Source of the DNA: a virus
Length of the DNA: 29,425 nt
Strand: one strand, 5' to 3'
Virus record (IMG/VR): IMGVR_UViG_3300037245_000923
Location: 1 to 29,425 of that record
The notes below the pieces were generated by a model. That model was not told the origin of the DNA. It saw nothing but the letters and a program-made list of their open reading frames with translations, and made no database searches. The translations under genes and the position numbers were made by a program. Positions within the stretch are counted from its first letter, which is position 1; every line of letters begins with the position of its first letter. Below, piece after piece: positions 1-29,425 of this stretch.

Positions 1-1220
1 ATTTCAACTAAATGTAATTTGCCATCCCTTAACATCAACACAAGGCCATACCTGAAAGCAATGTCTTTTATAATATCAATCTGCATAATTTCACCAAACA
101 AGCCTGAAAAACTAATTGCCTGGCCTATTGAGGTAACTAAATACCCGTTCGATATAGTTATTAATTCTTTTTTGAATTCTACATTTGAAAACAAATCCGT
201 TTCTGCATCAATATTATTTTGTGTGAAGATCATATCTAAAAGAGTATGCAAAAAGAAAGAAGGCGCTTGTGTTTCTATCTTCAGAATACTTTCAACCGTT
301 ACAGTCGTTTGTCCGACCTCGTCAACTTCAGACTCAAAAGAACCCGCCGTTGCTTCCATTGAGACAATAAAATAATCGCCTTCCTGAATGTCAATAAAAC
401 TTTCATTTACTGATTCATCTATTAAAAATGGGTCTGTATCATCACCGCTTTTAGTAACTATGGTCACGCTATCATGTAAACTTACGCCCCTGTATTGTTT
501 CAATAAGCAATCAACAGAACTTCCATTTGCTAAAAATGTTCCTGAAATCATTAAGTCAGGAATATCTATTTCTAAACTTTTAGAATCAACCTGAACAACG
601 AAGAAAGAATTTGCGATTGTGGAAACGCCGCTTGAACTAACAACATCCCTTCCGCCCGCGCCTATCGGCTGTGAAAAAACAGTAAAGGGAATTGATAAAT
701 CGCCCGCAATAATACCGATCTGTTTAACACTGAATATTGATTCAATTGAAGTATTCGTTCCTTGACCAAAATCAGCAATTGCATAAATATAACCTTCAAT
801 ATTATCCAGGCTGTCAGTATAATTTGCCAATGTTATATTATGGTCATAGCTTAAAAAGTCTAAATCGTTTATTTTTGAATCTCCGAGTATGTCTTCAATG
901 TTTTTAAACCCGTCAATAATATTCAACTGAAAACCTTTACCTTTGCTTTTTATCAATGCAAATCCATTCCTGATTAAATAGATATTATCTTCAACGTAAT
1001 CAGCAGAAATCAATTCATAAGGCTTTCGGCTTGTGTTACCGATCACCCCTAGCATATCAAGCACCTGAATATTATTTGAAGTTGACGGAATGTTAAAAGT
1101 ATAACTGAATGAAGATTTTATTTTCTCGATTTCAGCAATATCCCCAACCTGAAGCTTTCTTGTTATCGGCTTTTCAAGTAAATCAATTCTATTTCCGTTT
1201 AAAAATAAACTATCAGACAT
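1..1220 (-). CDS. Tail/baseplate-like protein, partial (C-terminus beyond left edge)
   Basis: An open frame runs without a stop from ATG at 1220 off the left edge, giving at least 406 residues; it begins MSDSLFLNGNRIDLLEKPIT. It starts two bases after the stop of the preceding gene, so it belongs to the late operon. The N-terminus contains the phrase FSYTFNIPSTSNN, a style seen in distal-tail proteins of Bacteroidota phages and prophages, but no catalytic motif is visible. Its place after the neck/tail genes, and (on a circular map) before the tape-measure gene, supports a tail or baseplate role. This is inference from position. The missing C-terminus could carry a domain that changes the call. 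Confidence 0.6.
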   Translation of the reverse strand, partial: MSDSLFLNGNRIDLLEKPITRKLQVGDIAEIEKIKSSFSYTFNIPSTSNNIQVLDMLGVIGNTSRKPYELISADYVEDNIYLIRNGFALIKSKGKGFQLNIIDGFKNIEDILGDSKINDLDFLSYDHNITLANYTDSLDNIEGYIYAIADFGQGTNTSIESIFSVKQIGIIAGDLSIPFTVFSQPIGAGGRDVVSSSGVSTIANSFFVVQVDSKSLEIDIPDLMISGTFLANGSSVDCLLKQYRGVSLHDSVTIVTKSGDDTDPFLIDESVNESFIDIQEGDYFIVSMEATAGSFESEVDEVGQTTVTVESILKIETQAPSFFLHTLLDMIFTQNNIDAETDLFSNVEFKKELITISNGYLVTSIGQAISFSGLFGEIMQIDIIKDIAFRYGLVLMLRDGKLHLVE

Positions 1221-1221
1221 A

Positions 1222-2328
1222 TTATAATTTTGCTGTGATTACGTCCGGCATATCAACCGAAAAAACCGCCGTGTTCAATCCTTTTTTATTACTAAAATTT
1301 AATGAGCCGTCAATATTGACGTCAATGAAAGTTCCTTCAACGTTTGCAAACCTTGAAGTATAAATTTGAACTAAAGGACTTATCAGAATATCCTTCAGAA
1401 TATTATATTCATTTGAATCATATTTTGTTTTTAAAGTTAAACTTCTTTCGGCTTCCTTTCCGGTGCTTTTGAAATTGCCCGTTGAGCTTCCTATATTATT
1501 AAATTCCGTGTTCGAGATCATATCAATGTTTTTTGCCCTTGTTCGGTCATTGAAATATCTATCAAACAGAAAATGACTGAAGCCACCTGAAGCATTGAAC
1601 CATTTCAAATACACGCCGGAACATTTCTTTCTTTTGGTTAAAAATACATTTGACTTAAAAACCGCGTCTTCATATATTTCTAATCTGTTTAATCCGGTTA
1701 TCAATGGAAGAACGTTGTCGGAAGTCCAGTTGTCACCGTTACTTTTATCAACTATCATCCTGAAGGAATCCGTCAATGTTGTTTCCATTGCCGCCGTTTC
1801 GTTTCCTGTGTTCAGACTTTTTACAGTCATATCCTTACCCGTTGCAATTCGCTGAATATCCCAATGAAACGGGAATCCTTCAAAGTAAGTCAAGTAATGA
1901 TTCCATCCGTCTTCAGTAAATGACAGCAATTGAAAAGGATTATCCGGCAATGGTTCGCCAACTTGTTTAACAGCCTTGAAAAATTCATACGTTTCGGAAG
2001 TACTTTCTGAATCTATGTCACTGAAAACTTCAATGTCAATGTCTTGTGATAGGTACAAGCCTGAAATACTTTTCCAATATACCGAAGTATCAAAATTTGC
2101 ATCCTTGAAGCCTGGCGCGTTAAAAATCACTTTCACGGCTTCTTTCAGGTTGAATAAATACTTTCCATTAGCATCAGGATATATCGTAAAAACTTTAGGG
2201 AAAGTCAAAAGCGGATAAACAGTAATTTCAGCTTTGTTATTATTCGCCAAATCAGAACTAAATTCAATGAAGCTATCATTGTACGCCGGATAAATGCCGG
2301 AAGGTTCTTTTGTTATTGTTATTGCCAT
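1222..2328 (-). CDS. Phage tail protein, Bacteroidota type
   Basis: 368 residues, beginning MAITITKEPSGIYPAYNDS. It is rich in beta-forming segments and ends with a stretch (around residues 310-368, including SPLVQIY and FSVDMPDV) that resembles tail-tube or distal-tail proteins of Bacteroidota prophages. There is no signal peptide, membrane segment or catalytic motif. It lies 3 bases after the neck-like gene at 2332 and overlaps nothing, in a tight minus-strand series. A tail structural role is inferred from position and composition; tail tube and distal tail are both possible. Confidence 0.55.
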   Translation of the reverse strand: MAITITKEPSGIYPAYNDSFIEFSSDLANNNKAEITVYPLLTFPKVFTIYPDANGKYLFNLKEAVKVIFNAPGFKDANFDTSVYWKSISGLYLSQDIDIEVFSDIDSESTSETYEFFKAVKQVGEPLPDNPFQLLSFTEDGWNHYLTYFEGFPFHWDIQRIATGKDMTVKSLNTGNETAAMETTLTDSFRMIVDKSNGDNWTSDNVLPLITGLNRLEIYEDAVFKSNVFLTKRKKCSGVYLKWFNASGGFSHFLFDRYFNDRTRAKNIDMISNTEFNNIGSSTGNFKSTGKEAERSLTLKTKYDSNEYNILKDILISPLVQIYTSRFANVEGTFIDVNIDGSLNFSNKKGLNTAVFSVDMPDVITAKL

Positions 2329-2331
2329 GTC

Positions 2332-2841
2332 TTACGCGTTTTTTTGAAGCACTTCAAACGAAGCCTTCACTTCAGTTATTAATCTATTCACATTCAGTTC
2401 TGAAATTCGGTCAATAATAGACAGAACCCTTTCCGGTGTTATTACTTGTTCATAAACACGAAGCCAATTTTCCGGCGCCGTCCCTTGTTCATGAATTTTC
2501 TTTGTTATCACATAAGCCAAACCGTTCAATAAGTTCTTTTTTGCCTTTTCCGTTTTCGGCTTTTGTTCTGCAATCACTTTTGCGGCAATCCCTTTCCTTT
2601 GAATCCATATTTTTATCTGTTCCAATACGGTTGGATCACCTGGCTTTCCTTTTTTTTTCGTTTTGCCGCGACCAGCAAGATAGACAAAACCTTTTATTGT
2701 TGCGCTGTTCTTTGTATAAACCGCTTCAAGTCCTTCTTCGAATTGTCCTGAAACCTTTCTTCCAGATTGTTCATAAACCTTTATTATATCGCTTAGAATA
2801 GCGTCAATTTCTTCACGTATTATTTTTTCAGTTTCGGTCAT
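2332..2841 (-). CDS. Neck/tail-completion protein candidate
   Basis: 169 residues, strongly helical at both ends, with a lysine-rich middle (GRGKTKKKGKPGDP, residues about 78-91) and the segment KIHEQGTAPENWLRVYEQV near residue 115. In size and pattern it resembles HK97 gp10-like neck or tail-completion proteins, which link connector and tail. Its ATG overlaps the stop of the upstream gene by four bases (ATGA), implying translational coupling. The assignment is by position between terminase and tail genes plus general resemblance, not by a decisive motif. Confidence 0.5.
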   Translation of the reverse strand: MTETEKIIREEIDAILSDIIKVYEQSGRKVSGQFEEGLEAVYTKNSATIKGFVYLAGRGKTKKKGKPGDPTVLEQIKIWIQRKGIAAKVIAEQKPKTEKAKKNLLNGLAYVITKKIHEQGTAPENWLRVYEQVITPERVLSIIDRISELNVNRLITEVKASFEVLQKNA

Positions 2842-3251
2842 ACATCAATACTTACGCGATAAGTCACAAGCACGCCGTCAAGATTCTGGTCAAACATATT
2901 AATAACTTCCAGTTCCTTCCATTCTTCAAGCGTTGCTTCGTGTTCACAAATCAAATCTTCTTCAATAATTGCAATCTGACTGTCAAGAATTGGTTTGATA
3001 TAGTTTGTGTATCTATATTCATAGCTCGTTTCGTCAATGTCGGAAGAATAAAGCAACATGAAATTTCCAGAATAAACAATACTTTCAACCACGCCTGAAT
3101 CATTCCGCTTTTTACTTCGTTCTGGCGGGTCTAAAAATAAATGCGAAACGTTTTTATTATCAAGTCCGTTGTATAGATTCTGAAAGTCTGTTCTTCCATA
3201 TTCAAAAACCCAATTTTCAACCGCTGCTAAAGCTTTTAATATTTCATACAT
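2838..3251 (-). CDS. Small phage protein, tail-terminator-like by position
   Basis: About 137 residues from ATG at 3251 (MYEILKALAAVENWVFEYG). A TTG two codons further upstream could extend it, but ATG is preferred because it overlaps the end of the small membrane-protein gene by only a few bases. The protein is acidic, with no membrane segment or recognisable motif. Its length and place just before the gp10-like gene fit the tail-terminator or minor-tail slot of siphovirus neck modules. No family was recognised from sequence. Confidence 0.5.
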   Translation of the reverse strand: MYEILKALAAVENWVFEYGRTDFQNLYNGLDNKNVSHLFLDPPERSKKRNDSGVVESIVYSGNFMLLYSSDIDETSYEYRYTNYIKPILDSQIAIIEEDLICEHEATLEEWKELEVINMFDQNLDGVLVTYRVSIDV

Positions 3252-3369
3252 GAGCAAATATTTTAATTAGTGAAAAACAAAATGCAACCATTAAGATCAT
3301 TACAATATAGTACACAAAATAAGTTGCCACAACATTACAAGATTTAAAAAAAGTTTCTAAATATTTCAT
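3244..3369 (-). CDS. Small single-pass membrane protein
   Basis: A 41-residue frame from ATG at 3369, MKYLETFFKSCNVVATYFVY, followed by a hydrophobic run ending in IKIFAHV. Its ATG overlaps the TGA of the preceding gene (ATGA) and its own stop overlaps the start of the next gene, the coupling pattern seen throughout this operon. That supports a real gene despite its size. About 25 residues form one likely membrane helix. The role is unknown; superinfection exclusion and accessory lysis functions are possible but unsupported. Confidence 0.55.
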   Translation of the reverse strand: MKYLETFFKSCNVVATYFVYYIVMILMVAFCFSLIKIFAHV

Positions 3370-3947
3370 TTTGTTTTTATTTGGTTCATTTCGTGCTGAA
3401 TATCAGCTTCAGTTTTCCACTTGACCAGAATTGTAAATATTTCCGAATAGTTCATATTCATATATTTTTTATATAAATGTGGACGCTTGTTTGTTAACTG
3501 GTCAAGCGTGTTATATATCCCAAATTTAGACATTCTTTCCGAACCTTGCACTTGTTCCCACTTAAAATCTGAATACGAAGCCGCCAGCCCGTTCTTTTCA
3601 GCTTCCACAATTGTCTGTAATTGCTGACGAATAGAAGCCGTAAGCCCAAAGAATTCAATTATAGGCATACGTGATATTTTATCATTAAATCCTAGAATTC
3701 TTGGTAAAAATCTTTGCTTTCTCACTCTCTGTACTTTCCTGATAATAAAAACTAAATCAGCATCACTCCCCGAATTAATCATCCTTTTAAACATTTCAAC
3801 ATGCTTCAGCTTCATATTCATTATTTTTCGCTTTGTCGCAAGCGGATTTAAATAACGAAGTACAACGAGATATTCTTCAATTAATTCCGGCGATTGATCT
3901 AAGAAGTCAATCATTTTAAAATTTTCTATTGATTTGAGTTTTTCCAT
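3366..3947 (-). CDS. Hypothetical phage protein downstream of terminase
   Basis: 193 residues, basic and largely helical (MEKLKSIENFKMIDFLDQ...). Many Lys/Arg residues (FIIRKVQRVRKQRF, residues about 67-80) suggest contact with nucleic acid or with acidic partners. It starts 3 bases after the large-terminase stop and is coupled by ATGA to the membrane peptide that follows. No domain was recognised. A packaging-accessory or tail-assembly role is possible from position only. Confidence 0.5.
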   Translation of the reverse strand: MEKLKSIENFKMIDFLDQSPELIEEYLVVLRYLNPLATKRKIMNMKLKHVEMFKRMINSGSDADLVFIIRKVQRVRKQRFLPRILGFNDKISRMPIIEFFGLTASIRQQLQTIVEAEKNGLAASYSDFKWEQVQGSERMSKFGIYNTLDQLTNKRPHLYKKYMNMNYSEIFTILVKWKTEADIQHEMNQIKTK

Positions 3948-3949
3948 TC

Positions 3950-5389
3950 TTATTTTACAAAGCTAAATGAATTGGCCATTCCTTCGGTGTAATCAAAATA
4001 TTTCCTCATAAGCATTAAATCACGCCAATCCGGTGAACGACCAATATTTTCTTTTACTATTGCCTTTGTCGTTATCGCTAATTTGTCATTAATATTCGGG
4101 TCTTGTTCTATACTTCCTAGTTCTTCAATTATTTCTTCTTTTTCTTCAGTTGAAATTTCGGCTGTAATATTTATTTCATTTCTATTAATCTTTTCCGCCA
4201 ATCCGAAAGCGCACTGGTTTTGTAGGTTCTTGTATTTTGGAACTTTCAGGCTTGAATTTGTTACTTTTTCCTTGAATGGAGTTGAACCGTTTACAAATCC
4301 CTGTATTCCGCAATTATCAACAACGCCGCCCCCGACGCCGTCTTCGTCAGCTACGCAATTATGTTTCGTAATTCCGTGTTTTATCCTCAGTGCAATAATA
4401 GCCGCCTGAATTTCCGTCGTCTTAGACTTATCGAAGCTTATCACTTCGACCAAGTCCCAACCATACCAGACGCCTATTCGCGCTTTGTCAGAACCGAACC
4501 TGGCAATGTCAGCAGTCAAGTATTTGTCCGAACCTCTTATGATATGGTCGTTTTTAAAAACCGCTGTAATATTATCGTAAGAACATAACGCGTAAGGATT
4601 GTCGTCATATTCGAAATTACCATAAATCTGACGTTCAATTGTTACTTTGTCAGCAGTAACCAGCATGTCTTTAATCCATTCTTTCACTGCTGGGTTTGGG
4701 TTGTCGCTTGGTAATGCCTGAATAAATTTAATATGACTTTTTTCTTGACCTTTCCGCCACGGTGCATAGTATCTAGTATAGATGTGGTTCTTTTGCGGGT
4801 TGAAAGTTTCAAGCTGTTTTCTTTTTAATCCGTACTTTTCATTATTGCGCCAACCGGTACGCTCAAAAAGCTTGTTAACCACCTTTATATTCGTTTCATT
4901 GCTTTCATCAATTGCCGACCGTGTTAATTCAAGGCCGCCAAACCGTGTATTTAGTGGGTCGCTTGGTTTTGTCTTCGTGTCAATCAACCATATTTTTGAA
5001 AGGTTGTTGAATTTTATGAAATTGTATTTGCTATCATGAATATAATCCTTCTTTGCCTTTAATCCGTAGAATAATAATTGACCGTACAGGGTGACTAGAA
5101 CCGTTTTAGTCAATGTTGTCAATTCTTTTCGACCTAAACCCCACGCTATATCAGGATAAGCCATACAGTCGAAGATAATCGCAACCGCTTCTATTATTGT
5201 TTTTCCGCTTCTTGCGCTGCCCCCGAATCCTAGACTTGTAGTGATATCATCATTCAGTAACTCTAAAGCTCTTATTTGCTTTGAAGTCATATAAAAGTAT
5301 TCACCTGAAGGATATTCGCCGATAGGAATTTCCGAATATTCGCCACGTTTATAAAGTTCTATGTAAACGTCGAATTCAGCTCTGTTCAT
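3950..5389 (-). CDS. terL: Terminase large subunit
   Basis: 479 residues; the packaging motor that pumps DNA through the portal and cuts it. The ATPase domain has a Walker A loop GGSARSGKT at residues 56-64 and a Walker B-like AIDESNE at 159-165. The C-terminal RNase H-fold nuclease shows YLTADIARFGSDKARIGVW (acidic residue D294) and VADEDGVGGG (D348, D350). Domain order and length match Terminase_6-type large subunits. Its ATG overlaps the stop of the small-subunit gene (ATGA), as usual for the pair. It lies late in the operon, after the lysis genes, rather than at the head of the morphogenesis genes. Confidence 0.95.
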   Translation of the reverse strand: MNRAEFDVYIELYKRGEYSEIPIGEYPSGEYFYMTSKQIRALELLNDDITTSLGFGGSARSGKTIIEAVAIIFDCMAYPDIAWGLGRKELTTLTKTVLVTLYGQLLFYGLKAKKDYIHDSKYNFIKFNNLSKIWLIDTKTKPSDPLNTRFGGLELTRSAIDESNETNIKVVNKLFERTGWRNNEKYGLKRKQLETFNPQKNHIYTRYYAPWRKGQEKSHIKFIQALPSDNPNPAVKEWIKDMLVTADKVTIERQIYGNFEYDDNPYALCSYDNITAVFKNDHIIRGSDKYLTADIARFGSDKARIGVWYGWDLVEVISFDKSKTTEIQAAIIALRIKHGITKHNCVADEDGVGGGVVDNCGIQGFVNGSTPFKEKVTNSSLKVPKYKNLQNQCAFGLAEKINRNEINITAEISTEEKEEIIEELGSIEQDPNINDKLAITTKAIVKENIGRSPDWRDLMLMRKYFDYTEGMANSFSFVK

Positions 5390-5970
5390 TCTCCTGATAT
5401 TTCCCGAACTACTTTTGCCCTTGCGACTAGTTCAGCCGTAGATAAGGTTCCAAGATCAAAATTCGGGGTCTTTTGTTTGTTGTCAGCTTCGTAGAATCCA
5501 ATATGTTTGTTAATCATTTCAGCCGCCCTTTCCTTTGAAATAAAGTGCATTTCAATACTTTCTTCAGTCGAAAGAAGATTTCCCTTATTGTCGTAGCATG
5601 ATCTAGTTTTTACCTTATGCTTAGTGAACGCCCTTCTTATTTCAATTGGAAGTAATTTTATTTCCGCAATTGATAAACCGATTGTTTCAGTAATATCCAA
5701 TTCAATCCATTGCTTTAACTCTTGAAGAATCCCTTCGTGCGTCATTGAAACAACCTTTGAAACTTCTTCATGTTTGGCTTTGATATATTCTTTCATTTCC
5801 GGCAAAGCCTGAATTCTCGAAAAGCCAACTTCCGCCGTTGTGTCCTTGCTAACATTCCCGTAAAATTTTCTATAAGCTTGCGCGCCGTTAAAATTACGCG
5901 GCTTTGTTATGAACCATTCATCAATGATTCTTTCATATTTAAGCTTTATATTTGGACTGATTTTTTTCAT
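5386..5970 (-). CDS. terS: Terminase small subunit
   Basis: 194 residues; recognises phage DNA and starts packaging with the large subunit. The N-terminal half has the Terminase_2 (PF03592) pattern: a helical segment NFNGAQAYRKFYG (residues about 27-39), then VGFSRIQALPEMKEYIKAK around residues 48-66. The C-terminal half is helical, as needed for oligomerisation and contact with TerL. Its start overlaps the stop of the peptidase gene by one base, and its stop overlaps the TerL start. Confidence is high from motif plus adjacency. Confidence 0.88.
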   Translation of the reverse strand: MKKISPNIKLKYERIIDEWFITKPRNFNGAQAYRKFYGNVSKDTTAEVGFSRIQALPEMKEYIKAKHEEVSKVVSMTHEGILQELKQWIELDITETIGLSIAEIKLLPIEIRRAFTKHKVKTRSCYDNKGNLLSTEESIEMHFISKERAAEMINKHIGFYEADNKQKTPNFDLGTLSTAELVARAKVVREISGE

Positions 5971-6431
5971 TACACATTAAACAGATATATTTTCGGTTTT
6001 GATTCGTCTTGAATAACATCTAAATGAACCCACGAAGAATCTTTTTCAAGCCTTATTTTAAACGGAAACAAATCTTCATTATTTACAATCCATTGCCGGA
6101 CTTCTTCAGCACACATTCCTTCAACGTCAAAATCAATTCCTTTGCCTAGAACGTGACCGGACAAATACAATTTTAAACGCTTGAAGTAGCCGCTGAAAAT
6201 TTGCTGAAGATTAGAACGCAATCCACGTTGTGAAAACCGACCACCCCAAAACCAAGTATTAGCAGTAATCTTTTTGTTTAAATTTGTACGAATAATTAAC
6301 AACGCCCAAAGAAGCCGGAAGTCTAAAAACTTCCAAGCCGCTTCACCGTACTTTTTAAACGTGTATCTTCCTACAAGTTCATGAATTGCAAAATACTTTC
6401 TTATTCCTTTTAATATTTCAGCGTCATTCAT
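5970..6431 (-). CDS. M15-type zinc peptidase, probable endolysin
   Basis: 153 residues. The signature of M15A D-Ala-D-Ala carboxypeptidase-like enzymes is visible: SGHVLGKGIDF at residues 91-101 (zinc ligands H93 and D100) and WVHLDV at 134-139 (third ligand H136). Such enzymes cut peptidoglycan stem peptides; in Bacteroidota phages this family often serves as endolysin. There is no signal peptide, so release would depend on a holin, and two small membrane proteins are encoded a little upstream in the same operon. A virion-attached lysin is an alternative. The gene abuts the fibre gene upstream and touches TerS downstream. Confidence 0.85.
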   Translation of the reverse strand: MNDAEILKGIRKYFAIHELVGRYTFKKYGEAAWKFLDFRLLWALLIIRTNLNKKITANTWFWGGRFSQRGLRSNLQQIFSGYFKRLKLYLSGHVLGKGIDFDVEGMCAEEVRQWIVNNEDLFPFKIRLEKDSSWVHLDVIQDESKPKIYLFNV

Positions 6432-8456
6432 TTACTTAACTTTTCCAAATATTACCTTTTGTCTTGACTCCCAAATTTCATCCAGAACAGGCGAAACCAA
6501 CGGGAAGAACTGCCTGTAATATTTACTATCCGCTACTCTATCCCAAACGAACATATCGCAAAGCGGGTCGCCAGCCGCCAATTTTATTAATTCGGAAGTA
6601 ATAAAGGCTGAAAACTTATTGACGTCATCAAATGCGTAATATTCGCGGGCGCCTACTTTTTCCAGCTTATCGCTTAAATCACCCGTAAAAACATCATGCT
6701 CTAAAAATTCATTGTGAATTTCCGTTGAACTTGCTTTTCCGAGTGAACAAATACCATGATACCAATAAGTCACGGCAACCGTTTTTTGCCAGATCAATCT
6801 ATTGAACGTTTCATAACCACCGTCAGCAAACTTTGTTATTTTATGGTGAATTGATTCGATAGTATGAAGCAAGTCGTCGGTTTGGTGCATTGTTGAAATC
6901 TGCTTATAGTAGAATTCCTTACACGGAGTCAAGGGAAGCGACAAGGCGATTGAAGGCAATTTCACACCGTCCGCGTAAAAGTCTGCCTCGACTAGCTGTT
7001 CGTCACCGTGAACGCCGCCTGTATGATCTGTTGCGCCGTCAACCTTATACGTGCATTCACTTTCACCGTCAACCAGTAATTCAATTCCTTGCGCAATCAT
7101 TATTCCTAAATCATACTTATACAGATACGCTTTATTGATTCTGTATTGTAAGGAATACGCGGCGGGGTCATTCATTTTCACCAATTCAAACCCGACATAA
7201 TAAGATTCATTCCAGCCATAAGAAACATAAATCATAAACTTGTCACTTCCACCGAATCCGTCAACATCCAATTCATAGAAACACTTGCTTTCCATAGATT
7301 GTAATTCCGGCACGTAACCACTTTCAGAAGGTGATATTTCAACGCCACTGTTTACAGCGTCAGCATATAAAAAAGGCGTACTAAATTCGATTAAAGTTCC
7401 CGCTGTATGACTAATCTTAACATTCCTTATCTTTCCTTTGAAGGTACTGTCTGGCGAAATATTATAAGCCGCGCCAATATTTTCAATAACTAAATTAGAA
7501 GCCGTGAATGACTTTTGAAAAATCCCGTTCCTGTACGATTTAACAACTCCCGCTTCAAAACTCAACTTCAATCTAACCGTCAATCCTGTTATTTTTTCCT
7601 GAGCGTTAAACCCGTCCAGCGTCATCCATGTTCCGACTGAATCCCTGACATATAAAAAACCGTTTGTGAAAATTCCTATGTTCGTATTCCCTGTTCCCCG
7701 TTCCCCGAACATTCCCATAGATTCAGCGCCCGGAGTTGTAACGCCTAAATTTTCAAGGATGTAGTCAAATTCGATATAATCACCATTAGCCTGTAATGTC
7801 ACCGCCGCGTCAAAGTCCATTGCTGAACCAACGCCGTTAAAAACAGAATCAAAAGGTCTTATTCCTGTAAGTTGATTTTCTAAATTTTTTCTTATTAATT
7901 CCTTTTCACTTAAATATACAGTCCCGCCGGAAACCGCATCGACATTCCCGTCTTCAACGGCTCCAATGGCTAAAGAAGCATCTTTCACGTAAACCGCCCC
8001 CGTCCAATGATAATATCCATTATTCGAAGAAGTTGGATCATTCGAAACTTTGTAAGAAACAAGAAGCGTTCCCGACCCTGGCAAGTCTGCCAAAGTCGAA
8101 TAAACGACAACGCCTGTTACTTGATTTTCTTCAAGGTTCTGAACCTGTGTTTCCAAATCTGAAACATCACCTTCCAGAACGTCAACCCTTCCTTCTAGCT
8201 GTTCAATGTCGACCTCAGACAAACTAGCCCAAATTACCGTTAATATTGCCTCAATCGTTTCTTCTTGCGTTGCGTAAAACGTACCATCAATTAAAAATTC
8301 ACTGAATCCTGTTGAGTTTACAAGTTGCTGCCTTGTGTCGTAAATTGAATAAATCCCAATAGCCGCCGAGCCTTGCGCCAATGGCTGATAAATTCTTGCA
8401 AGCTGTATTCCGTCAAGCGTGAAATATTTGTCCGATACCGTATTAATTAAAATCAT
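6432..8456 (-). CDS. Tail fibre / receptor-binding protein candidate
   Basis: 674 residues. The N-terminal domain (1-75) probably attaches to the tail. Residues about 78-112 form a heptad coiled coil (IEQLEGRVDVLEGDV then QNLEENQ), typical of trimeric fibres. The phrase YYHWTGAVYVKDAS near 155 is common in fibre linkers. A beta-rich stretch at roughly 200-355, with NGDYIEFDY and VKSYRNGIFQKSF, resembles a concanavalin A/LamG-like sugar-binding domain. The C-terminal half is unrecognised; it has GGVHGDE (about residues 478-484) and several His/Asp residues that could belong to an enzymatic depolymerase or esterase domain, though this is unproven. Being the longest complete gene and lying next to the lysin supports a host-recognition role. 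Confidence 0.7.
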   Translation of the reverse strand: MILINTVSDKYFTLDGIQLARIYQPLAQGSAAIGIYSIYDTRQQLVNSTGFSEFLIDGTFYATQEETIEAILTVIWASLSEVDIEQLEGRVDVLEGDVSDLETQVQNLEENQVTGVVVYSTLADLPGSGTLLVSYKVSNDPTSSNNGYYHWTGAVYVKDASLAIGAVEDGNVDAVSGGTVYLSEKELIRKNLENQLTGIRPFDSVFNGVGSAMDFDAAVTLQANGDYIEFDYILENLGVTTPGAESMGMFGERGTGNTNIGIFTNGFLYVRDSVGTWMTLDGFNAQEKITGLTVRLKLSFEAGVVKSYRNGIFQKSFTASNLVIENIGAAYNISPDSTFKGKIRNVKISHTAGTLIEFSTPFLYADAVNSGVEISPSESGYVPELQSMESKCFYELDVDGFGGSDKFMIYVSYGWNESYYVGFELVKMNDPAAYSLQYRINKAYLYKYDLGIMIAQGIELLVDGESECTYKVDGATDHTGGVHGDEQLVEADFYADGVKLPSIALSLPLTPCKEFYYKQISTMHQTDDLLHTIESIHHKITKFADGGYETFNRLIWQKTVAVTYWYHGICSLGKASSTEIHNEFLEHDVFTGDLSDKLEKVGAREYYAFDDVNKFSAFITSELIKLAAGDPLCDMFVWDRVADSKYYRQFFPLVSPVLDEIWESRQKVIFGKVK

Positions 8457-8457
8457 G

Positions 8458-8670
8458 TTATTTATTTTTGTTTTTTCTTTCCTTAGTTATTAAATACTGG
8501 TCATAAATCTTCATTGATATAAACACAATTGACAATGCCGAAATAACAACTGTTAATATATGATTAAACTGTACTTTTCCAAACCATTCCAGCGTACTAA
8601 ATCCTATGGCTAATAAGGTCGAACCATAGCCAGCATTATTAAAAGCTACATTTTGCATCATATTTTTCAT
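8458..8670 (-). CDS. Small membrane protein (lysis-associated candidate)
   Basis: 70 residues with one clear hydrophobic helix (ILTVVISALSIVFISMKIYD, about residues 38-57), a weaker hydrophobic stretch near residues 18-30, and a strongly basic tail (KERKNKNK). The basic end and size are typical of phage holins or spanin-like accessory proteins. Its ATG overlaps the stop of the upstream membrane protein (ATGA), so the two are probably made together. Which of the two is the holin cannot be told from sequence. Confidence 0.6.
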   Translation of the reverse strand: MKNMMQNVAFNNAGYGSTLLAIGFSTLEWFGKVQFNHILTVVISALSIVFISMKIYDQYLITKERKNKNK

Positions 8671-9059
8671 GGTTTCTTTTTATTCCCAAATTTAGGAATG
8701 ACCGAACTTAGTAAATGATTTCCAAAATAGAAAATGATTATTGAAATAACAGACCATTCAAAAGCTGAAGTTGCCTGAATTAATATTTCCTTTCCTTCAT
8801 ACCACCCTGAAGCCATACCTACTAATCCGACATTGAAAGCAAGGCAATATTGACCAATTACAAGAATTGCAATTATCCGGCGGCTAATGCTTCTCGGCGT
8901 TGATTCGGCGTTCGTGGCCTTCACAAATTCAAGATTCAAGTCAGCGGCTTTTATCGAATACTCGACAATTTCTTCGTTTGTTAATTTCCTTTGGTCAACT
9001 CCTTTAAATACACTGTCAATCGTTTCTTGTAAATTTATTTTTCCTTTGAAAATTCCCAT
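8667..9059 (-). CDS. Holin-like membrane protein
   Basis: 130 residues from ATG at 9059 (MGIFKGKINLQETIDSVFKG). A longer frame back to 9149 would run far into the upstream gene and is not preferred. After a charged N-terminus come hydrophobic segments at about residues 67-83 (IIAILVIGQYCLAFNVG) and 98-119 (SVISIIIFYFGNHLL), then a short basic tail (FGNKKKP). The pattern of ARR-like basic residues before the first helix and W..SIIIFYFG at the end matches three-TM holins of the gene-transfer-agent type. With the M15 peptidase it would form the lysis set. Confidence 0.62.
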   Translation of the reverse strand: MGIFKGKINLQETIDSVFKGVDQRKLTNEEIVEYSIKAADLNLEFVKATNAESTPRSISRRIIAILVIGQYCLAFNVGLVGMASGWYEGKEILIQATSAFEWSVISIIIFYFGNHLLSSVIPKFGNKKKP

Positions 9060-9081
9060 TATACTTCTGTTTAAATTTATA

Positions 9082-9555
9082 CTATTTTTCAACCGGAACA
9101 AACCCTTCTGGAATTTCCGCTTCCGGCACATACGGAAAAACATCAACAATTTTTGAAACCGAAACAGCCGACACGACGAAAGGTATAATCAAATAATCAA
9201 GACTTTCATCAAGTCGCGTCAATGCTTCCTTTATTTCGTCAGCCATTATAAGATAGTAAGAGCGCAACTTCTTTTCCTTTCCGGCTTCTTCGTCAACCGT
9301 CACCAAGTTAGCAGTCATTTTGAACCACCATTCACCAGCTTCGAAAGGAAATATTTCAGCAAACTTTGTTTTCTTAATTTCCTGAATTGAAAATACACCG
9401 CCTTTGACAATTGATAACATTTCTTTTGTCACTCGCGCTTCAGCGTCGGTATAAGAAACAGCATCGAATAAAAAAGCTTCTGTAACAGATTCTTCTTTTC
9501 CGCTTTCAGCTACTTTTACATATTTTACTTTACATTCAAACCACGTTTGGAACAT
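9082..9555 (-). CDS. DUF4494 family protein
   Basis: 157 residues. The pattern WFECKVKYVKV near the start, then FDAVSYTDAEARVTKE (about 29-44), KFAEIFPFEAGEWWFK (about 64-79) and a C-terminal VDVFPYVPEA matches the DUF4494 family, which is found in Bacteroidota genomes and their phages. The biochemical function is unknown. Its presence is one of the better taxonomic hints in the window. It lies between a secreted-type virion gene and the holin-like gene, in the late operon. Confidence 0.8.
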   Translation of the reverse strand: MFQTWFECKVKYVKVAESGKEESVTEAFLFDAVSYTDAEARVTKEMLSIVKGGVFSIQEIKKTKFAEIFPFEAGEWWFKMTANLVTVDEEAGKEKKLRSYYLIMADEIKEALTRLDESLDYLIIPFVVSAVSVSKIVDVFPYVPEAEIPEGFVPVEK

Positions 9556-9572
9556 ATTGATTGATTTTAAAT

Positions 9573-10610
9573 TTATTCTACGGTGTGACCTTCAGCAATT
9601 ATAAATATTTCGTTAATGCTTGTCTGATTATCCTGAACTAATACCTGAATATCTTCACCGGGTTCAATTCGAAGCGTAACCCCCATTTTCGACTGTCCCG
9701 CAAAAGTTAACCTACCGACAAAGCCGTCTTGTCCTTGTACTGGATTCGTAGCTAAATAAGGCGTCCAATCATACATGATACTGGCAAGATCACCATTCGT
9801 TTTAACATTGAAAACATTCCTGTAAATACCGTCTTTCTTTCGCATCACAAGACCACGCGTAAGACCGCCCGCAATATCGCCAAACTTCGACAAATCAACA
9901 GGCGCGTCCGTCATGCAAGTGATTATAATTCTTGTAATATCAAACGCGCTTCCGATTGCCTGTTCGGTATTTCGTAGGCCATAAATAACAGGCGTTACAC
10001 TCCCGTCAACATTCATATTCTTTTCACCTGAAGTCACAAATGAACCAATAGGAAAAGCAAAGTCAAGCGGCGTGTCAACTCCTAATGTATCAACAACCCT
10101 TGTTAGTATATTCGCTAAATAAAAACGATTATCAGGAACGCTAAAGATTGACAAATAACCGCCAACCCTCAACCCCGTCGTATCATCGACAGTGATAAAC
10201 ATATCGCCTATCTCAGCCGCTTCAACTAATGTGTCAGCCCCGACTTCTTTGCTGAAATATGCAATTATTAAAGGAGTGTGTTGATCTTGTATGTTTACAT
10301 CGTTTGAACTCAGTACGCCTATATCTGTAAATAACTGACTCAGTTCATCCCAACTCGTAACGCCCGCCACTTCATCAAAATATCTTGACGAAATCAAATC
10401 TTTGTTTTCATAAATGTTATAAAGCGAAAAGACACGCAATGAATCAACTGCAATATTTCCGGCATACCTCACGCCGTAATGTCCTTGTTTATAATCAACG
10501 TCATTCATCTGGAAGAATCCAACCGTCGGACTTTCTTCAATCGTAAAACGCTGACCGAAACCAGCAATTGAAATTAAGATAATCGAAATAAATAAAAATA
10601 GCTTTTTCAT
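9573..10610 (-). CDS. Virion-cluster protein with Sec signal peptide
   Basis: 345 residues. The first 20 (MKKLFLFISIILISIAGFGQ) form a textbook signal peptide: Lys-Lys, hydrophobic core, and small residues before a cleavage point after G-F-G. The mature part is beta-rich, with TVDDTTGLRVGGYLSIF (about 140-156) and RLTFAGQSKMGVTLRIEPGED near the end, similar to capsid-decoration or baseplate beta domains. Having a signal peptide amid head genes is odd for a virion protein, since assembly is cytoplasmic. It could instead be displayed on the host envelope. It sits just downstream of the connector gene. Confidence 0.6.
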   Translation of the reverse strand: MKKLFLFISIILISIAGFGQRFTIEESPTVGFFQMNDVDYKQGHYGVRYAGNIAVDSLRVFSLYNIYENKDLISSRYFDEVAGVTSWDELSQLFTDIGVLSSNDVNIQDQHTPLIIAYFSKEVGADTLVEAAEIGDMFITVDDTTGLRVGGYLSIFSVPDNRFYLANILTRVVDTLGVDTPLDFAFPIGSFVTSGEKNMNVDGSVTPVIYGLRNTEQAIGSAFDITRIIITCMTDAPVDLSKFGDIAGGLTRGLVMRKKDGIYRNVFNVKTNGDLASIMYDWTPYLATNPVQGQDGFVGRLTFAGQSKMGVTLRIEPGEDIQVLVQDNQTSINEIFIIAEGHTVE

Positions 10611-10621
10611 TTTTGTATGTT

Positions 10622-11131
10622 TTATAGTTTGCTAAATCTTTGAAAATTAAAACTTGTTCCTTGATTCTTATTTTTGCAATAACGGCTGAACAATTCCGGT
10701 TCGGTCAGAATGTATTTTTCAATAAACCTAAATTTTATACCCGCGTCAATCTGGTCTTGTTTTGATAGGTCTTTTAATAGGTTTCTGTCAACAGGCGTGC
10801 CGTCCTGATAATCCTTCGTTACCATTCCAAACGGCGTATCAACAGCGTTCTTTGAATATACATACCTTGCATGCGTGTAGTCTGCCAGAAGCTTCTTAAT
10901 TCCTTGATGCTGGAATTCTTCACCGGAACACTCAAATGTTGAACCGTTCATTAAAGGGAGCCATGCAGTTTCGGCGGAATTTTTAAGAACATCGAAATAA
11001 AAGTCACCAAGAATATTAACCAAGTCCGACTGTTGGGCTAATCCAATATCTTCGTTAATTTTATCTTCGTCAATTTTCTTTGATATATTTCTGAACGTTG
11101 CAAATTCCGCCGGAGTAATTAAATAAGCCAT
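10622..11131 (-). CDS. Head-tail connector-like protein
   Basis: 169 residues, MAYLITPAEFATFRNISKKI..., mostly helical, with KKLLADYTHARYVYSKNAV (about residues 79-97) in the middle. The length, helical content and the pattern of an N-terminal insertion site followed by a tyrosine-rich helix resemble the DUF6712-type and gp6-like connector proteins that bind below the portal. Its place directly after the portal gene, 11 bases downstream, agrees. The exact family is inferred by eye. Confidence 0.6.
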   Translation of the reverse strand: MAYLITPAEFATFRNISKKIDEDKINEDIGLAQQSDLVNILGDFYFDVLKNSAETAWLPLMNGSTFECSGEEFQHQGIKKLLADYTHARYVYSKNAVDTPFGMVTKDYQDGTPVDRNLLKDLSKQDQIDAGIKFRFIEKYILTEPELFSRYCKNKNQGTSFNFQRFSKL

Positions 11132-11142
11132 ATTGTTTAATA

Positions 11143-12507
11143 TTATACCGTTTCTTCTTCGTCAAATCCGCCAATCATTTCTTTTGCCTTCGTGTCAGTA
11201 AATCCATAAATACTTTTCACTACGGCAACGGCGCTTTCTTTTGTAAGCTCACCCGCGTTCACTGACTGAATTAATCCCGCCAAAGCAGTTACACCACCAA
11301 CAGACCCGCGAAGATTCGCTTGTGCCTTCTTATTCACGTTTTTAGCTTCCTTCAGGTCGTCTTCATCAAGGAAAGGATTCTTTATTACTAAACCTTCCGC
11401 AATGGCCTTTTCTTCCTGAAAGTTTTTCATGATTTCAGAAAATGCTTCTTCAAATTGAAGACGGTCTTCTTCGCGACTTTGCCAAAGTTGATTTTGAGCT
11501 TCTTCCAGTTTGCCGCCTGAATCACCTAATGAATTCCCGTCAGTCGAATCAACTAATATTTTGTTAACAGAAAAAGCTTTTGTAATATTCTTTTCCGCTT
11601 GACCGTCTGAGTATTCAAAAAGCTTGTCATTATAGGTTCCTGATAAGTCGTCAATACTTAACTGCTTTGAAATGTCGTCAGTTGCTTGCGCTGTTTCCAG
11701 AAGAAGAACGTCGTTTGAACCTTCAGCGCCGCGCAACTCGTTTAAGTCTTTTTTAAATTCCTTCCTTATGGTGTCGTCTTTAAAAGGCGCAACAGTTAAA
11801 ATTTTTGTATTCAGGAATCCTTTTTCAGAACCGCGACTTCTGAACGTTTGTGAATTCGATTCGAGTAACGCTTCAGATAATACCGGACTTAAATCAGGTA
11901 GAGCATAAATATATGTTTCGTCTTTTTTTATATGAAGGATCTGACCGTTATATTGCGAAATAATATCTTCAATTTTCTTGTCTTTTCCTTTTTCTACTGA
12001 ATTACGAACTTGACCTTCAATGACTTTTTTGTCTGGATTGTAGCGGTCATAAGCCTGGAAGCTTTTGGCGCTGATTTGTTTAGATTTCGACTTATCCCAA
12101 TTATCGTAAACAATGTATTTTCCTGAATAGTTCCTATCGTCAGCATTTCCAACCCTCACGTCAGTAGTTGGAACCACAACAATTGATTTGACGTCAAGAT
12201 TCGCGTCGTAACCTATTTGTAAGAAACAATTGTTTTGCTTTGCATACCAACGCGCCGCAATTCGTAATACTTCATTCAGACTTTGATTCTTACTATTTAC
12301 AATCACATCGCCGGAAGCACCAAACGAAGCGCCGAAGATAGCCTTTGAAACCCTGTCAGAACAAGTTTTTGAAGTTACTGACATACCGACCAAGGCTTCA
12401 ATCAATGAAGGAAAAGCGTTGTCTACACCCCAGTTAAAACACTCGTTGCGTTTATTCGGTTTGATATTTAGAATTGAACCTGAAACTTGTTCGAAATATA
12501 ACTTCAT
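11143..12507 (-). CDS. Phage portal protein
   Basis: 454 residues, the usual length for a portal, which forms the dodecameric DNA channel at one capsid vertex. The N-terminal half contains a wing-like domain with NNCFLQIGYDANLDVKSIVV and then PTTDVRVG around residues 92-118. The C-terminal part contains LGDSGGKLEEAQNQLWQSRE (about 328-347) and a long helix QFEEAFSEIMKNF, the stem and crown helices expected in portals. No signal peptide. It lies upstream of the connector and downstream of a terminator that follows the previous gene, so an internal promoter or read-through is expected. Confidence 0.82.
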   Translation of the reverse strand: MKLYFEQVSGSILNIKPNKRNECFNWGVDNAFPSLIEALVGMSVTSKTCSDRVSKAIFGASFGASGDVIVNSKNQSLNEVLRIAARWYAKQNNCFLQIGYDANLDVKSIVVVPTTDVRVGNADDRNYSGKYIVYDNWDKSKSKQISAKSFQAYDRYNPDKKVIEGQVRNSVEKGKDKKIEDIISQYNGQILHIKKDETYIYALPDLSPVLSEALLESNSQTFRSRGSEKGFLNTKILTVAPFKDDTIRKEFKKDLNELRGAEGSNDVLLLETAQATDDISKQLSIDDLSGTYNDKLFEYSDGQAEKNITKAFSVNKILVDSTDGNSLGDSGGKLEEAQNQLWQSREEDRLQFEEAFSEIMKNFQEEKAIAEGLVIKNPFLDEDDLKEAKNVNKKAQANLRGSVGGVTALAGLIQSVNAGELTKESAVAVVKSIYGFTDTKAKEMIGGFDEEETV

Positions 12508-12526
12508 TTTAATTCTTTTATAAAAA

Positions 12527-12566
12527 AAGGCTTTACCTTACTTTCTTACCAGCAAAATAAAGCCTT
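12527..12566 (-). terminator. Rho-independent terminator on minus strand
   Basis: The nine-base arms at 12527-12535 and 12558-12566 are perfect inverted repeats. Read on the minus strand, the hairpin is followed by seven T residues. The loop is long (22 nt), so efficiency may be partial. It would end or attenuate transcripts of the gene at 12588-13184 just before the portal gene. Confidence 0.65.
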
Positions 12567-12587
12567 ATTGAATATACTTCTTTCTTT

Positions 12588-13184
12588 TTATTTAATCGCA
12601 AGAACTTTGTCTACAAAATCAGTTATTGAAGCCGCTTTTATTCCAGGATAGGCTTCACGTAATTCGCCCAATTTGTAAGTCGAAAGAAGTTTCTTTAAAA
12701 AATCCGTATTTCCGTTTATGGCTTCAGTCGTTGCTTCAGTAAGTAAACGTTTCTTTTTTTCTTCTTCCGTTTCGGTATTACCACCAGCAGCAAGTTCGGC
12801 TTCAATTGCAATACGCGTCTGCCTTTCCTTTTCGGTTTCAATCTTACCTTCGATTAACTTCTTCCAGTTTTTAGGAAATACCGAAAATAATTCAATTCGT
12901 TTCGGATTAGTTTTTAAAAACTTCAGCGCTTTTTCATCGGTCATTGTCGAATCACTGATTGTCGTTTTGTCACCTTTCAAGTTCTTATAACTTGCAGCGG
13001 GACGCTTAAATTTAAAATTTGCCATTTCGTAAATGTTTTTTAACGTTAAAACCATTTCTATGACACAAGCGGAACAGCCTTTGTTTAATTTTTTACCTTT
13101 CTTTTCAAAGTAATCTTTTGCGAGTAGATCAATATTTGCAAGAATTACTTTATCGGTTCCTTTCAGAATGTCAAGAATAGTCAT
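12588..13184 (-). CDS. Hypothetical virion-cluster protein
   Basis: 198 residues. The N-terminal half is helical and contains a CSAC pair (KGCSACVIEMVL, about residues 35-46). The middle has a very charged, coiled-coil-like segment (GNTETEEEKKKRLLTEATTE, about 135-154). No known family was recognised. It is flanked by hairpin terminators on both sides, so it forms its own transcription unit inside the late operon. A head-assembly or tail-chaperone role is possible from position only. Confidence 0.5.
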   Translation of the reverse strand: MTILDILKGTDKVILANIDLLAKDYFEKKGKKLNKGCSACVIEMVLTLKNIYEMANFKFKRPAASYKNLKGDKTTISDSTMTDEKALKFLKTNPKRIELFSVFPKNWKKLIEGKIETEKERQTRIAIEAELAAGGNTETEEEKKKRLLTEATTEAINGNTDFLKKLLSTYKLGELREAYPGIKAASITDFVDKVLAIK

Positions 13185-13257
13185 GTATTGATTAAATATT
13201 AACTGATATTGTTAAAAATGTTCTGTTTCGCTCGTCTGGCGAAGTCATTATTCCATT

Positions 13258-13296
13258 ATAAAAGCGGAACGACATTTTGAATCATTCCGCTTTTAT
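13258..13296 (-). terminator. Strong hairpin terminator, minus strand
   Basis: Twelve-base perfect inverted repeat, 13258-13269 with 13285-13296, enclosing a 15-nt loop. On the minus strand the 3' arm ends in TTTTAT, supplying a U-rich run. It starts two bases after the stop of the gene at 13299-13883. Its arms are AAAAGCGG-type, like the hairpin at 24250. Confidence 0.75.
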
Positions 13297-13298
13297 CT

Positions 13299-13883
13299 TT
13301 ATACAGTCGCAAATAAAGAGTCAAACGTTGCTTTACTTGTCGCGTAGTCAGTTTCCAAGAACACGTTGTAAGGATATTGTTCCGTGTCACCTTCTTCGGT
13401 TGCAGCCGTGTAAGGAATAGCTCCTGAATTTTCCAAAGTACTGTAAACCATTTCAGAAAGCTTCAAACCACTTTCCCATCCTAAGACCTTGAAAGCTTCA
13501 GCGCTTAGAGCGCCTTTATACCTTGTTTCGACAACAATAACGAAACGTCCTTGACTTAATTCGCGCGCCCTTTCAGCGTTTGCCGCTGAAGAATTCGCAA
13601 TACGAGTAAGGAAGTTGTGCAAAAACCCGTCAACATCTTCCGTCGAGGGCGCAAATGCAGAATTAACACTTGCTAAGTCCTTGAACCATTCAGCCGCAAA
13701 GCCGGAAGTTCCTGAAGCTAATACGAGGTCAGATATTGTCGCGCCCGATTCGGTAGAACCAGCCTTATCAATATCATCCCAATTTATAATAACAGCTTTT
13801 CCGCCGTCAAGTCCTTTTTTCGACTTGTCTGCACAATCGTAGATCATGTCAGCGGTTATTTTTGGTGCGCAATTATCGCTCAT
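13299..13883 (-). CDS. Probable virion structural protein
   Basis: 194 residues, acidic, beginning MSDNCAPKITADMIYDCAD. It contains TESGATISDLVLASGTSGF (about residues 44-62), NAERARELSQGRFVIVVETR (about 101-120) and a C-terminal LETDYATSKATFDSLFATV. A mixed alpha-beta composition, small residues and a perfect terminator straight after the gene suggest high expression, as for a major tail-tube protein. No motif fixes this. It lies 2 bases after the preceding gene. Confidence 0.5.
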   Translation of the reverse strand: MSDNCAPKITADMIYDCADKSKKGLDGGKAVIINWDDIDKAGSTESGATISDLVLASGTSGFAAEWFKDLASVNSAFAPSTEDVDGFLHNFLTRIANSSAANAERARELSQGRFVIVVETRYKGALSAEAFKVLGWESGLKLSEMVYSTLENSGAIPYTAATEEGDTEQYPYNVFLETDYATSKATFDSLFATV

Positions 13884-13885
13884 AA

Positions 13886-14263
13886 TTATGTAGTTTTAAT
13901 AAATACTTCAACATTGCAAATATAACTGAAAGCCGTCGCCGCATAGAAATCATTTGCTTTACTTCTTTGCAGATTGCTCGAAATTCGCTTCCATTCAGTG
14001 TGATAATCAACAGTATTTGTTCCAACAAAATCAGCTACAATAATATCATTGATTTGCTTCAATATTCCTATTGTTGCGTTGTCGATAATATCATCAAAAG
14101 TAACTGCCTTGTCTGCATCCTCTACGGTTGATTTAAGAACATTCAGTTGATATTCCCTTTTATATTCATAATCGGAAACCTCAATATAAGACGGTGCGCT
14201 AAATCCATCAGGAACCAACGCTTCCGGCAAATCAATTTTTATTCCTTTATCTACTACTGCCAT
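13886..14263 (-). CDS. Hypothetical virion-cluster protein
   Basis: 125 residues, MAVVDKGIKIDLPEALVPDG..., with ANDFYAATAFSYICNVEVFI near the end, in the manner of neck or tail-terminator proteins that close with a beta strand. No domain was recognised. It starts just after a terminator on the minus strand and leads a two-gene unit with 13299-13883. Confidence 0.5.
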   Translation of the reverse strand: MAVVDKGIKIDLPEALVPDGFSAPSYIEVSDYEYKREYQLNVLKSTVEDADKAVTFDDIIDNATIGILKQINDIIVADFVGTNTVDYHTEWKRISSNLQRSKANDFYAATAFSYICNVEVFIKTT

Positions 14264-14279
14264 TTAACTTTTCTTTTTA

Positions 14280-14309
14280 AAAGCAAGCCCCGTTTAAAAG
14301 GCTTGCTTT
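14280..14309 (-). terminator. Hairpin terminator, minus strand
   Basis: Ten-base perfect arms at 14280-14289 and 14300-14309 around a 10-nt loop. On the minus strand the stem is followed by TTTTAAAAAG. It would end the transcript covering protease, capsid and the 14347-14817 gene, or reduce what follows. Confidence 0.72.
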
Positions 14310-14346
14310 AATCAATTAATATAAATCCAATCCAAACTGTTTTAAA

Positions 14347-14817
14347 TTATTCAAGCAAAAACAATCCTGACAACCAATCAATTTTAATAACAAACCCGTC
14401 ACCGTAAGTGACTTTTACCCTTCTATATGGGTCTGGTTTTGCTGAAGTATCATAATAAACTAGAGTTGTATCGGAAACACTTCCTGTAAAGGTTTGTGTC
14501 GAGTCCGTCACCCATGTAGTAAATATATTCTCCCTTCGCTGATAAGCAATTGACACGTCCGCGGGCGTTCCTGAAACACTATCAAGCGCAATTTCCCAAC
14601 GATTAGTGAAGCTTTCCTTCGTAGAAGACTGACCTTCATTAAATACGGTGTAAGTAAACGTTGTTTTGTTCGCTGATACCGTGTCCGAATCAACAGCTCT
14701 GTACTGTTCCAGAACGTCGTTAATTCCTAAAATCGCGTCGTAAGTCGTTTTATTTTGTCCTTGAACAGAAAACAACGTGCTTGCGAGTAATACTAAAATC
14801 AAAAATAAACTTTTCAT
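14347..14817 (-). CDS. Exported-type protein next to the major capsid gene
   Basis: 156 residues. The first 20 (MKSLFLILVLLASTLFSVQG) are a clear Sec signal peptide with no lipobox cysteine. The mature part is beta-rich and threonine/serine-rich (SVSDTTLVYYDTSAKPDP, about residues 113-130), compatible with an Ig-like or decoration fold. It sits 19 bases after the major capsid gene and before a terminator, the usual slot for a decoration or head-fibre protein. The signal peptide is unexpected there. Confidence 0.58.
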   Translation of the reverse strand: MKSLFLILVLLASTLFSVQGQNKTTYDAILGINDVLEQYRAVDSDTVSANKTTFTYTVFNEGQSSTKESFTNRWEIALDSVSGTPADVSIAYQRRENIFTTWVTDSTQTFTGSVSDTTLVYYDTSAKPDPYRRVKVTYGDGFVIKIDWLSGLFLLE

Positions 14818-14836
14818 AATTTTGTTTTTATGCTTA

Positions 14837-15766
14837 TTATACTACAAGCGTGAATTCAACAATCTCGAAAGGGAATTTAATTTGTGTTCCTAACTTGTAG
14901 GAAACATCAAATTTAACAATCTTGTCGTCTTTAGAATACCACATATCAAACGTTTCTTCTTCGTTTTCCAAGTCAGTACCAACAACAAAACCGCCTTGCG
15001 TTCCAATTCTACCAGCAAAGACTCTGTCCGTTCCTGTTAATCCATCCAACGCAATTGCTTTTACATTCGTGCCTGGAATAAAGATTTCCATATTTGCCGC
15101 CGCCCCGTCATAATGAAACAGATTTGCAGCAACTAAAGCTTGCGTATAAAGCCTGAAGTCGTCATATCCTAACAATACAGCAACATCACCCTTGCTGATT
15201 AACTTGGAAGGAATGGCCGCTTCTATTGCGTTAATGATTTTAATAATATTGGCTGAAGTTTTGGTTGTTTCATTGCCTGTATTACCATCAATGACCGCGC
15301 CTTCAGCGTCAATTATCTTAATAAGTCCGTCAAACCTTTTCAAGTTTACGGTTGCCGAATCCGTGTCGCCTTGCCAAATAGCAACTTCATTCACTTCTGA
15401 AATTTTGGCTGTCTTCATTTCAGTGTATTCCTTTTCAAATGGAATAGCATCTTCTTTTGAACCAGCCTTCAGCATGTGTTGCGTATATTTCGCGTTCAAT
15501 TCCTTTGGACATAAATCTTCTTCAACCTTAATAGCCCCGACAGTTAAAGTTCTTTTTGCCAAAGTAGTCGTTCCGCTTGCGGTACGACCACAAGCGTCAA
15601 CCTGAAGCACAACGTCAGTATCAAGCGTGTGAATGTCACCCGCGCTTTTATAACCCGTTTGTAAGTCAAGAATTTGCGCTGACTTTGGGTCTGCAATAAC
15701 TTTCCCAATAAGACCCGGTCTGGTCTCATCTACATAATCCGTTAATCCTGTTAAATCAAAACTCAT
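14837..15766 (-). CDS. Major capsid protein
   Basis: 309 residues, MSFDLTGLTDYVDETRPGLI.... It follows the protease-scaffold gene directly and is followed by a small accessory gene and terminator, the classic place of the capsid gene. The central part (TSANIIKIINAIEAAIP, about residues 166-182, then KGDVAVLLGYDDFRLYTQAL) and the C-terminal strands (KDDKIVKFDVSYKLGTQIKF) fit an HK97-fold A domain and P domain. The length is in the usual range for HK97-like capsids without a fused delta domain, since scaffold functions appear to reside in the protease polypeptide. Confidence 0.8.
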   Translation of the reverse strand: MSFDLTGLTDYVDETRPGLIGKVIADPKSAQILDLQTGYKSAGDIHTLDTDVVLQVDACGRTASGTTTLAKRTLTVGAIKVEEDLCPKELNAKYTQHMLKAGSKEDAIPFEKEYTEMKTAKISEVNEVAIWQGDTDSATVNLKRFDGLIKIIDAEGAVIDGNTGNETTKTSANIIKIINAIEAAIPSKLISKGDVAVLLGYDDFRLYTQALVAANLFHYDGAAANMEIFIPGTNVKAIALDGLTGTDRVFAGRIGTQGGFVVGTDLENEEETFDMWYSKDDKIVKFDVSYKLGTQIKFPFEIVEFTLVV

Positions 15767-15783
15767 ATTAGTCTAATTTTAAA

Positions 15784-17115
15784 TTATTTTTTATTCAATT
15801 CTTCCCTGGCTGCCATAATTTCAATAGCCTTGTTGCTGTCTTTTTTCTTGAACACTGGAACAGCTCTTGCTTCCGCTTTAAATTCCTTGCTTCCAATCTT
15901 CGCTTTTAAAGAAGTAATTTCATTTTCCTTTTTCAATAGTGCAGCATCATGTTCAGCTTTGATTTCGGCTTTTATCTTTACAGACATTTTACCTTTTAAG
16001 TCTTCAAAGCTTGCTTCTGTTTCTGTTTCAACAACCTGTTCTTCCGAACCAGCAGCCTTCACGCTAACAATTACACCAGCCGCATCCGTAACAACAGAGC
16101 GCCCGTCACCAAGCTTCCATTCACCAGCAGACGCCGCGTAAGGTTCGCCGCCGTTCTCTGTATCCCACGGCTCCAACATTAGCGTTTCGCCCATTTCAAA
16201 AGAAGTACTTGAAGCCTGTACTGACCAAGTAACAACTTCTTTTATTTCTTCAGCTTTCACTTCAGTTTTTTCAGCGTCGGTGTCAGTTTCTTCAGTTTCT
16301 TCTTCCTTTGGTATAATTTCAGTTACAGCACCGCCAACAAACACAAGCGTTGAATCTTCCAGTGAAGGCATAATATAAGAACCGTCCTTGATTGCCGCGC
16401 CGTCAATCGTTGCTTTATCTCCCACTACTGGCGTTCCGTCACTTTCAAGGTCAGTGAATACAATATCAGTTGCGTTTGAATCCTGAAGCGTCAGTTCAGA
16501 AACAACTTCGTTTAAATACGCCGTAATGTCGTCACGTAGTTTTTTAAAGAATCCTTTCTCTTTTGTCATTTTGTCAATATTTGTTTTTTCAATATTCAAT
16601 TCAGCCACTATTTCAGCCACCTTTTCAACCTCAGTTGCAAAACCAAGTTCAACAGCATTTTCGCCAGACACGAAAGTTTCATTGTCAAGTAAATTCCTTA
16701 CCGTTGATTCATCTATATCTAGATGTTCAGAATAAAATTCAATGAATTCGTCTTCAATAACGCGAAGTTCAGCGGCTATTTCTTCAAGTTCTTCAGCAGT
16801 CCCTTCAGTTTTGGCGCGCGCAAAGTGAATCATTAAAGCGTTATCAACGTCTTCAACTATCCTTGTGCTTCCGGCTGCAAATATTTTAGCAGCGATTGAA
16901 TAAGCTTTTCCTGTTTTTGTTGTTACTGGAATTTCAGCGTCAAGATTCTTTATATAATCATAAACAGCTTCACCTTCGTTTTTGTTTCCGCCGTTCGAAT
17001 TTACTTCAACAGTTATTTCCGTCGGGTCTTCAAATGACTTGTATTGACGAATAACATCAAGCAAAGTTTCGCCTTTTGTAATCCTTCCAGATATATAGAT
17101 TTTTGCTTCAGTCAT
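15784..17115 (-). CDS. ClpP-type prohead protease fused to scaffold-like region
   Basis: 443 residues. Residues 1-165 form an S14/ClpP-like serine protease: EVNSNGGNKNEG (37-48) forms the oxyanion-side loop, GKAYSIAAKIFAAGS carries the nucleophile S73, and MIHFARAK carries H97. The remainder is very acidic and includes an EEETEETDTDAEKTEVKAEE stretch (about 266-285) and DGAAIKDGSYIMP and EWKLGDGRSVV beta repeats. It ends in a helical, lysine-rich tail (from about residue 370), as expected for a scaffold with protease attached. The protease would mature the head by removing the scaffold. Stop and start touch the neighbouring genes. Confidence 0.85.
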   Translation of the reverse strand: MTEAKIYISGRITKGETLLDVIRQYKSFEDPTEITVEVNSNGGNKNEGEAVYDYIKNLDAEIPVTTKTGKAYSIAAKIFAAGSTRIVEDVDNALMIHFARAKTEGTAEELEEIAAELRVIEDEFIEFYSEHLDIDESTVRNLLDNETFVSGENAVELGFATEVEKVAEIVAELNIEKTNIDKMTKEKGFFKKLRDDITAYLNEVVSELTLQDSNATDIVFTDLESDGTPVVGDKATIDGAAIKDGSYIMPSLEDSTLVFVGGAVTEIIPKEEETEETDTDAEKTEVKAEEIKEVVTWSVQASSTSFEMGETLMLEPWDTENGGEPYAASAGEWKLGDGRSVVTDAAGVIVSVKAAGSEEQVVETETEASFEDLKGKMSVKIKAEIKAEHDAALLKKENEITSLKAKIGSKEFKAEARAVPVFKKKDSNKAIEIMAAREELNKK

Positions 17116-17346
17116 TTATTCAGCAATTGAAATGTCCAGAAAATATTCCTTTCCTTCTTCAAAGAAATTTGAAGCTTGCGTTTCGTAACTAATATCAAGG
17201 TTTAAATTTCCGCTTGGAGTGTATTTTGAAAACGATTTATTTTCTTCACTTCCTTCAACAACCGCCATAAATGAAACATTTTTCATTTCGTGAATTGGCT
17301 GGTCTTCTACCTTGATACATAAAAATTTTGTTCTTACATTACTCAT
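17116..17346 (-). CDS. Small first gene of late operon
   Basis: 76 residues, acidic (MSNVRTKFLCIKVEDQPIHE...). No known domain; a predicted beta protein with YTPSGNLNLDISYE in the middle. Being first in the late operon and abutting the protease gene suggests a small head or regulatory protein of the Bacteroidota phage type. The role is unknown. Confidence 0.55.
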   Translation of the reverse strand: MSNVRTKFLCIKVEDQPIHEMKNVSFMAVVEGSEENKSFSKYTPSGNLNLDISYETQASNFFEEGKEYFLDISIAE

Positions 17347-17389
17347 AATTTCATACCTCGTTAACGGTTTTTCATCGCTTCAGTAGTTG

Positions 17390-17397
17390 CAAATATA
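17390..17397 (-). promoter_or_regulatory. Candidate late-operon promoter (-7 element)
   Basis: On the minus strand the octamer TATATTTG fits the Bacteroidota -7 consensus TAnnTTTG and lies about 44 bases before the ATG at 17346. A good -33 TTTG at the standard 19-21 base distance is not present (ATGT occurs at 21), so recognition may need a phage activator. It is the best candidate for the late promoter in the intergenic stretch. Confidence 0.4.
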
Positions 17398-17480
17398 GGA
17401 CTAATATATAATTAATTGACATATCAAAACATTTTCTTACTTATTATTTTCATGTTAGATTTGCTTTTGTCACTAGAAAG

Positions 17481-17507
17481 GTTTTACTTTGTTTTACTTT
17501 GTTTTAC
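17481..17507. repeat. Tandem 10-bp repeat in the divergent promoter region
   Basis: GTTTTACTTT occurs at 17481-17490 and 17491-17500, followed by a partial third copy GTTTTAC at 17501-17507. The 10-base period puts each copy on the same face of the helix, as for cooperative binding of a regulator. The copies also contain TACTTTG, close to a -7 element. It lies between the divergent early and late operons in the 289-base gap 17347-17635. Confidence 0.6.
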
Positions 17508-17599
17508 CGTTCAAATTGTAAACTTCTACAAATCAGATATTTATATTTTAACGAGTAAATTTTATTATTAATCAGGTTTATTTGAATCTTTTTTATGCT

Positions 17600-17615
17600 G
17601 GTTTAAATTCAAACC
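17600..17615. promoter_or_regulatory. Near-palindrome upstream of early operon, operator candidate
   Basis: GGTTTAAATTCAAACC is palindromic at 14 of 16 positions. It ends 20 bases before the first early ATG at 17636, where a repressor or RNA hairpin could act. No matching second copy was found nearby, so binding is only suggested. Confidence 0.35.
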
Positions 17616-17635
17616 TTTACAAAACTTAGCAGCTA

Positions 17636-18001
17636 ATGACACAAATAAAAAGGAATTGCGACGAATGCAAAAAGGAATATTCCGCAGACAGCCGAAACAC
17701 AAAACGCGGATGGGGTTTATGTTGCTCTAAAAGTTGCGCGGCAAAGAAACGCGAGAAAAGCAAACCAGGCTACGACCCCTCCCGCGTCGCTGCAAACAAT
17801 ACCAAAAGAGCAATTATGAAAGAAGAAGCTTATGAACGTGGCGCAAATAGATTCGCAAAGAAACGCGGATTCCCTTCGTATAAAGATATGCAAGAAAGCG
17901 AAGGAATGAACGACGAAATGAGCGTCTCCCTTTCTATTTGCGATATTTGCGAATTAAGAGCCGACTATTGTAGGTGCGGCGGCGATGGATTATATGACTA
18001 A
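17636..18001 (+). CDS. Zinc-finger protein, first early gene
   Basis: 121 residues. An N-terminal four-Cys cluster CDECKKEY (C8 and C11) and CCSKSCAAKK (about residues 29-38) forms a treble-clef/zinc-ribbon module, followed by a Lys/Arg-rich helix. A second Cys group CDICELRADYCRCGG (about 101-115) ends the protein. Such proteins are usually DNA- or RNA-binding. As the first gene downstream of the divergent region it may regulate phage or host transcription; that is inference. Confidence 0.65.
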   Translation: MTQIKRNCDECKKEYSADSRNTKRGWGLCCSKSCAAKKREKSKPGYDPSRVAANNTKRAIMKEEAYERGANRFAKKRGFPSYKDMQESEGMNDEMSVSLSICDICELRADYCRCGGDGLYD

Positions 18002-18019
18002 CACTTTTATTTTATTATC

Positions 18020-18316
18020 ATGACAGAAGAAAAGCAAAAATCTGAGTTTGTAGTTTTTAAAAAATGGTTTACTTTCCGCACTTGTTCAAAATGTGCCGGA
18101 ACTGGACGCGAGGAAACACCGCTTCGACATTTAACATTTGTCAAGGATTGTCCTGCCTGTTTTGGTACAGGACAATTAACATTTGCAACAACAGAAGAAG
18201 TGCCGCTTGCTGAAGCGTTGTCTGAACTTCCTGGCATTACTATTTATAAAGACACAATAATAAATGTGAAAGCACCTTTAGGAAAATTCGACTTGGATAA
18301 TCAATCAACTATTTAA
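18020..18316 (+). CDS. DnaJ-type zinc-finger protein
   Basis: 98 residues. Two CxxCxGxG motifs, CSKCAGTG (about residues 22-29) and CPACFGTG (about 45-52), form one DnaJ-like zinc site, here without a J domain. The C-terminal part is acidic. Such stand-alone fingers are frequent in phages and may bind RNA or unfolded protein; the role is unknown. A degraded relative lies at 18707-18928. Confidence 0.72.
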   Translation: MTEEKQKSEFVVFKKWFTFRTCSKCAGTGREETPLRHLTFVKDCPACFGTGQLTFATTEEVPLAEALSELPGITIYKDTIINVKAPLGKFDLDNQSTI

Positions 18317-18339
18317 TCAATCACTTTATAAATTCAATT

Positions 18340-18720
18340 ATGACAAATTTTGACGTAGTTAAAAAACTAATTGGCGAAGTCCGCCCCGTTGGTGAATCCA
18401 ACGAAGACGAAAGTAGACTTAAGAACCTTGGAGTCTTATGTGAATTGTTCGACCAGATTCATACTGAAATTGATTCAATTGCTTATGACTTTGAAGCCTC
18501 TCATGAAGCTTCTATAAAAAAAGCTTGCGAACTTGCAAACAAACAATTGAACAAGTTTTCTGACCCTGAAGGAAACGCCGCTTATCTTTTTGAAGTTCTT
18601 TCAAGTCTCAGGCATAATAATGTAGAATTTGGGCTTGATTCACAAAGTAGACGAATATTGCGCCTTGACTCTAAGGAATGGGATTCAATCAATAAAGCCT
18701 TGTCTCATGCCAGAAAATAA
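18340..18720 (+). CDS. Hypothetical early protein
   Basis: 126 residues, acidic and helical (MTNFDVVKKLIGEVRPVGES...). No domain recognised. The spacing of 23 bases from the previous gene, with an AATTATG-type leader, fits the early operon style. Its end overlaps the damaged DnaJ-finger reading frame. Confidence 0.55.
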   Translation: MTNFDVVKKLIGEVRPVGESNEDESRLKNLGVLCELFDQIHTEIDSIAYDFEASHEASIKKACELANKQLNKFSDPEGNAAYLFEVLSSLRHNNVEFGLDSQSRRILRLDSKEWDSINKALSHARK

Positions 18721-18928
18721 AGAAGTACACTTTTGAATTAAGAAGGAAACATTCACTTTTCGACTTTGTTCTAAATGCTCAGGACGCGGAAAGAAAGCAA
18801 GGAAAAGGGGTGGTCATGTATTTACAGACCCTTGTGTAACTTGTCGCGGAACCGGAAAAGAAAAGACTATTCATTCAACTGAAGTTTCACTTATGGAAGC
18901 TTTGAAGGAATTAAACCTTATTAAATAA
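18707..18928 (+). pseudogene. DnaJ-type zinc-finger ORF with in-frame TGA
   Basis: From ATG at 18707 the frame reads MPENKEVHF, then TGA at 18734-18736, then IKKETFTFRLCSKCSGRGKK and a second motif CVTCRGTG, ending MEALKELNLIK at 18928. Without the TGA this is a 73-residue relative of the gene at 18020, with the same two CxxCxGxG motifs. Coding quality after the stop is intact, so damage is recent, or translation restarts at the ATT right after the TGA (18737), or the TGA is read through. Other genes here use TGA as a normal stop, so general recoding is unlikely. Confidence 0.6.
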
Positions 18929-18934
18929 TCAATC

Positions 18935-19111
18935 ATGCCAAAAAATAAATACTATTACCGTGTCATTTCGGGAATTGAAAGTTCACTAAACAACCAACTT
19001 GAAAGACATCTTTCTGAAGGTTGGGAAATAGCCGGACAAGCTTCAGCGCATTACCACGGAACACCAACGAACGCGGCCTATATCTATTTACCAATTCGTA
19101 AAAAGATTTAA
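18935..19111 (+). CDS. Small DUF1737-like protein
   Basis: 58 residues, MPKNKYYYRVISGIESSLNN..., with LERHLSEGWEIAGQA in the middle. The pattern of a beta strand, helix, then 'L..GW' and a terminal strand is that of small DUF1737-like proteins. It is intact and follows the damaged zinc-finger frame by six bases. Function unknown. The ORF at 21361 in the cassette island shows the same fold pattern. Confidence 0.55.
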   Translation: MPKNKYYYRVISGIESSLNNQLERHLSEGWEIAGQASAHYHGTPTNAAYIYLPIRKKI

Positions 19112-19113
19112 CT

Positions 19114-19287
19114 ATGTCAAAAAACAATATCATCAACGTCAAGACTGAACAGGAAGTTAAGGTCAACTTCAGCAAGGCTTGTGAAGACAATTTCACAACT
19201 CCAAGCAATGAATTGTATAAATTCATTCGTCAGTATATTAAACGCAATCAAAGCAAAGCTATTCCATTAAACCAGTTAAGGAAATGA
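19114..19287 (+). CDS. Small putative DNA-binding protein (RHH-like)
   Basis: 57 residues, MSKNNIINVKTEQEVKVNFS..., with strand-like residues followed by TTPSNELYKFIRQYIKRN. This resembles the strand-helix-helix layout of small ribbon-helix-helix regulators, but the evidence is limited to pattern. Its stop TGA overlaps the ATG of the HNH gene (ATGA), so expression is coupled. Confidence 0.5.
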   Translation: MSKNNIINVKTEQEVKVNFSKACEDNFTTPSNELYKFIRQYIKRNQSKAIPLNQLRK

Positions 19288-19721
19288 AAATCAAACCTAC
19301 AAGGATTTGCGCCCGTAAAGGATGCGCAACCGAATTCAAACTTTATAAATCAACTGATAAACATTGTTCCGGTGAATGTTTTTGGCTAGACCAGAACGAC
19401 AAACCAAAAGAAAATAAGATTCAAGCGCCGATTCGACAACACTCGGAAAAAAGGAAGTCTGAATCACATCTTTATTCCAAAAAGCGCAAGACCTTTCTTC
19501 TGAAGCCTGAAAACAAATACTGTCCAGTCGCAAGCCATATCTTCAATCAGGTTCAGCTTTGTGCTGAAGTACACCATAAAGCCGGACGCAAAGGAAAGCT
19601 TTTAAATTATGTTCCCTTATGGCTTGCAGTTTGCCGCGATGGACACAACTGGATTCACGACAATCCGAAAGAAGCTTATCAACTTGGTTTTCTTATTCGT
19701 TCGACAACTGTCAATCTTTAG
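19284..19721 (+). CDS. HNH endonuclease, NinG-like
   Basis: 145 residues. An N-terminal zinc knuckle with C9, C14, C28 and C32 precedes a basic linker and an HNH core: EVHHKAGRKGK (H97, H98) and VCRDGHNWIHDNP (H121, H125). The zinc knuckle plus HNH arrangement is that of NinG/Rap-like phage recombination nucleases, which resolve branched DNA. It lies in the operon that also holds the annealing protein and exonuclease, supporting a recombination role. A generic phage HNH nuclease is the alternative. Confidence 0.72.
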   Translation: MKIKPTRICARKGCATEFKLYKSTDKHCSGECFWLDQNDKPKENKIQAPIRQHSEKRKSESHLYSKKRKTFLLKPENKYCPVASHIFNQVQLCAEVHHKAGRKGKLLNYVPLWLAVCRDGHNWIHDNPKEAYQLGFLIRSTTVNL

Positions 19722-19742
19722 TTTAATTTTATACTGTTTTTG

Positions 19743-19773
19743 TTTGGTAATTCAATTTATTAGTTTAATTTTG
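19743..19773 (+). promoter_or_regulatory. Bacteroidota-type promoter (copy 1)
   Basis: A -33 TTTG at 19743-19746, a 19-base spacer and a -7 TAATTTTG at 19766-19773 match the Bacteroidota consensus exactly. The ATG at 19798 lies 24 bases downstream. About 40 bases including the -7 element and its downstream flank (GTACTAATCAATTAATAATT) recur almost identically at 23571-23613. Confidence 0.78.
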
Positions 19774-19797
19774 TACTAATCAATTAATAATTTAATC

Positions 19798-20043
19798 ATG
19801 AAAACTTATCAAATTTTCCTACACGACTGCATTTCAAAAAAAGTTGAAAAAATCGAAAACCTTAAAGGCGAAGAACAGGAACTAAAAGAACGCCTTCTTG
19901 AATTACAGAAAGGATATTGCGAAGACGAAAAACCTTCGCACATTGAAAAGAAAGTAACGAGCCAGGGAATGCTATTAAACGTTTGCTTTGCAACTTCATA
20001 TTCAGATTTCTCCTACGGCGCTGTACTATCAGTAATAAAATAA
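19798..20043 (+). CDS. Hypothetical early protein
   Basis: 81 residues with a charged, coiled-coil-like middle (KVEKIENLKGEEQELKERL, about residues 15-33) and a hydrophobic C-terminal strand. It is the first gene after promoter copy 1. No family recognised. Confidence 0.55.
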   Translation: MKTYQIFLHDCISKKVEKIENLKGEEQELKERLLELQKGYCEDEKPSHIEKKVTSQGMLLNVCFATSYSDFSYGAVLSVIK

Positions 20044-20050
20044 ATCAACA

Positions 20051-20074
20051 GCCGGAAGCGATTAAGCTTTCGGC
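20051..20074 (+). terminator. Hairpin after 19798-20043, possible attenuator
   Basis: Nine-base arms GCCGGAAGC and GCTTTCGGC (one G-T pair) around a six-base loop. Only CTTT follows, so the U run is poor. It may attenuate the short transcript from promoter copy 1, or stabilise RNA ends. Confidence 0.45.
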
Positions 20075-20090
20075 CTTTACATTCTCAATT

Positions 20091-20345
20091 ATGCGTTATT
20101 CATTAAGAAATCAAAACAAAATCAAGAACGCCTTTGGTGACAAATTTCTTCGAAGGCTAACAGCTTCCCTTGAATCAACTTTTGAAGATTGCACCATTGA
20201 AGAACTTGACGTTCAAGAAAACATTCAGCCTTACCCTATCTTATGCGTTCACGACGCCAGCCATATCGCCGGAATGATTCTTTTCTATGTCGTCAGCAAA
20301 ACGCTTGACGTTTACAATTTAGCTTTTAAAGAAACCATTAATTAA
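20091..20345 (+). CDS. Hypothetical early protein
   Basis: 84 residues from ATG at 20091 (MRYSLRNQNKIKNAFGDKFL). The frame is open further upstream but would overlap the previous gene and the hairpin, so the internal ATG with its AATTATG leader is chosen. It has a hydrophobic stretch (IAGMILFYVVSKTL, about residues 61-74). No family recognised. Confidence 0.5.
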   Translation: MRYSLRNQNKIKNAFGDKFLRRLTASLESTFEDCTIEELDVQENIQPYPILCVHDASHIAGMILFYVVSKTLDVYNLAFKETIN

Positions 20346-20350
20346 ATATC

Positions 20351-20653
20351 ATGAAAACACTTTCAGAAATGTCAACTGGTCATCTAATCATCGAAGCAAT
20401 TATTTTGTTTGTGGTTATCATTGCGGCTTTTTACATATTGTATTCATTCTTTTGTATATCTAATTGGTTTAATCAAACCAAGACTGGCCGGATAGAATCA
20501 GAACTTCACGCCCGCGACAGATACGCAGCCACCGAAAGACTAATGAACGAAATCAATGCTGGAAAATGCAATCATTCACGAACTTATATTAAAGTCAGAT
20601 TTGGACATTCGTTAATAAAATGCTGCGATTGCAGAAAGATAATTTCAATATAA
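20351..20653 (+). CDS. Membrane protein with C-terminal Cys motif
   Basis: 100 residues. One strong transmembrane helix (IIEAIILFVVIIAAFYILYS, residues 13-32) is followed by a charged region and a Cys/His group (CNHSRTYIKVRFGHSLIKCC, about 73-92, then DCRK) that may bind zinc. An inner-membrane early protein with a cytoplasmic metal site; its role is unknown. Confidence 0.58.
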   Translation: MKTLSEMSTGHLIIEAIILFVVIIAAFYILYSFFCISNWFNQTKTGRIESELHARDRYAATERLMNEINAGKCNHSRTYIKVRFGHSLIKCCDCRKIISI

Positions 20654-20667
20654 TAAAATTCAATCAA

Positions 20668-21309
20668 ATGAGAAAAGGAACCTATTTTACAAAGAAAGAA
20701 CTTGAAATGTTCAACAGCCAAACGCCTATTTTTAGTGGGCAGCAAATGAAAATTATCAACCGGAAAACGCCGGAATCAGAAGTTGAAATCAAAGCGGACA
20801 AGAACGGCTTCAAATACAAGTCAGTAAAAGCCGCTTACATGAAAGCTTTATTAATGTTAGTCACTGGCGGCAATTTCAGTTTTGAGATTAAAGAACAAAT
20901 CTTTTTATCTTCCGCTAAAGAAATAAAAGTAACGGGAACACTGACTATTTTTTCTAACGGCAAAGCATTTATTCGAGAACAGAACGGAAAGGCAGAATCT
21001 AATATACCAGAAGCCAACGCCTTTAAAGCGGCAACAAGCGATTGTGAAAAAAAATGTATGTCTGAATTTGGTTTCTGTTGGGACATTTACGGACAAGAAC
21101 ACGCCGAAAAGAAAAAGGAAGAACAGCCGGAACCAGACCACAAAGAAAAAAAGAAGCTCGAGAAACTTGAACACTTCCTAAATGAAGCCGTCAGCATTGA
21201 AGAAATTACGCATAACTATAATATTCATTTGAAGTCTTCGCCAGAATCAGAACATTCAAAAGCAATCCTGAAAAAACACATGGAACGTCTTGGATTTACT
21301 GAAGCTTAA
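20668..21309 (+). CDS. Rad52-like single-strand annealing protein
   Basis: 213 residues from ATG at 20668 (MRKGTYFTKKELEMFNS); an ATG at 20620 is open but overlaps the preceding gene. The core contains YKSVKAAYMKALLMLVTGGN (about residues 50-69), FSFEIKEQIFLSSAKEIKVT, and the diagnostic helix ANAFKAATSDCEKKCMSEFG (about 116-135) followed by FCWDIYGQ. This is the pattern of Rad52/Sak-type phage annealing proteins that bind single strands and pair homologous DNA. An acidic/basic linker and a small C-terminal helical domain follow. The likely partner is the exonuclease at 24307. The last codons overlap the first element of the cassette island. Confidence 0.75.
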   Translation: MRKGTYFTKKELEMFNSQTPIFSGQQMKIINRKTPESEVEIKADKNGFKYKSVKAAYMKALLMLVTGGNFSFEIKEQIFLSSAKEIKVTGTLTIFSNGKAFIREQNGKAESNIPEANAFKAATSDCEKKCMSEFGFCWDIYGQEHAEKKKEEQPEPDHKEKKKLEKLEHFLNEAVSIEEITHNYNIHLKSSPESEHSKAILKKHMERLGFTEA

Positions 21310-21360
21310 CGACTTGTAAACGGAGTTTGAAATTAAAGAAGTAATTTAAAAATAAGAATT

Positions 21361-21534
21361 ATGTACAAAGAAGTAAAGGTGATAAATGTCACAGACGAAG
21401 ATGATTTTACGAAGAAAGTAAACGAATTGCTAGATTTGGGATGGTGTATATTAAGCACTGATATTGGATTTGTAAATGATAGCCGATATGACTATTGCAG
21501 TTCACATCTAGCAATTATGGCGCTGCCAAAATAA
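21361..21534 (+). CDS. 57-aa ORF in module A
   Basis: MYKEVKVINVTDEDDFTKKV... with NELLDLGWCILSTDIGF, then a terminal strand IMALPK. The strand-helix-GW-strand pattern is like DUF1737-type proteins and like the gene at 18935. It fills loop 1 of module A, where module B carries the methyltransferase. The leader AAGAATTATG is a normal AT-rich start for this phage. Confidence 0.55.
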   Translation: MYKEVKVINVTDEDDFTKKVNELLDLGWCILSTDIGFVNDSRYDYCSSHLAIMALPK

Positions 21535-21568
21535 TTCTTGTTTTTAAATGACGAGAGTTAATTTAAAA

Positions 21569-21792
21569 CTTAGAGGGAGCAATTAAGCACCGCTCCAAAT
21601 TCGGTTTACACATTGTTCAATGTCGTTAATGTAACGGTAAAGCACTGAAGCCCTCTAAGGTTGCACGGGCGTTCAATCTCATGGTATTTCGAGAATGTCG
21701 GAATCTGTTTTTTAAATTTCTTATTTAAAAATAGCGACATGTAGAAATGAACTGCACGGAGTTCTTACGCAGTGGAGTTAATGAGATTGAAC
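21569..21792 (+). ncRNA. Structured non-coding core of module A
   Basis: The gap 21535-21893 has no gene. Stems visible: P1, nine perfect pairs (21569-21577 with 21651-21659); D2 with the right end, 12 perfect pairs (21671-21682 with 21781-21792); inside it ATTTC (21686-21690) with GAAAT, and ATGTC (21695-21699) with GACAT, capped by an AT-rich hairpin (TTTTTTAAAT with ATTTAAAAA). D1-right-end pairing crosses P1, so a pseudoknot is possible. Module B keeps the same stems with different bases. RNA is one explanation; folded DNA at a recombination site is the other. Confidence 0.5.
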
Positions 21793-21893
21793 GGTGCCGT
21801 GTAAACGGAGTTTATATTTTACGAAGAGATTTTTATTCTTAAAGCGAAGCGTGGGATTCTTAAAATCCTTAAATATTTTGAAAAAATATACTT

Positions 21894-22595
21894 ATGAATA
21901 TACTAGAATTATTTGCAGGATCAAGAAGTTTAGGAAACGAAGCTGACAAGCTAGGTCATAACGTTTTCTCGGTAGATTGGACTAAATATAATAAGATCGA
22001 TCTTGCGATTGATATTGAGTATTTAACAAAAGAACAAATACCATTTATTCCTGATGCTGTATGGGCAAGCCCTGATTGTACTACTTATAGTATTGCTGCT
22101 TGTAGTACTCACAGAACTAATACCAAGGATCCTAAAAGTGAGTATGCTATCAAATGTGATCGAGTTAATCAACATTGGATTGCATTGATAAAGGAATGGA
22201 TTGGCATCAATCCGAATATGGTTTTCTTTATTGAGAATCCACGGGGAATGTTAAGACACATGGAATGGATGCAAGAGTTTAAAAGACATACTATCTGGTA
22301 TTGCCAGTATGGAGATGATCGAGCAAAGCCGACTGATATTTGGACAAATAGTAATAATTGGCAACCACGCCCAATGTGCAAGAATTACAAATATGATACA
22401 CAAGGGAATATTATTAACAGGCACTGCCACCACGAAAGTGCAAGGCGCGGAGCTAAAACAGGAACACAGGGTAAGAAAGGAAGTTATAGTAGAAGTAAGA
22501 TTCCAAGTGAGTTGTGTATTGAAATCCTAAATACTTTTGAAAAAAGTATAGCGCGAGGGGGCTTTAAGAATAAAAATATCGGGAGTAAAATGTAA
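21894..22595 (+). CDS. Cytosine methyltransferase-like protein
   Basis: 233 residues. Motif I LELFAGSRS (5-13) binds the methyl donor; the motif IV equivalent reads ASPDCTTYS (58-66), with C62 as presumed nucleophile but P-D-C in place of the usual P-C; ENPRG (114-118) replaces motif VI ENV; CQYGDDRAKPTDIWTN (137-152) matches motif VIII of phage C5-type enzymes. It is short for a C5 methyltransferase and lacks an obvious target-recognition domain, though 160-233 is basic and holds Cys and His. By eye its codon use differs from its operon neighbours (more AGA, ATA and GAT). It sits in loop 1 of module B with a seven-pair AT hairpin (21873-21889) just before the ATG. Host-restriction evasion is likely; it could also be inactive. 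Confidence 0.8.
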   Translation: MNILELFAGSRSLGNEADKLGHNVFSVDWTKYNKIDLAIDIEYLTKEQIPFIPDAVWASPDCTTYSIAACSTHRTNTKDPKSEYAIKCDRVNQHWIALIKEWIGINPNMVFFIENPRGMLRHMEWMQEFKRHTIWYCQYGDDRAKPTDIWTNSNNWQPRPMCKNYKYDTQGNIINRHCHHESARRGAKTGTQGKKGSYSRSKIPSELCIEILNTFEKSIARGGFKNKNIGSKM

Positions 22596-22597
22596 AG

Positions 22598-22807
22598 TTG
22601 AAGGGAACCAGTTGTGCTGCCGCTAAATTCGGTTTACACTGTGTTAGATTCAGTTGACTCACGAGCATAGTGCTGCTACCCTTCAAGGTTACACGGCACC
22701 GTTAGATTCAATGGTATTTCGGGAATGTCAGAATCTGAAATTATTTCGTGTAATTTTAGTGACATGGAGAAATAGACGAACCCTTCAGTGAGTCAATTGA
22801 ATCTAAC
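22598..22807 (+). ncRNA. Structured non-coding core of module B
   Basis: The gap 22596-23032 has no gene; its first half is this core. P1 pairs TTGAAGGG (22598-22605) with CCCTTCAA (22679-22686). D2 (22701-22712) pairs perfectly with 22796-22807. Inside are ATTTC/GAAAT, ATGTC/GACAT and a hairpin AAATTA...TAATTTT. Compared with module A, the P1 and D2 stems have changed on both strands, while unpaired stretches such as GGTATTTCG and GAATCTG are conserved. This is the signature of selected base pairing. Confidence 0.5.
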
Positions 22808-23267
22808 GTTCGACCTGTATGTGATGAAAAAACGAAGGGATTAAAACTTCTTGTTTTAAAGACCGAAAGTTTTGTAAGCACATTTGGATTTGCCACTCAA
22901 ATTGTGCTGCTGTACTTCGTTTATTTGGCATATTACAGAGTGTTATGCTTAGCCTCGACCGACGGGCAAATACAAGGGTCGAACGTTATGGCTTAATCGA
23001 TTTTTGTAGGGAATTTTTAAACTTTTTAAATTATGAAAATAGAATTTATTACAACAGGAGAGAAGATCGAGAAAGTTAATTATTTGCTGTCATTGGCAAT
23101 TGATGCTGCCAGAGATAATGAACTATTTAGGCAGGATGCCGGATTGTCATTATCGGACTTATCTAAGATGGAATCGTTTAGAAAACAGATGTTGAGAGGG
23201 TATTTTAAAAAGTTTAAAAGTGGAAACAAAAACGCACGACGGTAGGAGGGCGAGATTAAGCCATAAC
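22808..23267 (+). mobile_element. Cassette-like module C (with 70-aa ORF)
   Basis: Third module. Left end GTTCGACC (22808-22815), right end GATTAAGCCATAAC (23254-23267); the joined reverse complement is continuous inside at 22977-22998, 22 of 22 bases. A second copy (D1) is GTTATGCTTAGCCTCGACC (22942-22960). P1 is ATTTGCC (22888-22894) with GGCAAAT (22965-22971). The S1 arm pairs CTGTA and AAACGAAG after the left end with CTTCGTTT (22915-22922) and TACAG (22934-22938). Loop 1 has no gene, only a seven-pair hairpin (22841-22859); loop 2 holds the 70-aa ORF where A and B hold hairpins. The 22808-23032 stretch is thus non-coding but structured. Confidence 0.6.
23033..23245 (+). CDS. 70-aa ORF in module C
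   Basis: MKIEFITTGEKIEKVNYLLS..., helical with a very basic C-terminus (LRGYFKKFKSGNKNARR). It could bind nucleic acid; no family recognised. It lies in loop 2 of module C, ends with TAG at 23243-23245, and is followed within a few bases by the module's right end. The leader is AT-rich (TTTTTAAATT ATG). Confidence 0.5.
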   Translation: MKIEFITTGEKIEKVNYLLSLAIDAARDNELFRQDAGLSLSDLSKMESFRKQMLRGYFKKFKSGNKNARR

Positions 23268-23298
23268 TTGTTTATATATTCACTTTTACTTCCTATTC

Positions 23299-23526
23299 AT
23301 GAACTCATTCACAGTCACATATACGGTTAAATTTGAACTTTCAACAAATACGGAATACGTTTGGAATCAATTCAATGAATGTTTTAATTTAAAGACTGGA
23401 AGAAGGATAAGGCAAACACCAAAAAACGGAATGATAGGATATTGTATTAATGGAAAATTCAAAAGCCTGAAGTCATTACGGCCTTTATTGCAGAAGCCGA
23501 ATAAAAAAGAAATTCTTCCGTTTTAA
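23299..23526 (+). CDS. Hypothetical small protein
   Basis: 75 residues, basic (MNSFTVTYTVKFELSTNTEY...), with NGMIGYCINGKFKSLKSLRP (about residues 44-63). This resembles the short beta motifs that occur beside phage HNH proteins (NUMOD4-like), but no nuclease core is present. It is the first gene after the island and is written in the usual codon style of the early operon. Confidence 0.5.
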   Translation: MNSFTVTYTVKFELSTNTEYVWNQFNECFNLKTGRRIRQTPKNGMIGYCINGKFKSLKSLRPLLQKPNKKEILPF

Positions 23527-23563
23527 AAACAAACTAAGTTGGTTTAATTTTTTACCGTGTTCG

Positions 23564-23594
23564 CTTGTTTTTTAATTTATTTAGTTTAATTTTG
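23564..23594 (+). promoter_or_regulatory. Bacteroidota-type promoter (copy 2)
   Basis: CTTG at 23564-23567, a 19-base spacer and TAATTTTG at 23587-23594, nearly matching the -33/-7 consensus. The region from about 23571 to 23613 repeats the sequence of promoter copy 1, including the 20 bases after the -7 element. The ATG at 23620 lies 25 bases downstream. It would drive the genes downstream of the island. Confidence 0.72.
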
Positions 23595-23619
23595 TACTAA
23601 TCAATTAATAATTCAACTA

Positions 23620-23853
23620 ATGATTTCACAAATTAACATCTTCTTCAGTTCTGAAATAGTTCTTACCGGACTGCATGAATTTTCAATCAAGAACAATATT
23701 TTGACCGTACAGGACAGCCGCGTTCATTACTGGAAGTATTCAGGAATGGTTTTAAAAGTTGTAATTGGTGACGGCGAAGAAAAGACAATCAGGTACGGAA
23801 CCTACATTGACGGAAGAACTGACGGAATAGAATCTAATTTTCAATTAATATAA
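23620..23853 (+). CDS. Hypothetical early protein
   Basis: 77 residues, predicted mostly beta (MISQINIFFSSEIVLTGLHE...). It is the first gene after promoter copy 2. No family recognised. Confidence 0.5.
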   Translation: MISQINIFFSSEIVLTGLHEFSIKNNILTVQDSRVHYWKYSGMVLKVVIGDGEEKTIRYGTYIDGRTDGIESNFQLI

Positions 23854-23867
23854 AAAATCAATTTATC

Positions 23868-24230
23868 ATGAAAAACAAAATCAAAGAAGTTCAGGATTAT
23901 CTTAAAGGCAAAATTTTAACTGGCGATTTTAAAACGTTATCATCCGCCGACAATGTTGTTGATATTATTATTGACGGCGAATTTAAGTTTTCATTGTGGG
24001 TGAATGAAGGATACAGCTTTGAACAATGGACTACACGTAATAACGCTATGTATTTAGGCGTGTTCACACTTGCAGAACAAGAACAAGGCTTTGCGATCTT
24101 TAGCCCCATCAAAATAGCAGCGGAAACGGAACGACTAATGACAATCGAGCTTGACAAATTCAATGAACTAAAAACGAAGCTTGAAGCGGCTGGCGTTATC
24201 AACCAAGCGGAAACGGAAAAAGAATCTTAA
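23868..24230 (+). CDS. Hypothetical early protein
   Basis: 120 residues, MKNKIKEVQDYLKGKILTGD..., with a beta-rich middle (FKFSLWVNEGYSFEQWTT, about residues 40-57) and a helical C-terminus ending in KLEAAGVINQAETEKES. It is followed by a terminator-like hairpin. No family recognised. Confidence 0.5.
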   Translation: MKNKIKEVQDYLKGKILTGDFKTLSSADNVVDIIIDGEFKFSLWVNEGYSFEQWTTRNNAMYLGVFTLAEQEQGFAIFSPIKIAAETERLMTIELDKFNELKTKLEAAGVINQAETEKES

Positions 24231-24249
24231 AATATTTATAATTCAATTC

Positions 24250-24278
24250 AAGCGGCTACCTTAACAGAAGCCGCTTTT
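24250..24278 (+). terminator. Hairpin terminator before the exonuclease gene
   Basis: Eight-base perfect arms AAGCGGCT (24250-24257) and AGCCGCTT (24269-24276) around an 11-nt loop, followed by TTGTT. It lies 20 bases after the stop of the preceding gene and before the ATG at 24307, so the exonuclease gene may depend on read-through. Confidence 0.6.
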
Positions 24279-24306
24279 GTTGGTATTAATCAATAATAAA
24301 ATCATA

Positions 24307-25314
24307 ATGAAAAATTACAAAACACCAGTTGAAGCAATCTTCTTTCGTAGTTCGAAAATCGGTTTGCTTCCAAACGGCTTAATTCGTGCCGGACTTCCAG
24401 AAGGACAACGCGCCGAAATGGAAAAACTTGAAGCCACTAATAAAACTTTCGTGGGACTTTCAGAGAAGCAACAAAACGACCTTGACGGCTGGGACGCGAA
24501 AGTTGAAGCAAAAGGAATCCTTACGCCGAAACAAATGGAAAACCGCGACGAATACAGAAGCCGTTTAACGCGATTGCGTGAACTTTCGCCGACACAAGAC
24601 ACAAGGCTTCAGGATTTAAAAGAACGTAGCACTAGACCGCCGCAATTAAGCAAGGGCGCAAAGACTTACATCAAGGAAGTATGGCTGAAAAATGAAAAAG
24701 GCTTTGAAGAGGAAATCACTGACAAAAAACTTCGCAAGGGAATACAAGGCGAAGAAGACGCAATCAATTTAATTTCATTTGTTGACGGTATAATGTACGT
24801 CAAGAATGAAGAACGTAAGCACGACCACCATATTACAGGCGAATGTGACGTTGTAACCGATTTTAAAGACCTTGAATTTGAAGGAACTTTCTTTGATAGC
24901 GTAAAAGTCATAGATGATACAAAATGTTCCTGGAATCCGCGAACATTCATGAACGCAACCCTTACGACAGACTACGAATGGCAGGGACGCGCTTATCTTT
25001 ATTTATATGATGCTGATATTTTCCGTTTGCGCCATTGCCTTGTTGATTGTCCGCCGGACGTTTACCAAGATGAATTCAAAAAGTTTTGTTGGAATCATAA
25101 TGTACTTGACCCTGAATTTCCAGAGTATAAAGAAGTAATTGAACAATTCAAAAGAAATTATCTTTATGAACATTCAGGACTTTATACCCGCGAAGAACGT
25201 GTTAAAACTTTTAACGTTGTGCGTGACTATGATCTTGAAGAAGTTCTTCTTCTTTCCGTTGAACTTGCGGTTGAATATTACAAGACAATCACTTTGAACA
25301 TGATTGAATCATGA
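24307..25314 (+). CDS. YqaJ/lambda-exonuclease-like PD-(D/E)XK nuclease
   Basis: 335 residues from ATG at 24307 (MKNYKTPVEAIFFRSSKIGL); an upstream in-frame ATG at 24277 overlaps the hairpin and is not preferred. Active-site elements appear in the right order: GIQGEED (145-151), HHITGECD (174-181, D181), VIDDTKCSW (201-209; D204 and K206) and YEWQGRAYLYL (223-233), which matches the QxxxY helix of YqaJ-type exonucleases. It would chew one strand to feed the Rad52-like annealing protein at 20668. An N-terminal helical extension of about 120 residues is larger than in lambda Exo. Its stop overlaps the next ATG (ATGA). Confidence 0.8.
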   Translation: MKNYKTPVEAIFFRSSKIGLLPNGLIRAGLPEGQRAEMEKLEATNKTFVGLSEKQQNDLDGWDAKVEAKGILTPKQMENRDEYRSRLTRLRELSPTQDTRLQDLKERSTRPPQLSKGAKTYIKEVWLKNEKGFEEEITDKKLRKGIQGEEDAINLISFVDGIMYVKNEERKHDHHITGECDVVTDFKDLEFEGTFFDSVKVIDDTKCSWNPRTFMNATLTTDYEWQGRAYLYLYDADIFRLRHCLVDCPPDVYQDEFKKFCWNHNVLDPEFPEYKEVIEQFKRNYLYEHSGLYTREERVKTFNVVRDYDLEEVLLLSVELAVEYYKTITLNMIES

Positions 25315-25805
25315 ATCATAAAATAACCCTGAAGGAAATTAAAGACTTCCTTCAGGATAATTCAAACGTTCCTGATATTGGAATAAAAGACAGCACTCGT
25401 TTATTTTCCGATTTAAGGAAATCTTATTGTGCGCTTGCGAGTGCGTTTACAACTTTCTCACTTGATAAGATAGGCACTACTTTAAGACCTGACTTTAGGC
25501 ATGACGCCGTTCTATATAACATTGATAAATTCAATCAAGTATATCCAACTGGAACGCTTGAATGTGAAGAGTTGCACAACAAGGCTTTCCGTCATTTCTC
25601 AGAAATAAACGGTTCGTTTCCGCTGACTACATCAAACGTTGAACAAATTAAAAAGTCATATAACATTGCAATGAACAAAGCTATTCATAAGTTTTTTATT
25701 GCAGTCGAAAAGCGTGACGCAAAAATTGAATCATTGACCGCCGAAAACAAAAAGCTTAAATATAAAATTTCAGTATTCAATAAAACTATTTTTGGTAGAA
25801 TCTAA
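25311..25805 (+). CDS. Hypothetical protein coupled to the exonuclease gene
   Basis: 164 residues, helical, with a C-terminal coiled coil (KRDAKIESLTAENKKLKYKI, about residues 133-152). The ATG overlaps the exonuclease stop, so the two are probably co-translated and may form a complex; that is inference. No family recognised. Confidence 0.55.
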   Translation: MNHKITLKEIKDFLQDNSNVPDIGIKDSTRLFSDLRKSYCALASAFTTFSLDKIGTTLRPDFRHDAVLYNIDKFNQVYPTGTLECEELHNKAFRHFSEINGSFPLTTSNVEQIKKSYNIAMNKAIHKFFIAVEKRDAKIESLTAENKKLKYKISVFNKTIFGRI

Positions 25806-25849
25806 ATATTTGTTTAATTTTAAACCTTAATCTTTAATAAATTCCAATT

Positions 25850-26095
25850 ATGAGCAAAACAACGCAACCAACAATTCAACAACTTGAAGCAACTAATAAA
25901 GTTTACAAGCTTCGACAAGACCCTTCAACCGGAAACGACGACAAGCTTTCAAAGTTGCTTAATATTTCAAAGGTGACAATGTACACGCGATTAAAAAGAA
26001 GTAACTGGACAAATCCTGAAATATTATTCATTGAATATCTTTCAAATCTAAAAGTCAAGGCGCTTGTTGATTCTTTGAATATCCTGAAGCGCTAA
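25850..26095 (+). CDS. Helix-turn-helix protein
   Basis: 81 residues. DDKLSKLLNISKVTMYTRLK (about residues 30-49) is a likely helix-turn-helix (turn around NIS), of the Cro/phage regulator kind, followed by RSNWTNPEILFIEYL. It may control early or late transcription; no operator is identified. Confidence 0.62.
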   Translation: MSKTTQPTIQQLEATNKVYKLRQDPSTGNDDKLSKLLNISKVTMYTRLKRSNWTNPEILFIEYLSNLKVKALVDSLNILKR

Positions 26096-26096
26096 A

Positions 26097-26474
26097 ATGT
26101 TCCGCACCAGCGAAGCGAAGAAGAAAGCCGGAAGTTTTTGTTGTGCTTATAATTGCAGTAATAAACCTTCCGACAAAAAAGGCGGACTTTGCCATAAACA
26201 CTTTGCAAGGAAACGCCGCGAAGAAGACCCAGTTGGCGCGCGCTTTACTCAATTTAGAATAAATGCAAAAAATAGAAATAAACATTTCGACATTACGCTT
26301 CAGCAATTCCGCGACTTTTGCAAGAAAACCGGATATTGTATTGAGAAAGGAAAGCGCGGACAAAACGCAACCATAGACCGAAAGATTAATTCAATCGGTT
26401 ATACTATTGAGAACATTCAACTATTAACAAACAAACAGAACGCTTCTAAAGGAACTTCTGATTGTCCATTTTAA
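26097..26474 (+). CDS. HNH-family protein with zinc finger
   Basis: 125 residues. An N-terminal Cys/His cluster (CCAYNCSNKP about residues 15-24, then CHKHFARKRR) precedes the region KTGYCIEKGKRG and the conserved tail ATIDRKINSIGYTIENIQLL TNKQNASKG (residues about 90-118). The D-R...GY...N...N..K pattern is that of phage HNH nucleases in which the first catalytic His is replaced by Asp-Arg. It starts two bases after the stop of the HTH gene. It may be a free-standing homing-type nuclease. Confidence 0.65.
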   Translation: MFRTSEAKKKAGSFCCAYNCSNKPSDKKGGLCHKHFARKRREEDPVGARFTQFRINAKNRNKHFDITLQQFRDFCKKTGYCIEKGKRGQNATIDRKINSIGYTIENIQLLTNKQNASKGTSDCPF

Positions 26475-26490
26475 ATTAAAATTCAATCAA

Positions 26491-26772
26491 ATGAAAACAA
26501 AACTTTACAAAATTGAATGCGATGCAGAATTTTATTGGTGCGCTTCTATATTAAGCGAAAAACAAGTGAAGACTGTATTCCTTGACGAATCCGGCGAAGA
26601 TTCTATTGACGAAATAAATGAAATTACCTCTGACAAATGGAATGAATTAAAGTTCAACATGGACGAATACGAAGATAATGGCGATCAAGTTATTATGACT
26701 GCAAAAGAACTTGTCTCTGAGACTATGAATGAAGATTACCCTTTCGAAATAATTGGTTCAACAAACTATTAA
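26491..26772 (+). CDS. Hypothetical acidic protein
   Basis: 93 residues with about a third acidic residues (LDESGEDSIDEINEITSDKW, about residues 31-50). Highly acidic small phage proteins often mimic DNA and inhibit host nucleases; this is only a suggestion. No family recognised. Confidence 0.5.
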   Translation: MKTKLYKIECDAEFYWCASILSEKQVKTVFLDESGEDSIDEINEITSDKWNELKFNMDEYEDNGDQVIMTAKELVSETMNEDYPFEIIGSTNY

Positions 26773-26781
26773 ATAATTATC

Positions 26782-27153
26782 ATGAAAAAGCTACAATTAC
26801 CCGAAAGCCAAATTCAGGAAGTTCTTTATGAATTAATCAATCGGCTTTCAATTGACCGAAAAACAATGATGCTGTCTTCAGGCGTCTGGAACCTGACAGC
26901 AAGAATCGCAGACCTAAGAAGGAAAGGCGTTCTTGTTAATTCAAATCCGCTTGTTGGCGTGAATAAGTACGGAAGGCAAATTGATTTTGTAAATTATAGT
27001 ATTTCGGATAAGAAAAGCGCTGTTATTATTTACGAAAGAATGAAAGACAATCAGCGGAAAAAGGTTTGTTCAAATCCGTTCTATGATTTTGGAGACTGCG
27101 AAGTTCAGGATAAACAAGGCTGTCTTTCTTGTGAATGGTTTCAAAATCGCTAA
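26782..27153 (+). CDS. Winged-helix-like protein with Cys-rich tail
   Basis: 123 residues. Residues 10-52 (VLYELINRLSIDRKTMMLSS, then LTARIADLRRKGVLV) fit a phage winged helix (HTH_55-like). After this comes YGRQIDFVNYSI and a Cys-rich end (VCSNPFYDFGDC, GCLSCEWF) that may bind zinc. Likely DNA-binding; target unknown. Confidence 0.6.
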   Translation: MKKLQLPESQIQEVLYELINRLSIDRKTMMLSSGVWNLTARIADLRRKGVLVNSNPLVGVNKYGRQIDFVNYSISDKKSAVIIYERMKDNQRKKVCSNPFYDFGDCEVQDKQGCLSCEWFQNR

Positions 27154-27155
27154 CA

Positions 27156-27410
27156 ATGAAAGATTCATTAAAGCATCACCTAAAGTCAGTTATTATAGTT
27201 GCTATTCTTGACCTTATTGACAGCGATAACAGCGACAAAAAGAAGGAAGTAATTGAAAAGCTTTCTGAATATGCAAAGGAATTTAAAATTCCGTTACGCC
27301 GCAAAGCAACTGTTTCGAATGTAAAGAAACATTTACGGGAATTCATTTTGAACCGTGAAGGCTATATTGTGACAATTCCAAATCTGTTTAATTCCTTGAC
27401 AAATATATGA
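27156..27410 (+). CDS. Hypothetical early protein
   Basis: 84 residues from ATG at 27156 (MKDSLKHHLKSVIIVAILDL); an ATG at 27135 would overlap the previous gene, and the choice here leaves a 2-base gap. Helical and basic at the C-terminus. No family recognised. Confidence 0.5.
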   Translation: MKDSLKHHLKSVIIVAILDLIDSDNSDKKKEVIEKLSEYAKEFKIPLRRKATVSNVKKHLREFILNREGYIVTIPNLFNSLTNI

Positions 27411-27640
27411 TTAAAAACAAGCCATTTATTGACAGCGTGATTCAAGGAAGAAACGAGAAGAACGACCCACCGCAAGAAGTCGCAACCAGAAACAAAGCTT
27501 CACCTATTGCCGTTTGGTGTAAATTTATACCATTCTCTAATGAATCATTTAATAATATTTTTAAATTACCAATTGACGGCGTGAAAATTAAGTTCAGATA
27601 TGTAACAGTAATTTTCAACGGACGTCACAAAAGCAAATAA
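27407..27640 (+). CDS. Hypothetical early protein
   Basis: 77 residues, basic (MIKNKPFIDSVIQGRNEKND...), with its ATG overlapping the previous stop (ATGA). Predicted beta-rich C-terminal half. No family recognised. Confidence 0.5.
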   Translation: MIKNKPFIDSVIQGRNEKNDPPQEVATRNKASPIAVWCKFIPFSNESFNNIFKLPIDGVKIKFRYVTVIFNGRHKSK

Positions 27641-27641
27641 A

Positions 27642-27938
27642 ATGATTATAAGAAACTACAAGCTAGGAAAACACATTGTTCCGGTATTGGTTGAACTTGG
27701 AACAGGCGACATTGAAGTAATCAATCACCACGATCCAAAAGACAGGACAGTAATGGTTTCATTCACACAAGGCACGAAGAATACAATCGGAGTTGAAACG
27801 ATTTTCAAAGAAGGAACAACTTCTGATTCACTTGAAGAAATACCCGTTGTCTTGAAATTTTCACATCCAGATTCAATTGATTCATTAATACATCAATTGC
27901 AATCATCCAAATCAATATTAATCAATTTAAAAAAGTAA
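27642..27938 (+). CDS. Hypothetical early protein
   Basis: 98 residues, MIIRNYKLGKHIVPVLVELG..., largely beta with a short C-terminal helix. It begins one base after the previous stop. No family recognised. Confidence 0.5.
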   Translation: MIIRNYKLGKHIVPVLVELGTGDIEVINHHDPKDRTVMVSFTQGTKNTIGVETIFKEGTTSDSLEEIPVVLKFSHPDSIDSLIHQLQSSKSILINLKK

Positions 27939-27940
27939 AA

Positions 27941-28459
27941 ATGAATTTCAAAGAACGAAACAAACTGTACAAAAGGACTTTTTTAAAACACGGATTTGAT
28001 TCAAGAGTTTTCACGCTTCAACAGGAAGCAATAAACCTATCATCAAAGGCCGGACACCTTGCACTTGATATGTCACCGGAAAATTTCAACAAGTTTGCTG
28101 AAACAATCGCCGGAATCGAAACAACGATTGAAATTATAAAGATTTCAGTCCCTTCACTTCCTGGGATGATTGCTGATATTAAATACCAGAAGCTTCAGAA
28201 CCTTAAAGATTTCACTGACAAAAAAGAAGCTAAAGAACTCACGGACAAAATGAAAAGCAAAAACGGCTCGCCTATTATTCATAAAGTATTGACCAAAGAG
28301 GAAACCCTGAAGAAAGCAGAAATTGAACTTAAATCAGCCAACGAGAACGAAGCAATTAACAATTTTAGAAAGTCGCTTCCAAAAGAAACGAAAGCACTTA
28401 AAGCCTTTTATAAATATTGTATTAAGTCATACAAAGAATTAAGATTGTTTTTCAAATAA
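27941..28459 (+). CDS. Hypothetical last early protein
   Basis: 172 residues, helical and lysine-rich (MNFKERNKLYKRTFLKHGFD...). Residues about 95-120 (FTDKKEAKELTDKMKSKNGS) are highly charged. It is the last gene before the bidirectional terminator. No family recognised. Confidence 0.52.
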   Translation: MNFKERNKLYKRTFLKHGFDSRVFTLQQEAINLSSKAGHLALDMSPENFNKFAETIAGIETTIEIIKISVPSLPGMIADIKYQKLQNLKDFTDKKEAKELTDKMKSKNGSPIIHKVLTKEETLKKAEIELKSANENEAINNFRKSLPKETKALKAFYKYCIKSYKELRLFFK

Positions 28460-28477
28460 CATTCAATCAAATACAAC

Positions 28478-28510
28478 AAAAGCCGTTAAAATTGATTTAA
28501 CGGCTTTTTT
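28478..28510. terminator. Bidirectional terminator between early and late operons
   Basis: Thirteen-base perfect arms 28478-28490 and 28496-28508 around ATTGA, with T runs on both strands (TTTTTT after the right arm; a shorter run on the other strand). It ends the early plus-strand operon at 28459 and can end the minus-strand tape-measure transcript beyond 28586. The remaining gap to 28585 shows nothing else. Confidence 0.85.
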
Positions 28511-28585
28511 CATCCAAAGCATACAAACACACTAAACAAACAACCTTCTTTTAAATATACCTATTCATTTCTATCCACAAACGAT

Positions 28586-29425
28586 TTAGGCCGTTGCCAA
28601 ATTTTCAACAACTTCCACACCTGAATTAACTGTATTGATTTCTTCAACGCTTACAACCGGATTCGGAAGGCTTTCATTTGCTTGTGCTACCTTCAAGGCT
28701 AGTAAGTCATAATCAATCAAAGGACTTGAAGGAACGCCTGAAGCCGAACCGAGAAAGTCACCCGCTGCAAATTTCTTTCCGCCGCCCGCAACATTGATTG
28801 CAGACAATAACGGCGCAAACATTGACGTTGATTTCTTATTGATTAATGATTCGCCGTCTTCAGCTTCAAAACCTAATCTACCACCCAGCGCAAAAGGAAT
28901 TCCGCCGCGCGAATGGCTTTTACCTTTCAATATATCACCTTTTGAAAACTTTATTCCTGAAGTCTTCGCTATTTGAGCCGCGCCGGATGCAACAATAATC
29001 CCGCCTTGAATATTTGCGTTTAATGCCAATGGTAAAGTCAAAGGATTTGAAGCAAAAACCGCCGCTTGTGCAAAAGCTTTTCCGGCGTTGATTGCCGTTG
29101 TATTGGCAATTTCAGCAATTGCAAAAGCCTTTCCTATTAATGAACTTTCAGAAAATAAACCTTTGACCCCGTTTAATATTTGTTGGTTTTGTTCTTGTTT
29201 GAAAAGCGTTAAATCTGACTGAAGCTTTCTTTCGGCAATATCAAACTTTTTATTTATCAGAACTTTGTCCGCGCCCGTCTTCTTTGCGTTTTCTAATTCC
29301 GCCGCCCTATTTTTATCAAGCCACTTTTGATTTAATTCAAATTCGCTTGCGCCTTCTAACTCTAATAATTCAAGTCTGTTTTCAGCGTCAATCAGTTTTC
29401 TTTCCTTTTCAAGTTCCGCCGCTTC
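28586..29425 (-). CDS. Tail tape-measure protein, C-terminal part
   Basis: The open frame continues past the right edge; 279 residues plus stop are visible. An internal ATG at 29041 is not the start, since the reading frame stays open to 29425 with coding character. The visible N-terminal part is a coiled coil (AAELEKERKLIDAENRLELL and following), then a Gly/Ala-rich segment (GKAFAQAAVFASNPL), then HSRGGIPFALGGRLGFEAED and GESLINKKST, a pattern frequent at the C-terminus of Bacteroidota tape-measure proteins. It sets tail length and threads the tail tube. It is the terminal gene of the late operon as seen here. Confidence 0.72.
   Translation of the reverse strand, partial: EAAELEKERKLIDAENRLELLELEGASEFELNQKWLDKNRAAELENAKKTGADKVLINKKFDIAERKLQSDLTLFKQEQNQQILNGVKGLFSESSLIGKAFAIAEIANTTAINAGKAFAQAAVFASNPLTLPLALNANIQGGIIVASGAAQIAKTSGIKFSKGDILKGKSHSRGGIPFALGGRLGFEAEDGESLINKKSTSMFAPLLSAINVAGGGKKFAAGDFLGSASGVPSSPLIDYDLLALKVAQANESLPNPVVSVEEINTVNSGVEVVENLATA

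What the first reader, a model, noticed from the sequence alone, without database searches (positions are those of the whole stretch)
21311..23267. Three abutting modules, each carrying the reverse complement of its own end-to-end junction
Modules A, B and C touch with no base between them (21792/21793, 22807/22808). In B, joining the last 12 bases (22796-22807) to the first 12 (21793-21804) and taking the reverse complement gives exactly the 24 bases at 22689-22712. In C, the last 14 and first 8 bases give exactly the 22 bases at 22977-22998. In A the right-end half is perfect (12) and the left-end half has a mismatch, a bulge and wobble pairs. A long composite match that only makes sense if the module ends meet suggests that modules circularise or that ends are brought together on an internal guide. 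This is not a known phage feature to me. Sequence identity is seen directly; the mechanism is inference.
Basis: seen in the sequence. Interest (0 to 1): 0.93.

Follow-up and report, generated by a model that had tools for sequence, protein, structure and literature searches.

The report
Phage gene cassettes with integron-like sites
The three back-to-back modules are small mobile gene cassettes whose ends fold onto an internal complementary copy, like the attC sites of bacterial integrons, and near-identical cultured phages differ by exactly such cassettes inserted next to an unusual recombinase gene, so some phages appear to run an integron-like gene-collecting system that standard definitions miss.

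Summary
B's 24-base and C's 22-base internal copies exactly complement their own end-plus-start junctions; A matches at its end half. The same rule holds in four more modules from three other phage contigs, and no re-pairing of guides with other modules' junctions scores as well (1 of 5040). The modules are gene cassettes: a small ORF plus an attC-like site split between the two ends. In five other phages such cassettes sit just upstream of a 266-287-aa tyrosine recombinase gene. Cultured Polaribacter phages give the decisive evidence: Freya_1, 2, 5, 6, 8, 9 and 10 are identical across the compared block except for whole cassettes, every join lies at ...AAC|, new ones lie next to the recombinase, and one 307-bp difference is exactly a module predicted beforehand. 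Danklef isolates differ by one 781-bp methylase cassette. Syntenic relatives of the window phage lack A-B-C. This is an integron-like system, but the recombinases lack the IntI-specific insertion, sites differ from classical attC, and genes lie inside or across the hairpin. The window's sites also carry a second, bulge-free complementary arm whose role is unknown. Phage integrons are known (Qi 2023); I found no description of this type. Circles and strand exchange are not shown.

The parts
20620..21309 (+). Phage gene just upstream of the array; its stop codon overlaps the first AAC| border
   Evidence: homologues in L069-L071 lie at the same place but without the cassettes
21311..21792 (+). 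Cassette A
   Evidence: ends GAAC|G; end half of the internal copy perfect, start half not
21361..21534 (+). 57-aa ORF of cassette A, function unknown
21570..21658 (+). Structured domain of A: stem 21570-21577/21651-21658 enclosing the first left arm (21604-21624)
21659..21682 (+). Second left arm ('guide') of A
21683..21707 (+). Conserved motif of the long-site hairpin, copy A
21781..21792 (+). Right arm of A (cassette end)
   Evidence: (I15)
21793..22807 (+). Cassette B
21793..21806 (+). Start of B: outer arm, pairs with both left arms
21894..22595 (+). 233-aa ORF of cassette B, DNA methyltransferase-like
   Evidence: phrog_757, E 7e-26; no Pfam hit
22598..22686 (+). Structured domain of B: stem 22598-22605/22679-22686 enclosing the first left arm (22632-22639 pairs with the start, 22643-22662 with the end)
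   Evidence: (I4)
22689..22712 (+). Second left arm ('guide') of B, 24/24
22713..22776 (+). Conserved inner hairpin with GGTATTTCGGGAATGTCAGAATCTG
22788..22807 (+). Right arm of B (cassette end)
   Evidence: I4, I18
22808..23267 (+). Cassette C, with its ORF inside the hairpin loop
22888..22971 (+). Structured domain of C: stem 22888-22894/22965-22971 around the first left arm (about 22928-22951)
22977..22998 (+). Second left arm ('guide') of C, 22/22
23033..23245 (+). 70-aa ORF of cassette C, function unknown
23254..23267 (+). Right arm of C (cassette end)
   Evidence: I10
23268..23277 (+). TTGTTTATAT: same 10 bases follow the last cassette of a Chryseobacterium plasmid array; possible attI-like flank
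   Evidence: inference

Best explanation
A, B and C are mobile gene cassettes of an integron-like system. Each holds one small ORF and a split recombination site. The cassette's end (R', ...AAC) and start (spacer + L') are adjacent only in the excised circle, and an internal left arm (L''-spacer-R'', GTT...) pairs with that junction to form an attC-like hairpin on the ORF-sense strand. A tyrosine recombinase exchanges strands at the AAC/GTT core, excising cassettes and inserting them at a fixed attI-like site. In other phages that recombinase (266-287 aa, XerA/XerD-like) is encoded right beside the array; the window fragment has none, so it is an array without its recombinase, moved in trans or by one lying outside the fragment. 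Shown: the sequence rule, linkage to the recombinase, exact cassette gain/loss in isolates, insertion next to the recombinase. Inferred: that this recombinase does it, the circular intermediate, the single-stranded substrate, and the role of the extra perfect arm in the window's sites (most likely a competing fold that closes the site).
For: Own-junction rule in 7/7 long-type modules, 1/5040 pairings. A self-junction scan of eight array regions gives 29 hits against 2 in reversed and 0 in complemented sequence. Cassettes directly precede a tyrosine recombinase in L002, L035, L038, Leef_1 and Freya. Freya isolates differ by whole cassettes with every join at AAC|; the 307-bp cassette separating Freya_9 and Freya_10 is exactly the module predicted; Freya_6 has a different 472-bp cassette at the same recombinase-proximal place; Freya_8 lacks an internal 902-bp cassette. 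Danklef_5 and Danklef_3 differ by one 781-bp methylase cassette at AAC|. On the ORF strand G-T pairs outnumber A-C mismatches 65 to 12 when scored alike, against 581 to 506 at non-borders. Relatives of the window phage lack the array. Catalytic R, K, H, R, H and Y are aligned in most recombinases.
Against: No recombinase in the window record, no circle or junction reads available, and A's start does not match its guide. The Freya and Danklef cassettes are of the simple type; precise excision of the long type was not seen. The indels share 3-4 bases at their borders, so illegitimate recombination is not formally excluded for any single event. The recombinases are also compatible with ordinary prophage integration, as Bartlau et al. 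assumed (PMC8776804).
Confidence: 0.85

Rival explanations
1. RNA-guided recombination as in IS110: the internal copy is a guide RNA for the joined ends and a DEDD recombinase acts in trans.
For: IS110 bridge RNAs also recognise a donor junction that exists only in the circle (own knowledge); the long site folds well (z -7.6).
Against: No Transposase_20 match in any of six array-bearing records. The copy is one continuous antiparallel complement to one strand, unlike split bridge-RNA loops (own knowledge). Arrays are instead linked to tyrosine recombinases.
Confidence: 0.04
2. Self-splicing or circularising RNA (group I-like internal guide sequence, permuted intron): the guide aligns transcript ends and the modules form circular RNA.
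For: Guide complementary to both ends; strong fold; wobble pairs are kept on the sense strand, as RNA would also give.
Against: No Rfam match. Cassettes are gained and lost at the DNA level with the same borders.
Confidence: 0.03
3. The recombinase is an ordinary prophage integrase and the cassette differences come from homologous or short-homology recombination at recurrent inverted repeats.
For: Authors annotated it as an integrase implying temperate lifestyle (PMC8776804); joins share 3-4 bases.
Against: Five different joins in Freya and one in Danklef all fall at AAC| borders of the predicted kind; new unrelated cassettes appear at one fixed place; several unrelated phages repeat the layout.
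Confidence: 0.07
4. The long-type second arm is not a recombination feature but a transcription terminator or attenuator between cassettes.
For: Stable hairpin near the end of each cassette.
Against: A terminator needs no complementarity to the cassette start, which lies up to 1 kb away and covaries with the arm.
Confidence: 0.08

Closest known systems
Integron gene cassettes and attC sites (IntI systems)
   Same: Tandem abutting cassettes with mostly one ORF each; site made of two arms, one crossing the circular junction; GTT/AAC core; insertion at a fixed site next to the recombinase gene; ordered gain and internal loss.
   Different: Recombinase lacks the IntI extra domain; paired R arm is 9-28 bp instead of 7 (classical value from own knowledge); the ORF lies in or across the hairpin, inverted relative to attC; only AAC conserved, not RYYYAAC/GTTRRRY.
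Treponema chromosomal integrons (PMC3607928)
   Different: There a true IntI points toward attI with cassettes downstream; here cassettes lie upstream of the recombinase gene, which points away.
CALINs in phages (Qi et al. 2023, PMC9892861), e.g. Polaribacter phage P12002L
   Same: P12002L carries a chain of cassettes of the present type; one P12002L site recombined with IntI1 in that paper.
   Different: That work called two sites by attC models, with no resident recombinase; the sections read do not describe the junction rule, the long-type arm or the Freya variation.
XerA/XerC/XerD short tyrosine recombinases
   Same: Closest protein families (NF040815, TIGR02225, TIGR02224; PDB 4a8e and 5hxy).
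   Different: All scores are below the curated cut-offs, and Xer enzymes act on dif (own knowledge), not on cassettes.

Membership tests
Integron (classical) | IntI recombinase with extra domain near the C-terminus (as stated in PMC9024848) | tested here: not met
   Six array-linked or related phage recombinases lack the segment that IntI has between K and HxxR (alignment A3, around columns 198-228); TIGR02249 96-157 bits against cut-off 265. The window has no recombinase.
Integron (classical) | Array of cassettes, each ORF plus attC, exact cassette borders | tested here: met
Integron (classical) | attI next to the recombinase where new cassettes enter | tested here: met
   Constant right flank ACCCCTATAACAACAATAAG in Freya with variable cassettes abutting it. 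For the window itself only a 10-base flank similarity.
Integron (classical) | attC arms pair across the circular junction, with unpaired asymmetric spacer | tested here: met
   Inner and outer helices with small asymmetric loops in nearly all of 19 simple-type cassettes; the long type has this arm plus a bulge-free one.
Integron (classical) | R box consensus RYYYAAC / GTTRRRY | tested here: not met
   Only AAC/GTT is general; B fits, A and C do not.
Integron (classical) | Recombination through a folded single strand | not testable with these tools
   Indirect only: wobble asymmetry on one strand.
IS110 bridge-RNA elements | DEDD/Transposase_20 recombinase | tested here: not met
   (six records, some of them fragments).
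Group I/II or other known structured RNA | Match to a curated RNA family | tested here: not met

The most novel reading that the evidence does not exclude
Bacteroidota phages and plasmids carry a separate integron-like lineage: short recombinases without the IntI domain evolved cassette capture through folded sites, many annotated phage 'integrases' in this phylum serve gene capture rather than lysogeny, and the long-type sites add a built-in switch (a second perfect arm) that opens or closes the site.
Probability: 0.5. Interest if true: 0.92.

Novelty: new variant of a known kind. Interest (0 to 1): 0.83.

Why it matters
Recognised complete integrons are nearly absent from Bacteroidetes (one Salinibacter case named in the IntegronFinder 2.0 survey, PMC9024848) and rare in phages. 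A cassette system with a non-IntI recombinase, active among co-isolated cultured phages, would explain fast turnover of small phage genes such as DNA methylases, correct the reading of 'integrase = temperate', and show that cassette capture does not need the IntI-specific domain. It is directly testable in cultured phages (Freya, Danklef).

Tried and rejected
Rfam at gathering and relaxed thresholds: nothing. DNA similarity of the block to phage records: only a 90-nt match inside the methyltransferase ORF. Loose motif hits L006, L007, L008, L010, L011 and the genome hit L012 lack the arms and are chance. Recombinase relatives L040-L042, L050 and plasmid loci L067, L068 show no clear cassette arrays. 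A first scanner that allowed wrong starts gave as many hits in reversed as in forward sequence over the whole window; it became specific only with a higher threshold and fixed loop asymmetry, on array regions. IS110 was tested and dropped. A crAss-like phage paper mentioning integrons was irrelevant.

Full report
Observation. The complementarities are exactly as described: B 24/24, C 22/22, A perfect at its end half only. The modules abut, but all ends read AAC|, so the crossover is fixed only to within that triplet. Each module also has an earlier, shorter arm complementary to the same two ends, with a 3-base spacer where the module start has 6 (B: GTTTACAC-TGT-GTTAGATTCAGTTGACTCAC), enclosed by a stem kept by different sequences in each module: TTAGAGGG/CCCTCTAA, TTGAAGGG/CCCTTCAA, ATTTGCC/GGCAAAT, CTTAACCC/GGGTTAAG and others.

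More cases. A motif scan brought L001, L002, L003 and L009. With the window they give seven modules; their second arms match their own ends 12/12 every time and their own junctions better than any reshuffling (1 of 5040, the true pairing). A and the L035 module have mismatched starts, as if the start had been exchanged or had drifted.

What the modules are. In L002, L035 and L038, and in the cultured Polaribacter phages Leef_1 and Freya, cassettes lie end to end directly upstream of a tyrosine recombinase gene. Most of these have a simpler site: an inner helix of 9-28 bp (GTT.../...AAC), an asymmetric internal loop (about 2-3 versus 5-6 bases), and an outer helix of about 10-20 bp made with the cassette start. 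The ORF may lie on either side of the left arm or run through it. A self-junction scan finds 29 such ends in eight array regions, against 2 in reversed and 0 in complemented sequence.

Mobility. Freya_1, 2, 5, 6, 8, 9 and 10 are identical over the compared region except in a block directly upstream of the recombinase. The block contains 0, 842, 842+902 and more bases, always whole cassettes, and all joins fall at AAC|. Freya_10 differs from Freya_9 by 307 bp, exactly the module 3794-4100 predicted before the genomes were compared. Freya_6 has a different 472-bp cassette at the same place. Freya_8 lacks an internal cassette. The right flank (ACCCCTATAACAACAATAAG) never changes: it behaves as an attI. 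Danklef_1 and 5 carry a 781-bp adenine-methylase cassette that Danklef_2, 3 and 4 lack, again at AAC|. The isolating study reported the size range and the integrase, but the words integron and cassette do not occur in its text.

The window lineage. Three syntenic relatives (L069, L070, L071; flanking proteins 53-71% identical) have no cassettes between the same two genes. One of them (G007, the record of L071) has a short recombinase of the same kind at another place in its contig, next to the homologue of window gene 26782-27153. The window record has none but is a fragment. The ten bases after C, TTGTTTATAT, are also the ten bases after the last cassette of a Chryseobacterium plasmid array that lies beside a related recombinase.

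Which strand. If G-T pairs and A-C mismatches are scored alike, the helices of 19 simple cassettes hold 65 G-T and 12 A-C on the ORF strand; non-border controls hold 581 and 506. So the ORF-sense strand is the one under selection to fold, as ssDNA or RNA. Read on the opposite strand, a cassette runs GTT ... R''-spacer-L'' ... L'-spacer | GTT(next), the order of an integron cassette, with the gene inverted.

Mechanism. I propose integron-like recombination: the recombinase excises a circle whose junction pairs with the left arm, and reinserts it at the attI-like site. Shown: sequence rule, linkage, exact gain and loss, polarity. Inferred: the enzyme responsible, the circle, the single strand. 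For the long sites of the window I think the second arm competes with the first: by pairing spacer and core completely it removes the bulges that a folded site needs (about 50% likely; untested). The fold of B's site joined to its own start puts this 24-bp stem in the optimum (z -7.6), but the joined input favours that.

Membership. It works like an integron. It is not filed as a classical integron, because the IntI-specific domain was tested and is absent (criterion from PMC9024848) and the R-box consensus is not met. The link is nevertheless strong: P12002L, in which Qi et al. found attC sites, one of them usable by IntI1, contains a chain of cassettes of the present architecture; I could not confirm that the tested site is one of these. 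Treponema integrons also transcribe the integrase in the direction of the cassette genes.

Limits. Viral records are fragments; the long type has not been caught excising; the held literature is open-access PMC only; no read data were available.

Noticed in passing
L064 (Polaribacter phage P12002L), minus strand 7450-9174, 16691-17049: A virulent phage known for two attC calls appears to carry several more cassettes of the present type.
   Followed up: partly
L066 (Chryseobacterium plasmid NZ_CP041688), about 7930-12577: Three near-identical ORF-less 172-bp modules obeying the junction rule without a bulge, next to a 347-aa recombinase; an IS110 transposase and a group II intron lie in or beside the array.
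   Followed up: partly
L059-L063 (Danklef_1-5), around the integrase: The integrase is broken (only a 132-bp C-terminal ORF annotated, an opposite-strand ORF over part of the rest), yet isolates still differ by a methylase cassette; movement may be in trans or predate the break.
   Followed up: no
L035 and L036 simple cassettes: Left arms are translated inside the ORFs (LHLQNVSG, MHFVSN, LHKNVVSG), so coding sequence and recombination site overlap.
   Followed up: no
L002:1281-1579: Third cassette looks chimeric: a methyltransferase-like N-terminus runs straight into the second arm and the start does not match the guide.
   Followed up: no
L074 (G007) 5295-6119, minus strand: Relative of the window phage carries a 274-aa recombinase of this family at another locus, with no clear cassettes found by the scan.
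   Followed up: partly
L068:2046-2711 (Acinetobacter plasmid): The short recombinase beside tet(X3) is 48% identical to the phage cassette recombinase of L038; no cassette sites found there.
   Followed up: partly
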